From positions 186,001 to 250,000 of the forward strand of contig NZ_AAEW02000002.1 of NCBI RefSeq assembly GCF_000167355.1: a stretch of DNA of 64,000 bases. Direction: 5' to 3'. This stretch comes from Desulfuromonas acetoxidans DSM 684. Its GTDB lineage: Bacteria > Desulfobacterota > Desulfuromonadia > Desulfuromonadales > Desulfuromonadaceae. The translations under genes and the position numbers were made by a program. This document shows, in pieces, positions 1 to 64,000 of this stretch (positions within the stretch are counted from its first letter, which is position 1; every line of letters begins with the position of its first letter). The notes under the pieces are model-generated. The model saw only the letters and a list, made by a program, of their open reading frames with translations, had not been told where the DNA came from and did not search any database.

Positions 1-1
1 T

Positions 2-406
2 TCTCTCAACCAACTGTGGAACCGTCGTCAATGCACCAAGTTCAATGGTGTGTCCTACCCGGTACAAAAAGCGGCTGCCGCTGTCTACTCTGACGAAGGC
101 TGGGCGCAGGTTCAGGAGATCATCGCCTATTACATGGAAAACGCACGCATCATCCGTGAAGGTCTGCAGGAAGCCGGCATCACCTGCTACGGCGGTGTTA
201 ACGCTCCTTATATCTGGCTGAAGACTCCGGAAGGTATGACCAGCTGGGATTTCTTTGACAAGCTGCTCAACGAATGCTTCGTTGTCGGAACTCCGGGCAG
301 TGGCTTTGGCCCCAGTGGTGAAGGCTACTTCCGTCTCAGCGCCTTTGGCGAGCGGGAAAATGTCGAAGAAGCGGTTAAGCGGATTCGGCAGAAATGGGGC
401 AAATAA
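2..406 (+). CDS. dapL: LL-diaminopimelate aminotransferase, C-terminal part
   Basis: The frame is open from base 2 and ends with a stop at 404-406; about 134 C-terminal residues are present. The segment [13 protein letters not shown] followed by [12 protein letters not shown] is typical of DapL, a PLP-dependent class I/II aminotransferase that converts tetrahydrodipicolinate to LL-diaminopimelate in lysine and peptidoglycan synthesis. The catalytic lysine lies in the part cut off by the window edge. A GTG at 50 is only an internal codon. A strong terminator follows at 428-469, so this is the last gene of its unit. Confidence 0.88.
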
Positions 407-427
407 ACCCCACGTAATCGCACCAAT

Positions 428-469
428 CAACAACAGGACGGCTCTTGGTCGTCCTGTTGTTGTGTTTTT
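428..469 (+). terminator. Rho-independent terminator after dapL
   Basis: Thirteen-base arms (428-440 and 450-462) pair perfectly around a nine-base loop and are followed by a T run at 465-469. Confidence 0.85.
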
Positions 470-519
470 CAGCATAACAGCACAACCAGCTCACCACTCT
501 TACGACAAGGATCACACCG

Positions 520-963
520 GTGTCACGACAAACCGACTTTCAACGAACAGTGCACTATTCCATTTCGCAACAACCCCAGCAGGGTGATTTTATCCTTAAA
601 GCCCACCTTGAAGATCGCTTGCACGACATTGAAACCGTGTTGACCACGACACCGGACACGTTGGAGATCCGCACAGCAACGGTACAGTTCCACCGCAGCC
701 CATCACCGCTCTGTTCTCAGGCGGAGAAGCGTTTTTCCAGACTGGAAGGGCTGACCATTGGCAAAGGCCTCAGTGAACAACTACGCGAGCGCCTGGGCGG
801 TAGTGAAGGATGTGGCAATCTGCGCACCATGATGCTCGGTCTGCTGCCGTTGGCCATTAATGCCCGGGTCAGTCAGGACTGCGAATCTGACGAACAGGCT
901 CTGGAACTGATGCAACAAAATCTGCAAGGTACTTGCGCAGGCTTTCCACCCAACTGCAAATAA
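520..963 (+). CDS. DUF2889-like hypothetical protein
   Basis: A 147-residue soluble protein with GTG start at 520, preceded by aagg at 507-510. No signal peptide or membrane segment is visible. The centre (Arg-rich strand around VQFHRSPSPLC, then GLTIGKGLSEQLRERLGG, then EGCGNLRTMM) resembles the DUF2889 family, whose function is unknown. It stands alone between the dapL terminator and the repeat beginning at 1034. The family assignment is by eye; the coding call is supported by regular codon use and a ribosome binding site. Confidence 0.6.
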   Translation: MSRQTDFQRTVHYSISQQPQQGDFILKAHLEDRLHDIETVLTTTPDTLEIRTATVQFHRSPSPLCSQAEKRFSRLEGLTIGKGLSEQLRERLGGSEGCGNLRTMMLGLLPLAINARVSQDCESDEQALELMQQNLQGTCAGFPPNCK

Positions 964-1033
964 CCCGCAGTTCCTTTTTCTTCGCTTAGCGCTGCATTTC
1001 TGATTTAGCAGTGGTTCCCCCCTACAATAGTAT

Positions 1034-1612
1034 GTTATTTCGCACCCCAGCCCTCCCGTTCAGCAGCACCGAACGCAATGAACGTCAGCGCGATGGTCGT
1101 CGGCAACCTGTTTGAGCGTCAGCGAGTTTTGCCGACATCGCGATGTAAGAGAATGAAGAGAGGGAACCCGCAGGGGGCAATGACGGGAGTCGATTTTACG
1201 CCTCTTTTGTCGACGCAAAAGGGGCCCGACGTGTGGGCGCGGAAGCCCACGTCACGTGCGTACCAGAATTGCGAACGGATGATGTTCGCCAGCGTGATTT
1301 GTTCCGAATTGCGAACCACTGAAGATCAAGATCAAAGTCAAGGTCGCCGGGTCTCGTCCCGGCAGCCGACATACTTTTGACTAGCCGCTCAAAAGTATGC
1401 AAAAACCAGCTTGGATACCTCCTGAACCTGGACCAACCGACAATGCGTCTGTTTCCGTGATGCTTCACAGATCCGGCTCGCCGCCCTTTAGGTCGTCGAA
1501 TCGTGCAACTCATCATCTCTAGTGTAAAACGGTGATAACGGTTTAACGCAGCGCCCTACTTCTTTCGTGGCACCTGTTAAATGGGTGGGCAGTGCCCACC
1601 CTGCCGAGGTTT
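1034..1612 (-). repeat. 0.57-kb dispersed repeat, copy A (inverted)
   Basis: Non-coding unit matching copies B (22761-23495) and C (23496-24068) on the opposite strand over nearly its whole length. On the minus strand it opens with the hairpin gggtgggcactgcccaccc (1583-1601), has a second hairpin with 11-base arms catacttttga / tcaaaagtatg (1370-1399), a gccggg/cccggc hairpin, and ends in a box like ggtgctaaataac (1034-1046). A leftover box of the same type (1613-1625) suggests a former neighbouring unit. A 66-residue reading frame (1119-1319, minus) is probably not a gene because copy B interrupts it. Confidence 0.85.
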
Positions 1613-1701
1613 GTTATTGAGCACCAAACGGAACGTGTAGACCTAAATATGTCATTCAAGCCACGACGGTATCAACGCCAACCACACAGGACAATCATCA
1701 T

Positions 1702-4700
1702 TTAATCAAGCCGACTCAACGGAAACTTCTCCGGCGCACTGAGCCAGTCATGCACCCCTTCAATGGGACACGGCTTGCCGGTCAGATAGCCTTGAATCGC
1801 ATCACAATTGAGTTTACGCAACTGTTGGAGCTGATCAAAGGTCTCCACACCTTCGGCCACAATGGTCAAATCCAAGTCATGGCCGAGGCGCACTACGGCA
1901 TCGATAATCCGCTGGGCTGAATGGGTTTCGGCAATATTAACGACCAGCGAGCGATCCAGCTTGATGATATCGACATCAAACTGTTGCAAATAACTCAGTG
2001 ACGAATAGCCAGTGCCAAAATCGTCGATAGAGATGGCAATGCCCATCTCCTTGAGAGCGCGTATTCTCTGAATCGCTAGTTCGGGATCCTCCATAAGACT
2101 GGTTTCGGTAATTTCGATACACAGTATCTCGGGAGGCAAGCTCCACAGCTCTAACGTCGCTTCAATCTCTTCAATAAAATTTTCCGTCACAAACTGCTGT
2201 GGTGCCATATTCACCGATAGCCGCACCATGCCCTGCTGCACCGTCGGATAACGCTTCAGCCACTGCGCCAGCGTCTCACAAGCCCGTTTAAAAATAATCT
2301 GTCCGAGAGGCACAATCAACGCACGTTGTTCCGCGAGAGGGATAAATCGTGCCGGAGAGATCAGACCAAAGGTGGGATGTTGCCATCGCACCAGGGCTTC
2401 AAACCCTTTCAAGTGTTGTGGGTTTAACGACCAGATCGGCTGAAAATGCAGCTGAAACTGTTCCGGGCTTTGCAATGCCAGGCGCAGGGCCTTTTCCAGC
2501 AATTCGTTTTCCTGGTAAATCTGGTCGAGGCGCTCGTCGTAAACCATGAATCCTTGGGTGTGGCGCCCTTCTTTCACCTCGCGCAACGCAACATCGGCTC
2601 GATGCAGCAACTCTGCGGCATCCTCGACCTGATGACAGCAGACACCACTGATACGCGTATCAACAACCAAGCGGTTGTCGTTACACTGCAAAGGGGCGCA
2701 TAAAACAGCTTTGAACCGTTCAACCGTTTCGTCAATGCTCTCGTCATCGGGCAAAGAGATCACGATGATAAATTCATTGCTGCTCAGTCGCGCTGAAATG
2801 CGCGGCGACGGTTGCAGTGATTGCAGACGCTGGGCCAGCTCCTTGAGAACAAAGTCGCCCATGGCATGCCCATAAACTTCGTTAATCCGTTTGAACCGAT
2901 TGATGTCAAACATTAGCAGCCACAGGTCGTCCGCCACCTCTCCGGTGAGCATCTGTTCGAGCTGTTCCTTGGCATAATTTCGGTGTGCCAGACCTGTCAG
3001 AGCATCGTAATGAGCCAGCCAGGTAAGACGTTCCTCCGCCTGACGCCGTTCGGTAATATCACGCGCCATCACTAGAATGGAGCTATTCTCGCCGTCGGCA
3101 TTCTGAATGGTCGCCAGTGCCATATCGTAATAGCGTTTTTCCCCTTGGACGTTTTTCAGGCAGATATCAAAACGCTCCTGTTGCAGACGGCCCTTTACCA
3201 TCTGGTCGAATGCTGTGTCGAATTTCACCCAGGACGCCTCACTGAACCAGTGCGCTTCAAGATGAGCAGCACAGACATCCATGGGTACAGCATCGTTCCA
3301 CATACTATTGCTGAACAGGATGTAGCGCTGAGGATCAACCAGCGCCACCATCAGCGGAGCACGCTCCAAAGCCGTGCGAAACCGCAGGCGAGTGTCATTG
3401 AGTTCATCCTCGGCGATCCGCCGCTGTTCGAGCATGCGGTTGGCAGCCTGGCCAATGGCAATAAATTCATCAAACTTCACATCATCCAGTTCCACTTCAC
3501 GCCCATCTCCTGCCACTGTCTCCAAAGCGCGATTCAACACGGTAACATTATCCTTGATCGAGCGGGATAACCGTTGGCCAACAGCCCACAGGATAAAACC
3601 AAGCACCACGATAAACAGTGCTCCCTGGGCAATTTGCGAACGCAGTGACGTCATCAACGCCTGGCGGGCACAGGCAATGTTCTGGTGAACAAAACTCAAG
3701 TCGATTCCGGCGCCGACATAGCAATTCCACATCTCAAGAGGCAGGCAATAACTGATTTTTTCATAATGGCCTTTGCCCAGGGAGTCCGGCATTTCATAGC
3801 GTACAAAGCCCCCCCCTTTCTTTGCCGTACGAATCAGTTCATGCACCACAAAGATCCCATTATTATCCTGAACGTTGAGTACGTTTTTCCCCTTTGCCGG
3901 CCCGAACAGTGAAGTCCCCTCGTAACTGGCGCCAAAAATACTCAACGGCCCTTCTCCCACCAGCCGGTCCAACTTGTCGATAATCTTCTGTTGTACCTCG
4001 CGTTCAAAACTTTGCAGATATTCTCCAGTGCCAATAAATGCTTTAAGTTCAGGAACATAATGGATATAAGCAATTTTTTTATGATGCCATCCTGTGTCCC
4101 CCGGTTGACTGATGCGGTAGGACACAAAGCCCTCGCCCTTCTGACGGGACAAGCGGATCATCTCACGAACATAAAAGACGCCATCCTGATCCTGCATGTC
4201 CACCATATTACGTCCTTCGTACTCAGGGTGGTCAGCAAACAGCAGCTCGGTACCATCGAGGCGGGTAGCAAACAGGTAACCACGGCCATTGCGATAGCGC
4301 AACGGCCGCAAGGATTCAACCACCAGCCTGGTCAGCTCGACTGAATCCATCTGATTTTGATAGCGCGCTATCAACGTTTCTGCGAGATGAACGGCCTGGA
4401 GCACCGTTTGGCGAAGGCTCTGCTTCAACTGCTGTTCAGAGCCCTTCTTCTCATCGAGAATCAGATCATGAACAAACGACGCCCGCTGACGAACCTGATC
4501 ACGAGCCTGCTGAAGAAACTCCTGTTCAATCTGCTCCGTGCGTCGGTGAAACTGCTGCTGGTAGGTTTGCAAGGTATAAAACGACAAAAACCCCAAAGCC
4601 GCCACAATAAACAGCAGATTCCAGCGCCAGGTAAGATGGCGCAGGGAACCATGATGACGACTGCCGAACAAAACGGCTGTCGCCAAAAGAATCACGGCCG

Positions 4701-4740
4701 GAATCATGACCAACATCCATGTCGAAGAAAAAGAGATCAT
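1702..4740 (-). CDS. Double-Cache sensor with degenerate GGDEF and intact EAL domain
   Basis: Membrane-bound c-di-GMP phosphodiesterase candidate of about 1012 residues. The start at 4740 has ggag eight bases upstream; an ATG at 4779 has no ribosome binding site. Order: N-terminal membrane segment, two Cache_2-like periplasmic modules (each with an NVxDxQDxxG-type strand), second membrane segment, HAMP-like linker, PAS, GGDEF, EAL. The GGDEF signature reads SSNEF and lacks an inhibitory RxxD site, so cyclase activity is unlikely. The EAL part keeps FEALVRW, SVNMAPQQF, EITETSL, DDFGTGYSS, IKLDRS and AEGVET, so hydrolysis of c-di-GMP is expected. Cache modules of this kind often bind small organic acids. 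It is transcribed alone. Confidence 0.85.
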   Translation of the reverse strand: MISFSSTWMLVMIPAVILLATAVLFGSRHHGSLRHLTWRWNLLFIVAALGFLSFYTLQTYQQQFHRRTEQIEQEFLQQARDQVRQRASFVHDLILDEKKGSEQQLKQSLRQTVLQAVHLAETLIARYQNQMDSVELTRLVVESLRPLRYRNGRGYLFATRLDGTELLFADHPEYEGRNMVDMQDQDGVFYVREMIRLSRQKGEGFVSYRISQPGDTGWHHKKIAYIHYVPELKAFIGTGEYLQSFEREVQQKIIDKLDRLVGEGPLSIFGASYEGTSLFGPAKGKNVLNVQDNNGIFVVHELIRTAKKGGGFVRYEMPDSLGKGHYEKISYCLPLEMWNCYVGAGIDLSFVHQNIACARQALMTSLRSQIAQGALFIVVLGFILWAVGQRLSRSIKDNVTVLNRALETVAGDGREVELDDVKFDEFIAIGQAANRMLEQRRIAEDELNDTRLRFRTALERAPLMVALVDPQRYILFSNSMWNDAVPMDVCAAHLEAHWFSEASWVKFDTAFDQMVKGRLQQERFDICLKNVQGEKRYYDMALATIQNADGENSSILVMARDITERRQAEERLTWLAHYDALTGLAHRNYAKEQLEQMLTGEVADDLWLLMFDINRFKRINEVYGHAMGDFVLKELAQRLQSLQPSPRISARLSSNEFIIVISLPDDESIDETVERFKAVLCAPLQCNDNRLVVDTRISGVCCHQVEDAAELLHRADVALREVKEGRHTQGFMVYDERLDQIYQENELLEKALRLALQSPEQFQLHFQPIWSLNPQHLKGFEALVRWQHPTFGLISPARFIPLAEQRALIVPLGQIIFKRACETLAQWLKRYPTVQQGMVRLSVNMAPQQFVTENFIEEIEATLELWSLPPEILCIEITETSLMEDPELAIQRIRALKEMGIAISIDDFGTGYSSLSYLQQFDVDIIKLDRSLVVNIAETHSAQRIIDAVVRLGHDLDLTIVAEGVETFDQLQQLRKLNCDAIQGYLTGKPCPIEGVHDWLSAPEKFPLSRLD

Positions 4741-5193
4741 CCTGATTACTCCAGAAAAAACAACTCGCCCCCCATTCATGAGGGCACTTTCCGCTTAACG
4801 AAAAAAGAGATTTCCTGCACAATCTTAGCGTATTCCTCAGTCGAATGTCGATAAGCTCATCCCTGGAAAAACGTAGAACAGATCGGCATCCGCTATTTAT
4901 TATAACGTCTTTCAGACCTCTCTGGCCAGTGCCCAGCCATCACAAAAAAACGCAACATGTGCATTAACTAATGATATTTTTTATATTATGCTGTTTGCCA
5001 AGAAAAAACCTTTCCAATAGTCTAACCAGGTGCTTTTCTGGGCCTTTTCCCCCTTTATTTAAAAAATATTCACTAAAACACAGCTTTTCACGGGGCAAAT
5101 CCCCCGCAAGTTTTACTTATGGCTCCAATAATAATTTTAATGGCTTAATAAAACACCTGCGATCCAGATCACTTATGTTTGGTTTTTAATTTG
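4741..5193. other. AT-rich intergenic region
   Basis: Divergent spacer between the Cache-GGDEF-EAL gene and the secreted-protein operon. Rich in A/T runs around 4960-5160, with no credible reading frame, hairpin terminator or RNA gene seen. Confidence 0.5.
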
Positions 5194-5209
5194 TGGCATA
5201 GCCTCTGCA
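5194..5209 (+). promoter_or_regulatory. Possible sigma-54 (-24/-12) promoter
   Basis: tggcatagcctctgca has GG (5195-5196) and GC (5207-5208) separated by exactly ten bases, as required for RpoN promoters. It would start transcription near 5220, just before the structured leader, and serve the gene at 5371. No activator gene is adjacent. Confidence 0.45.
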
Positions 5210-5230
5210 GATAGAGAACCCGAACAAAAT

Positions 5231-5338
5231 GAACATTCGATTTCGGCTGGCCAGCCAACATCGATGGCAAACTGCCACCATCTTTTATTGGAAAAGATGT
5301 GTTCCATCGATGAGCAAGACAAGGAGCAGAAAATGTTC
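5231..5338 (+). promoter_or_regulatory. Structured leader, candidate cis-regulatory RNA
   Basis: Nested pairings are visible: gaacatt (5231-5237) with aatgttc (5332-5338) closes the element; catcgatgg (5259-5267) with ccatcgatg (5304-5312) is perfect; catctttt (5279-5286) with aaaagatg (5292-5299) caps it. A competing hairpin tggca/tgcca (5265-5277) overlaps the second helix, giving two exclusive folds. It lies between the predicted start of transcription and the ribosome binding site at about 5358. I do not recognise the GEMM c-di-GMP consensus or another known class. Confidence 0.4.
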
Positions 5339-5370
5339 ACCCCCCCAACCAGCACGAAGAGGAGAGGTAA

Positions 5371-6807
5371 ATGAAACGAGCAAAAAGCATGATTTCAACT
5401 GCCATTGCCATTGGCGTCGCCGTCGGTACGCTGGCAACCTTTAATGCGGCCGAGGCATCCCAGATCACCAGCTGGGATATGAGCAGCGTTGAAATCGGTC
5501 CGTCAACCACTGTCACTGATCCGGATTTTGTGTTTGATCAGTATAACTACATTCCGGAAGGCTCCCTGACAGACCCCAATACCGGAGCCGTGGCAACGGG
5601 CGGATTTATGCCCAGTGGTTATGCCAAATACGTTGTTGGTGCCAACTTCTTCACCAACGGCGCCATGACCTGGAAAGAGCGTGACACGCAGGGTCCCGGC
5701 CTGAGCATCGTCAACAACGATGATGTCACCGGCGAAAACTGCATCATGTCCGCCGGCTGGAACCCTGACTCTACCCCCGACGCCCTTGAGATGAGCGATT
5801 GGTGGGGCGTTGATGTCAAGCAATGTTCCGATCCCTGGCAGTCCAGTAAGCGCTTCAAGATGGTCAGTTATGTTCTCGACGGCTCCGTTGATCTGACCTT
5901 CCAGGTCAGCGAAACCGCCACGGAAGAGATCTACCGTATCCTGGAGAAATATGGCAACCACACCGGCGAGCGTGTTACCGGCTACACCACCCAGCTCGGT
6001 TTCCTCGACGCGAACGGCAACTTCACCGAAGCCCTGCCCGGACAGGGCCTGTCCTTCTGCCTGCGCAACGGCAGCAAATTTTCCAACACCGCTCCGACCC
6101 CGAGCAGCATGGCCAACCAAGGTGAACTCGACTCTCTGATGGCTCACGGCCTGTTCGGCGCTCCGGACAAACACCACACATCTTCAGGCTACTTTAACCC
6201 GTATGTGCGTGCGACCTTCGGCCTGCTGGCAGGTGAAACCTACATCGAGACCACCGGTCTGAGTCAGGTGCACCGCGACATGTTTGGTGAGTGGCTGCCT
6301 GCAGACCAGATGAAGGGTGGTTACTTCTTCGACATGGACGGCATCGTCTACACCGATAACGCTCTGATGGCGAGCTGTGATGGCGTATTTGACGAAGCGG
6401 CCGCTCTGGCCGGCGCCCCCAATGCCGGTTGTGACGGCACTTGGGTCACCTATCGCGAGTCAGTGGATGTTGTCGACAATGGCGACGGCACCTGGACCAT
6501 TCCGCCCTCTGTCGGCACCGATGTTCGTCAACCGATTCCCGTTGATGCCGCCACCCTGGAAGCCTGGGCTAATGATCCACTGTGGATTCCCGGCGACATT
6601 GATGACCTGGCCAATGTCAATGTCAACAGCTACATGACCGTTGGCAACATTGATTCCTGGCCGACCAATGATGGTAATGGCAACGCCTCGTTTACCATCC
6701 GCATCACCCCGACGTTTGATGCAACCGTTGCCCAAGCCGAACCCGGCACGACCGATCCCCAGGATTTCGTCGTGTCCATCACGGCTCCGACAACCGTTAC
6801 CCCTTAA
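5371..6807 (+). CDS. Secreted protein resembling the choice-of-anchor F family
   Basis: A 478-residue exported protein with ribosome binding site aggagagg before ATG. Residues 1-29 form a signal peptide (KR, hydrophobic stretch, cleavage near AEASQ). The mature part begins SWDMSSVEIGPS, contains several cysteines, Asp/Gly-rich loops and beta-rich sequence, and ends FVVSITAPTTVTP. The layout resembles choice-of-anchor F proteins, but no C-terminal sorting signal (PEP-CTERM or LPXTG) is seen, so the product is probably released or held by a partner. It is first in an operon with the small secreted protein at 6839, behind a putative sigma-54 promoter and structured leader. Function unknown. Confidence 0.6.
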   Translation: MKRAKSMISTAIAIGVAVGTLATFNAAEASQITSWDMSSVEIGPSTTVTDPDFVFDQYNYIPEGSLTDPNTGAVATGGFMPSGYAKYVVGANFFTNGAMTWKERDTQGPGLSIVNNDDVTGENCIMSAGWNPDSTPDALEMSDWWGVDVKQCSDPWQSSKRFKMVSYVLDGSVDLTFQVSETATEEIYRILEKYGNHTGERVTGYTTQLGFLDANGNFTEALPGQGLSFCLRNGSKFSNTAPTPSSMANQGELDSLMAHGLFGAPDKHHTSSGYFNPYVRATFGLLAGETYIETTGLSQVHRDMFGEWLPADQMKGGYFFDMDGIVYTDNALMASCDGVFDEAAALAGAPNAGCDGTWVTYRESVDVVDNGDGTWTIPPSVGTDVRQPIPVDAATLEAWANDPLWIPGDIDDLANVNVNSYMTVGNIDSWPTNDGNGNASFTIRITPTFDATVAQAEPGTTDPQDFVVSITAPTTVTP

Positions 6808-6838
6808 TTGTTGAACGCATCAATACGTGGAGGAATCA

Positions 6839-7243
6839 ATGAAAACTTCGAAGAATGTATTACTGGCCATCCTGCTGACCTTTATCTTCGTCAGCATGGC
6901 TCAGGCCGGCACTCAGGTCCAAATCAACCAGCAAGCCATGGTTAAGGCGGAAATTAACAACGTCACTCACAACACGGTTCGCGCTGCCGTCAAACTGTTC
7001 GGCTATGACGACGCCGGCACCGTCATCGGTCACCTGTGTCAGGAAACCTATCTTGGCGCTGACCGCACCACAACACTGGAATTCAACTGGCAGGCTCCGG
7101 CCTATGCCACCGGTGTTTACTGGTCCCCCAAAGTCGAAGTCGGTGGAAACTGTGTCAACCAGGACACCACCTATGATCACGACAGCGACAGCGACAGCGA
7201 CAGCGATGATCATGATTACTATGACTACTACGACTACCACTAG
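6839..7243 (+). CDS. Small secreted protein with Asp/Ser/His/Tyr tail
   Basis: A 134-residue protein with ATG at 6839 and ggagg five bases upstream; an in-frame GTG at 6827 overlaps that site and is not used. Residues 1-22 are a signal peptide ending SMAQAG. The middle has a beta-rich, immunoglobulin-like pattern with cysteines in GHLCQETYLG and GGNCVNQDTT. The last ~23 residues are only Asp, Ser, His and Tyr, encoded partly by four tandem gacagc hexamers (7181-7204). Such a tail could bind divalent metal or surfaces, which is inference. It follows the secreted protein at 5371 by 31 bases, so the two are probably made together. Confidence 0.65.
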   Translation: MKTSKNVLLAILLTFIFVSMAQAGTQVQINQQAMVKAEINNVTHNTVRAAVKLFGYDDAGTVIGHLCQETYLGADRTTTLEFNWQAPAYATGVYWSPKVEVGGNCVNQDTTYDHDSDSDSDSDDHDYYDYYDYH

Positions 7244-7244
7244 C

Positions 7245-7392
7245 AGGCTGTTGAAAAACAGCCTGTGGGCCCATGGACGGGCGACTAAAATCAAAGACAG
7301 GCTTTCAAGTCTTTGATTTTATGAGCAAGACGGAAATCGTATTTTCGGCTTGCGTCATTGAAAAGGCCCCGGATGGGACTTTTCAACATCCT
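7245..7392 (+). mobile_element. 150-bp MITE-like repeat, copy 1
   Basis: Begins aggctgttgaaaa and ends ttttcaacatcct, which are near-perfect terminal inverted repeats. Inside is a hairpin of two perfect 12-base arms (7287-7298, 7309-7320). A homologous copy lies inverted at 42578-42727. No open frame; it sits just after the stop codon of the gene before it. Confidence 0.75.
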
Positions 7393-7419
7393 ACGAGTCG
7401 ACATTAGCCGACTGCTTCT

Positions 7420-7454
7420 CTCCCCCGCCAAGCCTCCGGCGGGGGAGGCTTTTT
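7420..7454 (+). terminator. Rho-independent terminator
   Basis: Ten-base GC-rich arms ctcccccgcc / ggcgggggag (7420-7429, 7438-7447) with an eight-base loop, then gcttttt. It closes the secreted-protein operon immediately before the ribosome binding site of the next gene. Confidence 0.85.
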
Positions 7455-7466
7455 CAGGAGGGTGCG

Positions 7467-8741
7467 ATGCGAAACAACCTCGAAAGGCCGTTTTCCATCA
7501 TGTTTTACGTCATGTTGATGGTGATCTTCGCCTCCTTGGCAACCCTCTCACCCATGGGCTACATCTGGCTGACCTATGAAGATCTGCTCGGCGAATGGAG
7601 TCAGTTTTATCTATTTGCCGCCACGCTAGTGTGCGCCGCAACTCTGGCACGGCACAAAAATCGCTGGCGGTTTTTCTTTGCCCTGCTCGCGCTGTCCTGC
7701 CTGTATGTCAGCGGCGAGGAGATCTCCTGGGGGCAACGCCTGCTGAATCTGGAAACACCGGCGTTTTTCCAGCAACACAACCTGCAACAGGAGACCAACC
7801 TGCACAACTTTATCACCGGTCCCTACAACACCCTGCTCAAACAGAGTATTGAAATCGCGCTGGCCATGGCCCTTATCCTGTTCAGCACCCTGTATGCCCT
7901 GCGCATCAGCGAACGGATTCCCGGAGTGGCGGCCCTGAAACGGTGGTTGCCGCCACCGCCGCTGTTTCTCTGGCCATACTTTTGTACCGCTGCCCTGTTT
8001 GAACTGCGCTTACTGCGTTTCAATGAAGCGGAATTGGCGGAGATCCTCGTTGGCGCAGCCATGCTCCTTTACACCCTGCACTACCTGCACCGCCACGCAC
8101 CATCCGTGGTTCATCAATCTTCAGTGCGCCCCCAGGCAACAGCATTGTGCACTGTAATCTTTCTGGCGCTTTTCACCACCGGACTGTGCTACAGCAGTCC
8201 CCGCTTGCGCCATGGCATGGAAGCGCGTATCGACAACGGTGTAAAAAAATTCGCCGACCGCTATGGCCGCTATGGCCAGTGGCATCACAGCCGACATCTG
8301 TACATGAAACTGCTGCAGGAGCGCCCCGAATCGGTTGCGTTGCGACAACGCCTCGCCTTTGCCGAAAAAAAACTTGGCCACGGTCTCCAGGCAGCCCAAA
8401 CCTTAACAGAGGCCATTCGCCTTGATATGCGCCGCTATGGGCGGGAACCGGGGAACATTGCCGTCAATCTCTCCCTGGCACAATCCTTTGAACTGCTCGG
8501 CAATCTCGAGCGCATGGCATTTCACCACAAGCAGGCGCTTGATTACGGCTTGCGCAAGGTCTCACTTGAACCGGACAACGCCCACGCCAACTATTGGCTG
8601 GGCCGCTCCTATCTGGCCAACGGTGCCGTTGACAAAGCGGTTAAACAATTTGAACGCGCCGCGCAATTGCAACCAACCACCTACCGCTTCCAGCGTGCAC
8701 TGCAGGAAGCGCGGCTCAAATTGCAATTCTTGCCCGGATAA
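7467..8741 (+). CDS. Polytopic membrane protein with C-terminal TPR domain
   Basis: A 424-residue protein, ATG preceded by caggaggg. About seven hydrophobic segments occupy residues 10-245, including the charged motif SGEEISWGQR after the third, which is found in a family of uncharacterised inner-membrane proteins. Residues from about 265 on form tetratricopeptide-like helical repeats (for example NAHANYWLGRSYLANGAVDKAVKQFERA), likely periplasmic or cytoplasmic protein-binding. It lies just after a terminator and runs tail-to-tail with the DUF748 gene, two bases apart. Specific role unknown. Confidence 0.65.
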   Translation: MRNNLERPFSIMFYVMLMVIFASLATLSPMGYIWLTYEDLLGEWSQFYLFAATLVCAATLARHKNRWRFFFALLALSCLYVSGEEISWGQRLLNLETPAFFQQHNLQQETNLHNFITGPYNTLLKQSIEIALAMALILFSTLYALRISERIPGVAALKRWLPPPPLFLWPYFCTAALFELRLLRFNEAELAEILVGAAMLLYTLHYLHRHAPSVVHQSSVRPQATALCTVIFLALFTTGLCYSSPRLRHGMEARIDNGVKKFADRYGRYGQWHHSRHLYMKLLQERPESVALRQRLAFAEKKLGHGLQAAQTLTEAIRLDMRRYGREPGNIAVNLSLAQSFELLGNLERMAFHHKQALDYGLRKVSLEPDNAHANYWLGRSYLANGAVDKAVKQFERAAQLQPTTYRFQRALQEARLKLQFLPG

Positions 8742-8743
8742 CG

Positions 8744-11266
8744 CTACAGACGCACCAGAACGGCACCGGGGCCGTCAACCAGCTCGGTCGGCGGATTGCA
8801 CAACAGCAACTGAGAGGACTTCACCAGCGGCTCCTGACTGAGTAACTGTTTGACATACTCGGCACGCTGCATTGCCAACTGACGAATCCACTCTTGTGAC
8901 AGAACCGTAGAATCCGCGGTCTCACCAGAGCGTTGCCGCGCTGAGTTCAGAAGACTTTCCCGGTCGGCCACAGAGACCTGACCACACAACGAGAGGGTCA
9001 GTTGGGGACGCTTTGCCAGCAAGGATTTAACACGCTCAAGGTAAACCAGGCTGTCCGATGTCAACGTCGTGCTGCCGGGTTCAAACACCAGCGGCTGAAA
9101 CGTTAGCTGACCACCGATCCCCACCAATTGTCCGGCCTTGGCAACAATGCCCAACGGTGCCAGAGTCAACGTGACCGTATTTTTCACCGCCCCCACCACC
9201 GCTTTACGTACAATGGAGCCCATCGCAACATCAGGACGGGACAGATCTCCACGAATCGGCATCTGTAGCGCAATGTCGCCCTGGCGGTCGCGCAACAGTG
9301 ACAGCGCCATATTGACCGGCAGCCCGAGACGTTCACCCACCTCAAGCTCATCTTCAGGTGTTAAGGGGCGCAATTGTAAACGCTTCAAATGAACCTGACT
9401 GGTCAACGCCGCAACGCCCTGCTCGACGGGCCCCTCCAGGTGCAGATTGAGCTGGCCCTGTTCGAGACGATAACCGATACCTCGCTCAACATAAGCGGAA
9501 ATCGAGGGAAGCTGAAATTCGCTTAATTCACTTGTCAGATTCAGCGACAACGGCTGGGCAAACAACGCCACATCGCCAAGCAGGTGCAAACGGGAATACG
9601 CATCGAGACGGGCGTCAAGCGCCACGGAAGAACGCTGTTCAGAGCGACGGCTGTCCAGCGCCCCCAAACGCAAACGAAGATCATCACCATGCAGACGAAC
9701 CGATGGAGTCACACCCTGATCCTCGATCACCAGCTGGCTGTTGCCATCCACCACAAATGCACCGACGACAACGGCCAACGGTGGGGAATCATCACGCGCA
9801 TCCCCCTGTTGCGGCGACGCCTGTGCGACGAACTGCGGCAGCCACTGCCGCGCTTCGAGAGCACCGCCCGGCAACAGCACAACATCGCCAGCCAGCCCGC
9901 TAAGATGCAGGCGCGCAATGGACAGATGCTGCTGCGCCAGCCAGGACACCTGTTCCCCCGTCAGCTTCGCCAGAGAGAAGACCTGCGGTTGTCGCGGCAG
10001 CGCAACATCGCCCCGGCCAAGCAGAGTGACGCGGGCCAGGGAGAACTCATCCACGCTCAGTGTGCCCGGGGAACTGAACGCAAACGGGCCAATCCGACCA
10101 CTATCCACACCCAGCAATGTCGTGCCACCTGCTAAGTCCAGAACACTCAGGTCGTCCACCTCGACCGTTCCGTTCACCTCGATCTGGCCATTGAGGGTCA
10201 AAAGCCCTTCCCAAATCAACTGACCGGAAGCAACTTCCAGACCCGGCTGTTGCAACACCAGTTGCGCCGGACCGATTTCGAGGCGGTGATGTCCGGCAAG
10301 GTGCAGATTGTGATCAAACAGCATCTCAAGCTGCCCCTGCCAGGAAAGATCCAACTGTTTCACCCACAACGCAGCATGATCAGAGGCCAGGCCCTTACCG
10401 CTCAATTGCCCTTCGACCTTCAGTCGCGCCGGTTGCGTTTCCACAGCGGCCGAGGCCTGTACACGCAGGTGGCCGTCAACATGACCACGCGTGCGGCTCC
10501 ACCCCAGCGCCGTCAGCACGGGATCAAGCGTCTCAAGATCAAGATTTTGAGCATCCAAAGTCATCTCGCTGCGAGCAGGACGGGCAAAGGGATAGTTTTC
10601 TCCCACACAACGGAGCGTTCCGCCGGCGACTGACAGTGAAAGATCGAGTGCGCCGGCCTGCTGCGGCAACCAAGAAACCAGGGGCGAACTGGTGAGATGA
10701 TCAATGTCGATTCGAGTGTCCTGATGACGGTGGCGCAATACCACAGCAACCTGATCACAGGTCACCACGCCGCTGCTGATCCCCCAGGGTTGGCCGGTTG
10801 ACGGAGGCGCAGTCTCGTCGGCCAGAGAATCCTCGCGACTCAGCACCAGGCCAGCAATGGTCAACGGCGCGTCCGGGAGCTGTTCAACCATCAACAGCAC
10901 GTTACCAAGCGTCACTTGCTCAAGATCAAGACGACGCTTGAACAACGGCCACCAGTCCAACTGAACTTCTATCAACTCGGCCAGTGCAACGTCCTCACCG
11001 TTGCGCGTCACCTGCAGCCCTTCGATGCGCAACAGACCGGTGAACGGATTAAAATCAACATCATCCAACCGCGCACTCAACTCGGGCTGGCGATCCAGCC
11101 AGGTGACTGCGACAAAACGTAACGCTTCAGGCAATAATGCCACCACCACACCAACCAGAACGACGACAACCAACAGTCGGTTTCGCCAGGTGTGGCGAGA
11201 CACCGGCCCGGTTGCCGGATCGGGTTGTGCAGGGATGTCGTTGTCATGGTGCGAATCACTGTTCAT
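8744..11266 (-). CDS. DUF748 (AsmA-like) envelope protein
   Basis: An 840-residue protein with one N-terminal membrane anchor (about residues 29-52) and a long beta-rich periplasmic part. The C-terminal third carries the DUF748 hallmarks: LEVGERLGLPVNMALSLL, DRQGDIALQMPIRG, LSRPDV and a LTFQPLVFEPGSTTL segment ahead of an OmpA-like helix. Family members are AsmA/TamB-like and are thought to act in envelope lipid or outer-membrane homeostasis. The start overlaps the end of the MocR-type regulator by 11 bases, so both are translated from one message. Substrate unknown. Confidence 0.8.
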   Translation of the reverse strand: MNSDSHHDNDIPAQPDPATGPVSRHTWRNRLLVVVVLVGVVVALLPEALRFVAVTWLDRQPELSARLDDVDFNPFTGLLRIEGLQVTRNGEDVALAELIEVQLDWWPLFKRRLDLEQVTLGNVLLMVEQLPDAPLTIAGLVLSREDSLADETAPPSTGQPWGISSGVVTCDQVAVVLRHRHQDTRIDIDHLTSSPLVSWLPQQAGALDLSLSVAGGTLRCVGENYPFARPARSEMTLDAQNLDLETLDPVLTALGWSRTRGHVDGHLRVQASAAVETQPARLKVEGQLSGKGLASDHAALWVKQLDLSWQGQLEMLFDHNLHLAGHHRLEIGPAQLVLQQPGLEVASGQLIWEGLLTLNGQIEVNGTVEVDDLSVLDLAGGTTLLGVDSGRIGPFAFSSPGTLSVDEFSLARVTLLGRGDVALPRQPQVFSLAKLTGEQVSWLAQQHLSIARLHLSGLAGDVVLLPGGALEARQWLPQFVAQASPQQGDARDDSPPLAVVVGAFVVDGNSQLVIEDQGVTPSVRLHGDDLRLRLGALDSRRSEQRSSVALDARLDAYSRLHLLGDVALFAQPLSLNLTSELSEFQLPSISAYVERGIGYRLEQGQLNLHLEGPVEQGVAALTSQVHLKRLQLRPLTPEDELEVGERLGLPVNMALSLLRDRQGDIALQMPIRGDLSRPDVAMGSIVRKAVVGAVKNTVTLTLAPLGIVAKAGQLVGIGGQLTFQPLVFEPGSTTLTSDSLVYLERVKSLLAKRPQLTLSLCGQVSVADRESLLNSARQRSGETADSTVLSQEWIRQLAMQRAEYVKQLLSQEPLVKSSQLLLCNPPTELVDGPGAVLVRL

Positions 11267-12689
11267 CGATCATCTCCCCGGCCAACCGGCCCAAGTGTTC
11301 CACGCCTCTTTCGAGATTGTCGTTCCACACGCCACTGTAACTGAGACGGATAAAATGGCCGTAACAATCCTGAGTGGTAAAGATCGCCCCCGGAGCCACG
11401 GCAATACCCCGCTGTTTGGCACGCAAGAAAAAGTCTACCGCATCAAGACGCTGTGGCAATTCCATCCACAACACGCTGCCGCCCTCTGGGCGGGTGACAC
11501 GCGTACCATCGGGAAAGGTTCGCCCCAAAGCCTGCAACATGGCGTGCATCGATGTTTCAAGACAGTGCCGCAAGCGGCGCAGATGACGGGTATGGTAACC
11601 TGCATCCAGATAAGCAGCCACAGTCCGCTGAGTAGGAGTGGCACAAGAGACGTTGGTGGTGTATTTCATCTCCAGCGCCCGGTCATAATAGCGCGCCGGT
11701 AACAGCCAACCGACTCGAAATCCGGGAGCCAGGGTTTTGGAAAACGAATTGCAGTGCAACACCTGGTTGTTTCGATCATAACTTTTAAAGGTCGAGGGCC
11801 GCTGCTCGCCAAAATACAGCTCACCCGCCACATCATCTTCAACCAGGGGCACGTCATAACGGGCCAGCAGTTCGACAATCTGCTGCTTGGCAGCATCACT
11901 GAGCCGGCTACCGTCCGGATTGTTGAAATTACCGCACAGAATGCAGGCACTCACCGGCTGACGTTGCAGGACCTTCTCCAATTGCTGCGGTGAAATGCCA
12001 CGCTGTGGATCAGATGGCAGCTCAATAGCACGCAAGCCGCAGTTTTCAATCAGTTGTAAAAAACAATGATAAGTGGGCGACGCAATGACAACGCTGTCGC
12101 CAGGACGCGTCAGACTGCGCAATGCCAGATAAAGAGCCTCCATGGCACCACAGGTGACAATGATTTCATCGGCATCGACCTGAATCCCCATCGTAGCCAC
12201 GTAACGGGCAATCTGCTGGCGCAGCCAGCGATCACCGCTGATCTCACTGTACCCGAGCATCAGATCGCCCTGTTCACGCATCTGCTGTTGCAGCAGGCGA
12301 CTGAGCGCCTTGCCCGGCAACAGCGACACGTCCGGACAAATGACGCTGAACGGCAGCAGGTCGGTACAGCCCACGGTATCCAACACGTCGCGGGTCAACT
12401 CCGGTCGAGACACGCCGCGTGGCTGATCATCCACCCGTCCCTCCCCTTGCGGTTGCGGCAGCGGGCAGCTTTCACCGCACCAGAAAAACCCGGAACGTTG
12501 GCGAGCTTCAACCAGGCCTTTGCGCTCGAGTTCCTGATAGGCCGTATTGACGGTCGCGATGGAAAGACGCAATGAGCCACTCAGCTGACGCAGTGACGGC
12601 AGGCGCTGGCCAACAGTCAATGTCCCGCGCTGGGCCATCGAACGAATATGGTTTTCCACGGCCTGATAACGAAACGGACTATCACTCAT
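11256..12689 (-). CDS. MocR-type regulator (GntR helix-turn-helix plus aminotransferase)
   Basis: ATG at 12689 with ggggaga upstream; a GTG at 12704 overlaps that site. About 477 residues. Residues 1-70 are a GntR winged helix (RLPSLRQLSGSLRLSIATVN); the rest is a fold-type I aminotransferase with NNPDGSRLSD, DDVAGELYFG and the PLP lysine in NSFSKTLAPGFRVGW. MocR proteins usually sense PLP or an amino-acid analogue and regulate a divergent gene. The divergent neighbour here is a 43-residue lipoprotein-like gene; an inverted repeat lies between them. The overlap with DUF748 downstream is unusual for this family. Confidence 0.85.
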   Translation of the reverse strand: MSDSPFRYQAVENHIRSMAQRGTLTVGQRLPSLRQLSGSLRLSIATVNTAYQELERKGLVEARQRSGFFWCGESCPLPQPQGEGRVDDQPRGVSRPELTRDVLDTVGCTDLLPFSVICPDVSLLPGKALSRLLQQQMREQGDLMLGYSEISGDRWLRQQIARYVATMGIQVDADEIIVTCGAMEALYLALRSLTRPGDSVVIASPTYHCFLQLIENCGLRAIELPSDPQRGISPQQLEKVLQRQPVSACILCGNFNNPDGSRLSDAAKQQIVELLARYDVPLVEDDVAGELYFGEQRPSTFKSYDRNNQVLHCNSFSKTLAPGFRVGWLLPARYYDRALEMKYTTNVSCATPTQRTVAAYLDAGYHTRHLRRLRHCLETSMHAMLQALGRTFPDGTRVTRPEGGSVLWMELPQRLDAVDFFLRAKQRGIAVAPGAIFTTQDCYGHFIRLSYSGVWNDNLERGVEHLGRLAGEMIDEQ

Positions 12690-12741
12690 AACGGTTCTCC
12701 CCACGCAAAACTGTACTGATCATTTTTTAAGTTTTCTGTAT

Positions 12742-12756
12742 CTGTTTTGTAAACAG
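12742..12756. promoter_or_regulatory. Inverted repeat in divergent promoter
   Basis: ctgttt-tgt-aaacag, six-base perfect arms, between the MocR-type gene and the small gene at 12812; candidate operator for the MocR regulator. Partial ctgta repeats lie just beside it. Confidence 0.3.
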
Positions 12757-12811
12757 TTTTTTTGTTTTTCTTGAACCATGTCTTTTTCACGTCTAAAAAA
12801 GGGGAGAAACC

Positions 12812-12943
12812 ATGCGTTTCGTTCTGATCATCAGCGTCCTGGCTCTTGCGGCCCTGCTGTGGCTGTCGTGCACTCCCAAGCCCACTGGGCACACTCCGGA
12901 TCCGTTGAAACAGGTCGACCGGCTACAGCTTGACGGTTTATAA
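12812..12943 (+). CDS. Very small putative lipoprotein
   Basis: A 43-residue frame with ATG at 12812 and a good ribosome binding site (gggag). Residues 1-17 are hydrophobic (MRFVLIISVLALAALLWLSC) and end in SC followed by Thr-Pro-Lys-Pro, like a lipoprotein signal, although tryptophan at -3 is a poor lipobox. The short mature part is Pro-rich then DPLKQVDRLQL. Divergent from the MocR-type regulator, so possibly its target. No family recognised. Confidence 0.55.
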   Translation: MRFVLIISVLALAALLWLSCTPKPTGHTPDPLKQVDRLQLDGL

Positions 12944-12965
12944 CAGGGTGTTGACCAAAGCGTCA

Positions 12966-12993
12966 CTTGAGATTTCGCCTCAGGCACTATACT
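12966..12993 (+). promoter_or_regulatory. Likely sigma-70 promoter of gloB
   Basis: cttgag (12966-12971), 16 bases, tatact (12988-12993), about 40 bases before the gloB start. Confidence 0.4.
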
Positions 12994-13032
12994 CTGGAAA
13001 GACGATGTTCTTTTAGAGTGAAGGAGGAGCCA

Positions 13033-13782
13033 ATGGTTGAGATCACTTTGCTTCAGGCCCATGACGACAACTACGCCTACATGATCAGCGACGGCGACAC
13101 CACCATTGCCATTGATCCCGGGGAAGCCGAGCCAGTCCTCGACTATCTGGAAAAACACGGCCGATCCCTGTCGCTGATCCTCAACACCCACATGCATCAG
13201 GATCATTGCGGCGGCAATCTGACTCTCAAACGACTCACCGGCTGCCATATTGCCGGTGGTGACGAGCGCATTGTCGGCGTGGACCGTCTGTTACAGGAAG
13301 ACAGTGTTCTTCCCGGCCTGCCATGGCCCCTTCAGGTTATGCACACGCCCGGCCACACCCGAGGCGATTGCTGCTACTATCTTCCGCAATGCGAGGCATT
13401 ATTTTGTGGCGACACCCTGTTCAGCGGCGGCTGCGGTCGGGTGTTTGAAGGCACCATGGAGCAGCTCTACCACAGCTTGCAGAAAATCACTGCCCTGCCG
13501 GAAACGACCCGACTGTACTGCGGTCATGAATACACCGAAGAGAACTACCGTTTTGCCGCCAGCATCGAACCCAGCTCGGCTACTGTCCATGACAAACTGT
13601 CACGGGTACACTATTTGCGCAACCACGGAAAACCCACCTTGCCGGTAACTCTGGCCGAAGAACTGCTGTGCAATCCATTTCTACGCTGTGAGGAAAAAGA
13701 GCTGCAGCGGGCATTGAAAATGGAGCAGGCCTCTGCTGTTGAGGTGTTCACCGATCTGCGTCAGCGAAAAAACCGCTTTTAA
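13033..13782 (+). CDS. gloB: Hydroxyacylglutathione hydrolase (glyoxalase II)
   Basis: ATG at 13033 follows aaggagg; an ATG at 12967 lies inside the promoter. 249 residues of the metallo-beta-lactamase fold: metal ligands in THMHQDHCGGN, GHTRGD, FCGDTLFSGGCGRVFEG and YCGHEYTEENYRFA. It hydrolyses S-lactoylglutathione or a similar thioester from methylglyoxal detoxification in the cytoplasm. Length matches the family (about 250). Preceded by the tiny lipoprotein gene and followed by a separately started diguanylate cyclase. Confidence 0.88.
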   Translation: MVEITLLQAHDDNYAYMISDGDTTIAIDPGEAEPVLDYLEKHGRSLSLILNTHMHQDHCGGNLTLKRLTGCHIAGGDERIVGVDRLLQEDSVLPGLPWPLQVMHTPGHTRGDCCYYLPQCEALFCGDTLFSGGCGRVFEGTMEQLYHSLQKITALPETTRLYCGHEYTEENYRFAASIEPSSATVHDKLSRVHYLRNHGKPTLPVTLAEELLCNPFLRCEEKELQRALKMEQASAVEVFTDLRQRKNRF

Positions 13783-13893
13783 TGCCAATACAAAAAGTGA
13801 TAAATCACCATGGGAACCTAACAAAGTAGCCCTCTAAAAAAGATCCTCAATGAAAGCAGCTTTCGGTTTTCACACAGGACTGAGGACAAACGC

Positions 13894-14799
13894 ATGTGCA
13901 GTCTCGACGAAAAAAATTTCCGTACCATTCTCAATGAACTTTACGACGGTCTCTATTTCGTCGACCACACCCGAACCATCACCTTCTGGAACAAGGCCGC
14001 AGAACGGATCACCGGGTTTACCGCCGAAGAAGTGATCGGCTCATGTTGCGGGGATGATATCCTCACTCATGTTGATGACACCGGCAACAACCTGTGCCTC
14101 GGCCATTGCCCACTGGCGGCTACGATCACGGATCAATCGCCTCGGGCGGCGCAGGTGTATCTGCACCATAAACAGGGCCACCGTGTTCCGGTCTCCGTGC
14201 GCATCTCTGTGCTCACGGATGAAACCGGGGCGGTGATCGGTGCGGCTGAACTGTTCTCCGACATCTCCGACCATCGCGCTAATGAGCTGCGCGTCAAAGA
14301 ACTTGAACAACTGGCCCTGGTCGACAAGTTGACCCAACTGGCCAATCGCCGCTACATTGAATCACAACTGGAGAAACATCTGACTGAATTTCGTCGCACC
14401 CAGTTGCCGTTTGCCGTCTATTTCTTCGACATCGACCATTTTAAACAGATCAATGACACCTACGGTCATGATGCCGGCGACACAGTGTTGAAATTTTTGG
14501 CGAAAACCCTGATCGACAATGGTCGGGCTTTTGATATTTACGGACGGTGGGGCGGCGAGGAGTTTATCGCGATTATCCGCAACCTCGATGGGGAGAACTT
14601 GCTCACTTTCGGCGAGCGGTTACGGATGCTGGTGGAACAATCGTACCTGAAATGGGGGGAGCACCGGCTGGCGGTTACCGTTTCTCTCGGCGGCACCTTG
14701 GCGCAAAACGATGATACGCTCGACAGCCTCATCAAACGCGCGGACCGACTGCTTTACACCAGTAAAAAGAACGGGCGCAATCGGTTGACAATCGGTTGA
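13894..14799 (+). CDS. PAS-GGDEF diguanylate cyclase
   Basis: A 301-residue soluble protein, ATG preceded by gagga. Residues 8-125 are a PAS domain (DGLYFVDHTRTITFWNKAAE) with several cysteines in DDTGNNLCLGHC; then a linker helix and GGDEF domain. The signature is GGEEF, and RAFD lies in the position of the inhibitory RxxD site, as in PleD, so an active, product-inhibited enzyme making c-di-GMP is expected. Its 3' end faces the HD-GYP gene nine bases away, placing synthesis and degradation enzymes back to back. Confidence 0.88.
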   Translation: MCSLDEKNFRTILNELYDGLYFVDHTRTITFWNKAAERITGFTAEEVIGSCCGDDILTHVDDTGNNLCLGHCPLAATITDQSPRAAQVYLHHKQGHRVPVSVRISVLTDETGAVIGAAELFSDISDHRANELRVKELEQLALVDKLTQLANRRYIESQLEKHLTEFRRTQLPFAVYFFDIDHFKQINDTYGHDAGDTVLKFLAKTLIDNGRAFDIYGRWGGEEFIAIIRNLDGENLLTFGERLRMLVEQSYLKWGEHRLAVTVSLGGTLAQNDDTLDSLIKRADRLLYTSKKNGRNRLTIG

Positions 14800-14808
14800 C
14801 CGGCAGCC

Positions 14809-15873
14809 TCAGTCCTCATCGGCAAAACGCTGGCGAATGGTGACAAACTGGTCAAGGTGAGCAACGAATAAGACCACCAGTTGGGGATCAAAATGGTGCC
14901 CGGCTTGCTGCTGAATCTCGGCAACGGCATCCTCCACCGACCAAGCCTCTTTATAGGGGCGCTGACTGGTCAAAGCATCAAACACATCACAGACCGCGAC
15001 AATTCGCGCACACAGGGGAATCTCCTCTCCGGCCAGTCCATGTGGGTAACCGCTTCCGTCCCATTTTTCATGATGAAAACGGGTCGTTTCCCAGGCCATG
15101 GTCATCAGTTCCGAGGGATGATCGCCAATAATCTGACTGCCGATCACCGGATGGCGGTTGATCTCTAACCGCTCCTCCTCTGTCAACCTCGCCGGTTTAA
15201 GCAAAATGGCATCGGGAATCCCGATCTTACCAACATCGTGCATGGTGCTGGCATAAAACAGCATGGTGGTATAATCCGAGTCCTGTCCGTGCAACCGGGC
15301 CAACAAACTGGAAAAATGGCTGATCCGTTCCACATGGGCACCGGTTTCGTTGTCGCGAAATTCTCCCGCCACACCGAGACGGCGCACAATCTCCAACTGG
15401 GTCTGACGAATCTCTTCGGTGCGCTGACACACCTCTTTTTCCAGCGTCTCAGCTCGCAGTACCTGGCGCGTATAGTACATGCGTGTTTCCAGGCAATTGC
15501 GAATGCGCAGCAACACCTCCCAAGCTTCAAACGGCTTGGTAAGAAAATCCTTGGCTCCAGCATCCAGAGCACGCCTTCTGGTTTCAGTATCGGTTTGCGC
15601 GGTCAGGACAATGACCGGCACATAATCCTCGCCAATCGCCTCATCCAACAACGCCATCACCTCGAAACCACTCAGCCACGGCATACGGATATCAAGCAGG
15701 ATCAGGTCAAACTGATGTTCGTGGTACAACGTCACCACCTCACGCGGGTCCGTGGTGCTGAACAGGTGCAGATAATCGTCCTCTTCAAGGATCGCTTCAA
15801 GAAGAGCCACATTGGCGGGATTGTCATCAACGATCAGTATTTTGGATTCACTTATAGACATCAGCGGCGTCAT
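14809..15873 (-). CDS. Response regulator with HD-GYP output
   Basis: 354 residues: receiver domain at about 10-125 (ILIVDDN, phosphoacceptor in LILLDIRMP, LTKPF), a coiled linker, then HD-GYP (HDVGKIGIPDAIL, HPVIGSQIIG, HHEKWDGSGYPHG, CDVFDALTS). The domain hydrolyses c-di-GMP, as in RpfG. The start codon overlaps the stop of the hybrid kinase gene as TGATG/ATGA, so phosphotransfer from that kinase is likely. It is the last gene of a three-gene operon. Confidence 0.88.
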   Translation of the reverse strand: MTPLMSISESKILIVDDNPANVALLEAILEEDDYLHLFSTTDPREVVTLYHEHQFDLILLDIRMPWLSGFEVMALLDEAIGEDYVPVIVLTAQTDTETRRRALDAGAKDFLTKPFEAWEVLLRIRNCLETRMYYTRQVLRAETLEKEVCQRTEEIRQTQLEIVRRLGVAGEFRDNETGAHVERISHFSSLLARLHGQDSDYTTMLFYASTMHDVGKIGIPDAILLKPARLTEEERLEINRHPVIGSQIIGDHPSELMTMAWETTRFHHEKWDGSGYPHGLAGEEIPLCARIVAVCDVFDALTSQRPYKEAWSVEDAVAEIQQQAGHHFDPQLVVLFVAHLDQFVTIRQRFADED

Positions 15874-18800
15874 CGGCGCGTCTCCATCAGGTCTTCAAGC
15901 AGAAATTTCATCTGTTCAAAATCCACCGGTTTGGCGAGAAAACCATCAAAGCCCAATTCACCGGCTCGGCGCAAGGTCTGTTTCATGGCATCAGCACTGA
16001 CGGCAATCACCGGGATCTGAGCGGTTTGTTCATCCTGGCGCAACCGTTGGAATACCTCAAAGCCATCAATACCAGGCAGATTGAGATCTAGAAGAATCAC
16101 CGCCGGGAGAACCTCTGCGGCCATGGCGAGGCCACTTTCACCATCAGCACAACACACCAACGCAGCGCGCTCCCACTCTTCAAAAAAACCGGTCATCAAG
16201 CTGAGATTACCGGGATTGTCTTCGATGTACAGCACCTTGGCGTGGCTATCGACAGCAGCCTCGTCGTAACCACAAATAATTGTCTCTGCGCTCAGCGTTG
16301 GGACCTCATCCTCGACAACCTCGTCAGCCAATGGCAACGTAAACCAGAACGTACTGCCTTGGCCATAGCGGCTCTCAAAATCGATCTGCCCACCCATGGC
16401 CTCAACCAATTGTTTGGTGATGGTCATGCCGATTCCAGTGCCCTCGATATTCTCGGAATCCTGAGCCAGGCGGGCAAACGGCACAAACAACTGTTTCTGT
16501 TTCTCTTCAGCAATGCCCAGACCATTATCGATCACCTGAAAGCGCAAAAATCCCGTCGGTTCATTGGCCTGGACATGGATGGTCACGTCACCTCCGGGGC
16601 GATTGTATTTTGCCGCATTAGACAGCAAGTTAACCAGCACCTGCTTGGTGCGCGTGTAATCGGCCTTCACCAACGGGAAGGTCTGCTCACCACAACAGCT
16701 GTGAAAGGTAACCTGATGTTGCTCGGCAAGGCTGTGCAGTAACGGCAGGCATTCGTTGATGATATGACAGGGATCAACCGCCTCCACCGATAACGACAAC
16801 TTGCCCGCTTCAATACGCGCCAGATCAAGGACTTCGTTGATCAGTTCAAGCAGATGTTTCCCGGCACCGTCGATCTGTTCCACCATGGAGCGGTGTTTGT
16901 CGTTGAGCGGATTTTTGCGACTCGACAGCATTAATTGAGAGAAGCCGTTGATGGCGTTAAGCGGAGTCCGCAATTCATGACTCATCCGCGACAGAAATTC
17001 CGACTTGGCCCGGTTGGCCTCTTCGGCCTGCTTGCGGGCTTTTTTCAATTCGGTAATATTTTCCTTCAATGCAACAAAGTGACTGATCTCACCCTGATCA
17101 TTCTTAATCGGCGATACCAGGACACTTTCATCGTATAACGTGCCGTCTTTCTTGCGATTGACAAACTCCCCCTGCCAGACATGGCCATCAAGTATCGTCT
17201 GCCACATCTGGGTAAACACCTGTTTCGGCGTTTTTCCCGCATTGAGCACCCGCGGATTTTTGCCAACCACTTCATCGAAGCGATAGCCGGTGGCCTGTTC
17301 AAAATAGGGATTAACGTACTCGATCTGGCCATGAACATCAGTGATCACCACACTGCTGGGGTTCTGAGCCACCACCATGCTCAGCACCCGGTTTTCCTCC
17401 TCCGCCCTTTTGCGCTGGGTAATCAAACGGGAACAGAGGATAAACTGCTCCAGACCGCTTTCGTTCTCAAACCGTTCAATGAACGATTCAAGAACCTGGA
17501 TCTGACCGGCATGGTCATACACCCGATATTCCACCGGGGTGGTGGTTCCGAACTGTTGATGCAATGTCGGCAGATCGATATGACGCAGATCATCCTGGAC
17601 GACAAACTCACGAATATCGTGCCCAACCATGTCCTCCACAGAGCGGCCAAACAGCTTCTCCGCAGCCGGGCTGGTGTATCCGACGATACCGTCAGCATCG
17701 ACGATGGTGATGATATCGGTCACATTTTCAATCAAACGACGGAAATGGCGCTCACGCGATGCCAGAATCTTCTGCGCCTTTTTCAGTTCGCCGGTGCGCT
17801 CTTCAACCCGCACCTCCAATTGATCTTTCGCTTCCTGCAACTGCTGCTGAGCACGTTTGTGCTCAGTAACGTCGAGGGAATATTCAATAATGTTAACCAG
17901 TTCTCCATGATCATTGAAAATTGGATAGCCATGCACCTCGACATACATCGTTTCGCCGTCGACGTTTGGATGAACATAATCAATAGTGATCGGTTTCAAC
18001 TCAGACTTAACCCGTGCAAGAGTACAGGGATGATCGCCATCGCTGCAGTTCCCATTCAGGCGCTGCGTGCGGGCATAACAGGTGGGCTGATGCCAATCAT
18101 CGCACAGATCGCGAGCCGCCGAATTGGCCATGACGACTTTTGAATCGGCAACGCTGATAACAAGAAAGGGATGATCCAGTGATTCCAAGGTCGTCGTGAG
18201 AAAACGCGCCTGTTCGGAAAGTTGCTGTTCGGTTTTACGCCGCTCAGAGATCTCCCCCTCCAACTGACGGGTACGCGACTGCACCATGCTTTCAAGATTT
18301 TCATTGATCGTCGCCAGCTCCTGCTGGTAGCGCTGACGTTCGGCAAAAATCCGCCGACTGCGATAAAGAACCACGCCGCCGATCACCAGCAACAATGACA
18401 CCGATAGCACGATGGAGAGCAGTTCCGTTTGCCGGTACGTCTCACTGAAACGTTTATTGTATTCCTGCAGGCGGCCGGCTTCTTTTTGACTGGTGAAGTG
18501 CAACCGATTGGCGTTTTCCAGAATACGGCTGAAAAAAGGATGGATCGCCTTATATTGAAAGCTCACCCGGCGAATGGTGTCTGCCGTCATCATCGGATCA
18601 CGAAACTCCAAGATCACGACCCGGTGTTCGGCCAGTTGCTTAAACGACTGGATCATCTCGGCCAGTTCGACCATTTTGGCCCGTAATTCCAACGCCTCGA
18701 TGTTAATCCGGCCAGGTGCATAATTGGTGTAGTGCAGTTGTCTGTGAACGCTCTCCTCGGCGCTGAAGTTCACCGGATATTCCTCTTCTGCAATACCGCC

Positions 18801-19109
18801 TGCTTCAATGACATGGAGAAAAGAAAAAATCTGCTCTTGTAACTGTTTCAGCCGAGTGGTGACCTGGACAATTTCGGTTTGCGAATTGGAATGCAGTAGA
18901 TCCTGAAGGTTGGTATTGATCGCTAACAGTTTCTTTTGCAGCAGATGGGAAATTTCAACCTTAACCTGCTCGTTGGACACAAGTTCGTTAAGATAGGTTT
19001 GGCGGGCTTCCAGATAGCGGTGCCCCAAATGGAGTCCGGTCACAGTCAGGATAGCAAGAATGAGCAGCAACAGGATCTGCCCGCAGACATTTTCAAAAAA
19101 GCGCTTCAT
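15870..19109 (-). CDS. Hybrid sensor histidine kinase with three PAS domains
   Basis: 1079 residues. Membrane segment at about 10-28, a periplasmic helical domain, second segment near 232-252, coiled coil, three PAS domains, HisKA (SHELRTPLNAINGF), HATPase (NLLSNAAKYN, DNGLGIAEE, GTGIGMTI) and a C-terminal receiver (VLYIEDNPGN, LLDLNLPGIDGF, LAKPVD). The first PAS contains a Cys-rich stretch (DLCDDWHQPTCYAR, NGNCSDGDHPC) that could hold a cofactor. Both ends overlap neighbouring genes by ATGA, tying it to the binding lipoprotein upstream and the HD-GYP regulator downstream. Confidence 0.9.
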   Translation of the reverse strand: MKRFFENVCGQILLLLILAILTVTGLHLGHRYLEARQTYLNELVSNEQVKVEISHLLQKKLLAINTNLQDLLHSNSQTEIVQVTTRLKQLQEQIFSFLHVIEAGGIAEEEYPVNFSAEESVHRQLHYTNYAPGRINIEALELRAKMVELAEMIQSFKQLAEHRVVILEFRDPMMTADTIRRVSFQYKAIHPFFSRILENANRLHFTSQKEAGRLQEYNKRFSETYRQTELLSIVLSVSLLLVIGGVVLYRSRRIFAERQRYQQELATINENLESMVQSRTRQLEGEISERRKTEQQLSEQARFLTTTLESLDHPFLVISVADSKVVMANSAARDLCDDWHQPTCYARTQRLNGNCSDGDHPCTLARVKSELKPITIDYVHPNVDGETMYVEVHGYPIFNDHGELVNIIEYSLDVTEHKRAQQQLQEAKDQLEVRVEERTGELKKAQKILASRERHFRRLIENVTDIITIVDADGIVGYTSPAAEKLFGRSVEDMVGHDIREFVVQDDLRHIDLPTLHQQFGTTTPVEYRVYDHAGQIQVLESFIERFENESGLEQFILCSRLITQRKRAEEENRVLSMVVAQNPSSVVITDVHGQIEYVNPYFEQATGYRFDEVVGKNPRVLNAGKTPKQVFTQMWQTILDGHVWQGEFVNRKKDGTLYDESVLVSPIKNDQGEISHFVALKENITELKKARKQAEEANRAKSEFLSRMSHELRTPLNAINGFSQLMLSSRKNPLNDKHRSMVEQIDGAGKHLLELINEVLDLARIEAGKLSLSVEAVDPCHIINECLPLLHSLAEQHQVTFHSCCGEQTFPLVKADYTRTKQVLVNLLSNAAKYNRPGGDVTIHVQANEPTGFLRFQVIDNGLGIAEEKQKQLFVPFARLAQDSENIEGTGIGMTITKQLVEAMGGQIDFESRYGQGSTFWFTLPLADEVVEDEVPTLSAETIICGYDEAAVDSHAKVLYIEDNPGNLSLMTGFFEEWERAALVCCADGESGLAMAAEVLPAVILLDLNLPGIDGFEVFQRLRQDEQTAQIPVIAVSADAMKQTLRRAGELGFDGFLAKPVDFEQMKFLLEDLMETRR

Positions 19110-19897
19110 GATCCGTCAGCAAATCCATAATCGCGAAAAATCGTTTGCCCCCGCTCAGAACGCGCTAGCTCCAAAAAGGCACGCGCCAGAGCAGCATGCT
19201 GCGAATAACTCAGTAACGCCATCTGCAGGGGATGTTTGGGGGCAACCGTTTCTGGAAGTTCCAAAGCCTCCATGACGTATTTGTTTTCCGGTAAAAACGC
19301 CACGGCCTTCCAATTAATCACCAGGTCGGCATCCTGATGACGGATGGCCTGGGCCAACCCTTTCGAATCCGTCGCCATATAGAGGACATTTTCAATCACA
19401 TCATCATACAATCCGGCATCAGACAGCATAATTTTGGTTTCCCGGCCAATGGCCCCGGAAAGCTCATTGCCCAGAACCACATGATACCCCGGTTCAGCGA
19501 GTTCCTGCAGAGAGGCACTGATGTGTAACGGATTGCCGCGTTGGACATACAGCGCCGCCTGGTTGACTCCAACAGTAACAACATCCGTCGCCAGCCCATC
19601 ATTCTGCAACGCGTGGATATACGAGTTTTCGCCCGGAAAAAAGATATCACCGATCTGGTTGACACGTACCGACTTAGCAATGTGTCCGGTCCCGCCATAG
19701 GTCACCCTGACAACACAGTCATGCTCACTCTCCATAATTTTTGCCAGCTCAAGCAATGGCTTGATCATGGTCATGCCACTATAAATCAGCAATTCATCCT
19801 TTTGCTCCCGCCGCACATCTGGATGTTCGCGGGGATCACACCCGGAAACCACGACCAGAAGGGCACACAAGAGTAGTGTCAGCGGATAACGCATCAT
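19106..19897 (-). CDS. ModA-like solute-binding lipoprotein, likely sensor subunit
   Basis: 263 residues with lipobox VVSGC at about residue 20. The fold matches ModA/PBP type II proteins: LLIYSGMTMIKPLLELAK, YGGTGHIAKSV, DIFFPGEN, VQRGNPLHI, LGNELSGAIGRE. These bind molybdate, tungstate or similar oxyanions. No permease or ATPase is nearby; instead it overlaps a hybrid histidine kinase by four bases, so its likely job is to present a bound ligand to the kinase's periplasmic domain. Start ATG-ATG is preceded by agaggg. Confidence 0.8.
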   Translation of the reverse strand: MMRYPLTLLLCALLVVVSGCDPREHPDVRREQKDELLIYSGMTMIKPLLELAKIMESEHDCVVRVTYGGTGHIAKSVRVNQIGDIFFPGENSYIHALQNDGLATDVVTVGVNQAALYVQRGNPLHISASLQELAEPGYHVVLGNELSGAIGRETKIMLSDAGLYDDVIENVLYMATDSKGLAQAIRHQDADLVINWKAVAFLPENKYVMEALELPETVAPKHPLQMALLSYSQHAALARAFLELARSERGQTIFRDYGFADGS

Positions 19898-20018
19898 TGA
19901 ACTTTATCCCTCTTTCAGAGTCTAACGTATCTAGATGATTCGCTATATTTATCATACCTGAAAAAAAGATTAAAATTATAAATCACACATAATAGGTCGG
20001 GTCGCGCTGAACAGTTAT

Positions 20019-20047
20019 TCACCACCGAAGCGCAAAAATGCTATACT
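20019..20047 (+). promoter_or_regulatory. Possible extended -10 promoter
   Basis: tgctatact with tatact at 20042-20047 and a weak -35 (tcacca, 20019-20024); about 45 bases before the thioesterase start at 20092. Confidence 0.35.
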
Positions 20048-20091
20048 CGCGCCACTTTTATGTTGGTTCATTTTTCTTAAGGAGCCCCCCC

Positions 20092-20505
20092 GTGACACAA
20101 AGCGTTGCACCATATGAGATGCCCATTATTATTCAACCTCAAGACATCGATCTGATGGGCCATGTCAATAATATTGTTTATCTGCGTTGGGTTCAGGACG
20201 TCGCGACAGCCCATTGGAACCATGCGGCAACAGATGAAGAAAAAGCCGGTTTACTGTGGATGGTCACCCGACATGAGATCGACTACCTGCGTCAGGTGTT
20301 TGCCGAAGATAAGCTGATTGCTCGAACCTGGGTCGGCAAAGCGCAACGGCGCCGGTTTGAACGCCATACCGAAATTCGCCGCGAGCAGGACGGCAAAGTT
20401 GTCGCCAAAGCCCTGACCTGGTGGTTTCCGGTGGATCATGCGACAAAGAAACCCACCACAGTCGCTGAAGAGGTGCGCGCCCGTTTTGCCGCTCAGGTCG
20501 ATTAA
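20092..20505 (+). CDS. Acyl-CoA thioesterase, YbgC/4HBT hot-dog family
   Basis: GTG at 20092 preceded by aaggag; the ATG at 20038 lies in the promoter. 137 residues with the hot-dog signature DIDLMGHVNNIVYLRW (catalytic Asp and His-Val-Asn loop), LLWMVTRHEIDYLRQ and FERHTEIRRE. It hydrolyses acyl-CoA or aromatic acyl-CoA thioesters. Monocistronic, with a terminator directly after it. Confidence 0.82.
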   Translation: MTQSVAPYEMPIIIQPQDIDLMGHVNNIVYLRWVQDVATAHWNHAATDEEKAGLLWMVTRHEIDYLRQVFAEDKLIARTWVGKAQRRRFERHTEIRREQDGKVVAKALTWWFPVDHATKKPTTVAEEVRARFAAQVD

Positions 20506-20523
20506 CGAAACGGCTCAAACGAC

Positions 20524-20560
20524 AAGCAGCGCCTTTTCGTAACGGAAAAAGGCGCTGCTT
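20524..20560. terminator. Bidirectional Rho-independent terminator
   Basis: Arms aagcagcgcctttt and aaaaaggcgctgctt pair over 14 bases between the convergent thioesterase and ferredoxin genes. Confidence 0.8.
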
Positions 20561-20590
20561 AAAACAACAATAACAGGTCTAGAGCTCTGT

Positions 20591-20767
20591 TTATTCGGAA
20601 AAGCTGATCGCCCCCTGAGGGCAGGCCGGAATACAGATACCATCGTAATCACACAAGTTGTCATCAACAACGGCAACTCCGTCTTGAATGGAAATGGCAT
20701 TTTGCGGACACACGGTCACACACTCCCCGGATGCAATACATTTTTGCGGATCAACGACAATCTTCAT
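20591..20767 (-). CDS. Two-cluster [4Fe-4S] ferredoxin
   Basis: A 58-residue protein read on the minus strand from ATG at 20767, with aaagga upstream. Two cysteine motifs are present: CIASGECVTVCP and CDYDGICIPACP, each able to ligate one [4Fe-4S] cluster, with the symmetric layout of clostridial-type ferredoxins. Cytoplasmic low-potential electron carrier. Transcribed alone and convergent with the thioesterase at a shared terminator. Confidence 0.9.
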   Translation of the reverse strand: MKIVVDPQKCIASGECVTVCPQNAISIQDGVAVVDDNLCDYDGICIPACPQGAISFSE

Positions 20768-20887
20768 GGTTTATCTGTTCCTTTCACGACCAAAACAAGA
20801 GACGAATGAACAGCAAGCACTCTACCCTATTTCCCGCTCAAGGACAACGCACTTCGTGATCACACAGCGGCATTATCAGGAACCATT

Positions 20888-21349
20888 ATGACCTCATCAC
20901 AACCGATTGACCTGGCCAAATTACTCGACGACCACCTCAAAGACCTCAACCTGCCCTTGCAGATTCCGCCACCGGTCCTTGATGTGACCCGTGGCGAGGT
21001 CGTCAGTTATGATGGCGATGGCGGCTGTCTGGAGATCCGTTTTCCAATCCAGCAGGCCCACCTTAACCCTTACGGTTCGGTGCAGGGCGGCATGATCGCC
21101 ACAGCAATCGACAACACCATCGGACCGTTGAGCATGCTGGTGGCTCCCCCCAATTACACCCGCCACCTGACCTTGAAATACCGGCGCCCCATTGTACCGA
21201 ACATGAATTTCTTCACCATTCGCGCACAACTGCTGGAACGTCAGGAGCGCCAGCTCACCTTTGAGGCACGTGTCTTTGACCCCCAGCAGCGGGAATTGGT
21301 GCGCGCTACGGCGCAGCACTGGATTGTCGATCTGGAGCGTCAAAAATAG
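20888..21349 (+). CDS. PaaI-type hot-dog thioesterase
   Basis: 153 residues with cagga ahead of the ATG. The core YGSVQGGMIATAIDNTIGPL matches PaaI-family acyl-CoA thioesterases (catalytic Asn/Gly and Asp region), followed by TRHLTLKYRRPI. Soluble. It faces the IF-2B-like gene tail-to-tail with only seven bases between, so termination must be shared or absent. Substrate not inferable. Confidence 0.78.
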   Translation: MTSSQPIDLAKLLDDHLKDLNLPLQIPPPVLDVTRGEVVSYDGDGGCLEIRFPIQQAHLNPYGSVQGGMIATAIDNTIGPLSMLVAPPNYTRHLTLKYRRPIVPNMNFFTIRAQLLERQERQLTFEARVFDPQQRELVRATAQHWIVDLERQK

Positions 21350-21356
21350 AGAAGAA

Positions 21357-22226
21357 TCACCATACCACCGGGCTGAATTGACGGTGCACGCCACGCTCAT
21401 CCACCCAGGCACTAATCAGATCAGCTTCGGTGATATCGAAATAGGTGTTGGCCATCTGCTCATGGGGCAGATCGTGGTTTAATTCGGCCACATCCATCTG
21501 TTCCAGAATCAACGCATCGGCTGATGGCGGTCGTTGTTTGAACGATTCGGCCACCACATAAAACGGACAATGATCGCGTTGCGCCGCCAGAGCCAGCAAC
21601 CGTGTTCCCACCTTGTTCACCACGGCACCATCACCCAGCAGGCTGTCGGCGCCGACCATCACCAGATCGGCCTGAGCCGTATAAAGACCGGCCTGGGCAT
21701 CGGTGATCAAGGTGCAGGGGATGTTCCAGTCGTTGAGCTGACGCGCGACCGTCACCCCTTCATTCAAAGGCCGCGATTCACAGATGACAATGTGACAGTC
21801 CGTTTCACGTAACGACGAAAACAGCTGCATCAAGGTCGAACTGCAACTGTGCGTGAGCAGGGTGTATCCCGGTGAGATAAGCGAGTGCGCGTGGTGGACA
21901 CAACCGTCGACCGCCTGCTGAGACAATGCAGACAGTTCATTGGCGCCAGCCACCAACGCACCGACATCATTCGCAGAAGGGTCGAAGGACTCAAGCTGGT
22001 ATTGCCAGCGTTGCAGCAGATGCGCGACCACACCCATGCTTGGCCGCAACGCGCACAGTTGACTGATCTGGTCCCTCAGCATCTGCCGTACAGCGTCATC
22101 CACCTGAGCACGTTCAGCGACGGATTGGCCCAGCCACGCCAGGGCCTGACGGGCCAATTCGCTGGCACCATGCTGGCGATCTTGTCTGAAGCGGTGCAGA
22201 AGATCAGCAAACGGCTCACACGCCAT
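21357..22226 (-). CDS. IF-2B alpha/beta/delta-like (sugar-phosphate isomerase family) protein
   Basis: About 289 residues. ATG at 22226 is preceded by ggggg; an in-frame GTG at 22241 is less likely. Family marks: TLLTHSCSSTLMQLF, ICESRPLNEG, GADSLLGDGAVVNKVGT with the conserved Asp, and PFYVVAESFK. Relatives include eIF2B subunits, methylthioribose-1-phosphate isomerase and ribose-1,5-bisphosphate isomerase, so a sugar-phosphate isomerase is a fair guess. It overlaps the Nudix gene by 11 bases; related Nudix/IF-2B pairs and fusions exist in archaea, which suggests nucleotide or sugar-phosphate salvage. Confidence 0.75.
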   Translation of the reverse strand: MACEPFADLLHRFRQDRQHGASELARQALAWLGQSVAERAQVDDAVRQMLRDQISQLCALRPSMGVVAHLLQRWQYQLESFDPSANDVGALVAGANELSALSQQAVDGCVHHAHSLISPGYTLLTHSCSSTLMQLFSSLRETDCHIVICESRPLNEGVTVARQLNDWNIPCTLITDAQAGLYTAQADLVMVGADSLLGDGAVVNKVGTRLLALAAQRDHCPFYVVAESFKQRPPSADALILEQMDVAELNHDLPHEQMANTYFDITEADLISAWVDERGVHRQFSPVVW

Positions 22227-22638
22227 CGTTGCCCCCGACACAGCGCTGATAGGCTTCGATCAGCAATGGTACAGTCTCAAGCTGTCGCATGTTATTCGGA
22301 TCAAGCCATTGATAACCATCATGCTCCCAATCAATATGGATGTCTGCCGTGTCGTCATCTAACTCAAATAGAAACGGGTGCACCCGCCAGCAGCGGTTGA
22401 GATCCGAATCTTTGACTTCCAGCACCGCCGCTTCAACCTGCAACGCAACCTGAGTGGCCTGCAACCCGGTTTCTTCACGAATCTCTGTCAAAGCCTGCTG
22501 CAATGCTGTGTCCTGTTCCAGATAACCACTGACACCAGCCCAACAGCCGCGATAGCTGCCGACTTTCTGGCTGCGTTGCAATAAAAGAATCTTGCCGTGA
22601 CTGCGGATAAATGCAGTGACCACATCAACCGTGTCCAT
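22216..22638 (-). CDS. Nudix hydrolase with variant box
   Basis: 140 residues; ATG at 22638 with ggaggg upstream. Strand MDTVDVVTAFIRSHGKILLLQRSQKVG leads to the Nudix helix GYLEQDTALQQALTEIREET. The metal-binding ExxEE is kept, but the usual Arg before it is Thr and the upstream Glu is replaced, so activity may be altered. Such enzymes cleave nucleoside diphosphates linked to another group. First gene of a two-gene operon with the IF-2B-like protein. Confidence 0.8.
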   Translation of the reverse strand: MDTVDVVTAFIRSHGKILLLQRSQKVGSYRGCWAGVSGYLEQDTALQQALTEIREETGLQATQVALQVEAAVLEVKDSDLNRCWRVHPFLFELDDDTADIHIDWEHDGYQWLDPNNMRQLETVPLLIEAYQRCVGGNDGV

Positions 22639-22760
22639 TATGCCCTCCTTTGGTGGATGTTTTCTCCATCATACCCCACTCGCTGGCCCTTGGCGACTCG
22701 ACGGCAGACACCCCCCTTTGACACTTACAACAACTCCATCTATCCACATCACTAAACAAC

Positions 22761-23495
22761 ACTCTGCCGCAGGGTGGGCACTGCCCACCCGTTTTAAGGG
22801 TGCCACGGATGAAATAGAGAGAGGCGTCAAACCGTTATCACCGTTTTACGCCTAAGATGATGAGATGCACGATTCGCCGAGCCCAAGGGAGGTAAGCCGA
22901 ATCCGTTACGCATAACGGAAACAGACACAGTGTAGGTTGATCCAGGTCCAGGAGGTGTTCAAGCTGGCTTTTGCATACTTTTGAGCGGCCAGTCAAAAGG
23001 TTGTCGGCTGTCGGGACGAAACCCGGCGACCTTGACTTTGATCTTTAGTGGTTCGTTATACGGAACTGATCGCGCTGGCAAACTTCATCCGCTCGTAATG
23101 TTGGTACGCACGTGACGTGGGCTTCCGCGCCCACACCTCGGACCACATTTTGCGTCGACAAAAGTGGCGCAAAATCGACTCCCAAGGGGTTGTCATCAAT
23201 CAGCCTTCACGGAGTTGTTGCGGATCTTTTTCACGTCAGCGGCGTTATCGGTCGTCGCCATAGAACGACTATAGCTCCTCCCTCTGCCTTGCTGACGCAA
23301 AAAATCTCACGCAACACCTCTCGTTCATCTGATTAATAACAACCCTATTGCACCCTACGGGTTCCCTCTCTTCAGTCGCTTACGCCGTGATGTCGGCAAA
23401 AACTCGCTGACGCTCAAACAGTTTGCCGACGACCATCACACCGACACTCTTTACGTTCGGCGCTGCTGAACGGGAGAGCTTTGGTGCTAAATAAC
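22761..23495 (+). repeat. 0.57-kb dispersed repeat, copy B, with insertion
   Basis: Homologous to copies A and C. Starts with gggtgggcactgcccaccc (22772-22790), carries the catacttttga hairpin with a damaged right arm (22974-22984 and 22993 on), a gtcggg/cccggc hairpin in which a C-to-T change still allows a G-U pair, and ends in ggtgctaaataac (23483-23495), where copy C begins. It is longer than the others because of a 163-bp element at 23184-23346. A frame conserved in A and C is stopped here. Confidence 0.85.
23184..23346 (+). mobile_element. MITE-like palindromic insertion in repeat copy B
   Basis: Present only in copy B: copies A and C read cgactccc-gtc-attgc where this has 163 bp. Ends are near-perfect inverted repeats (aaggggttgtcatcaatcag, and tctgattaataacaaccct at the right). 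The interior also pairs, e.g. cgtcagc with gctgacg, so the whole element can fold as one imperfect hairpin. No transposase; a non-autonomous element is the simplest reading. Confidence 0.7.
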
Positions 23496-24068
23496 AAACC
23501 CAGACAGGCTGGGCACTGCCCACCCGTTTAATCGGTGCCACGGAAAAACTAGAGAGCAGCGTTACATCGTTATCAATGTTTTACGCCAAAGATGATGAGT
23601 TGCATGATTCGTCGACCTAAAGGGCGGCGAGCCGAATCCATAAAGCATCACGGAAACAGACACAGTGTAGGTTGATCCAGGTTCAGGAGGTGTTCAAGCT
23701 GGCTTTTGCATACTTTTGAGCGGCCAGTCAAAAGTATGTCGGCTGCCGGGACGAAACCCGGCGACCTTGACTTTGTCTTTTAGTGGTTCGTCATTCGAAA
23801 CGGATTGCTCTGGCAGACATCATCCGTTCGCGATGGTGGTGCTCACGTGACGTGGGCTGCCGCGCCCACACCTCAGGCCCCTTTTGCGTCGACAAAAGAG
23901 GCGTAAAATCGACTCCCGTCATTGCGCCCTACGGGTTCCCTCTCTGCGTTCACTTACACCGCGATGTCGGCAAAACTCGCTGACGCTCAAACAGGTTGCC
24001 GACGACCACCGCAGTGACCGTTCTCTTCGTTCGGCGCTGCTGAACGGGAGGGCTAGGTGCTAAATAAC
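23496..24068 (+). repeat. 0.57-kb dispersed repeat, copy C
   Basis: Directly follows copy B head-to-tail. Includes the terminal hairpin (one mismatch), the perfect catacttttga / tcaaaagtatg hairpin (23709-23719, 23728-23738), gccggg/cccggc hairpin, ttttgcgtcgacaaaa palindrome and closing box ggtgctaaataac (24056-24068). The 66-residue frame at 23783-23983 parallels that of copy A but diverges freely in amino acids. Confidence 0.85.
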
Positions 24069-24095
24069 TGACGCAGAGCGGATCATGAAGATACA

Positions 24096-26042
24096 TCAAA
24101 CCACGATGTCATATTCCTTAATTTTACGATAAATGGTATTGCGACTGATCCCCAACAACGATGAAGCATGAACAATATTCCCGCGCGACATCTCCAGTGC
24201 GCGCACCACCATCTCCATCTCCACCTCTTTGAGTGGCCGCACCCCATCAGGAATAGCATGGTCGGCAGGAAGTTCCACCGGATCCAGATCAATCATTTCT
24301 GCAGTCAGGGCATCTCCATCATCCACCATGTTCATGGCGCGCTCAATGACATTTTCCAACTCGCGAATATTACCCGGCCAATCATACGACTGACAGGCAC
24401 GCATAAACAGGCTACTGATAGCAACCGGCTCCTTGCCGAAACGTCCACTGAGTTTTGTAACAAGAAATTTTGCCAACGCCGGCAGGTCATCCATCCGTTC
24501 ACGCAACGGCGGAATGGTGATCGGCAACACATTGAGGCGATAGTAAAGGTCTTTGCGGAAACAGCCCTCCTGAACGGCCTGCTTGAGATTTTGGTGCGTG
24601 GCGGCAATGATCCGCACATCAATGCTGATCTCTTCACTCGAACCAACGCGACAGATACGTCGCTCCTGCAACATGCGCAGCAGCTTAACCTGCATTTGCA
24701 ACGGCATGTCACCGATCTCATCGAGAAACAGAGTCCCGCCGTTGGCCATCTCTACTTTGCCGGGCTGACCGCCTTTTTTGGCCCCGGTAAACGAGCCCTC
24801 TTCGTAGCCAAACAATTCACTTTCCAGCAACGTTTCGGTAATGGCAGCGCAGTTGACCGCAACAAACGGCTGGCCATGACGCGAACTGGCATTGTGAATC
24901 CCTTGGGCAATAAGCTCTTTACCGGTACCACTCTCGCCCTGAATCAGCACCGTGGACAGGCTGCGCGACGCCCTTTCCGCCATGTGACGGGTTTTTTTCA
25001 TCGCGTCACTGTCACCGATCATTTCATCAAAGCTGTAGCGGGCCCGTTGCGTCGTCGGCAAGCAGCGTGAGCGTTTGCTGGAACTGCGCGGCCGCAGCAC
25101 GGAGACGGCACCAATCATCTGACCGTAATCATCACGCAGCAATGTGGCCGAGCAGTAAAAGGCCCGCTGGCCACCATCGAGCATCACTTCCTTATTTTCA
25201 TAGGCAATGCCGGTACGCAGCAGATCTAGGACCGGCGCGTTGTCACCAAACATCTTGCTGATATGGAGACCGATGGCTTCACGGGCACTGACACCGAGAA
25301 TACGCGCGCCAACCTGGTTAATCTTGGTAATTTCACCGGCGGGATCGACAATAACCAGCCCCTCGGACATGGACTGAATGATGGTGTCGGAATATTTGTA
25401 GGAGGCATACAGCTTGGTATTGACCCGATGCAACTGCAGCTGATTTTCAATGGCGTTGGCTCCGGCCACCACCATGCCGAGGGCCAGATCGTTGGCATAG
25501 CGATGATCGCCGCTGAGGTTGAGCACCGCCAGCAATTCGCCTTCGGGGGAGAAGATCGGTGCTGCGCTGCAGGTCAGGGTCTGGTTCTCTTCAAAGAAAT
25601 GCTCGGAAGCATGAATTTTCAGCGGTTTCCGCTCCACCAGGCAGGTGCCGATGGCATTGGTACCGCGCAGAGATTCATTCCAGTTCGCGCCGGGGAACAA
25701 CCGCGCCAGTGTCGACGGACAGGGCGTCTTGCGCTCCCCCAGCACCTTGAGCAGGTAGCCGTGATTGTCAGACAACACCACCTGGAACCCGGAGTCGTTG
25801 ACAAAGTTATAGATGTTTTCCATGGTCGGCGTGGCCACGGTGACCAGATCCTGATGGGCTTCGATCCGTTTCTTTAATTCGCGGGCCCCCATATCGACCC
25901 GCACATGGCGCGAGGGGTCAACATTGAGCTGCAAACAGCGTCGCCACGAATTCGCGGCAATCTGACTTAACTGGCCTGTCTGCAACTCGCGATTGAGTCG
26001 TTCACTCGCTGCCATCAGTTCCTGCTCTGCACGTACGCTCAT
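24096..26042 (-). CDS. Sigma-54-dependent activator, AcoR-like (GAF-PAS-AAA-Fis)
   Basis: About 648 residues from ATG at 26042 with aagga upstream; an ATG at 26075 is unsupported. Order: GAF-like domain (about 60-190, with WNESLRGTNAIGTCL), PAS (200-310), AAA+ (GESGTGKELIAQGIH, LFLDEIGDMP, GYEEGSFTGAKKGG) and Fis-type helix-turn-helix (ASSLLGISRNTIYRKI). The sigma-54 contact loop reads GSFTGA rather than GAFTGA. AcoR-type regulators sense small metabolites and activate RpoN promoters. Targets are unknown; the porin and betaine genes upstream on the same strand are candidates, but I found no -24/-12 site before them. Confidence 0.85.
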   Translation of the reverse strand: MSVRAEQELMAASERLNRELQTGQLSQIAANSWRRCLQLNVDPSRHVRVDMGARELKKRIEAHQDLVTVATPTMENIYNFVNDSGFQVVLSDNHGYLLKVLGERKTPCPSTLARLFPGANWNESLRGTNAIGTCLVERKPLKIHASEHFFEENQTLTCSAAPIFSPEGELLAVLNLSGDHRYANDLALGMVVAGANAIENQLQLHRVNTKLYASYKYSDTIIQSMSEGLVIVDPAGEITKINQVGARILGVSAREAIGLHISKMFGDNAPVLDLLRTGIAYENKEVMLDGGQRAFYCSATLLRDDYGQMIGAVSVLRPRSSSKRSRCLPTTQRARYSFDEMIGDSDAMKKTRHMAERASRSLSTVLIQGESGTGKELIAQGIHNASSRHGQPFVAVNCAAITETLLESELFGYEEGSFTGAKKGGQPGKVEMANGGTLFLDEIGDMPLQMQVKLLRMLQERRICRVGSSEEISIDVRIIAATHQNLKQAVQEGCFRKDLYYRLNVLPITIPPLRERMDDLPALAKFLVTKLSGRFGKEPVAISSLFMRACQSYDWPGNIRELENVIERAMNMVDDGDALTAEMIDLDPVELPADHAIPDGVRPLKEVEMEMVVRALEMSRGNIVHASSLLGISRNTIYRKIKEYDIVV

Positions 26043-26237
26043 CGTTGCCCATTCCTTCCCATCAGTGCTTGCCACACCTCAAAGACCATCTCCGCGCTAA
26101 AACGTTTCAACTCCCTTATTCTTCGTTCCTTTTTCAATAAAGCACACATCATAAAGCAGGAACAAGTCCCATATTCCGTATACGGCTTCCAGGGTAAAAT
26201 AGTTGCTGTTTTCGACACTGAAATGGAAAAAAAGGCA

Positions 26238-26272
26238 AAAAAAATCCCCGCCATAAAGGCGAGGATTTTTTC
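26238..26272 (-). terminator. Terminator of the porin gene
   Basis: Hairpin around ccgcc-ataaa-ggcg flanked by A/T runs; on the minus strand it ends in a long T run, 17 bases after the porin stop. Confidence 0.75.
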
Positions 26273-26288
26273 AATCGCAGATCAGCTC

Positions 26289-27647
26289 TTACCAGTAATA
26301 ACCAATATTGAGGTTGACCCGCGTGGTGCGCTCATTGTTGCTGCTGACGGTTTCATCCACCATGTTGCCAGCACTGAAGATCATATTCTCTCCAGAGATC
26401 ACATCAAGATAGGTGTAAACCGGCCCACTGGCGAACAGAGCACCAACCACATTTTGCCAGATATCCGGTTGGTCGCCGGCATCGGGATCGATGAAGGTGT
26501 TATCGGAATAGAAGGTAATGCTGTCGAGCCACGCCAGGCTGTCCGTGGGAATGGTGTACGCCACGTTGGCGATATAGATATCCGCCTGGGCCGGCGCCCC
26601 CCAGGAATAAGTAAAGGCACCCATGGTGATGATATCATCATCCATGCCCAGAGGATTTTCCGGATCGTACTCGTAAGAGGCATACTCCAACTGAACATTG
26701 ACCGGACCATAGTTTCCGTTCAAGTGAATCGCACCGGCCCAGTGATCACCGGTGTCATCGGTATTATTGTTGTAGAGTTGGCCCCACTGACCGGAAACAC
26801 CCAGTTCAGTATTGCCGGCATCGCCGTGATCAAAATTGTATGCCAGGCGGGCATTAAACTGATTGGTCTCCTCGTTGCCAGCATCCTGAGCACCGGCATA
26901 GCCGCCGGTTGCACTGCTGTTGACATCGATGGAGTAACGGTCGGCACTGGAGGCACTGGCCAGCTCATCGTTCTTGTAGAATGCCAGGGCCAGACTCAGA
27001 GGTCCGTCACTGTACAGGGCTTTGACACCCATATCGTAGTCATCTTCAAGACCGACATAATAGGCACCGCTGAACCAGAAGTTGTGTGAGGCATACGGCT
27101 GCAGACCAAACGGCACCTGGTGGATACCGGCCTGGATCTGCCACTGGTCATTGACATTGTAGCCGACATAGCCATGATGCACGGTATTCATATAGGAATA
27201 GAAACGGTACTCGGCCGACAGAATCCAATCGTTGATGGCTCCATCAGCGTTGATACGAAACACGTCAAATCCGGCGTCGCCGTATTTTTCGTCGCGGGTC
27301 TCATCCCAGTCTTTGTAACCATAGTTGATGCGCATGGCACCACCGAAATGAATCGGTTGTTTTTCAGAGAACACCTCTTCCACCACTTCCTTAACGGTAG
27401 CCTTGCTCTCTTCACTGGCGACAACAGGTGTTGCGGCAGGCGCTTGCTGCTGTGAGGTCAGCAGGGTTTCCAACTGCTGCAGGCGTTGTTCCATGGTTGC
27501 CATCTGCTGCACCTGGGTGCGCAGTTGGCGAACCTCATTCAACAGTGCGTCATAATCCGCCTGCTCAACGGCCGTGGCCGGTCCGGCCAGCACGGTCAGC
27601 ATTGCCAGCAACCCGCAGGCTCCCAGCAGGTTTTTCATCCACTTCAT
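26289..27647 (-). CDS. Outer-membrane porin with N-terminal coiled coil
   Basis: 452 residues; aggag before ATG. Signal peptide ends ATAVEQ; residues 28-70 form a coiled coil (LLNEVRQLRTQVQQMATMEQRLQQLE), then a Gln/Ala/Pro linker and a beta-barrel of alternating aromatic strands ending in YYW, the usual outer-membrane assembly signal. The coiled coil could trimerise or touch peptidoglycan. It lies 90 bases after proX on the same strand and is closed by its own terminator, so it may supply betaine or proline to the ProVWX system. Substrate not proven. Confidence 0.8.
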   Translation of the reverse strand: MKWMKNLLGACGLLAMLTVLAGPATAVEQADYDALLNEVRQLRTQVQQMATMEQRLQQLETLLTSQQQAPAATPVVASEESKATVKEVVEEVFSEKQPIHFGGAMRINYGYKDWDETRDEKYGDAGFDVFRINADGAINDWILSAEYRFYSYMNTVHHGYVGYNVNDQWQIQAGIHQVPFGLQPYASHNFWFSGAYYVGLEDDYDMGVKALYSDGPLSLALAFYKNDELASASSADRYSIDVNSSATGGYAGAQDAGNEETNQFNARLAYNFDHGDAGNTELGVSGQWGQLYNNNTDDTGDHWAGAIHLNGNYGPVNVQLEYASYEYDPENPLGMDDDIITMGAFTYSWGAPAQADIYIANVAYTIPTDSLAWLDSITFYSDNTFIDPDAGDQPDIWQNVVGALFASGPVYTYLDVISGENMIFSAGNMVDETVSSNNERTTRVNLNIGYYW

Positions 27648-27737
27648 TCCTTTACTCCTTCCATCACAGGGCTTTCATCATCGAAAACCTCAACACGGAG
27701 ACGACGCAGGTCTGTCCATCATCTCCCCATACATAAA

Positions 27738-28760
27738 TTACATTGCCGCCTGACGGGCCTGCTCCAACCAGCCATCCCAGGTGACTTGATTTTTCTCAAT
27801 CCATTCCTTGACGTGACGCTCAATATCCTTGCGAGATTTTTCACCGTTCTGCATGCGGGTATTCTGCTCGTTGATATCCGCCAGAGGCAGGGTGAACACT
27901 TCGAGGAATTTCGCTGCAGCCGGATTCTCTTCAAGAAACTTTTTATTGGCGACAACTTGAATATCACTGACAACAAAGCCCAGCTTCACCGGATCGGAAA
28001 CCGCCCCTTTAATGCCGCTCATGGTCATACGATCCTCACCGGATTTTTGTGATTCCTTGGGCATGATCTTGGGCACATTGATCCACACCACGTCCTCGCC
28101 CGGCTTGAGTTTAAAAATGGTCCAGTTCGGAGCCCAGGTGTAAAAGAACACCGGCTGACCAGCATCATGGCGCGCAATGGCATCGGCCATACTGGCAGAA
28201 TAGGACGCCTTGATCTGATTGATATACGGATCAAGGTCATAAACATCAAAGTGGTGGTTGATCACCGTCTCACAACCCCAGCCTGGTGGGCAGGCGGTCA
28301 GATCGGCTTTGCCGTCACCATTAGCGTCAAACGCTTTCATCACTTCCGGACGTTTGAAATCGTCAAGGGATTTGATGTTGTATTTATCGGCAAATTCCTT
28401 CGACACCAGATAGCCTTGCAGGCCACCGGCCTTGGCCACATAGCCGAGCTTGGTAGCGACTTTGTAAAAATCCGGCGGCAGTTGACCATCGTGATTGGGG
28501 AACCAGCCATTGGTCCAGTAATCCACATCACCGAAGGCAACAGCCTGGTAGAAAATCGGGTTCTGCAATTCCTTGGGGCGCTTGACCTTGTAACCCAGCT
28601 CTTTGAGTCCTTCACTGACCAGAGCCTCTTGGAAATAGCCGGTGTTCCAGGTTGCGCGTGCTGGTTTAACAGTGACACCCTTCCCTGGAAGCTGTGCGTC
28701 CGCTGCCACAACCGGCGACGCCAGAGCACACATCAACAACAGCATCAAAAAACATCTCAT
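27738..28760 (-). CDS. proX: Glycine betaine/proline ABC transporter binding protein
   Basis: 340 residues with signal peptide (cleavage near VVAADA). ProX/OpuAC marks: GKGVTVKPARATWNTGYFQ, DVDYWTNGWFPNHD, and a Trp-rich ligand site including FFYTWAPNW. Conserved Cys pair in LTACPPGWGCET. It captures glycine betaine or proline betaine in the periplasm for ProVW. The gene follows proW by 30 bases in the order proV-proW-proX. Confidence 0.9.
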   Translation of the reverse strand: MRCFLMLLLMCALASPVVAADAQLPGKGVTVKPARATWNTGYFQEALVSEGLKELGYKVKRPKELQNPIFYQAVAFGDVDYWTNGWFPNHDGQLPPDFYKVATKLGYVAKAGGLQGYLVSKEFADKYNIKSLDDFKRPEVMKAFDANGDGKADLTACPPGWGCETVINHHFDVYDLDPYINQIKASYSASMADAIARHDAGQPVFFYTWAPNWTIFKLKPGEDVVWINVPKIMPKESQKSGEDRMTMSGIKGAVSDPVKLGFVVSDIQVVANKKFLEENPAAAKFLEVFTLPLADINEQNTRMQNGEKSRKDIERHVKEWIEKNQVTWDGWLEQARQAAM

Positions 28761-28790
28761 TTTTTCTCTCCCTTTCGTTACATCACTTTG

Positions 28791-29630
28791 TTATTTACGA
28801 CCGATCCCTTGAGTAATACGGTCGAGAATCATTGCGAGCAAAACAATCGACAGGCCACCAATGGTGGCGAGGCCGATCTCCAGTGTATTGAGGCCCTGGA
28901 CAACCGGATCACCGAGGCCACCAGCGCCGATCATGGCGGCAATGACCACCATGGACAGCGCCATCATGATGGTCTGGTTTAATCCAGCCATAATCGACGG
29001 CAAAGCCAGGGGAAACTGCACTTTACACAGCACCTGCCACGGCGTGGAGCCAAAGGCGATGGCCGCCTCCACCAGTTCAGGATGCACCTGACGGATACCG
29101 AGATTGGTCAAGCGAATAATCGGCGGCATGGCAAACACAATGGTGGCGAGAATGCCGGAAACAGGACCGATACTGAACAACATGACCACGGGCACCAGAT
29201 AGACAAAGGCCGGGGTGGTCTGCATAGCGTCGAGACACGGCCGCAACAACATCTCAAAGCGGTCACTGCGTCCGGAGAGGATGCCCAGTGGTATGCCGAC
29301 CAGACCACAGAACAGCACCGAGCACACCACCATCGACAAGGTGGTCATGGTCGCCTCCCACTGGCCGAGAAAACCGATCAGAAACAGACTGCTGACCGTG
29401 AACAGCGTGACCCGCTTACCCGCATAGCGCCAGGCCAGCAGAGCCAGGAATACAATCACCACAATGGGCGGCAAGCTGTTGAACAGCCACTGAAAACCGT
29501 CCAGAGATTTTTCGATCGGGACCTTAATGGCCTGAAAAATATCCCGATAGTTCATCGCCAGCCAGCGCACACCGTCTTGTACCCATTCGTCGAGGGGAAT
29601 CAGCTGATCTTCAAAGTTTAGCCATTCCAT
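28791..29630 (-). CDS. proW: Glycine betaine/proline ABC transporter permease
   Basis: About 279 residues from ATG at 29630 whose A is shared with the proV stop (TGATG). Five to six membrane segments and the BPD_transp_1 coupling loop (EAAIAFGSTPWQVLCKVQFPLALPSIMAG). N-terminal region is shorter than in E. coli ProW. Forms the inner-membrane channel of the osmoprotectant transporter. Confidence 0.9.
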   Translation of the reverse strand: MEWLNFEDQLIPLDEWVQDGVRWLAMNYRDIFQAIKVPIEKSLDGFQWLFNSLPPIVVIVFLALLAWRYAGKRVTLFTVSSLFLIGFLGQWEATMTTLSMVVCSVLFCGLVGIPLGILSGRSDRFEMLLRPCLDAMQTTPAFVYLVPVVMLFSIGPVSGILATIVFAMPPIIRLTNLGIRQVHPELVEAAIAFGSTPWQVLCKVQFPLALPSIMAGLNQTIMMALSMVVIAAMIGAGGLGDPVVQGLNTLEIGLATIGGLSIVLLAMILDRITQGIGRK

Positions 29631-30895
29631 CACTGATCACCACCTTTCGTTGTATTTTTATCCGGTACCTGGGTGACGGAATCGGCCTCTTCGTCATTGT
29701 GGTTACGTTGTAACGTGCGTAAAAACTGATTTTTTGAGATCACGCCGAGATAGCGGGCATCTTCGCCAATGATCGGTAACGGCCAGGGGCGATTAACCAC
29801 TTCAGCCAGGATGTCCTGCATGGAATCTTCTGCCCGACCCGTTGTTGCATCTGCCAGGAAGGCGGCATCGAGTTGTTTCGTTTCCGGGCTGTCTTCGATC
29901 AAATTCCTGAGCGATTCCGTCGAAACCACGCCGAGGAAACGACGCTGCGCATCGAGCACGTAGCCGTAATCACGGTCATGACTGATGAGGCGCTGCAAGG
30001 CGGCACGCGGACCTTCGCCGGTATGACGGATCACTGTGACCTGGGTATTACGGGCGATATCTTCCGCTTTGAGAATATTGGTCGGATCCACACCACGGAA
30101 AAAGGCCTTCACATAATCATTGGCCGGCTGCTGCAGGATCTCCTCCGGCGTACCCACCTGCACCACATTGCCCCCCTCCATGATGGCGATGCGATCACCA
30201 ATGCGCATCGCTTCATCAAGGTCGTGGGAGATAAACACGATGGTACGCTGTGACTTGGCCTGCAGGTTGAGCAGCTCATCCTGCATCTCCGTGCGAATCA
30301 GTGGGTCGAGCGCGGAAAAAGCTTCATCCATCAGCAGGATATCGGGGTCGACAGCCAAACCGCGCGCCAGGCCAACGCGCTGCTGCATCCCGCCGGACAA
30401 CTCCGACGGCAAGCTGGCATGCCGGGCTTCGAGACCAACCTGCTCCAGAGCGGCCATGGCCCGTTCGTGTCGCTCTTTTTTATCCGTCCCTGAAATTTCC
30501 AACCCCAACGCGGCATTGTCGAGCACCGTCAAATGGGGCATCAGCGCGAAGGACTGAAACACCATGCTCATTTTGCGCCGCCGGGTTTGAATCAACTTAT
30601 CCTGACTCATCGAGGTCAACTCTTCGTCATCAATCCAAATTTTGCCGCTGGTCGGTTCAATCAGGCGATTGAGCATCCGCACCATGGTCGACTTACCCGA
30701 ACCGGACAAGCCCATGATGACAAAAATCTCGCCGCGATTGATGTGAAAGCTAGCATTTTGCACACCCACGGTGGCACCAGTGCGCTCAAAGATCTCTTCC
30801 TTCGTCAGTCCCTGCTCAACCAGAGACATCACTTTCTTCGGTTGCGGGCCGAAGATCTTATACAAATTTTCTACCCGGACTTTAACTTCATCCAT
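29630..30895 (-). CDS. proV: Glycine betaine/proline ABC transporter ATPase with CBS domains
   Basis: About 421 residues from ATG at 30895 (MDEVKVRVENLYKIFG), preceded by aaagg; the open frame upstream to 31093 has no family similarity. Walker A GLSGSGKST, signature LSGGMQQRVGLARG, Walker B ILLMDEAFSALDP, and two CBS domains in the last 120 residues that in OpuA/ProU-type proteins sense ionic strength or nucleotide second messengers. First gene of the operon; a hairpin-rich leader lies upstream. Confidence 0.9.
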   Translation of the reverse strand: MDEVKVRVENLYKIFGPQPKKVMSLVEQGLTKEEIFERTGATVGVQNASFHINRGEIFVIMGLSGSGKSTMVRMLNRLIEPTSGKIWIDDEELTSMSQDKLIQTRRRKMSMVFQSFALMPHLTVLDNAALGLEISGTDKKERHERAMAALEQVGLEARHASLPSELSGGMQQRVGLARGLAVDPDILLMDEAFSALDPLIRTEMQDELLNLQAKSQRTIVFISHDLDEAMRIGDRIAIMEGGNVVQVGTPEEILQQPANDYVKAFFRGVDPTNILKAEDIARNTQVTVIRHTGEGPRAALQRLISHDRDYGYVLDAQRRFLGVVSTESLRNLIEDSPETKQLDAAFLADATTGRAEDSMQDILAEVVNRPWPLPIIGEDARYLGVISKNQFLRTLQRNHNDEEADSVTQVPDKNTTKGGDQ

Positions 30896-31155
30896 TGCGT
30901 AAACCTTTCGCGGCTCAAGGCAAACCAATCCCTGCATTATCGACGTCAGCAACACCATGAAAAAAGAGACACCTCTTCCACAGCACAACTGGCGGCATCG
31001 GACGGACCAAAGAGCCATATATTTTGTCTTGTTTTGCGAACAGAGCAACCCGCGACCGGTCACGACAGATCTATCGTGATCGACGTTGCTCAAGTGACGA
31101 AACCTCTATGAAACAACCACCAGGAGTGATGTTCTTGACGAGGTCTCTGCGGGAC

Positions 31156-31243
31156 GGAGTCGGAACACCCTGGCAGGGTGCCGCTCCATGCTTGAACCTG
31201 AATCAGTCATTGACAGGTGGAGACCTGCCGCCGCATTCAGGTT
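31156..31243. promoter_or_regulatory. Two stacked hairpins upstream of proV
   Basis: First hairpin 31156-31187: ggag-cgg-caccc pairs with gggtg-ccg-ctcc with small bulges on one side and a tggca loop. Second: aacctgaat (31195-31203) with attcaggtt (31235-31243), enclosing caggt/acctg. They lie 260-350 bases before proV. Could be leader RNA or a terminator array; class not recognised. Confidence 0.35.
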
Positions 31244-31274
31244 AACTCGGGAAAATCCCGAACTCTCTCTACAC

Positions 31275-31306
31275 AGAAAAAGGGAAGCACGCAGCACCCT
31301 TTTTCT
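31275..31306 (-). terminator. Terminator of the BCCT gene
   Basis: Ten-base arms agaaaaaggg (31275-31284) and ccctttttct (31297-31306) about 65 bases after the BCCT stop; U-rich on the minus strand. Confidence 0.65.
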
Positions 31307-31370
31307 CTGTACTCTACTTTTGGAAAATCAATCGGGTCTTGAAAAAGACCCGGCCACGGCGCTTAAACCG

Positions 31371-33149
31371 CTACTCATCATCACTGTTGGCCAGCTCAAT
31401 GGCCACGGTCAGGCGATGATCTTCCTCCACGCGTCTCAACCGTTTTTTGACCGCATTTTCCACAAATAACTCCTGGGAAAAGCCGATGTAGAGCGCATAG
31501 ATAATCAGTAATAACACCACGGCAAACGGCAGCCCGGTACTCACCGCTGCGGTTTGCAAGGTTACCAGACCTCCGCCGATCAACAACACCGCAGCAACCA
31601 CACCCTCCATAACCGCCCAGAACACGCGCTGCGGTATCGGAGAATCAAGCTTACCACCAGACGTCAGATGATCGACCACCAGCGAACCGGAGTCCGAAGA
31701 GGTGATAAAGAAGACGGTTACCAGGACAATACCGACAAACGACAAAACATGGGTCATGGGAAACTGCTCAAACATGACAAACATAGCCGTTGACACATCG
31801 GCCTTAACCGCAGACATGATATCCGCAGCCCCACTGCTCTGAATCTCAATGGCAGCGCCGCCAAACACCGCCATCCACACAAACGACAGCAAGGTCGGAA
31901 TCAGCATGACACCAAGCACAAATTCACGTACGGTCCGCCCTTTAGAGATGCGGGCGATAAACATACCGACAAACGGCGACCAGGAGATCCACCAAGCCCA
32001 GTAAAAAACCGTCCATGAGCCCTGCCAGTTGGATTGGCGGAACGTCTCGGTCCACAAACTCAGTTCAGGAAGCTCGCGCAGATAAAAACCCAGATTCTGA
32101 GTAAAGCCACTGAGGATAAACACCGTTGGTCCGGCGATCAGCACAAACAACATTAACGCAGCAGCCAACCCCATATTCCACTGGCTGAGGCGCTTGACGC
32201 CACCGTCAAGACCGGACACCACCGACAACGTGGCAAAGCAGGTAATCACGGCAATAAGAATCACCTGGGTCGTGACACTGACATTGATGCCGAACAGGAA
32301 ATTCAAACCGGCGTTAACCTGCTTGACTCCCAGGCCAAGGGAGGTGGCCAGCCCCATCAGGGTGGCGATAACAGAGAGGATATCGATAAAATTACCCCAA
32401 AAACCGTGAATTCGATTGCCGAGAATGGGGTAGAAGATGGAGCGAATGGTCAGAGGCAGGCCACGATTGTAGGCAAAAAACGCCAGTCCGAGGCCGACAA
32501 TAGTGTAAATGGCCCAGGGGTGCAGCCCCCAATGGAAATAGGTGATGCCCATGGCCGCCTGGGCCGCCTCTGGAGAACCACCGACAACCCCTGAGAACAT
32601 CGGCGAGGGCGAACTGAAATGGTACATGGGTTCGCCGACACTCCAGAACATCAGACCGATGCCCATGCCAGCACTGAGTAACATGGTAAACCAGGCTGCC
32701 GTGGTAAATTCAGGCTTGGCCTTGTTACCACCGATACGGATATGAGCGAACGGGCCGAAGGCAAAAAACAAAGCGGCAAGTATAAAAATATTTGCCGCCA
32801 GAACCAAAAACCAGCCAAAAGTGACTGTTATGAAAGACATTGTCGTGCTGAACAGCTCCGTTGCCTGCTCTCGAAACATGATCGTGAGCAGAATAAACGC
32901 GATCAGAACCGCCGTCGACATAAACGTCACCTGCGGATGCAGGTCAAAACCGAAGCCAACCCAGTTGTCTTCACCGGGCTCCTTACGCTCAGCATCGTCA
33001 TAGATGGATGCTGTCGGCCGAATCTGCAGCCCGGTAAAACGTTCACGCTCGGCGATCGCTTTACGGCGTGCTTCTTTTTCGGCTTTTTTCAATTTTTCAG
33101 CGAGTTGCTGTTTCTCGTGGGCGTCTTTTTCGTCAACATAATGACTCAT
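31371..33149 (-). CDS. BCCT-family betaine/choline/carnitine transporter
   Basis: About 592 residues from ATG at 33149 with ggag nine bases upstream; the ATG at 33170 has no such site. A charged N-terminal tail rich in Lys/Glu (about 45 residues, likely helical) precedes twelve membrane segments. The family signature is present in WTVFYWAWWISWSPFVGMF, whose Trp residues line the substrate box. Secondary, ion-driven uptake of glycine betaine or a relative. Together with ProVWX it gives two routes for osmoprotectant uptake. A separate terminator shows it is not co-transcribed with proV. Confidence 0.9.
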   Translation of the reverse strand: MSHYVDEKDAHEKQQLAEKLKKAEKEARRKAIAERERFTGLQIRPTASIYDDAERKEPGEDNWVGFGFDLHPQVTFMSTAVLIAFILLTIMFREQATELFSTTMSFITVTFGWFLVLAANIFILAALFFAFGPFAHIRIGGNKAKPEFTTAAWFTMLLSAGMGIGLMFWSVGEPMYHFSSPSPMFSGVVGGSPEAAQAAMGITYFHWGLHPWAIYTIVGLGLAFFAYNRGLPLTIRSIFYPILGNRIHGFWGNFIDILSVIATLMGLATSLGLGVKQVNAGLNFLFGINVSVTTQVILIAVITCFATLSVVSGLDGGVKRLSQWNMGLAAALMLFVLIAGPTVFILSGFTQNLGFYLRELPELSLWTETFRQSNWQGSWTVFYWAWWISWSPFVGMFIARISKGRTVREFVLGVMLIPTLLSFVWMAVFGGAAIEIQSSGAADIMSAVKADVSTAMFVMFEQFPMTHVLSFVGIVLVTVFFITSSDSGSLVVDHLTSGGKLDSPIPQRVFWAVMEGVVAAVLLIGGGLVTLQTAAVSTGLPFAVVLLLIIYALYIGFSQELFVENAVKKRLRRVEEDHRLTVAIELANSDDE

Positions 33150-33633
33150 GACTTTTTTCTCCAAGCGCATTTATAAACAGCTCACCATGACGGCAGCCAT
33201 TAAATGACTCCTGGTCAAAACGACCTTCAACGAGACAGAATTCCCGCAAAACGATAGAAAAAGCCAGCACGACCAGGCGCTATTAGTATTGTTGCGTTAT
33301 CCCTTGCTGCGTTTCATGAAGCAACACGGGATCTGCATAGACAGTCGGGACTACAGTCCAGACCGAAAAGAGACGGTTTTAAAACCGATTGAGAACGGAA
33401 ATATGTTGACCGTTCCAAGCATGGTTCCCATCAAATGCATCAGATCCGGGGGAACACACCTCGAGTTAATCAAACATATATATAAGACAATGTCAAATGT
33501 GAGCGATAACTAACAATTTAAGCAGCTACTGCAGTACGTTCAAAAGCGAATACGAAAGAGGGAAACTGGGCTCCGTCGCGCGCTGAAAGACGAAGACGGT
33601 ATGTCGTGATTTTAACTGGAGGTGGGGAGAAGC
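33150..33633. other. Intergenic region upstream of BCCT gene with palindromes
   Basis: No gene seen. Contains a perfect 14-bp palindrome cggttttaaaaccg (33374-33387), a gaacgg/ccgttc inverted repeat (33393-33415) and cctggtc (33210-33216) paired with gaccagg (33271-33277) close to the BCCT start. Probably promoter, operator and leader of the BCCT gene. Confidence 0.4.
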
Positions 33634-34302
33634 CTAATGGACCGGCACTTTCAAGGCTGGCGCTCGATGTGTTGAAGCGTGAGTCTCGTTGGTACCTCTG
33701 GCCACTTTTCTCGACATGCTGGCCGAATGTCGGGCCATGAACTCTTCAAGATGTTCAATACTGTCGAGACCCCATTGCTCAATAAGATACTGATAGGTCT
33801 TTTCCGAGAGATTGTCCCCCCGTTGTTGCAGCCGCAGCACATCGCGCCACAGCAACTTCAGAGTCTGCAGTGAATAACTCTCCAGTTCACCGCGCAGACT
33901 GTTTTCAAAGGGAACCAGTTGCGACTGCCCGCCATTGACAAACGGGGCTTGCCCTTGAGCCATGAAGTGAGGATATCGTTGAACACACTCCTTCTCCCAG
34001 TGACAGAACGCGGCGACTAGAGCATCAATAAGAGCCGTATCGTTGTGACGGGGAATCAGCTTTTCCATGTGGGCGTATTTTACCGTCATCAGATTGACTC
34101 CGGCTTTATGGGAGGTATCAAGATCTTGCAGATAGCTGGCCAGAGTACGTAATGACCAACAGATAAAGCGCGCACGACGATGCTGCTTGAAGCTTTCGGG
34201 ATCTTCGTGACAAAGGCGTTGATGGCGGGCAGGCATGGTTAAAAACATCTCCAGTTCCCGCTTGACGATCCGTTCAATCAGTTGTGTCGGCTGTGTCATC
34301 AT
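33634..34302 (-). CDS. DUF4125-like protein
   Basis: 222 residues, soluble, rich in His, Arg and Trp. The opening IERIVKRELEMFL, then CHEDPESFKQHRRARFICWS and later LMTVKYAHMEKLI resemble the DUF4125 family. The extreme C-terminus is basic and Ala/Thr-rich. No catalytic motif is known for the family. It follows a TPR gene on the same strand with an 84-base gap, and the pair probably works together. Confidence 0.65.
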   Translation of the reverse strand: MMTQPTQLIERIVKRELEMFLTMPARHQRLCHEDPESFKQHRRARFICWSLRTLASYLQDLDTSHKAGVNLMTVKYAHMEKLIPRHNDTALIDALVAAFCHWEKECVQRYPHFMAQGQAPFVNGGQSQLVPFENSLRGELESYSLQTLKLLWRDVLRLQQRGDNLSEKTYQYLIEQWGLDSIEHLEEFMARHSASMSRKVARGTNETHASTHRAPALKVPVH

Positions 34303-34386
34303 CGGTTGTTTCTCCCGGCATCAGGCCTTAACCTCGTCACCAGTCATCCGCATTGCCAATCCCTGCAAGTGGCAATTAAGCCCCTG

Positions 34387-35055
34387 CTAGCTGGCGACAG
34401 CTCGCAATTTTTCAACATGTTGCACGATATGTTGGCATCTCTCCCCATCATTGACGCCTTCATACAAATCCAGTGCCGCCTGGTACCATTGCAGGGCGGC
34501 ATCTGTATCTCCCTGAATCGCCGTAATTTGTGCAACATTACTATGTAAGTCGGCAATTTTTCCGCGATTGTTTAGTAACGTGAACAACTTCAGGGCATCG
34601 TGATAGTTTTTCAGACCGAGCAGGTAATCCTGTTTATCGCGATAAACCATGCCGATGTTTTCAAACTGTTCGGCAATATGATAAACATCGTCGAGAATTT
34701 CAAACAGCTCACGAGCGCGTTGATAATGCGCCAACGCCGCATCGTGCTGGCCATTGCGCCGATAAATCAACCCCATGTTATTGAGGACCCGTGCCTGGGC
34801 AGCCAGATTCTGCTCTGCGGCAAACCCATCATAAAGGGAGCGATACACATCAAGGCACTCCTCAATCTGATCCAGTTCAAAATAAAGACTGGCAACAATC
34901 GTCATCTGTCGCACGTAGGCGTCCTGACTGATCTGGCGGCACAAACGGGCCGACTCGATAAAACACGGCAGAGCACGCCGATACTGCTGAGCTTCGAGCA
35001 AGTGTTCGCCTTCGGACACAATCGCGTTGACGATATCCATAACCGGTTGTGACAT
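34387..35055 (-). CDS. TPR-repeat protein
   Basis: 222 residues from ATG at 35055 with aaggag upstream; an ATG at 35166 is unsupported. Four to five tetratricopeptide repeats are visible, e.g. ARVLNNMGLIYRRNGQHDAA, QFENIGMVYRDKQDYLLGL, DLHSNVAQITAIQGDTDAAL. No signal peptide. A cytoplasmic scaffold for protein contacts, possibly with the DUF4125 protein encoded next. Confidence 0.75.
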   Translation of the reverse strand: MSQPVMDIVNAIVSEGEHLLEAQQYRRALPCFIESARLCRQISQDAYVRQMTIVASLYFELDQIEECLDVYRSLYDGFAAEQNLAAQARVLNNMGLIYRRNGQHDAALAHYQRARELFEILDDVYHIAEQFENIGMVYRDKQDYLLGLKNYHDALKLFTLLNNRGKIADLHSNVAQITAIQGDTDAALQWYQAALDLYEGVNDGERCQHIVQHVEKLRAVAS

Positions 35056-35316
35056 GGCACATCTCCTTGACGACAAGCATGCCGTCGCATTTTGGAACAG
35101 TCTGTGTTGAGATGATGCAGCTTCTGGGAACCCGATCTGAGCACGCGCTGACATTCCCGACAGCAAACAGACAAAATCGGCTCACGGTCAAAGCATAAAG
35201 CTTCTAAAAAAATCAGAGACTTACAAGATACGTCCTGTTTTGGAGCATCTGAGCGTCTTCCTGTTTTACTTATAAAAATGAGCAAATTGCATACCACTCC
35301 AGAGCTGCAAAGCCAC

Positions 35317-35348
35317 GCAAAAAGGCCACTGCAAGAGCAGTGGCCTTT
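35317..35348 (-). terminator. Terminator of the ArsR/permease operon
   Basis: Arms aaaggccactgc (35321-35332) and gcagtggccttt (35337-35348), perfect over 12 bases, with a T run on the minus strand. Confidence 0.8.
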
Positions 35349-35371
35349 GATAGTGTTCTATGTTGCTGAAT

Positions 35372-35608
35372 TTATTTTTTTAACAACGATTGGACCTGTT
35401 CCGCTTTGAGTAATTTCCCCTGGCTGACCAATTGACCATTAATCACCAATCCCGGCGTCGTCATGCAACCGAATGTCACAATCTGATTCAGATCGGTGAT
35501 TTTCTCTAAGCTGTACTCCAGTCCCAATTTTGTTGCAGCCTGTTCGGCATTGTTTGCCAGCTCAGTACATTTCTGACAGCCTGTTCCCAAAATTTGGATC
35601 GTTACCAT
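35372..35608 (-). CDS. Mini-thioredoxin (Thioredoxin_3 / redox-active disulfide family)
   Basis: 78 residues: MVTIQILGTGCQKCTELANNA with a CxxC redox centre, then TTPGLVINGQLVSQGKLL with the cis-Pro loop. This small family is commonly encoded beside ArsP/UPF0718 permeases. Last gene of the arsR-type operon; 27 bases after the permease. It may reduce or carry the thiophilic substrate of the permease, which is inference. Confidence 0.85.
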   Translation of the reverse strand: MVTIQILGTGCQKCTELANNAEQAATKLGLEYSLEKITDLNQIVTFGCMTTPGLVINGQLVSQGKLLKAEQVQSLLKK

Positions 35609-35635
35609 ACATCTTCTCCTTCACATCATATTGGT

Positions 35636-36952
35636 TTAAACCATGGCCCCGTAAAACAGACCACTCAGTGTCGCCATGACAATAACCAGACAGACAAACA
35701 CCACGGTTTTCTTGGTGCCCATAACACTGCGAATCACCAGCATATTGGGCAGCGACAGCGCCGGACCAGCCAACAACAAAGCCAGCGCCGGACCTTTACC
35801 CATCCCGGCACCGATCAGTCCTTGAAGGATCGGCACCTCAGTCAAAGTGGCAAAATACATAAACGCCCCCAACACCGAGGCCATGACATTGGCCATAAGA
35901 CCATTGCCCCCGACCAGCGAGGCAATCCAGTGCGATGGAATCAATCCCTCATGGTCGGGCCGACCAAGCAGAGCACCGGCAATCAGCACTCCGTAAAACA
36001 ACAGGGGTAAAATTTTCTTGGCAAAATCCCATGAAGTATCAAACCATTCCTGCAATTCCTCATTGTCGGTGCGAGTATTGAGAATCAGACTTAAGCCAAA
36101 CAGTCCGGCAACAAAAGCGATCACAGGTTGCTCCGGAAACAGAATCGCCAGAAAGACCACCGGGATACCAACACCCATGATGGCGCTCCCTTTGACCCGG
36201 AACCACCAGACCAGGCATTGACCGAGCAACAGGCCAAAGCCACCGACGATCAACCATTTCTCCATCCAGATGGTCGCCCACAGGCCTTCCATCTGCTGCG
36301 GCTTACCCCAGTTGGCAAACACCAGAATGCCCACCATGCTGACAAAATACACGCCCACCTGCCATAACGGCCGCGCGACCTCCGGTTCAGGCATTGCAGC
36401 GGCAGCAGCCACCTTTTCCATCTCTTCGCGACGAAAGAAAAAATGCATCAGCAACCCGATCACCAGACTGAAAACCACCGCCCCCACGGCGCGGGCAATG
36501 CCCATCTCCGGCCCCAACACCGATGCCGTGAGAACAATGGCAAGAACATTGATTGCCGGTCCGGAATAAAGAAAAGCACTGGCTGGCCCCAGCCCTGCAC
36601 CCATGCGATAGATACCGGCAAAAAGCGGTAGAATGGTGCAGGAACATACGGCCAGCACGGTACCCGACACCGAAGCCACCCCGTAAGCCAGGATTTTGTT
36701 GGCTTTGGGTCCGAGATATTTCATCACCGACGCCTGGCTGACAAACACACCGACAGCACCGGCGATCAAAAAGGCGGGCATCAGGCACAGCAACACATGC
36801 TCCTGGGCATACCAGCGGACCAAATACAACGCTTCCCATAGCGGGTTTGTCGGCCACAACGATGCACTGATCACCTCAACAGGCAAGTAGTAGCACACCA
36901 AAAAGACCCCAAGAATCAGGGCCACAGATTTCCATTCACGATTCCACTGCAT
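35636..36952 (-). CDS. UPF0718 / ArsP-like permease
   Basis: 438 residues with about ten hydrophobic segments in two related halves. The first half carries AVCSCTILPLFAGIYRMGAG, with the Cys-Ser-Cys and GPAINVLA motifs of this permease family; the second half has TEVPILQGLIGAGMGKGPALAL. Members export organoarsenicals or move other thiol-reactive compounds. It is encoded after an ArsR regulator and before a mini-thioredoxin, supporting a metalloid- or thiol-stress role. Substrate not certain. Confidence 0.82.
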   Translation of the reverse strand: MQWNREWKSVALILGVFLVCYYLPVEVISASLWPTNPLWEALYLVRWYAQEHVLLCLMPAFLIAGAVGVFVSQASVMKYLGPKANKILAYGVASVSGTVLAVCSCTILPLFAGIYRMGAGLGPASAFLYSGPAINVLAIVLTASVLGPEMGIARAVGAVVFSLVIGLLMHFFFRREEMEKVAAAAAMPEPEVARPLWQVGVYFVSMVGILVFANWGKPQQMEGLWATIWMEKWLIVGGFGLLLGQCLVWWFRVKGSAIMGVGIPVVFLAILFPEQPVIAFVAGLFGLSLILNTRTDNEELQEWFDTSWDFAKKILPLLFYGVLIAGALLGRPDHEGLIPSHWIASLVGGNGLMANVMASVLGAFMYFATLTEVPILQGLIGAGMGKGPALALLLAGPALSLPNMLVIRSVMGTKKTVVFVCLVIVMATLSGLFYGAMV

Positions 36953-36987
36953 TCTTTGCTCTATCTCCTTCGGGAAAATCCCGCTCT

Positions 36988-37323
36988 TTAATCGCCGTCA
37001 CCGTTTACCAATCGCATATGCCGCAGGTGCTGCTCTTCAATCACCGCTTCGACACAGTCAAAAAAGTTCATCACACAGGGAACCGCCAAGTGGTAGAAGA
37101 CGTGGTTACCCCGTTTTTCATCACGGACAATACCGACCTGCTTGAGTTGCGACAGATGCTTGGACACCGTGGATACATCGGCTCCAACCATGGCGGTCAG
37201 CTCGTTGACACTGCGCTCTTGCTGCTCAAGCTGATCAACAATAAACAACCGGGTCGGATGCGCCAACGCTTTCAAAATCCGCGCACGAGCGTCAAACCGC
37301 TCTTTTTTGATCTGATCCATCAT
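36988..37323 (-). CDS. ArsR-family transcriptional repressor
   Basis: 111 residues, winged helix: LKALAHPTRLFIVDQL, NELTAMVGADVSTVSKHLSQLKQVGIV and KRGNHVFYHLA. There is no ELCVCDL arsenic site; Cys occurs only once in VPCVMNFFDC region (two residues, CVMNFFDC), which could sense thiol reagents. First gene of an operon with a permease and mini-thioredoxin. A perfect 16-bp inverted repeat lies nine bases before its start and is the obvious operator. Confidence 0.85.
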   Translation of the reverse strand: MMDQIKKERFDARARILKALAHPTRLFIVDQLEQQERSVNELTAMVGADVSTVSKHLSQLKQVGIVRDEKRGNHVFYHLAVPCVMNFFDCVEAVIEEQHLRHMRLVNGDGD

Positions 37324-37331
37324 GTCTTCCC

Positions 37332-37373
37332 TTTCACTGTTTGGCTATTTGGCATTTTAGCCAAACAGTGAAA
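37332..37373 (-). promoter_or_regulatory. ArsR operator: perfect 16-bp inverted repeat
   Basis: tttcactgtttggcta (37332-37347), ten-base spacer, and its exact complement (37358-37373). Immediately upstream of the ArsR start codon, so binding would block the promoter or translation. Confidence 0.7.
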
Positions 37374-37797
37374 CAGGTCAAGCAGAATCTTCAAACCACA
37401 GCCAAAATTTGCAGCGCTTCGATAAAAAATACGGCCGACAAAAAACATGAAAGAGGATCCAGCAAACACAAACAAATCACGATTTGCGTAGTAAAAACAA
37501 TCAAGCGAGAAAAAAGCCAGCCCGGCCGTTCAAAAGCACCGCACTAAAAATCCTATCATGCTGATTTTACAAAATATTTCAGCTTTCAAACTCTTAAAGG
37601 ACAGGCAAACACAAGGCGCAGCAAATACCACGTAGCGAACAGACGACAAAAACCGACTTCAGGCTCTTTGAAAATTGTCATTTTCAAAGAAAAAACAACC
37701 CCTTAGCAACAAAAAATTCTAACTTGACTGCTTAATGATACGGGAGCATGTTTAATTATAACATAAAACAAATGAGTGCACTTCGGAAGGAAAAATC
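37374..37797. other. Intergenic region upstream of chemoreceptor
   Basis: No gene seen. A hairpin tctttgaaaa-ttgtca-ttttcaaaga (37665-37690, ten-base perfect arms) lies about 110 bases before the chemoreceptor start. Confidence 0.5.
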
Positions 37798-39882
37798 ATG
37801 CTTAAGAATCTCAGTCTCGCTAAGAAACTTTCAGCCGGTTTTGGCGCCATTCTTATTCTACTCATGATGGTCGGCGGCATCTCCTATTCTACCCTCGACA
37901 CATCATCACGGGGATTCCAGGAATATCGAGCCATGGCCCGCGATACCAATCTGGCAGGACGGGTTCAAGCCAACTTGCTGATGGTTCGCATGAATGTGAA
38001 GGACTATATCATTACGGCCAGCGAAGAAGATTTTTCAGACTACGAAAAATACTGGCAAAAAACCGCTACGTTCATGGCCTCCGCGCAAAAAGAGATCCAA
38101 GTACCGCAACGTGCCGAACTCATCGACCGGATCGATGATGAACTGCAAAGCTACAACAAAGCGTTTCACGCCGTGGTTGACTATATTCACAAACGCAACA
38201 ATCTGGTCCATAACGTCATGGCTGGCCGGGCTCCGGCTATTGAACAAGACCTGACAGCGATTCTCACCTCGGCAAAACGAGACGATGACATAACCGCCGC
38301 CTATGGAGCAGCCCTGGTGTTGCGAAACTTCCTGTTGGCAACCTTCTACGCCGAAGAGTTCCTGGACACCAATAATCAAAGTGAGATTGAGCACGTGAAA
38401 AAAGAGTTCTCCGAAATGAGCACCATGCTGGAAGAGCTTGATCGAGAACTACAAAATCCTCAACGCCGTGAGCTGCTTGACAACGTGATTCGAGATAAAA
38501 AAGCCTACCAACAGGCATTTGATGAGGTAGTCACAATCATCGGCGCACGCAACACCCTGATCCATGAAAAACTCGATGTGATCGGACCGGAGATCGCCCA
38601 CATGATTGAACAGGTCAAACTGGATATCAAAAAAGAGCAGGACACTCTGGGGCCAGAATTACAAGATAAAAATCAACATGCCGTGACACTCATCGTCACG
38701 TTGGTGATTTTGTCCGTGGTCGTGGGATTCATCGCCACCGTGATACTTGTACGTACCCTCACAAAGCCGATCATTGCCGGCATCGGGCTGGCAAAAAAAA
38801 TCGCCCGTGGCGATTTCAGCGAACGACTGGCCATTGAACAGCATGATGAAATCGGCCAGATGACCCAAGCTCTGAACGATATGGCTGAAAGCCTGGCGCA
38901 AAACGCAACGGCAGCCGAACAGATTGCAGAGGGCAATCTCGATGTTGATGTCACGCTGGCATCGCCGCAAGACCAACTCGGTCTGGCGCTGCAAAAAATG
39001 GTGGCAGGGCTCAACGACAGCTTGGGGCAGGTTCAAACAGCGAGCGGTCAGATCTCCTCGGCAGCCAATGAAATTGCTGATGCCAGCCAGGCCCTGTCAC
39101 AAGGGGCAACGGAATCCGCCAGTTCCCTGGAAGAGGTTTCCTCGTCGCTCAATGAACTCGCGGCACAAACCGCAACTAATGCCGAACATTCCGGACAGGC
39201 CAACGCCTTGGCAGACAGTGCCAAACGATCGGCCGAAAGAGGCAACCAGCAGATGAGCAACATGGTCATCGCGATGACGGAGATTAACGACTCGAGCCAG
39301 AACATCTCCAAAATCATCAAAACCATCGATGAAATTGCCTTTCAAACCAACCTTCTGGCTCTCAATGCCGCGGTTGAAGCAGCCCGCGCAGGTCAACACG
39401 GCAAAGGATTTGCCGTCGTCGCTGAAGAAGTTCGCAACCTGGCGGCACGCAGCGCCAAAGCTGCTCAGGAAACGGCTGAGTTAATTGAAAGTTCAGTCGC
39501 CAAAACCACCAATGGCAGTGCCATTGCCGAGCAAACCGCTGAAGCGTTGACAGAGATTGTCAGCGAAATCGGTAAAGTTTCAGATCTGATTTCTGAAATT
39601 ACCATCGCCAGCAAAGAACAGGCTGAAGGGGTTAACCAGATCAACATCGGCATCAGCCAGATTGATCAGGTTACTCAACAAAATACCGCCAGCGCCGAAC
39701 AGAGTGCTGCCGCCTCAGAGGAGCTGTCGGGACAAGCAAGCCAGATGCAGGAGATGCTCAAACAATTCAAACTCAAAAACGTCACGCAAAAACACCTGTC
39801 GTTACCGCAAGTGTCCCACCAGGATGATTCATCAGAGCCTTCCGGCGAGTGGGGAAGCCCGGCACGACTCAAGCTCTCCTGA
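37798..39882 (+). CDS. Methyl-accepting chemotaxis protein with helical periplasmic domain
   Basis: 694 residues; ggaagg before ATG. Membrane segments at about 13-32 and 298-320 bracket a ~265-residue all-helical domain that resembles the HBM (helical bimodular) sensor of McpS/TorS. Then HAMP and the signalling hairpin with tip [20 protein letters not shown]. No CheR-binding pentapeptide at the C-terminus (ends [10 protein letters not shown]). It senses a small ligand, often an organic acid in HBM receptors, and controls CheA. Confidence 0.9.
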
Positions 39883-39904
39883 TCCTCACAACCATAGGCG
39901 ACAA

Positions 39905-39940
39905 AAAAAACGGCCTTTCCCCATCGGTAAGGCCGTTTTT
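39905..39940. terminator. Bidirectional Rho-independent terminator
   Basis: aaaaacggcctt and aaggccgttttt arms between the chemoreceptor and the convergent HxlR gene, with T/A runs on both sides. Confidence 0.85.
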
Positions 39941-39970
39941 TATCTCTGCGATTTCGCTAGCGCTTGAACG

Positions 39971-40312
39971 TCAGGCGGATTCCCCCATCGGGTGATCCGT
40001 TTTGTGCTGTGCGCGACGCTGCTCATGTTTTTCACCCCATTGGCCCATGGCTCTCAACACGGGACATAAGGTTTCACCGTAGTCGGTCATCCGATATTCC
40101 ACATGGGTCGGCACCACCTGGACAATAATTCGTCGGACCAATCCCTCCTGCTCCAACTCGCGAAGTTGCTGCGTCAGTACTTTTGGCGTCACACCGGGAA
40201 TGGTTTGCAGTTCGGTAAAACGGCGCGGTTTCTTAAATAGCTGACATAAAATAAGCGGCTTCCATTTTCCTCCCATGACACTCAATGTCGTCGCCACATT
40301 CTCAATCGCCAT
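39971..40312 (-). CDS. HxlR-family transcriptional regulator
   Basis: 113 residues, winged helix: LSVMGGKWKPLILCQLF, RRFTELQTIPGVTPKVLTQQLRELEQEGLV, VEYRMTDYGETLCPVL. HxlR proteins often sense electrophiles through an N-terminal Cys; here the Cys is in LILCQLF within the DNA-binding region, not at the usual place. Divergent from the flavoprotein gene at 40482, with an inverted repeat in between, so that gene is the probable target. Confidence 0.85.
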   Translation of the reverse strand: MAIENVATTLSVMGGKWKPLILCQLFKKPRRFTELQTIPGVTPKVLTQQLRELEQEGLVRRIIVQVVPTHVEYRMTDYGETLCPVLRAMGQWGEKHEQRRAQHKTDHPMGESA

Positions 40313-40328
40313 ATCGTTTCATCTTTCT

Positions 40329-40346
40329 ACTTTCCATGAGGAAAGT
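40329..40346. promoter_or_regulatory. Candidate HxlR operator
   Basis: Perfect inverted repeat actttcc-atga-ggaaagt sixteen bases before the HxlR start, in the divergent promoter shared with the flavoprotein gene. Confidence 0.5.
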
Positions 40347-40481
40347 CGGTAGCAAAAAGTGCCTACTTGTCAGATTTTCGAAGGTTTTTTATCGTAAGAA
40401 CGCCCGTTTTGTTTTACCAGTAAACACCCCGTCACAGCAATGAGTCTTTTGCTGTTCAATTCACACCACGGAGATTAGCGC

Positions 40482-41846
40482 ATGGAGAAAGTCTGGGATG
40501 TTGTCGTCCTCGGAGGAGGCCCCGCAGGGGTTATGAGTGCATTAAAACTGGCCATGAGCGGTAAAAAGGTGTGCATGGTCGAACAAGGGCCCCAACGACT
40601 CGGCGGCACCTGCCTCCATGAAGGGTGCATGGCAACAAAATCCATGCTGAAAACCGCCGAGGTGTACCAGACCATCAAACAGGCCGAAGAATACGGCATC
40701 GAAGCAACAGCGGCTCCGCTGGACCTCCATTGCACCGTGATGCGCAAAAACGACCATCTTAAGACACTGAACAACCGGCTGCAGCAAATGGCCCTGCAGA
40801 GCGGCTTGCACATTCAACCCGGTCATGGCTCGTTTGTTTCCCCCACACGGATTGCGGTCGATGGCCCTGACGGGCACGTCGAGCTTCAGGCTGAAAAGAT
40901 CGTTATCGCCACCGGATCCCGCCCAAGAGAATTGGACGAGATTCCAATCGATGGTGCACTGATCCTGAACAGCAATCAAATGCTACAACAGACCCGCCTG
41001 CCCGAACGGTTACTGATCATCGGCGGCGGTGCCATTGGTTGTGAATTTGCCAGTATGTTTCAGGCCTTCGGTTCTGACGTGACTTTGATTGAAAGCGCCG
41101 AACATCTACTGCCGCGCGAAGACCGCGATACAGGAGAGACGCTGCAGACCTGTCTGGAACAACGCGATATTCGCGTGTTAACAGGAAAAACCATTGTCCG
41201 TGTCAATAAAACGGATACTCAGGTAGAATTGGTTTTACAAGGCAATGACCAACCACTGGTGGCCGACCAAATGCTGGTGGCAGTCGGCAGAAAGCCAAAC
41301 ACCGACTGGTTAGACCTGGCCGCCGCAGGGATTGACTGTGATGGTGAGACCATCTGCGTCAACGATCAACTGCAAACCAGCCAGCCCCATATCTACGCAG
41401 CCGGTGACGTTATCAACACCATGATGCTGGCCCATTCCGCAATGCTGGAAAGTGACATTGTCGCCGCCAACCTGCTCGGCAATAACAAAACACTGAATAC
41501 TGCGACCATCCCCCGCGTCGTATACTCTTTCCCCCAAGTGGCCGCCGTTGGCCTGACCGAACGGGAATTGCCGGAAGACAGCTATCGAGCTTTGTTTCAA
41601 CCGTTCGGTGAAAGTGCCAAGGCCCTGGTCGATCAACGTCTGGAGGGCCATATCAAGCTGTTGGTAGATAACGACAGCAACACCATTTGCGGAGCGACCA
41701 TCATCGGTGAGCACGCCACAGAGCTGATCCACGAACTGGCCCTGACGATCAGTCAGGATATCAGCCTCGGCGTTCTCAAAGAGGTGGTGCATGCCCATCC
41801 GACTCTCGCGGAATCAATTTGGGATCTGGCCCGCCATCAGGGCTAG
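40482..41846 (+). CDS. Lipoamide dehydrogenase-like disulfide oxidoreductase
   Basis: 454 residues; ggag nine bases before ATG. FAD site VVLGGGPAGVMSALKLA, redox disulfide GGTCLHEGC, second Rossmann motif LLIIGGGAIGCEFASMF, ADP/FAD motif IYAAGDV, and the C-terminal catalytic His-Glu in HAHPTLAE. All fit dihydrolipoyl dehydrogenase (LpdA). It is not beside E1/E2 genes but stands alone under an HxlR-type regulator, so it may serve a stress or detoxification role or another lipoyl-dependent system. Confidence 0.85.
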   Translation: MEKVWDVVVLGGGPAGVMSALKLAMSGKKVCMVEQGPQRLGGTCLHEGCMATKSMLKTAEVYQTIKQAEEYGIEATAAPLDLHCTVMRKNDHLKTLNNRLQQMALQSGLHIQPGHGSFVSPTRIAVDGPDGHVELQAEKIVIATGSRPRELDEIPIDGALILNSNQMLQQTRLPERLLIIGGGAIGCEFASMFQAFGSDVTLIESAEHLLPREDRDTGETLQTCLEQRDIRVLTGKTIVRVNKTDTQVELVLQGNDQPLVADQMLVAVGRKPNTDWLDLAAAGIDCDGETICVNDQLQTSQPHIYAAGDVINTMMLAHSAMLESDIVAANLLGNNKTLNTATIPRVVYSFPQVAAVGLTERELPEDSYRALFQPFGESAKALVDQRLEGHIKLLVDNDSNTICGATIIGEHATELIHELALTISQDISLGVLKEVVHAHPTLAESIWDLARHQG

Positions 41847-41863
41847 GCATGTCACTATGAAAT

Positions 41864-41909
41864 GGGCGGGCAGTCTCCCCATCCCCAGCACTGTCCGCCC
41901 GTATTTTTT
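41864..41909 (+). terminator. Rho-independent terminator
   Basis: gggcgggcagt (41864-41874) pairs with actgtccgccc (41890-41900) with one mismatch, followed by a T6 run (41904-41909). Confidence 0.75.
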
Positions 41910-42034
41910 CGCAGCATCCACCGGCGATTGAGTCATGTCTTGATGTTTCAGACCCACCAGGGAGAGGCGTCTTCACAGCCACCCCATCGCTTCAACTGCG
42001 GCGAAGTTTGCCGACAGCGCGCGGACCCGGATCT

Positions 42035-42511
42035 TTACCCTGCCTGCGTTTGCTCTTCAGTCGTTTTACCTTGGAATCGCTGCATAAGCTCTATGGCTGC
42101 TTGCAGCCTTTCGGCCAGTTGCTGATCGCTGTGCGACCGTGCCCATTCAATGCCCTGACTGGCCCTTTCTATAAAATCGATGTGCTCATGGTCTGTTGCC
42201 ATATCAACAGGCTGACCTGTCGCTACCGAAACTTTCATTGTCATCGACAAAAGGGAGCTGGTCTCATCCAGCGAGATGCGACCGTTGCGGATTTGGCGAT
42301 TCATCCAATCAACCATCTCTTGGCGTGTCATGTTTGTAAAATCCACCTGTCGTTGCTGCTCATTTAATCCCTTTGAATCGGCAGGAGACTTTGCCGTTTT
42401 AGAGCTCAGAATTGACTCAAAAGACTCTGAGCTGGAGGCGTCTTTTGAACTCTTTGCGGACTGAACGTGTTGATTCGTCCCTTGGGGGCGGCCGATGGTC
42501 TGGATTTTCAT
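42035..42511 (-). CDS. Hypothetical protein at the end of the flagellar cluster
   Basis: 158 residues from ATG at 42511 with ggagaag upstream; the longer frame runs into the repeat at 42578. The first ~60 residues are Ser/Lys-rich and disordered (SAKSSKDASSSESFESILSS), the rest helical with MTRQEMVDWMNRQIRNGRIS and RSHSDQQLAERLQAAIELMQ. This looks like a small flagellar accessory or regulatory protein, but it does not show the FlgM pattern. It follows flgL on the same strand, separated by a 150-bp MITE-like repeat. Function unknown. Confidence 0.6.
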   Translation of the reverse strand: MKIQTIGRPQGTNQHVQSAKSSKDASSSESFESILSSKTAKSPADSKGLNEQQRQVDFTNMTRQEMVDWMNRQIRNGRISLDETSSLLSMTMKVSVATGQPVDMATDHEHIDFIERASQGIEWARSHSDQQLAERLQAAIELMQRFQGKTTEEQTQAG

Positions 42512-42577
42512 GGTCTTCTCCGCATGCTTGTGGCCTGTGGCCTGTGGCCGGACGGCGCAAAATTGATGTGTTATGGC

Positions 42578-42727
42578 AGGATGTTGAAAAAGTCCCGTCC
42601 GGGGATTTCCCAACGACGCAAGCCGAAAAGGCGATTTGCGTCTTGCTCAAAAAATCAAGAACCTGAAAACCTGTCCTTGATTTTGATCACCGGTCTATGG
42701 ACTCCACAGTCTGTTTTTCATCAGCCT
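42578..42727 (-). mobile_element. 150-bp MITE-like repeat, copy 2
   Basis: Inverted homologue of 7245-7392 with the same ends (aggatgttgaaaa ... tttttcatcagcct). The central hairpin is kept although its bases differ: one A-U pair of copy 1 is G-C here, and a neighbouring G-C is G-U. It lies between flgL and the unknown gene. Confidence 0.75.
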
Positions 42728-42957
42728 GACAGGGTCAAAAGGCTGTGCTCCACGTGATAAACCATACCAGATTTCTTCTTGCATATGGACAAATCCGCTG
42801 TATTTTTCGCCGTCTTAAAATTTTATGCCGCCAGCTTCAACCGCGAAAGCAGACCATGCGACGTCCCTCTTGCAGACCGCTTTTCAACCACCTGCCGGTT
42901 TGGCGAGGTGGGGTAAAAAGTGTCGGAAAAAGTCGCTCGTGCTGCACGGCGCAGGCA
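42728..42957. other. Spacer after flgL
   Basis: No gene or clear terminator seen between the repeat and the flgL stop. Confidence 0.4.
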
Positions 42958-43842
42958 TTACATATAATCGAGTAAACTCAGACTGTTGAGCCTGGAACTG
43001 ACCGCCAGCGCCGCTTCCAGGGCTGTCTCCGCCTGGGTCATGTCGCTGAACACTTCAATCATGTCGGCATCTTCATAACGTGACAAGGTGGTTTTCATCT
43101 GCAGCTTGACCTCTTCAAGCATCGCCCTGTTGTCTTCCAGGCGGGCGTTGTCATTGCCCATCAGGCTGCGCTGGGTACGGATCTGGTCGGTGGCCGGTTC
43201 AATCGCGTCCAGCGACACCTGCAGGGCAGCCACGTCACCGGCACGCAGGTTGGCTTCGAGATCGTCAAACACGGCAAAAACGTCAACCGGGTCGGTGAAC
43301 AGCACATCGCCGGTCAGATTGCTCTGCACGGTTTCTCCGGGCCCCACTTCAACATACTTGATATCCGTGGTGCCGTCATAGCTCACATCACCGCTGACCG
43401 CATCGACGCTAAACGGCTGGGTATCGTCGGTAAACCCGGCAAACAGGTATTTGCCGTTGACCTGGGTATTGGCGACATCAACAAGCTGCTCTTTTAACGT
43501 TGCCACTTCATCCGCGTACGTTACCGCGTCGGCATCGGACAGGGACGAGTTAATTGCCGCGGTGGTGATCTCCTGAATACGCTGCATAATATTTTCAACG
43601 GTGTCGAGATAACCGTCAACAATGTCCATGCCGTCCTGAACCGTCTCAATATTTTCAATATAGCGGTCGCTCATGGTCATCTGACTACGGGCGTTTTCAA
43701 TGGCACGCACCGCAGACGGATCATCGGAGGCGACGTTAACTCTTTTTTCGGTGTGCATATAGAGCCGGTTCAGCTCGTCTTCGGCTCTGGCGATATTCAG
43801 CTGCATGCTGCGATAAACACTGGTTGTCGTCGTACGCATCAT
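42958..43842 (-). CDS. flgL: Flagellar hook-filament junction protein FlgL
   Basis: 294 residues. Flagellin-like N-terminus (SVYRSMQLNIARAEDELNRL) with KRVNVASDDPSAV, and C-terminal helix ending SRLNSLSLLDYM. FlgL (HAP3) joins the filament to FlgK outside the cell. Two bases after flgK, with a gggag ribosome site; secreted through the flagellar export apparatus without a signal peptide. Confidence 0.92.
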   Translation of the reverse strand: MMRTTTTSVYRSMQLNIARAEDELNRLYMHTEKRVNVASDDPSAVRAIENARSQMTMSDRYIENIETVQDGMDIVDGYLDTVENIMQRIQEITTAAINSSLSDADAVTYADEVATLKEQLVDVANTQVNGKYLFAGFTDDTQPFSVDAVSGDVSYDGTTDIKYVEVGPGETVQSNLTGDVLFTDPVDVFAVFDDLEANLRAGDVAALQVSLDAIEPATDQIRTQRSLMGNDNARLEDNRAMLEEVKLQMKTTLSRYEDADMIEVFSDMTQAETALEAALAVSSRLNSLSLLDYM

Positions 43843-43844
43843 AA

Positions 43845-45242
43845 TCAGGCTCCCATGGTCAGCATCGTGTCGAGCATTTCGTTAATCGCGTTGATATATT
43901 GGGCGGCGGCCCTGTAACCGGTCTGATACTGGGTCAACAGCAACAATTCTTCGTCGGTGGACACGCCAACGGCGCTATCGCGCATGTTCTGCACCTGGAC
44001 CAGAGCATCTTGCGCCGTCTCCAGCTCATACGTGTTCTGGTCAACGGCCAGTCCAACCTTGGAGGCGATCTGGCTGTAAAACTCATTGAAGGTGCTGCCG
44101 TCAACCACTTCAGCATCCTGCAGGGCAACCATCGCCAGAGTATTGGTGTTGTCTCCGGAGGAGGAAGTTGCTCCTGCCGCGACCTGATCGGTTTGCGTAA
44201 TGGCCACGGCCAACGTGGCCGCGGCACCGGTCCAGGCTTCGGCATCTGCCGCCGTCGAGGTGCTGTAGCTGAAGAAACTCACTCCGGGATTGCCGTCAAG
44301 ATCCACCCCGGCCTCGTGGACGGCATTAACCTCGTTGGCCAAGGTGTAGGCCAGACGGTCAAGGCTGTCGCGGACCTGCGGAATCTCGTTATCGCGCACC
44401 GACATGAGGCCTTTGATTTCGCCGCCGAAATCATCCAGTCCCAATTCAACGGTGGTCGCGCCCATATCCAGGCTCAGAGTGGTCAAACCATCAACCCGAC
44501 TGGAACTCATGCTGCTGGCAATGCCGCCTTCGACCAGCGGCAACCCGGAACTGAGCTGCACCGAAACCATGCCGCTGCCACCTTCATAGGTATTGATGCC
44601 GACCAGCTCGGAGAGCTCCTGCAACAATTGGTCGCGGTCATCGCGCAAGCCGTTGGCCGAGGTGCCACCGGCTTCGGTTGAGACGATGCGCAGATTGAGG
44701 CTGGCAATCTGGTCGGCCATCTGGTTGATGGTGTCCACTTCCGCCGCAATGGAAACATTGATGTTTTCCGTCAATTCATTGAGATCGGCATCCATGGAGG
44801 CAAAAGTTTTGGCGATGTTTTTCCCCATCTGGATCACTTCCTGACGTTCAACCGTGCCGGACGGCTCATTGCTCAACGCCTGCCACGCTTCAAAATAGGC
44901 ATTGATATCCGCAACCAGGTTGTCGTCGGAGATCCCAGCGATTCGTTCCAGTTCTCCTAGCGGCTCGGCCATGGCAGCCTGTTCGCCATAGTCGCCCGAC
45001 TTGTTAATCAGCTGCTTGGTGACAAACACCGACTCCTGGCGGGCGATGGCCGTGACCACGGCACCGTGACCGACAATAATGCCGTTGTGTTCGAGAGCCG
45101 GAGAGCTCGACACCTTCAAGACCTGACGTGAATAGCCTTCGGTGCTGGCATTGGTCAGGTTGTTCCCGGTGACTTCAATCCCTTTCTGACTCACCATCAG
45201 GCCGGTCTTGCCGGTATTTAATGCGCCAATCAGTCCAGCCAT
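43845..45242 (-). CDS. flgK: Flagellar hook-associated protein FlgK
   Basis: 465 residues. N-terminal rod/hook motif (TGLMVSQKGIEVTGNNLTNASTEGYSRQ) and C-terminal LTQYQTGYRAAAQYINAINEMLDT. HAP1 at the hook tip. Shorter than enteric FlgK (about 545), the difference being in the variable middle. Lies two bases after flgN, the gene for its chaperone. Confidence 0.92.
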   Translation of the reverse strand: MAGLIGALNTGKTGLMVSQKGIEVTGNNLTNASTEGYSRQVLKVSSSPALEHNGIIVGHGAVVTAIARQESVFVTKQLINKSGDYGEQAAMAEPLGELERIAGISDDNLVADINAYFEAWQALSNEPSGTVERQEVIQMGKNIAKTFASMDADLNELTENINVSIAAEVDTINQMADQIASLNLRIVSTEAGGTSANGLRDDRDQLLQELSELVGINTYEGGSGMVSVQLSSGLPLVEGGIASSMSSSRVDGLTTLSLDMGATTVELGLDDFGGEIKGLMSVRDNEIPQVRDSLDRLAYTLANEVNAVHEAGVDLDGNPGVSFFSYSTSTAADAEAWTGAAATLAVAITQTDQVAAGATSSSGDNTNTLAMVALQDAEVVDGSTFNEFYSQIASKVGLAVDQNTYELETAQDALVQVQNMRDSAVGVSTDEELLLLTQYQTGYRAAAQYINAINEMLDTMLTMGA

Positions 45243-45244
45243 AA

Positions 45245-45595
45245 CTACACCCTCCCTGACAGTAGAGGCCGCAACCCGTTTTTGGGGCTGACGTGACCAT
45301 CGCTGCCGTATTGCGGATAACGCGGCTTGAAATAAAAAGAGAGACAGCGCTGCACTCGTGTGCCGGCACTCTCAAACAACCGCGCATTACGTCGATTCTC
45401 ATGGGCGATCTGCTGTAACAGTTTCAAGCGCTGTGGATTGTCTTCAACGGGCAACTTATTGATATGTGTCAGCAACGACATTTTCTCCTGTAACAGTTGC
45501 CTCAGCTCCTCCATATCGAGACGGATGGCGCAATCGCGTTCGCGCTGCAACAATGCTTTCAACTCTTCCAGACGATTATTCAGCTCACAGCCCAT
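45245..45595 (-). CDS. flgN: Flagellar export chaperone FlgN
   Basis: 116 residues, helical and charged (LNNRLEELKALLQRERDCAI, LRQLLQEKMSLLTHINKL), in the expected position just before flgK. FlgN holds FlgK and FlgL before export. Identification rests on size, helix pattern and context, since the family is poorly conserved. Confidence 0.78.
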   Translation of the reverse strand: MGCELNNRLEELKALLQRERDCAIRLDMEELRQLLQEKMSLLTHINKLPVEDNPQRLKLLQQIAHENRRNARLFESAGTRVQRCLSFYFKPRYPQYGSDGHVSPKNGLRPLLSGRV

Positions 45596-45615
45596 GGTCT
45601 TATCCTTTTATCCGA

Positions 45616-46893
45616 TTAACGAATCAGGTTGATCACTTCCTGCAGCATCTCGTCCGTCGTGGTAATCACCTTCGAGTTGGCCGAATAACCATTCTGGATC
45701 GTGATCATGTCGACAAATTCCTGCGACAGGTCAACATTAGACAGCTCCAGGGAGTTGGTATAAATAATCCCCTGTGACGCACCGGGAGTGCCGATCTGCG
45801 GATTACCGGAATAACGACTGGCCGAATAGAGACTGTTCCCTTCTTTGACCAGCCCGCCGGGATTGGTGAAAGTCGCCAGAGTAAGGGTCGCGATATCGCG
45901 TGTCTCGCCGTTTGAATAGCTGACACTGACCACCCCGTCACTGTTGATCGAAGTTTCGACAACTTCACCCGCCGCATAGCCATCTTGATCCTGGGAATAC
46001 ACCGTTGATGTACGGCCAAATTGGGTGGTATCAAATTCAATGGCAATGCTCTGGGTTGGATCGGCACCACTGGCCCACATCAACGTGGTTTCATCGAGAT
46101 CAAAGCCGCTGGTACCAATCAGTTGACCGTCATCATCAAAGGTTAACGTGCCGGTACCGATCACCGTCGACTCTTCACTGCTGGCCACGGACGGATCGAG
46201 ATCAGCACTGTCGACTACGGTGTTCCATTCCCAGGTCTGGTCGCCGGTTTTGGTAAAATAGGTGGTGGCCAGATGCGTCTCACCCAGGGCATCATAGATC
46301 GGTGTCGACGTGGAATAGTTGGAGCTTTCCGAAGGGTCGCTGAGATCAAAACCGCCCGGGATCTCCTCGGTACCAGAGTTGAGGTTGGTCGTAAGCACAA
46401 TATTGGACGTCTGCAGGGCTGGGACCTGGCTGGTCAGATCGACCTTAATATCCACCGGGTCGCCCCCTCCCGGAGTGCCGTCCGCATCAAACAGTTGGCC
46501 TTGAACCCGATAGCCGTCGGCATTGACCAGATAACCACCCGGATCAAAGTGAAATGCACCGTTGCGGGTATACACGACTTCATCAGTCCCTGCAGCGCTA
46601 AGCATGAAAAAACCCGCGCCTTCAACGGCCAGATCCGTATCGCTGGAGGTACTCTGAAACGATCCCTGACTGAAATTGCTGCGCACCGTCGTCAATTCGG
46701 AACCACGACCAACCTGATTGACACTGGTACCGGTGGTAGAGATCGTTGCTGAAAGCATGTCGGAAAATACTGTTGAGCTTGACTTGTAGCCAATGGTGTT
46801 GCTGTTGGAGATATTGTTGCCGGTGACACTCATAGCCTCGGCATTGGTCTGCAATCCACTGATCCCGCTATATAAGGTACTGGTAAGTCCCAT
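45616..46893 (-). CDS. flgE: Flagellar hook protein FlgE
   Basis: 425 residues from ATG at 46893 with ggggagg upstream; the ATG at 46923 precedes that site. N-terminus TLYSGISGLQTNAEAMSVTG with NNISNSNTIGYKSS; C-terminus LSQEFVDMITIQNGYSANSK. Forms the hook. Follows the TIGR02530 gene, the usual order in delta-proteobacteria and spirochaetes. Confidence 0.93.
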   Translation of the reverse strand: MGLTSTLYSGISGLQTNAEAMSVTGNNISNSNTIGYKSSSTVFSDMLSATISTTGTSVNQVGRGSELTTVRSNFSQGSFQSTSSDTDLAVEGAGFFMLSAAGTDEVVYTRNGAFHFDPGGYLVNADGYRVQGQLFDADGTPGGGDPVDIKVDLTSQVPALQTSNIVLTTNLNSGTEEIPGGFDLSDPSESSNYSTSTPIYDALGETHLATTYFTKTGDQTWEWNTVVDSADLDPSVASSEESTVIGTGTLTFDDDGQLIGTSGFDLDETTLMWASGADPTQSIAIEFDTTQFGRTSTVYSQDQDGYAAGEVVETSINSDGVVSVSYSNGETRDIATLTLATFTNPGGLVKEGNSLYSASRYSGNPQIGTPGASQGIIYTNSLELSNVDLSQEFVDMITIQNGYSANSKVITTTDEMLQEVINLIR

Positions 46894-46937
46894 GACGTCC
46901 TCCCCGGTGCCGTGTGACGGCACGGTGTTAAAATAAG

Positions 46938-47231
46938 TTAGGCAAAAACCGCACTGTCGATATTGGTAAACACCTGGTCACGCAATCCGGCCTGATCCAC
47001 AACGGTGACCACTGTCGCCTGAGGCACACTGACCACCAGAGCCGCGCCATCCACCATCACCACGGAGGTGCGACTGCCTTTGTGTTGCAGGGTGATGAGT
47101 GCCTCTTCAATCCGTGCGAGTTGCCCCGCGCTAAACTGCACCCCCCGTTTGAGCATCCGTTGGCGGGAATGCGCGGAAAAACGGATCGTGCCGACATCCT
47201 TGGCCGCGTGTCTTACTGCCGGCGTTGCCAT
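46938..47231 (-). CDS. Flagellar operon protein, TIGR02530 type
   Basis: 97 residues: IRFSAHSRQRMLKRGVQFSA then a short beta domain. This small protein is regularly found between flgD and flgE; a hook-assembly role is assumed but not shown. Its start overlaps the flgD stop by one base (TGATG). Confidence 0.82.
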   Translation of the reverse strand: MATPAVRHAAKDVGTIRFSAHSRQRMLKRGVQFSAGQLARIEEALITLQHKGSRTSVVMVDGAALVVSVPQATVVTVVDQAGLRDQVFTNIDSAVFA

Positions 47232-47893
47232 CAGTTGTTCGCAACCGAATAGATGGAAGACAGCAGGATTTCACCGGCATCGGTACTCAAGACGCTGCCG
47301 GAGCCGGTCATGGCCACTTCATCAACCGTGGTTTTGATCAGCGGCAACACATTGTCGATCTCGCCGTCTGAGTTATAGGCTTCAACCGACAAGCTGTATT
47401 CCCCTTCAGGAAGAGGATTGCCGTCCATGTCGGTGCCGTCCCAGTCGAGAAAATTGTCTCCGGCACTGAGATCCGAACTGTCGATGGTGGCGACGACGCT
47501 TTCGTCTTCATCAAGGATATTGACAGTGACTGAGGTGGCGTCTTCCGGCAGATACATACCGATCTCCACCTGGTCACCGTTGAGATAAAAATTGTCGCTT
47601 TGCGCAACCACGGTTTTGCCGAGCATGTCGATACCCGCCAACTGCTGCATATCGGCTGTCGCGGAGATCACGGAATCGAGTTTGTTGTTGGTCATGGTTT
47701 GCTGTTCAAGAGAACTGAAGGTCGCTAACTGAGCAATAAACTCAGTGTTGCTTTGCGGTTCCAATGGGTCCTGGTTCTCCAGTTGCGCCACCAGCAACTC
47801 GAGAAAATCTGCTTCGCCGAGGGCTTTACTGGACGCGGTAGCATAGGTGGGGCTGCTGGATTGACTGGTTTCTGTTGTCGACGTTACAGACAT
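47231..47893 (-). CDS. flgD: Flagellar hook-capping protein FlgD
   Basis: 220 residues: N-terminal ADFLELLVAQLENQDPLEP and TEFIAQLATFSSLEQ, the FlgD signature, then an FnIII/FLG-like beta domain (FLDWDGTDMDGNPLPEGEYS). Scaffold for hook polymerisation. First gene of the visible operon, caggag before ATG, with a small hairpin gcgggga/tccccgc directly before the ribosome site and tandem palindromes farther upstream. fliK, usually found here, is absent. Confidence 0.92.
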   Translation of the reverse strand: MSVTSTTETSQSSSPTYATASSKALGEADFLELLVAQLENQDPLEPQSNTEFIAQLATFSSLEQQTMTNNKLDSVISATADMQQLAGIDMLGKTVVAQSDNFYLNGDQVEIGMYLPEDATSVTVNILDEDESVVATIDSSDLSAGDNFLDWDGTDMDGNPLPEGEYSLSVEAYNSDGEIDNVLPLIKTTVDEVAMTGSGSVLSTDAGEILLSSIYSVANN

Positions 47894-47942
47894 CGTTCAC
47901 TCTCCTGCGGGGAAATCTCCCCGCGCCAAAGGGATAAGCTGT

Positions 47943-47973
47943 GGTTGTCCAACCCATCCCAGGTTGTCCAACC
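47943..47973 (-). promoter_or_regulatory. Tandem 12-bp palindromes upstream of flgD
   Basis: ggttgtccaacc occurs twice (47943-47954, 47962-47973), centres 19 bp apart, 50-80 bases before the flgD start. Candidate operator for a flagellar regulator. The rest of 47894-48345 shows no gene. Confidence 0.45.
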
Positions 47974-48345
47974 GAAGCAAGCGTCTTACACTCAAGGCAC
48001 TTACGGTCAAAACTGCGCGCAGGCTTCAGGCACAGCTCTAGTCGCCCCTCCCTGGGCTCCCGATGCCACACTCCAAGGCGTGATCAGGCAAAATAGTTTT
48101 CACGAAGCCAATTTCGCGACCATCCGTCTGATATGCCGCGCACTAACACAACAATGACCGATCTGGCTGACAGTGATCTCTCTTCGCTCAAGACAGTTGC
48201 CGTGACACACGACCGTGCTGCCCTCTTCTCTTCGAAAGATTGCCGAGCGCTTTATATAGCTGTTTTGTTTGAGTTTTTACCGCTTAAGGATGGGTTTATC
48301 CGCTGTTTTGTAGATGCAAAATACACAAGGCTACACAGCAAACAA

Positions 48346-48375
48346 AAAAAGCGCCGTCCAAAGACAGCGCTTTTA
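48346..48375 (-). terminator. Terminator of the OmpR-type regulator gene
   Basis: aaaaagcgc and gcgctttt arms with extra cgtc/gac pairing; T run on the minus strand, about 70 bases after the stop. Confidence 0.7.
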
Positions 48376-48441
48376 AAATCACAAAGGACTCCACTCCGAC
48401 GGATACACCGCCAAAGGGATTATGGAGAGAACCGAGGGGGG

Positions 48442-49143
48442 TTAACCACCGAGCAGGTAACCAACCCCGCGAACGGTTTTCAGCAATTGTGGTCGTGAAG
48501 GATCTTCACCGAGCTTATTGCGCAAACGGGAGATATAGATATCCACGGAACGATCCACACCGTTATATTCAAGGCCGAACAGAGCTTCATAAATCTGGTC
48601 ACGACTCAGAACCGTGCGAGCATGGCGCGCCAGATACCACAACAGGTCAAATTCTTTGGAGGTTAAATCAACACTTTTCCCACCACACGACACTTCACGA
48701 CGGCCTGAATCCACCTCCAGACTGCCCAAGGTGATGGTGGCGTCTTCACCGGTTTCCGCCAGTTGACGCCGACGCAAGACGGCACGAATTCGGGCACGCA
48801 ACAATGTGGCACTGATCGGTTTGACAACAAAATCATCCGCGCCCATCTCCAGACCGAGAACCTGAAACATCTCATCGGCATGTTCGGCCAGGACGACCAA
48901 GGGCCCTGTATACTGTTCACGTAAAAAACGGCAACTGCTCGCCACATCCAGAGAGGATTCGGCAACATCTATGACAACCAACTCCGGGACCAGTTCCTCA
49001 CACACCCCGAGAATCTCTTCGGCATTGTGGTACACCGCAGGAGAAAATCCATCCTCACTCAGGCAGGTCACCGTTCCATCGCAATTTTGAGCGTCATCCG
49101 TCAATACCAACACCACCCGTTCTGATTCCATCGAAAAAGCCAT
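48442..49143 (-). CDS. OmpR-family response regulator
   Basis: 233 residues: divergent receiver (VLVLTDDAQ, acceptor Asp in LVVIDVAESS, Lys in VVKPIS) and winged-helix DNA-binding domain (LTSKEFDLLWYLARHARTVLSRDQIY, NGVDRSVDIYISRLRNKLG, LKTVRGVGYLL). No histidine kinase gene is next to it. Downstream of the Spy/CpxP-like gene on the same strand; CpxR-like boxes lie before that gene, so it may respond to envelope stress. Confidence 0.88.
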   Translation of the reverse strand: MAFSMESERVVLVLTDDAQNCDGTVTCLSEDGFSPAVYHNAEEILGVCEELVPELVVIDVAESSLDVASSCRFLREQYTGPLVVLAEHADEMFQVLGLEMGADDFVVKPISATLLRARIRAVLRRRQLAETGEDATITLGSLEVDSGRREVSCGGKSVDLTSKEFDLLWYLARHARTVLSRDQIYEALFGLEYNGVDRSVDIYISRLRNKLGEDPSRPQLLKTVRGVGYLLGG

Positions 49144-49399
49144 AACACCATCCCATTCATTCTTTCATAAGGTTATTATTCCAACCCATCCATGGGTGTC
49201 GGTCCATCTGCACCAGAGGCACACGCAGCGTCAGTCTCTTCGACGTGTTGATTGTCACACTTTGTTGTTTTTTTGTATCACCACTGATTTTAACTTCTAT
49301 CAATATCAGCAATCGCCACAAACAACAACAAACCTGCAAAAGAAGTAAACCGGGTGTTGTTTCTTCTCCTGCAGGCTGACAAAATGCAACAATTTAAAG

Positions 49400-49437
49400 A
49401 AAAAAGCGATGATCCGAGCTCAGCGCTCGGCTCATCG
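49400..49437 (-). terminator. Terminator of the Spy-like gene
   Basis: gatgatccgag / ctcggctcatc arms with one mismatch, and a T run on the minus strand. Confidence 0.75.
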
Positions 49438-49448
49438 TCAAAACGGTT

Positions 49449-50054
49449 TTATCGGCGACCGCCAAAACCACGACGGGGTCTGGTGTCGTCATAGAACCCG
49501 CCTCGGCGCGGTCCCGGCGGCATGATACTCGCCATGATCGACTGGCATTTTTCACGCTGTTCGGCGGTAAGCACCTGCGCCATTTCATCCCGCAACTCTG
49601 CCCGCTTGACCAGCAGATCGACTTTCTGCTTCATCACGGCATCAAGCCCCTGACGCAACCCTTCGCCACTAAAGGCCCCGGTCTGGGCTGCAGGCATCAT
49701 CAATGCCCGTTGCTCAGACCTCAGATCGTATTGCTGCTGAAAAGTGTTACGCAGCTCTTGCTCAAGACTGGAAATTTTTTCAATCTGGGCTGCGTTGAGT
49801 TCAAGGGCGACGGTCATCATCGGCAACAGATTCGGGGGGAACATCTGCCCCTGATTACAAGCCATCCTACCCATGCCCATACCTGGGCCCATTCCCATTC
49901 CCATGCCGTTCCCCATACCTGTTCCCACACACAGTCCTCTCCCTTTTCCCGCAAATCCCTGTGGTCCGTTCCACGGCCCGGGTTGCGCCCACGCTGCCTG
50001 ACTGGCGACCAGCATCACTGCTGCACATAACATGACGGTCAATTTTGTTTTCAT
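49449..50054 (-). CDS. Spy/CpxP-like periplasmic protein with Gly-Met repeat
   Basis: About 201 residues; the second ATG (50054) has the better spacing from aaggag. Signal peptide ends AAWAQP. A Gly/Met-rich stretch (MGNGMGMGMGPGMGMG, residues about 49-64) precedes the helical LTxxQ domain (LNAAQIEKISSLEQELRN, LTAEQREKCQS). Spy/CpxP proteins are periplasmic chaperones and stress sensors. Met-rich segments often bind copper. The C-terminus is Arg/Gly-rich. An OmpR-type regulator gene follows. Confidence 0.78.
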   Translation of the reverse strand: MKTKLTVMLCAAVMLVASQAAWAQPGPWNGPQGFAGKGRGLCVGTGMGNGMGMGMGPGMGMGRMACNQGQMFPPNLLPMMTVALELNAAQIEKISSLEQELRNTFQQQYDLRSEQRALMMPAAQTGAFSGEGLRQGLDAVMKQKVDLLVKRAELRDEMAQVLTAEQREKCQSIMASIMPPGPRRGGFYDDTRPRRGFGGRR

Positions 50055-50122
50055 CATTCACTCCTTAGGTTGGACAGACATCCGGTCTGTCGTGGTTGAT
50101 GTGAAAACTCTAGCAGCTTCAA

Positions 50123-50170
50123 GGTAAACCAGAGGTTAAGAGCTGTGTATATCGTGTAAAGTTTTGTTAA
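50123..50170. promoter_or_regulatory. CpxR-like direct repeats upstream of Spy-like gene
   Basis: gtaaa-gtttt-gttaa at 50156-50170 resembles the CpxR box GTAAA-N5-GTAAA; ggtaaa (50123) and ggttaa (50134) repeat with an 11-bp period. A further inverted repeat gacagac-atccg-gtctgtc lies at 50073-50091 by the ribosome site. Confidence 0.4.
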
Positions 50171-50298
50171 CACATTGTCTTCGTGACAGGATCTGCTCAC
50201 GAACACGGCAAACGTGTTTCCATCTCAACACCCGATGAGGCAACGCCACGTTGATAGCGCCCACGGACGTAAAATCAGTCAGTTTTGTCGTCTTTAAC

Positions 50299-50338
50299 GA
50301 AAAACAGGCCCTGTCATCTTCAGAGAACAGGGCCTGTT
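50299..50338 (-). terminator. Terminator of the GGDEF/EAL gene
   Basis: aacaggccctgt (50303-50314) and acagggcctgtt (50327-50338), perfect 12-base arms, T run on the minus strand. Confidence 0.8.
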
Positions 50339-50379
50339 GCAATCGCTTTCGGAACACCAGACAGTACACGAGCAGGCGG

Positions 50380-52230
50380 TCAGGGAAGGAGGGTTTTCTC
50401 TTGAACCTGGGCCTGGGGCCGCCCCCACAGATAGCCCTGGGAATAATCGATCCCCAAATCCACCACCCGCTGCTGCAACTCTTCACTGGCAACATATTCG
50501 GCAATGGTGGCAATCCCCAGCTCGCGGGCAAAGTGGACTATGGCTTCGATAATAGTCTGTGCACGATCCGAGTCGTTGAGCTGGCCGATCAGTCCGCCAT
50601 CGATCTTAAGGAAGTCAACATCGAGTTGGGAGATATGGTCAAAATTGGAATAGCCGGTGCCGAAATCATCGACAGCGACTTTGATGCCGTAAATATGCAC
50701 CTGATCGATAAACGACTTGATCACCTGATAATTCTCAACCCCTTGAGATTCGATGATCTCAAAAATCAACCGTTCGCGTGCGGTCTTTTTGCGAATATGT
50801 TCAATGATGGTCTGGCGGCTTTCGTGATCGACAATATCATCAATCGACAAATTGACCGTACAACCGACATCGTGTTCTTCAATACAGTTCAGAGCCTGGT
50901 CGATCATAAACGTGGTCAGATAGCTGGACACCCGTGATTTGCGTGCAGCTTCCATGAAAAAATCCGGCCCGACAATGGTACCGTCACGCTCCACCAGACG
51001 AATCAGTGATTCATAGTGACTGATCTTCTGACTATTGTTGTCATAGATCGGTTGGAAATAGGCACAAAACCGGTTGTTTTCCACCCCTTCCTTGATCTTC
51101 GAAGTCCACAACAGGTTGGCGTGACTCGACTGACTGCTGTGCAGGTCCGGCGAATAGTGCACATAAGGACGGAAAATCCGCTTGGCTTCTTTGAGAGCCA
51201 GGTCGGCCCGCTCCAGCAATTTATGCGGTCCTTGAGCCACTCCAGCCGTCAACGACAGACGAAATTCACTGTCGCCGATGACAAAGCGCTGTTCATTGAT
51301 GCGCTCCATCAGGTATTCCACCGAGACGCAACGCGGCGAGGTGTCACACATCAGGGCGTACTCATCGCCGGAGATCCGATAGATACGGGTTTGTGACGGC
51401 ACCAACTTACTCAGGTAATCCCCAACCCGCACCAGCAGTTTATCGCCGATCTGGCCGCCATAAAAATTGTTAATATCCTTGAATCCATCGATATTGACGA
51501 GAGTCAATTGGGGAAAGCGGCAACGCAACAGATCACGCTTTAGACACAAACGGTTACCAAGCCCGGTTAATTCATCGGTAAACAACCGACGACTCAGCGG
51601 CCAGACAAAGACCAGCGCCACCGGCACACACACCAGCAACAACACCACCCCTTCAATAAGGGCACGATTTAACGATTCCGCCAGCGCCCGATCAACCACA
51701 AAGGCATCAACACTCGCAACAGCAAGATAGGTAAAGCCCTGCGAGGTCTGGCAGGGTAGCACAAGGGTGCGGCTATGAGTTGCCGCCTGATCAGCAGCAA
51801 CATAATGAGGCTGTCCGTCTTCAAATGCAGCGAGAACCGGCTTGGCTAATTGAGGGTAAACTTTGAAATAGTTGGAAAACTCTCCCGACGTCACTTCATG
51901 GTCGGTCAAGCTTGATGACGTCAGGTAGACCGTACCGTCGCGACGAACAAGCGTGGCAAGGCTGCACAGACCCAGATCACGACTCAGATGGGTTAAACGA
52001 TGGGAAAAGAGAGCACTCTGTTCAGTTAGCCCGGGGTCATTGGCGTGCAGATAGCGATCGTGCAACGCATCGCCAACGGAGTAGCGCAGGGCCGTGGCAC
52101 CATCCAGCAAGCGCTGGTCCACGTGAGCAAGAATCTGACGGGTATTCTCGGTGTAATGGTAATAGCTCAACACCATCAGCGCCAAACTCAACACCACCAG
52201 CCCCATACCGAATATTTTCAGTTTAATCAT
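50380..52230 (-). CDS. Membrane GGDEF/EAL dual-domain protein
   Basis: 616 residues. Membrane segments at about 5-24 and 190-212 flank a periplasmic domain with Cache-like pattern (GLCSLATLVRRDGTVYLTSS). GGDEF motif is SGDEY with no RxxD inhibitory site; EAL motif is ESL with NLSIDD, EIIESQ, DDFGTGYSNFDH and LKIDG kept. Both activities are possible; hydrolysis seems more likely. Followed upstream, 25 bases away on the same strand, by a GGDEF cyclase gene, so the two probably form an operon of opposing enzymes. Confidence 0.85.
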   Translation of the reverse strand: MIKLKIFGMGLVVLSLALMVLSYYHYTENTRQILAHVDQRLLDGATALRYSVGDALHDRYLHANDPGLTEQSALFSHRLTHLSRDLGLCSLATLVRRDGTVYLTSSSLTDHEVTSGEFSNYFKVYPQLAKPVLAAFEDGQPHYVAADQAATHSRTLVLPCQTSQGFTYLAVASVDAFVVDRALAESLNRALIEGVVLLLVCVPVALVFVWPLSRRLFTDELTGLGNRLCLKRDLLRCRFPQLTLVNIDGFKDINNFYGGQIGDKLLVRVGDYLSKLVPSQTRIYRISGDEYALMCDTSPRCVSVEYLMERINEQRFVIGDSEFRLSLTAGVAQGPHKLLERADLALKEAKRIFRPYVHYSPDLHSSQSSHANLLWTSKIKEGVENNRFCAYFQPIYDNNSQKISHYESLIRLVERDGTIVGPDFFMEAARKSRVSSYLTTFMIDQALNCIEEHDVGCTVNLSIDDIVDHESRQTIIEHIRKKTARERLIFEIIESQGVENYQVIKSFIDQVHIYGIKVAVDDFGTGYSNFDHISQLDVDFLKIDGGLIGQLNDSDRAQTIIEAIVHFARELGIATIAEYVASEELQQRVVDLGIDYSQGYLWGRPQAQVQEKTLLP

Positions 52231-52255
52231 CGTCGCTTACCCTGCCTCGGCGGCA

Positions 52256-53122
52256 TCACTCGTTTTTAAACGTCTCACCTTGGGCACAATCAGCAACCTC
52301 AACCCGATTACGTCCATTCTTTTTTGCACGGTACAAGGCCATGTCAGCCCGTGCCACCATCTCACCCTCATCTTCCACCGCAGGATCAAATGTGCTCACA
52401 CCGATACTGATGGTCACTTGAACATTCACCGGCTGGCCCTGATGCACCTCCTCGAGAAGACTGCGTTCACTCACCCACTGACACAAGCGGCTTCCCAGAG
52501 TTTGTGCACCACTCGAATTGGTATAGGGCAGCAACACCATGATCTCCTCACCGCCATAGCGAAAGACCATATCAAAATCGCGCACGCTACCTTTGATCAT
52601 CTGCGCCAGGGCCAGCAAGACCCGGTCGCCAACCAGATGGCCATAGGTATCGTTAACCTTTTTAAAGAAATCGACGTCGATCAAAAGCACCGACAGATCA
52701 AGAGCATAACGGCGGGTTTTATCGGCCTCGCTGCGCAGACACCGATCCATATGGCGGCGATTGTAAATTCCCAGCAGCGGGTCAAGAATGTTTTCGTATT
52801 CCAAATGACACAGCCGGGTGACATCATCGGCGGTGCGCGCGGAAAGCAGACAGACAGTCAGGACAAAAATAGCCCCGAAAAAGAAGATCACCGGCACGAC
52901 AAGATCATGCCATTGCTGTGCCTCGTTCCAAAACAGCAGGGCATAAAGGGCATACCCCGAAAAAAACAGGCACACCAAAACAGAAAGGAACATCCACGCA
53001 ATACGACATGAGCTATAGGGAAGACGTCTGCGCAACTGATTAACAGGAAACAACGCCAACAGCAGCACCAATGCGCCACCAATCACCAGAAAATTTGCCA
53101 ACTCCGCCATAAAAACGTGCAT
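52256..53122 (-). CDS. Membrane diguanylate cyclase
   Basis: About 288 residues from ATG at 53122; the frame opens with TTG at 53140, which is less likely. Three hydrophobic segments in residues 5-100, then GGDEF: SVLLIDVDFFKKVNDTYGH, RYGGEEIMVLLP. RDFD at the inhibitory position indicates feedback control. Synthesises c-di-GMP. First gene of a pair with the GGDEF/EAL protein. Confidence 0.87.
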   Translation of the reverse strand: MHVFMAELANFLVIGGALVLLLALFPVNQLRRRLPYSSCRIAWMFLSVLVCLFFSGYALYALLFWNEAQQWHDLVVPVIFFFGAIFVLTVCLLSARTADDVTRLCHLEYENILDPLLGIYNRRHMDRCLRSEADKTRRYALDLSVLLIDVDFFKKVNDTYGHLVGDRVLLALAQMIKGSVRDFDMVFRYGGEEIMVLLPYTNSSGAQTLGSRLCQWVSERSLLEEVHQGQPVNVQVTISIGVSTFDPAVEDEGEMVARADMALYRAKKNGRNRVEVADCAQGETFKNE

Positions 53123-53254
53123 CCCGTCACAAAAAACCAATTCTGCCTAATCACCACGTGATATGGCGAGAGCTTTATTGGATTCGCGGTTTTTTAATAA
53201 AAAGCAGTGTTTAAAGGTCACAACAGATTGCAGTAATAACATCTGATTTCAGCA

Positions 53255-53288
53255 TGTTAGACAGGAAGCCGTCTCAGCCTGTCTAACA
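53255..53288. promoter_or_regulatory. Long inverted repeat in divergent spacer
   Basis: tgttagacagg (53255-53265) and cctgtctaaca (53278-53288), perfect 11-base arms around 12 bases, between the cyclase and chemoreceptor genes. No T run follows on either side, so an operator or leader structure is more likely than a terminator. The remainder of 53123-53475 shows nothing else. Confidence 0.45.
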
Positions 53289-53475
53289 GATAAATTAATC
53301 ATGCAAGCCATCTGCCAATTAAAAAACGACTGCGATTAAATTAAACTCACTATCCCACCATCCGATCCTGACCTCCCCTAAATCCCTTCCTAACATTGCG
53401 GCGGTATTACGGAAGCGTCTAAACCATTCTTATGCAAAAAAACGCAAACATTAAAACACGGCAAAGGATCTCAAC

Positions 53476-55725
53476 ATGGCCATACTATCGGGCTTCAAAC
53501 TGCTTTTCCGCTCTTTGTCCAGACTGGCTATCGGCTGGCGACTGACTGCCGGCTTTGCGGCCGTCTTACTGCTGGTTGTCATCATGAGCAGTGCCACGAT
53601 CTACTCCATCAGCGATATTGAGCAAGCCAACGCACACGTTAACAACGCCCTGGATTCAGCAACCAGCATCCAACAACAGACCGGCCAGATCAACCACTGG
53701 CTCAACCAACTGGAACGGTGTGAATCTGATGTCAAAAACAGCCTGTTGAGTATGGAAGAATCCTTCCTGCGCAACAAAGATGAAGTACACTTGTTCGGCG
53801 ACCAACAAGACCCCCTTAAACTCTGGTTATCCAGCCGGGAACGTGTCGAGCTGACCAAACAATTCCCCCAGACAACGGACCTCATCAACACCCTGGAACA
53901 ACTTCAGACGCAGATCGAAACCAACGCACAAAAGATCAGCGAAACCTGGCAGCCCCGCCATGAAGGTCTCACGCAGGAGCTGAACAAACTGAAACGCACC
54001 CAGATTTACTGGGCGCTTAAAATCACCAACATGATTTTCGTACAAAGTTCCATCGGCGAACTGCTTTTTGAAGAACTCGAAGACACGCCACTCGAAGAGT
54101 TTCGTAACGGCACAATCTACCAACGCTATGCCGAACAATTCCCTCCGCTCAAACAGGCCGTGCAAAATGCCAGCGATGAAAATGAGCAATTACGTCAATC
54201 CAGTTTTGCTTTGGACTCGTTGATCATGGATGGCAAATGGGAAAAAGTGCGCACCATGTACCGCGATGAATTCCCATCGCGGATTAAATCCATGGCTGTC
54301 GACCTTGACTTTGCCCTGCAGATGGAAAACCGGATCCTTTATCAGCAGGACGATGCCATCGCCCTGCTCAACAACAAACTGAAACCAAGCACCGCCCACC
54401 TGTCGCAAACCGTCAACCAACTGCGTCAGATTCTTCAAAAAGCCATGAACCAGGTCAGTCAGATGGACAGCGCCAGCAGTCAGAATGTTCTGAACGCACG
54501 CCATCAGGTAACCACCCAGATCAGCAACACCAAGCAGCGCATCATTCTGACCTCGCTGGTCATCCTCTTTATCGGCACTCTGGCGGCATGGTGGATCACC
54601 CGCTCCATTGTTTCACCGCTGCGCGATACCATGTCGATGATCAAAGAACTCGAAGCGGGACGGTTGAGCAAACGACTCGACTTTTCCCGTCAGGATGAAA
54701 TCGGTGAAATGGCTGCCAGCCTTAATGCCTTTGCCGATCACCTTGAACAAGAGATCATGACCGCCTTCAATCAGCTCGCCGACGGCAACTTTACATTTGA
54801 AACCAAAGGGCTGATCCAGGATCCTCTCAACAACGTCAATCGCGCCCTGAACGAATTGCTCCTCGAAATTCGCAGCATGGGTGAGCATATCCAGACCGGC
54901 TCAAGGCAGATTGCCGATTCAAGCCAGCAGCTTTCGCTGGGAGCCACCTCTCAGGCCAGCTCGGTGGAAGAGATCACGCGCTCCATGTCGAGCATCAGCC
55001 AACAGACCCGCCGCAATGCCGACAATGCCCAACAGGCACGCGGTTTGTCAGAACGCACCCGCAACTCGGCGGAGCAAGGCAATGAACACATAGAGCAGAT
55101 GCTTATTGCCATTGAAGAGATCAACCAATCCGGTGTCAACGTCTCCAAGATCATTAAAGTGATCGATGAGATCGCCTTTCAGACCAACTTGCTGGCCCTC
55201 AACGCCGCCGTTGAAGCGGCGCGTGCCGGTCAGCACGGCAAAGGCTTTGCCGTTGTCGCCGAGGAGGTGCGCAATCTGGCGGCACGCAGTGCCAAGGCGG
55301 CCTCCGAAACCACGTTACTCATCCAGGGCTCCACACAAAAAGCCGAGCGCGGCGTCACGATCGCCCATCAGACCGCCGATGCCCTATCAGAGATCGTCAC
55401 CGAAACCGCCGAGGTTTCCGAACTGATCCGAAAAATTGCCGCCGCCTCGACAGAACAGGCCCAAGACATTGAGCACATCACCGCCGGACTGGCCAAAATC
55501 GATACTGTTGCCCAGCAAAACACCAGCCTGGCCGAACAGAGCGCCAGTGCCTCGGCGCAACTGTCCGAACAGGCTGAGCGGATGCACCAGAGGCTAGAAC
55601 AGTTCTCCCTCTATGCTGCTCCCGCAGAACTTCCGGGACCGAAAACGCAGAGGAGTTCCCACATGCCGGCAATCAGGACAACAAAACCAAAGTCGCTGGA
55701 GGGGTTGAAAAAAAGATCGTGCTAG
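53476..55725 (+). CDS. Methyl-accepting chemotaxis protein with long periplasmic domain
   Basis: 749 residues; aagga before ATG. Membrane segments at about 20-42 and 355-375; the periplasmic part (~310 residues) is helical and may contain two related modules (around 70-150 and 170-290) with a spacing reminiscent of CZB zinc-binding domains, but the ligands are not clearly kept. HAMP and signalling tip ([20 protein letters not shown]) follow. The C-terminal tail is basic and lacks a CheR pentapeptide. Confidence 0.88.
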
Positions 55726-55867
55726 GGGGAGCTCAATCAAAAGAATAAGCAATTGAGGTAAAGAGGGATTTTGAACCGAACACAATGAGTAGAGGAGAAA
55801 CAACAGCGATAGCGCGTCTGTGTCAGACTCACGTTTAACGTCTCACTGAATGACCAGAGGCCCACTT

Positions 55868-55896
55868 AAAACATGGCGGGAGAATGTCCCGCCATG
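55868..55896 (-). terminator. Terminator-like hairpin
   Basis: catggcggga-gaatg-tcccgccatg, ten-base perfect arms (55872-55881, 55887-55896); T-rich (gtttta) on the minus strand, serving the gene at 55941, possibly both directions. Confidence 0.65.
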
Positions 55897-55940
55897 CACT
55901 CCGGTTTCAGCCATAAACAGCAGAAAAAACAAAAAACCGA

Positions 55941-56732
55941 TTAAAAGTTGAAGAACAACGACGCACTCAGACTGGTACGGTCGTAAAAGCGTCCTTCGAC
56001 ACGAATACCGCCATCCAACGGCAGCAGAGCCACCTCAACACCGGCAAAGACCTGCGCCACATGATCTTCTTCCATATCAACGCTGGAGTCTTTTTCGTTA
56101 AAGCTCACCGCCGCATCCATCCCTTCGATAAAATAACTGCCCGAGAGACGTTCTTCGGATTTGGTATCATCGAGAAAACTGGCCATGGCTCCGGCATAGC
56201 CGGTAATACGAGCGCTGGAGCACGGCTGCCACTCATAACCGAGCTGCACACCAAAACCATACTCAAGGTATGCTTCATCGCGCTGCCACGTCTCATCAAG
56301 GTAGCTCGCCCCATTGGTCACGACATAATGCTCCTTATACTCAATCCCGGTTGTCCACGTCATTCGACCAAACGCACTGGTATAGAAACCGCCTTGCTCA
56401 AAAAGCACCATGTGCGCGCCGAGGCCAAACATGGGGGCAATATCTTCGGAACCATCCGAATCCGTGCCACCGACCTCAAGACTCACCCCCCAGAACGGTT
56501 GCGGATTAAAGGTCACGCGCGCCACCAGGCGGTTTTCCTCCTGCGGGAACGCAAAGCTGCCGCTGCCAAAGCTATATCCCTGTTGGATATCCCGCTCATA
56601 CTCTTCGTAATACACCTCGGCGCGCATCTGTTTATCACTCGGGGCCAGGATACCGACATCCATGGCGTGCCCCACTGAGGTGACAAACAGCAGGCCGACA
56701 GCAGCAGTACAGAGGATCGATTTCAATTTCAT
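55941..56732 (-). CDS. Outer-membrane beta-barrel protein
   Basis: 263 residues; signal peptide ends GHAMDV. Alternating hydrophobic/aromatic strands and final LSASLFFNF mark an outer-membrane barrel. Acidic loops (DSDGSEDIA, SSVDMEEDH) face outward. No specific family recognised. It lies in a row of three minus-strand envelope genes (55941, 56837, 57553). Confidence 0.7.
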   Translation of the reverse strand: MKLKSILCTAAVGLLFVTSVGHAMDVGILAPSDKQMRAEVYYEEYERDIQQGYSFGSGSFAFPQEENRLVARVTFNPQPFWGVSLEVGGTDSDGSEDIAPMFGLGAHMVLFEQGGFYTSAFGRMTWTTGIEYKEHYVVTNGASYLDETWQRDEAYLEYGFGVQLGYEWQPCSSARITGYAGAMASFLDDTKSEERLSGSYFIEGMDAAVSFNEKDSSVDMEEDHVAQVFAGVEVALLPLDGGIRVEGRFYDRTSLSASLFFNF

Positions 56733-56836
56733 AATGGCAGTCCTTTCTTTCCAGTTAATTTAAAAAAGTACATTTATTTCAAGATATTACATAAACAATC
56801 TATTTAGCAACCATTGTTTCACCGACACACGCTCCG

Positions 56837-57514
56837 TCAAAACTGCCAGCCAATGCCAATTGTGATCGTTAATATTTCAGGGTCGTAGTCATCGACAAAA
56901 GAGCTCCCGGCGATTATCGCCGATGTCGACTCCTGCTGGTACCAGATTTTCTGAACCTCGGCAAAACCATACAGATGCGACGTGACATTCTGGAAAAGTT
57001 TCTGTTTGATTCCGGCCCCTAAGCTGTAGCCGTTAAAATCGACGTGACCGGAATATCGGTCTTGATAGTAAGGACGATCCAGGGTCCACTCGCCGGTCGT
57101 GCGAGCATAGCCAAAGCTCAGATATGCAAAAGTTGCTTCACTGAAAACAATGCCCGGCTGCAACTCAATCCCCCAGCTGTTGTCCAATTCAAACGAAAGC
57201 GTACTGACCTCTTCGGTATCCCGAAAGCGCTGGGTTGTGCTGCCGGACTCTTGGTCACCGAGGGTGTAATACAGCTTTGCCCCAAGGACATAGCGGTCGA
57301 AACGTTGATCGTAGCCGATCGCCACTTTGCCATTGACGCTATCATCATCGATATCAGCCTGAAACCAGTTGGGAAAATCAACATCCGTTTTTGTTTTTGA
57401 GCCACTGATACCGGCCTCGACAAAGGGGCCTTGAAAGTCGCTGGCAACTGCGGTCAGCGGCGTTATCGCAAAGAATATCATCAGCACAAACTTGAAAAAT
57501 CCACGATGCGTCAT
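56837..57514 (-). CDS. Outer-membrane beta-barrel protein, Omp25/OmpA-like
   Basis: About 225 residues, start at 57514 where caggag has proper spacing; earlier ATGs overlap that site. Signal peptide ends TAVASD; an eight-stranded pattern begins GPFVEAGISGSKTKT and ends ITIGIGWQF. Lies 38 bases after the tandem binding-domain lipoprotein gene and may be co-transcribed with it. Confidence 0.7.
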   Translation of the reverse strand: MTHRGFFKFVLMIFFAITPLTAVASDFQGPFVEAGISGSKTKTDVDFPNWFQADIDDDSVNGKVAIGYDQRFDRYVLGAKLYYTLGDQESGSTTQRFRDTEEVSTLSFELDNSWGIELQPGIVFSEATFAYLSFGYARTTGEWTLDRPYYQDRYSGHVDFNGYSLGAGIKQKLFQNVTSHLYGFAEVQKIWYQQESTSAIIAGSSFVDDYDPEILTITIGIGWQF

Positions 57515-57552
57515 CGTCATCTCCTGTCGACTACACTGCAATTATCAATCCC

Positions 57553-59037
57553 CTAGGGCAGTTCACTTCCGTCAAACCAGCTCTGCCAGATCCCTTCAAA
57601 CGTGCCATCCTGTTTCATGGCATCGAGATTCTGTTGCCATTGCTCAACGGTGGAGGTCGGCGTGGTCAGGCTGAACGCAACATAGCCTTCATCGTAGGTT
57701 TCCTCAAATTGCTTGACGATATCTTCAGTCGGGGTTGAGGTCGTATCACACAGCCAATTGATCCCCTCATCGTACATAAACAAGGCATCGACTTCGCCGC
57801 TGAGCAACTGATTGAACGCGTCCAGAGGGGAAAAAGAGGTGGCGACGATGTTGTCAAAGCCATTGGCGAGCAGATAATCATGGGTGTACCAGTTACTGGG
57901 GGTGGCGACGGAACCCAACGCTTTTGCTTCTTCCAGAGTTGTGATGGTGATACCCGAATCACGCAGCGTGTAAAAACTGCCGCGCAACGTGGCGATGGGA
58001 CCGACCCACTGAAACAGTCCCTCGCGCTCCGCAGTGCGGGCGGTGGTAAACAGGGCGCTGTTCGGCAGATACTGCACCGTGGCGTAGGCATCAATCCAGC
58101 CGGTGATTTTGACATTTGCAGCATAGTCATTACGGGACTGAATGGCGTCAACAATCTCGACGGATGAACCCTGGATATCAGGATCGACAATGGACCCGGA
58201 GTAATAATTAAAGGGCGGCGCGACTTCAGTGAACAGCTGCAGAACATCAGGCAGCATGGTTTCATTGGCGTCAGGAAAGTAGCGTTGCAGAATAGCCAGG
58301 GTTTCGTTTGTTTTGATCAGGTCATCCAAACTGGCTTGCACGGCCGCCACCACCTCATCACTGACATCTTTAGAAAAGGCGATGTAATAAAATGCCGACT
58401 TGTAGCCAAAGCACACATCAAAATCATCGCTGAAGGAAAACTGGCCCTGAACTTTGTAGGCCAACTGCTTGCCGTCACTGGCCAGGGCCTGCACATCACC
58501 ATCAAGCAATGCGCCAACCGCTTCATCATAGGTGGCGTAATAGACCAGATTGTCAAAGCCAAGATCCTCCAGCGACGTTGTCTCCAGCCATCCTGTCACA
58601 ACGGCAATGGAGTCCAGCGCTTTGGTGCCGTCCAGACCAAGGGTTGAGCCCAATCCGCTGTCTTTTTTGGCAAACACATAATAACCGGATGAACTGGTCG
58701 GTCCGACCCACTTGAAAAGGTCCTGGCGTTCAGCCGAGTAGCCGATTCCCAACAGGGCACGGTTTGAGCCATTGAGGGTGTTGTCATAGGCAACGGTCGA
58801 GCTTTGTTCCATCTCTACAACATAGTCAACCCCCGCCTCATCCATAGCCGCCGTTGCCGTATCGACATCAATGCCGACAATCTCACCGTTCTGGGTAAAA
58901 CTGTTGGGACTCATCTCGACCACGGAAATAGTTATCGGTGTTGATGTGTGGTGCGAGCTGTCACTACAGCCCCATAAAAATGCACTCAGCAACAACAGCA
59001 GTGACACAAAAAATTTCATCCTTACAGAAGTCTTCAT
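57553..59037 (-). CDS. Lipoprotein with two tandem SBP_bac_3 binding domains
   Basis: About 494 residues from ATG at 59037 with gggag upstream; the ATG at 59148 lies in the promoter. Lipobox FLWGCSD. Two type-II periplasmic binding domains follow in tandem (about 30-250 and 255-490), each with a repeated pattern WVGP...GYYVFAKKDSG / WVGP...GSFYTLRDSG. The usual acidic amino-acid contact of such domains is not obvious. No transporter genes are nearby; a response regulator and 7TMR-DISM kinase are divergent, so it may be their ligand sensor. Confidence 0.75.
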   Translation of the reverse strand: MKTSVRMKFFVSLLLLLSAFLWGCSDSSHHTSTPITISVVEMSPNSFTQNGEIVGIDVDTATAAMDEAGVDYVVEMEQSSTVAYDNTLNGSNRALLGIGYSAERQDLFKWVGPTSSSGYYVFAKKDSGLGSTLGLDGTKALDSIAVVTGWLETTSLEDLGFDNLVYYATYDEAVGALLDGDVQALASDGKQLAYKVQGQFSFSDDFDVCFGYKSAFYYIAFSKDVSDEVVAAVQASLDDLIKTNETLAILQRYFPDANETMLPDVLQLFTEVAPPFNYYSGSIVDPDIQGSSVEIVDAIQSRNDYAANVKITGWIDAYATVQYLPNSALFTTARTAEREGLFQWVGPIATLRGSFYTLRDSGITITTLEEAKALGSVATPSNWYTHDYLLANGFDNIVATSFSPLDAFNQLLSGEVDALFMYDEGINWLCDTTSTPTEDIVKQFEETYDEGYVAFSLTTPTSTVEQWQQNLDAMKQDGTFEGIWQSWFDGSELP

Positions 59038-59192
59038 GAAATTCTCCCTGGTAAAATTGAGGATTGGAATAAGCCTGTGATCAGAAGAAAAAAACCTTCG
59101 CACCCTGAATTGACGGCTAACTGCCTGAAAAGTATACGTTGCATCCAACCGTTAGTTAGTTCATTCTGTCAATGATCCACTCTACTACACAG

Positions 59193-59214
59193 AAGTCGCA
59201 CAAAAGTCGCACAC
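59193..59214. promoter_or_regulatory. 11-bp-period direct repeat, likely response-regulator box
   Basis: aagtcgcaca occurs at 59194-59203 and 59205-59214, the spacing used by OmpR/PhoB-type dimers. It sits between the lipoprotein gene and the divergent winged-helix response regulator gene. Confidence 0.55.
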
Positions 59215-59278
59215 GCCTTCTTTTTAAAAAAAACGTGCAAAAACTGTCGGGACAACCGCCCCTGAAGCAAGGAAAACA

Positions 59279-59968
59279 ATGGAACAACGGGACTATCTGC
59301 AACAGATGACGGTGCTGCTGGCCGAAGACGACAAAATCGTCCGCGACAGCACGGCACAGGCGTTGGAAATATTTGTCCAGCGGGTGATTGCCGTCGAAGA
59401 TGGCGCTGCAGCGCTGCAGCAGTTTCACAGCGGGGTGGCCGACATTGTGATCCTTGATATCAAGATGCCGGGGAAAAGCGGCCTGGTGGTTGCGCGGGAG
59501 ATCAGAAGCAGCGATGAGATCACGCCGATCTTCATTATCAGCTCGTTCAACGACAGTGAGCAACTGCATCAAGCCATTCCGCTACTGCTAATTGATTACC
59601 TGATCAAGCCGCTGACCTTCGACCAACTCAAGGCGGCGCTGATTAAAAGTGTCGATTATCTGGAAAAACGGGGCGGACTGACCTACCCCCTCGGTGATGA
59701 CGTCAGCTACAACAAACGCTCCGGCACCCTGATAACCACAGACGGCCAGGAAACGACGCTGCCGATGCGGGAAAAGCAACTGCTTGATCTGCTGATCACC
59801 AACCGCAACAAGCTGGTGACCAAGGAACGGCTGGAAGATCTGATCTTCAACATGGAATGCAGCGAGACGTCGCTGAAGAACCTGGTCTATCGGCTGAAGA
59901 AAAAAATTCCCGCCAACCGGATCGTTAACGTCAGAGAGATCGGCTACATGTTGGCCGAGCAGGACTAA
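59279..59968 (+). CDS. Winged-helix response regulator
   Basis: 229 residues; aagga before ATG. Receiver (TVLLAEDDKIVRDS, VILDIKMPGKSG, YLIKPLTF) and C-terminal Trans_reg_C-like winged helix (LPMREKQLLDLLITNRNKLVTKERL, SLKNLVYRLKKKIP, VREIGYML). Stops three bases before the kinase start, so the two form one operon and a two-component pair. Confidence 0.87.
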   Translation: MEQRDYLQQMTVLLAEDDKIVRDSTAQALEIFVQRVIAVEDGAAALQQFHSGVADIVILDIKMPGKSGLVVAREIRSSDEITPIFIISSFNDSEQLHQAIPLLLIDYLIKPLTFDQLKAALIKSVDYLEKRGGLTYPLGDDVSYNKRSGTLITTDGQETTLPMREKQLLDLLITNRNKLVTKERLEDLIFNMECSETSLKNLVYRLKKKIPANRIVNVREIGYMLAEQD

Positions 59969-59971
59969 GCA

Positions 59972-61876
59972 ATGAAATTTTTCCTTCAAGTCCTCCTGGC
60001 CCTGCTGTTGCTCAGCAATACCGCCGTCGCGGCCGACCTCCCCGCCGTCGATATCACCCCCACTTTAAACCAACAGGCACTCGACCACAGTACGCTCCAC
60101 GTCCTGATCGATCCGGACAAAACCGCCACCGTGACGGATCTGCTCGTCAACAAGCACCGTGAATGGCACCCTGCCGAGAGAAATTCGTTCCCCTACACCA
60201 CCGCTGCCGTGTGGAGCCAAGCCCGCTTGCACAACAGCTCGTCACAACCGGTAAAGCTCCACCTGATCAACGACTTTGTTGCCCATGATGAAGTGAACAT
60301 TTACCTGATCCGAGGCGGCACCGTCAGTGAGCAGTACCAGTTCGGCGATACGCGGCCAATCCGCGTCACGGAAATCCTCAATCGCTTTGCCAATGTCCAC
60401 ATCACACTGCACGGCAACGAAACCATCGAAGTCCTCACCCGCTACGCCTCGACCACCCCGATCAGCATCAAGATGAAGCTGCTCAGCGAACACAACTATT
60501 CACGGCTGGCCATCGAGGATTTGACCATCTGGGGCGTATTTATCGGCGTTACACTGGCGCTGGTGATCTACAACGTTATGATGTTCGTGTCGCTGCGCAA
60601 TGTGGCCTTTCTTTTCTACGTGCTGCACAGTCTGGCCAACGGCTACAACACTCTGACCAGTTCAGGGCATGTCTATGCGTTTTTGAGCCCACTGCTGCCA
60701 CTGGCCTGGCTTAATCTCAGCTACAAAATCACGCCGTCGGTAGCGGTGATCCTGATGTCGCTATTCATCATCACCTTCTTCGACCTCAAGCACAAAATAG
60801 GCTGGCTGTACAAACTCAACCTCGCCAACATCGGGCTGTTTAGCGCGTTACTCGCGTCATTGTTGTACTTTTATCCAAGCGGCCAACTGCTGCTGCACAA
60901 CAAGATCTCTTCGCTATTGCTCCCCCTGGCGCTGTTGTTCATGCTGTTTTCCGCCCTGGTAGTCGCCTGGCACAAGCTGTTTGCCGGTCGTTATTTCCTC
61001 ATCGGTGCCGGAATCTTCTTTTTCACCATGCTCAATTACGTGCTGTGCTTCACCGGACTGGTCGATTTCGGCAGTGGGGTTCTGTATGTTCTGCCGACAG
61101 GAATGGCGGCAGAGGCGATCTTCTTTGCCATGGCTCTGGGCCAAAAAATAAAACGGATTGAAGCAGAGCGGGCTGAAAACGCCCTGCTGCTTGATGAGAG
61201 CAACAAGTTCAATTCAACCAGCTATCTGCTCGCCGGGATTCTCCACCAGTTCAAGCAGCCGCTGATTTATTTGGGTACAGAGGTTTTAAAGCTGCGCACC
61301 CAGCGCTACCAAAGCGGTCAGGACGACGTGCACAGTGAAGAGATTCTCGGTCATATGGAGAGTCAGATTAGCGGCATGAATGATCTGGTGGGCAATTTTT
61401 ACAGTTTTTATTCGCAACAGCCGCAGCTCGGCGAGTTCGATCTGCAGCATGCCATCGACACCGTGCTGGACATGCTCGCCTCATCGTTGCAGGCAGGAAA
61501 GATCAAGGTCATTAAGGACTATCAGGGCCAACAGCTCTGCGCCGATGAAAAGGCCCTCAAGCAAATCCTGCTGATTTTGCTGGAAAATACCGTCAGCGTC
61601 TTACAGGAAAAAAGTCCCGACGCCCCCACCCTGTGGCTCACCAGCTCCGGCGAGAAGCAGGTCACCATCGAAGTGCGCGACAACGCCGGCGGCATTGATC
61701 CCCAGGCACTTGATAAAATCTTCAACATCCATTACAGCAGAAAACAGGCGCAAGGACTCGGTATCGGCTTGGCACTGGCAAGAAAACTGGCGGAAACACG
61801 CCTCAACGGCAGCCTGACCGTCCACAATGAACCGTCGGGCGCGTGTTTCGTGTTAGTGTTTGGATCGACGTACTGA
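59972..61876 (+). CDS. 7TMR-DISM sensor histidine kinase
   Basis: 634 residues. Signal peptide (cleavage near AVAADL), a periplasmic jelly-roll 7TMR-DISMED2 domain (about 25-185, with YTTAAVWSQARLHNSS), seven membrane segments (190-400), then a kinase: AGILHQFKQPLIYLGTEVL with the phospho-His in an HxxxQPL context rather than SHELRTP, and HATPase (ILLENTVSVLQ, DNAGGIDP, GLGIGLALARKL). DISMED2 domains usually bind carbohydrate. Partner is the preceding regulator. Confidence 0.87.
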   Translation: MKFFLQVLLALLLLSNTAVAADLPAVDITPTLNQQALDHSTLHVLIDPDKTATVTDLLVNKHREWHPAERNSFPYTTAAVWSQARLHNSSSQPVKLHLINDFVAHDEVNIYLIRGGTVSEQYQFGDTRPIRVTEILNRFANVHITLHGNETIEVLTRYASTTPISIKMKLLSEHNYSRLAIEDLTIWGVFIGVTLALVIYNVMMFVSLRNVAFLFYVLHSLANGYNTLTSSGHVYAFLSPLLPLAWLNLSYKITPSVAVILMSLFIITFFDLKHKIGWLYKLNLANIGLFSALLASLLYFYPSGQLLLHNKISSLLLPLALLFMLFSALVVAWHKLFAGRYFLIGAGIFFFTMLNYVLCFTGLVDFGSGVLYVLPTGMAAEAIFFAMALGQKIKRIEAERAENALLLDESNKFNSTSYLLAGILHQFKQPLIYLGTEVLKLRTQRYQSGQDDVHSEEILGHMESQISGMNDLVGNFYSFYSQQPQLGEFDLQHAIDTVLDMLASSLQAGKIKVIKDYQGQQLCADEKALKQILLILLENTVSVLQEKSPDAPTLWLTSSGEKQVTIEVRDNAGGIDPQALDKIFNIHYSRKQAQGLGIGLALARKLAETRLNGSLTVHNEPSGACFVLVFGSTY

Positions 61877-61904
61877 ATTGCCTCTGACACGATTCATCTG
61901 CGCA

Positions 61905-62444
61905 TCAAACGTTGATGATACCTCGTTCAGAAAAAACCGCCTTGGCAGCGGCGGCAGCATTCAATGCTGCAGGAAACCCGGCATAAACCGACATCTGAAT
62001 GATGATCTCGACGATTTCCTGAGCAGAGCACCCCACATTCAACGCCGCGCCGATATGAACCTTAAGCTGTGGCTGGGCGTTTCCCATTGCAGCCAGAGCT
62101 GCCACGGTTGCAATTTCGCGAGATTTCACATCCAGGCCCTCCCTGCTGTAGACATCCCCAAACGGATACTCAATGGTATACCGTCCTAAATCCGGAGCGA
62201 TATCCTTTAACGCTTCAATCACTTTTTCGCCGGCATCACCATCAATTTCTTTAAGCTTCTTCCACCCTCGCTCAAATCTGTCATTTCGATCTGCACTCAT
62301 AGTCAACTCCTCAGCTACCGCCCAATCAGAGAACGCCTGACAGCTCGTCAATGACAAACAACCGAATGAAGCTGCAGACAAAATAAACGAGGAAATAATA
62401 AAGTCTCTTCGCTTAATGCCAACAGGCGTTTCATCGTTCTCCAT
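61905..62444 (-). CDS. Carboxymuconolactone decarboxylase-family protein with Tat/lipoprotein signal
   Basis: 179 residues. N-terminus has a twin-arginine motif (IKRRDFIISSFILS) followed by a lipobox (LSLTSC), so it is probably exported folded and lipidated, which is uncommon in this mostly cytoplasmic family. The domain AALAAMGNAQPQLKVHIGAA and VGCSAQEIVEIIIQM is CMD/AhpD-like with a single Cys instead of CxxC, arguing against peroxidase activity. A MerR-type promoter lies before it. Confidence 0.8.
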   Translation of the reverse strand: MENDETPVGIKRRDFIISSFILSAASFGCLSLTSCQAFSDWAVAEELTMSADRNDRFERGWKKLKEIDGDAGEKVIEALKDIAPDLGRYTIEYPFGDVYSREGLDVKSREIATVAALAAMGNAQPQLKVHIGAALNVGCSAQEIVEIIIQMSVYAGFPAALNAAAAAKAVFSERGIINV

Positions 62445-62482
62445 AGGACTCTCCTCTGTTTATGGCAACATCCATATTTGAG

Positions 62483-62513
62483 AGGCTAGACCTTAGAGTT
62501 AACTCTCAGTCAA
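62483..62513 (-). promoter_or_regulatory. MerR-type promoter/operator
   Basis: On the minus strand, ttgact (-35, 62508-62513), 19-base spacer and tagcct (-10, 62483-62488), with agagttaactct palindrome centred in the spacer (62495-62506). Long-spacer promoters of this kind are activated by MerR proteins; it overlaps the merR stop codon and drives the CMD gene. Confidence 0.65.
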
Positions 62514-62883
62514 GAGATATTTTGCCCTCCAATGCCGATTGATAGAGCGCAATTTTCTTATTGAGCAACTCAAAGTTCCGTTTCTGCTCGGAGATTCGCA
62601 CCTGAAGGTCTTGTGAATGATCTTCAAGCATTGCTTTACGCGCGGCCAGAGTTTCATTCCCCAGTTCGCGCAGCCGGGCATATTCCAGAATCTTCTCCAG
62701 TGACATGCCCGTTTCCTTCAACCGCTGCACAAACTCTACCCATTTCACATCCTTCTCAGAAAATTTCCGGTGGCCATTCGCCCGTCTATGGACATGCTTA
62801 AGCAGCCCAATTTTTTCATAGTAGCGAACCGTGTGGGCAGTCAAACCAACCCGCTGTGCAAACTTGGATACATTCATACGCAT
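62506..62883 (-). CDS. MerR-family regulator
   Basis: About 125 residues, start taken at 62883 (or ATG 62877). Helix-turn-helix FAQRVGLTAHTVRYYEKIGLL, wing HRKFSEKDVKWVEFVQRLKETGMSLEKI, long dimer helix and no C-terminal metal-binding Cys pair, as in the aldehyde/oxidative-stress branch (NmlR/AdhR-like). Its target is likely the CMD lipoprotein gene through the promoter at 62483-62513. Confidence 0.85.
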   Translation of the reverse strand: MRMNVSKFAQRVGLTAHTVRYYEKIGLLKHVHRRANGHRKFSEKDVKWVEFVQRLKETGMSLEKILEYARLRELGNETLAARKAMLEDHSQDLQVRISEQKRNFELLNKKIALYQSALEGKISLD

Positions 62884-63067
62884 TGCCGTTCTCGCAAAAT
62901 ATAAAACATCCGACCAGAAGAAACGATACGACCTGCAAAGATCGAGAAACTCGAAGGGCACCGAACATCGCTCTTATTTTTCAGACGTACCTTCCATCCT
63001 GTTGCTTGTGTTGGCAGGCGAATCGCCGTGCTGGTGAATTGTTTTTCTTACATACGGATAACACAAT

Positions 63068-63409
63068 TCAATGATTGATATTTTTGCTTGGCGTTCTTAA
63101 GAGGATTGTTTCACCGCCCCTTTGACTTTTGGGGCCTGCAACAATGTCCAGATTCAATTCCTTGATTTTCATCACCCACCCTGAAAACTCTTGATCTGAC
63201 ACGCAAAAGGCGAGATGGGCCATGGTAAAAACAGACCCGTCATAATCCTTATTTTCAATAACGCCAATAACAGGGCCTTCTTCCAACCCAACATACGCCT
63301 GCCGCAAGTCCTCCCATTTTTGCAGCAATGACAAGCCGGGAAACTCTGTTAAAAACCGTATCTCCTCTTCAAGGTTAACCGCGTTGATCGCAACATGATC
63401 CAGCTTCAT
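63068..63409 (-). CDS. VOC (glyoxalase-fold) protein, probably frameshifted at the C-terminus
   Basis: 113 residues from ATG at 63409 (MKLDHVAINAVN) with gaaggtg upstream; a TTG start at 63508 would add a 33-residue tail without similarity. VOC signatures are present up to GGETILLRTPSKNI, then the frame stops. The expected family ending IIELCYP is encoded immediately downstream in the next frame, which would continue to a stop at 62974. A one-base insertion near 63075 is likely, either real or a sequencing error. Confidence 0.7.
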   Translation of the reverse strand: MKLDHVAINAVNLEEEIRFLTEFPGLSLLQKWEDLRQAYVGLEEGPVIGVIENKDYDGSVFTMAHLAFCVSDQEFSGWVMKIKELNLDIVAGPKSQRGGETILLRTPSKNINH

Positions 63410-63511
63410 GAGCTTCACCTTCTCTGTCTGATCCGCAATCTCTTTAGCCACTGTCCGCACAGCATCACAAGCAGGAGCCTGTTTCGCACCGGAGTTTAAT
63501 TCTTTCAACGG

Positions 63512-64000
63512 TCAAAGCAGCTCATTGCTGGCCATGCCGTTAATGATCTCATCGGTCGATTCAATCTTTGCATAAGGAACAGCGAGCGCCGCCATAAACG
63601 CAGCATGCACCTCGGCGGCCCTGATTGTTTGGCCCTTAAAGACAAGATCCCGTGTTGCACAGGCATCCTCCGCCACCACACAGTTAAAACCTAGATCAAA
63701 CGCCGCGCGGGTGGTGGCATCAATGCACATGTGACTCATGGCCCCGCAAATGGTGAGATTGGTGATGTTACCCTGTTGTAAAATGTCCAGCAAGGCGGTG
63801 TCGCGAAAGCTGTTGGGAAAGTTTTTCACCACCACGCGTTCCCCCTCTTGCGGTGCCACCAAAGCATGAATTTCAGCGCCATGGGTTTCCGGCAGAAAAA
63901 AGGTCGCACCCGGTCGCGCAGCAATATGCTGAATATGAACAACGGGCAGATTGCTTTCTCTGAACTTGGCCAACAACCGCTGTGCATTAGCCACGGCCTT
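63512..64000 (-). CDS. Isochorismatase-like cysteine hydrolase, partial
   Basis: C-terminal ~162 residues; the frame runs off the window edge and the N-terminal catalytic Asp is outside. Lys in VVVKNFPNSF and the nucleophile in CGAMSHMCIDATTRAA are visible, as in isochorismatase/nicotinamidase-type hydrolases. It ends about 100 bases before the VOC gene on the same strand, so the two are probably co-transcribed. Substrate unknown. Confidence 0.82.
   Translation of the reverse strand, partial: KAVANAQRLLAKFRESNLPVVHIQHIAARPGATFFLPETHGAEIHALVAPQEGERVVVKNFPNSFRDTALLDILQQGNITNLTICGAMSHMCIDATTRAAFDLGFNCVVAEDACATRDLVFKGQTIRAAEVHAAFMAALAVPYAKIESTDEIINGMASNELL

Follow-up and report, generated by a model that had tools for sequence, protein, structure and literature searches.

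A tandem binding-domain lipoprotein gene divergent from a 7TMR-DISM two-component system: a candidate transporter-independent envelope module

SBP_bac_3 proteins usually serve polar amino-acid importers. Binding domains of this kind are also found in signalling: in BvgS and EvgS, Venus-flytrap (VFT) domains are fused to a kinase, two of them in series, and the lipoprotein GlnH has one binding domain. Three-component systems that include a binding protein are already known. In the CuaD-CuaSR system, a solute-binding protein gene lies beside a kinase/regulator pair and CuaD binds CuaS, the system being cellobiose-specific and serving a pathway with its own importer, CuaABC (PMC10384115). In the GlnH-GlnX-PknG system of Corynebacterium, an amino-acid-binding lipoprotein is proposed to signal via a membrane protein, with GlnX and a cytoplasmic protein kinase as partners (PMC9769921). 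Tandem binding domains occur in GlnP (SBD1-SBD2), where they are joined to the membrane domain of the transporter (PMC8025302). Gene proximity is not always matched by contact, as the genes for PA0602, AgtB and PA4985 lie near kinases and interaction was not detected (PMC11113362).

The locus described here resembles CuaD-CuaSR in its gene arrangement, but differs in having two SBP_bac_3 domains in one lipoprotein, a 7TMR-DISM kinase, two exported proteins and no importer that we could find. The tandem architecture is shared with GlnP and with BvgS and EvgS. However, the present lipoprotein comes without a permease, and it is not part of a BvgS-type VFT kinase, as its VFT domains reside on a separate lipoprotein encoded divergently from the kinase gene. 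What is new here is the tandem binding protein together with its exported partners; among the matches listed from open-licence PMC papers, no title or opening of an abstract reports a tandem lipoprotein of this kind.

Five genes and their products

The window, i.e. the whole 64,000-nucleotide stretch of DNA that was analysed, contains the tandem lipoprotein gene and two exported genes on the minus strand, back to back with a response regulator-histidine kinase pair on the plus strand. The five genes and the elements between them are as follows.

55941..56732, minus strand: OMP2, exported, putative outer-membrane beta-barrel; signal peptide, C-terminal FFNF (by eye)
56837..57541, minus strand: OMP1, exported, putative outer-membrane beta-barrel; likely start near 57514
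57553..59037, minus strand: tandem-VFT lipoprotein, 494 residues; SBP_bac_3 domains at about 35-260 and 263-494; lipobox Cys24
59126..59152, minus strand: conserved block with TATACT; candidate lipoprotein promoter
59194..59212, no strand assigned: direct repeat AGTCGCAC-N3-AGTCGCAC of 11-bp period; candidate response-regulator box
59279..59968, plus strand: OmpR-family response regulator; Response_reg and Trans_reg_C
59972..61876, plus strand: 7TMR-DISM sensor histidine kinase; 7TMR-DISMED2 42-171, 7TM 185-391, HATPase_c 525-629

The sequence-only reading of this DNA had placed two SBP_bac_3 domains in one chain, and each half of the minus-strand protein indeed belongs to this family, scoring 34.9 and 28.5 bits for PF00497, above the 26.4-bit cut-off. 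The divergent response regulator and the kinase with a ligand-binding domain, proposed at the same time, are likewise borne out by Pfam: the former has Response_reg and Trans_reg_C, and the latter is a 7TMR-DISM histidine kinase with 7TMR-DISMED2, 7TMR-DISM_7TM and HATPase_c all over cut-off. The lipoprotein start given at that time, TTG 59148, lies 37 codons too early; ATG 59037 is the likely start, because the signal peptide and the lipobox come after it, and the lipoprotein reading frame of a related genome (G007, 494 aa) opens at the equivalent place. Two co-directional exported, barrel-like genes downstream of the lipoprotein (57541-56837 and 56732-55941) had been omitted.

The two halves of the lipoprotein are 28% identical (blastp E=2e-15) with a profile-profile probability of 100, and therefore stem from an internal duplication. 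An AlphaFold model calculated with 50 aligned sequences as input has a mean pLDDT of 90.7 and a pTM of 0.85. Its top whole-length fold matches are, in order, GlnP SBD1-SBD2 (6h30), BvgS (4q0c) and EvgS (9ilw), with full-length TM-scores of just 0.37-0.48, which in the model may reflect two domains placed differently. Single domains match well, the best being the second domain, which aligns over 225 residues with the histidine-kinase sensor domain 3h7m at Z 25.0, and the best profile match is GlnP. In the 50 aligned sequences, the carboxylate-type arginine is kept in both halves (Arg104 in 49, Arg338 in all 50), and the amine-type aspartate is kept in the first half (Asp188, 43/50) and less so in the second (Asp423, 25/50). 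If these four residues play the pocket roles that the alignments and knowledge of the family suggest, their conservation makes amino-acid-type ligands likely.

In the kinase, HisKA was not matched by Pfam; His425, within HQFKQP, is a putative phospho-acceptor, and a search of solved structures with the sensor domain gave no credible match. The OMP1 reading frame opens 11 bp past the lipoprotein gene and encodes a signal peptide and a C-terminal GWQF (by eye). Neither OMP1 nor OMP2 matched a Pfam family, and no credible PDB relative emerged from a search of solved structures; from the look of their sequences, both are probable outer-membrane beta-barrels.

On the left flank lies a conserved chemoreceptor (53476-55725), the sensor part of which has no Pfam match over cut-off. 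On the right, a CMD-family gene, a MerR-type gene and a glyoxalase-like ORF (by eye) occupy 61905-63508, flanked by the kinase gene on one side and by what is, by eye, an isochorismatase-like gene on the other; in G007 and G008 these two flanking genes are separated by 11 bp.

Conservation of the block and of the intergenic region

Two other genomes of the same genus, G007 and G008, carry the same five genes beside the same chemoreceptor, so that a binding-protein gene beside kinase and regulator genes is conserved in three genomes of one genus, with the order of OMP1 and OMP2 swapped in G007. His425 is kept in all three block genomes. OMP1 was found in three of 58 genomes, the window's own being one of them, and these three belong to a single genus. 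The full-length kinase was found in the same three, and a partial copy in G011 brings the kinase count to four (E 1e-60 or better, scoring up to 21 candidates in each genome and including the window's own genome). A search with the lipoprotein matched 27 of 147 genomes, with orthologs of at least 86% identity solely in the three block genomes, two of which have lipoproteins 97% identical to each other; the three genomes therefore represent few independent events. Full-length orthologs of 47-51% identity are present in G010 (three copies) and G043.

Within the genus, G006 has a partial lipoprotein ortholog (75%) at a contig end, and the kinase and OMP1 were not found in this assembly, which is 88% complete. 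In G002, on one contig, the chemoreceptor is present at 87% identity and the adjoining GGDEF gene at 88%, and the block is absent, the genes at its position not matching block genes. G001 also has the left flank, but the contig stops there, so that presence of the block cannot be judged. The block seems to be gained and lost as a whole, as seen in three genomes only. A separate observation concerns G011, of another genus, which has no more of the kinase than a C-terminal part (84% identical; L042, L050:2924-3766), and in which no lipoprotein ortholog was found.

OmpR-family regulators use direct repeats of about 11-bp period upstream of their targets. The region between the divergent genes here spans 241 bp, with 67% identity shared by the window and G007; its best-kept 20-bp stretches (19/20 against G007) start at 59193-59194, the direct repeat, and at 59126-59133, the TATACT block. 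The repeat is kept in G007 and G008, and among nine genomes searched its exact form is confined to the three block genomes, with one copy apiece, at this locus only, the six others having none. One further match with one mismatch in the window's genome equals the level of a reversed-pattern control (once each in four of nine genomes). The repeat was spotted first and tested afterwards, and in a crude shuffle control such a repeat arises in 61 of 5000 block shuffles (~1%). A conserved repeat of 11-bp period between the divergent genes would fit control by the response regulator.

Importer genes and the wider family

No transporter had been noticed nearby, and this holds: the sole ABC ATPase and EAA-motif permease of the window, as judged by profile and motif, lie at 28791-31093, about 26 kb off. 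The genome-wide permease search used TIGR01726, the HEQRo permease family of amino-acid importers, which has no match in the window's genome, G007, G008 or G043, and the lipoprotein does not classify with PAAT ABC importers there; 11 of 14 control genomes were positive, and G010 has one such permease, elsewhere in the genome. Eight other SBP_bac_3 proteins are encoded in the window's genome. Seven were scanned, one 1178-residue frame having been left out; six of them carry a kinase or GGDEF domain, and the seventh is cut off and has SBP_bac_3 alone. A hybrid histidine kinase of the same genome contains three SBP_bac_3 domains (L004, G000:C23).

In genome_contigs (84,980 species), two peptide patterns derived from the alignment matched 211 stretches, giving 199 relatives and at least 79 loci; with the single lipoprotein as query, the scan found no relative. 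Full-length tandem proteins among the loci listed come from Bacteroidetes/Bacteroidales, Cloacimonadota, Ignavibacteriales, Desulfuromonas, Desulfonatronovibrio and Methylobacter records, all MAGs, and orthologs in Bacteroidota, Cloacimonadota and Desulfuromonas are 28-51% identical to the lipoprotein. At five or more Pseudomonas/gammaproteobacterial loci (L100, L114, L120, L122, L125), two adjacent single-domain genes resemble the tandem protein split in two.

Neighbourhoods were surveyed at 48 related loci, using ORFs of at least 100 aa and family calls from our own profiles and one motif. The block-genome loci (L043, L044, L049) and the G006 fragment (L048) were left out, as were L045 and L047, which share contigs with L052 and L065; many flanks are short, ended by contig ends. 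The finding named earlier as one that would refute the reading, orthologs beside ABC permeases, did not turn up: none of 109 ORFs within 1 kb was called as an ABC ATPase or an EAA-motif permease, a motif that misses other permease types, as it did the BPD_transp_2 permease that lies about 2.1 kb away from the L095 gene. Within 2 kb, the ABC ATPase profile matches four of 162 ORFs (p=0.15), two of which, at L076 and L094, are RecF-like by eye. At L069 and L095, an ABC ATPase lies about 1.2-1.3 kb from a distant tandem gene, on the other strand, L095 also having the BPD_transp_2 permease, and at L097 ABC-type genes lie 3.3-4.4 kb away, with a permease at 3.9 kb on the other strand. An importer role for the lipoprotein is unlikely, since no TIGR01726 permease was found in the three block genomes, and profile and motif gave no ABC ATPase or EAA permease within 1 kb at the 48 loci.

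The suggested link to a kinase fared unevenly. The pairing of the genes is kept in all three block genomes, but beside orthologs outside the genus kinases are not in excess: histidine kinases account for four of 109 ORFs within 1 kb versus eight of 320 farther away (p=0.36), and a general kinase linkage of tandem lipoproteins is rejected on these counts. HATPase_c was found by Pfam in all seven kinase calls checked. Response regulators number 0/109 near and 10/320 farther. The tandem lipoproteins of Bacteroidota and Cloacimonadota MAGs are the same two-domain protein (28-49% identity), but they share no kinase-regulator block, and kinases are no commoner in their vicinity than in the rest of the loci. 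Exceptions with a kinase close to the tandem gene are L097 (89 bp downstream) and L057 (329 bp), and at L087 and L092 a kinase lies about 660 bp upstream.

In G010 and G043, the lipoprotein is found among NHL-repeat lipoproteins and a Bmp lipoprotein, joined in G043 by a tandem Peripla_BP_6 lipoprotein. Of the three copies in G010, the third is without NHL-repeat or Bmp neighbours. Clusters of such unlike binding lipoproteins (tandem SBP_bac_3, NHL-repeat, Bmp, tandem Peripla_BP_6) extend over L046:3608-14838 and L045:6077-14669, near an Nramp-like or xanthine/uracil-type permease. The G043 ortholog has more than 100 extra C-terminal residues (L046:8831-9211); a Cache-like domain considered for them was dropped, as no Pfam family matched. 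The motif K[DE][DE] following the lipid cysteine, considered as a signal for surface export, was also discarded, with 9 of 30 Bacteroidota tandem lipoproteins versus 4 of 22 other lipoprotein-like ORFs from the same loci; a wider motif (11/30) gave no clear signal either, rows without a recognised lipobox having been dropped from the count.

Proposed module and competing readings

We lean, with moderate confidence, towards a five-gene, transporter-independent envelope module in which the two-component system controls the divergent operon and the lipoprotein binds or senses solutes and feeds no ABC importer. The 7TMR-DISM kinase and the OmpR-type regulator would control the operon, as gene order, co-occurrence and the conserved 11-bp-period repeat suggest. 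The operon would in turn make a lipoprotein with two amino-acid-type VFT domains, along with two small proteins that are exported, probably to the outer membrane. This lipoprotein would bind small solutes, probably amino acids or amines, and serve as an envelope binding or sensing protein. That the two-component system controls the operon is likely, and a simpler reading than physical coupling.

Such coupling can be entertained tentatively: the ligand-loaded tandem lipoprotein would dock on 7TMR-DISMED2 and set kinase activity, CuaDSR-like with two binding domains. The divergent pairing in all three block genomes and the sensor proteins among the other SBP_bac_3 proteins scanned (6/7) speak for it. 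However, the lack of a kinase excess outside the genus argues against it, as does the serine at +2 after the lipid cysteine, a residue that suggests lipoprotein sorting to the outer membrane. Precedent is also divided, with CuaD binding to CuaS (PMC10384115) and the proposed signalling of GlnH via GlnX (PMC9769921) on one side, whereas adjoining binding-protein and kinase genes may be unlinked, as for AgtS/AruS (PMC11113362), and the DISMED2 domain of NicD is reported as a direct carbohydrate binder (PMC8544897). We regard as speculative and doubtful a more elaborate form, a BvgS-like double VFT receptor split from its kinase, which would be outer-membrane-anchored and OMP-supplied, dock in trans and integrate two signals, with no transporter.

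The genes could instead have come together by chance, the lipoprotein operon being an orphan and the adjoining two-component system unrelated to it, as distant orthologs without kinase excess and the G006 partial ortholog, in whose assembly kinase and OMP1 were not found, would allow. This is improbable, given that the same three genomes hold the full-length kinase, OMP1 and the close orthologs of the lipoprotein and that the repeat is conserved in the shared intergenic region. Very improbable is a receptor for the importer of an unlinked permease; the usual role of the SBP_bac_3 family and GlnP as best profile and fold match point that way, but they are opposed by the missing TIGR01726 family in four genomes and by the 48-locus survey.

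In conclusion, with the proposed envelope module, the binding proteins known to be linked to two-component systems would come to include a lipoprotein that has two binding domains and acts without a transporter, and tandem lipoproteins of this type are found in several phyla. If coupling to the kinase is true, a seven-helix kinase could receive two ligands from a single soluble receptor.
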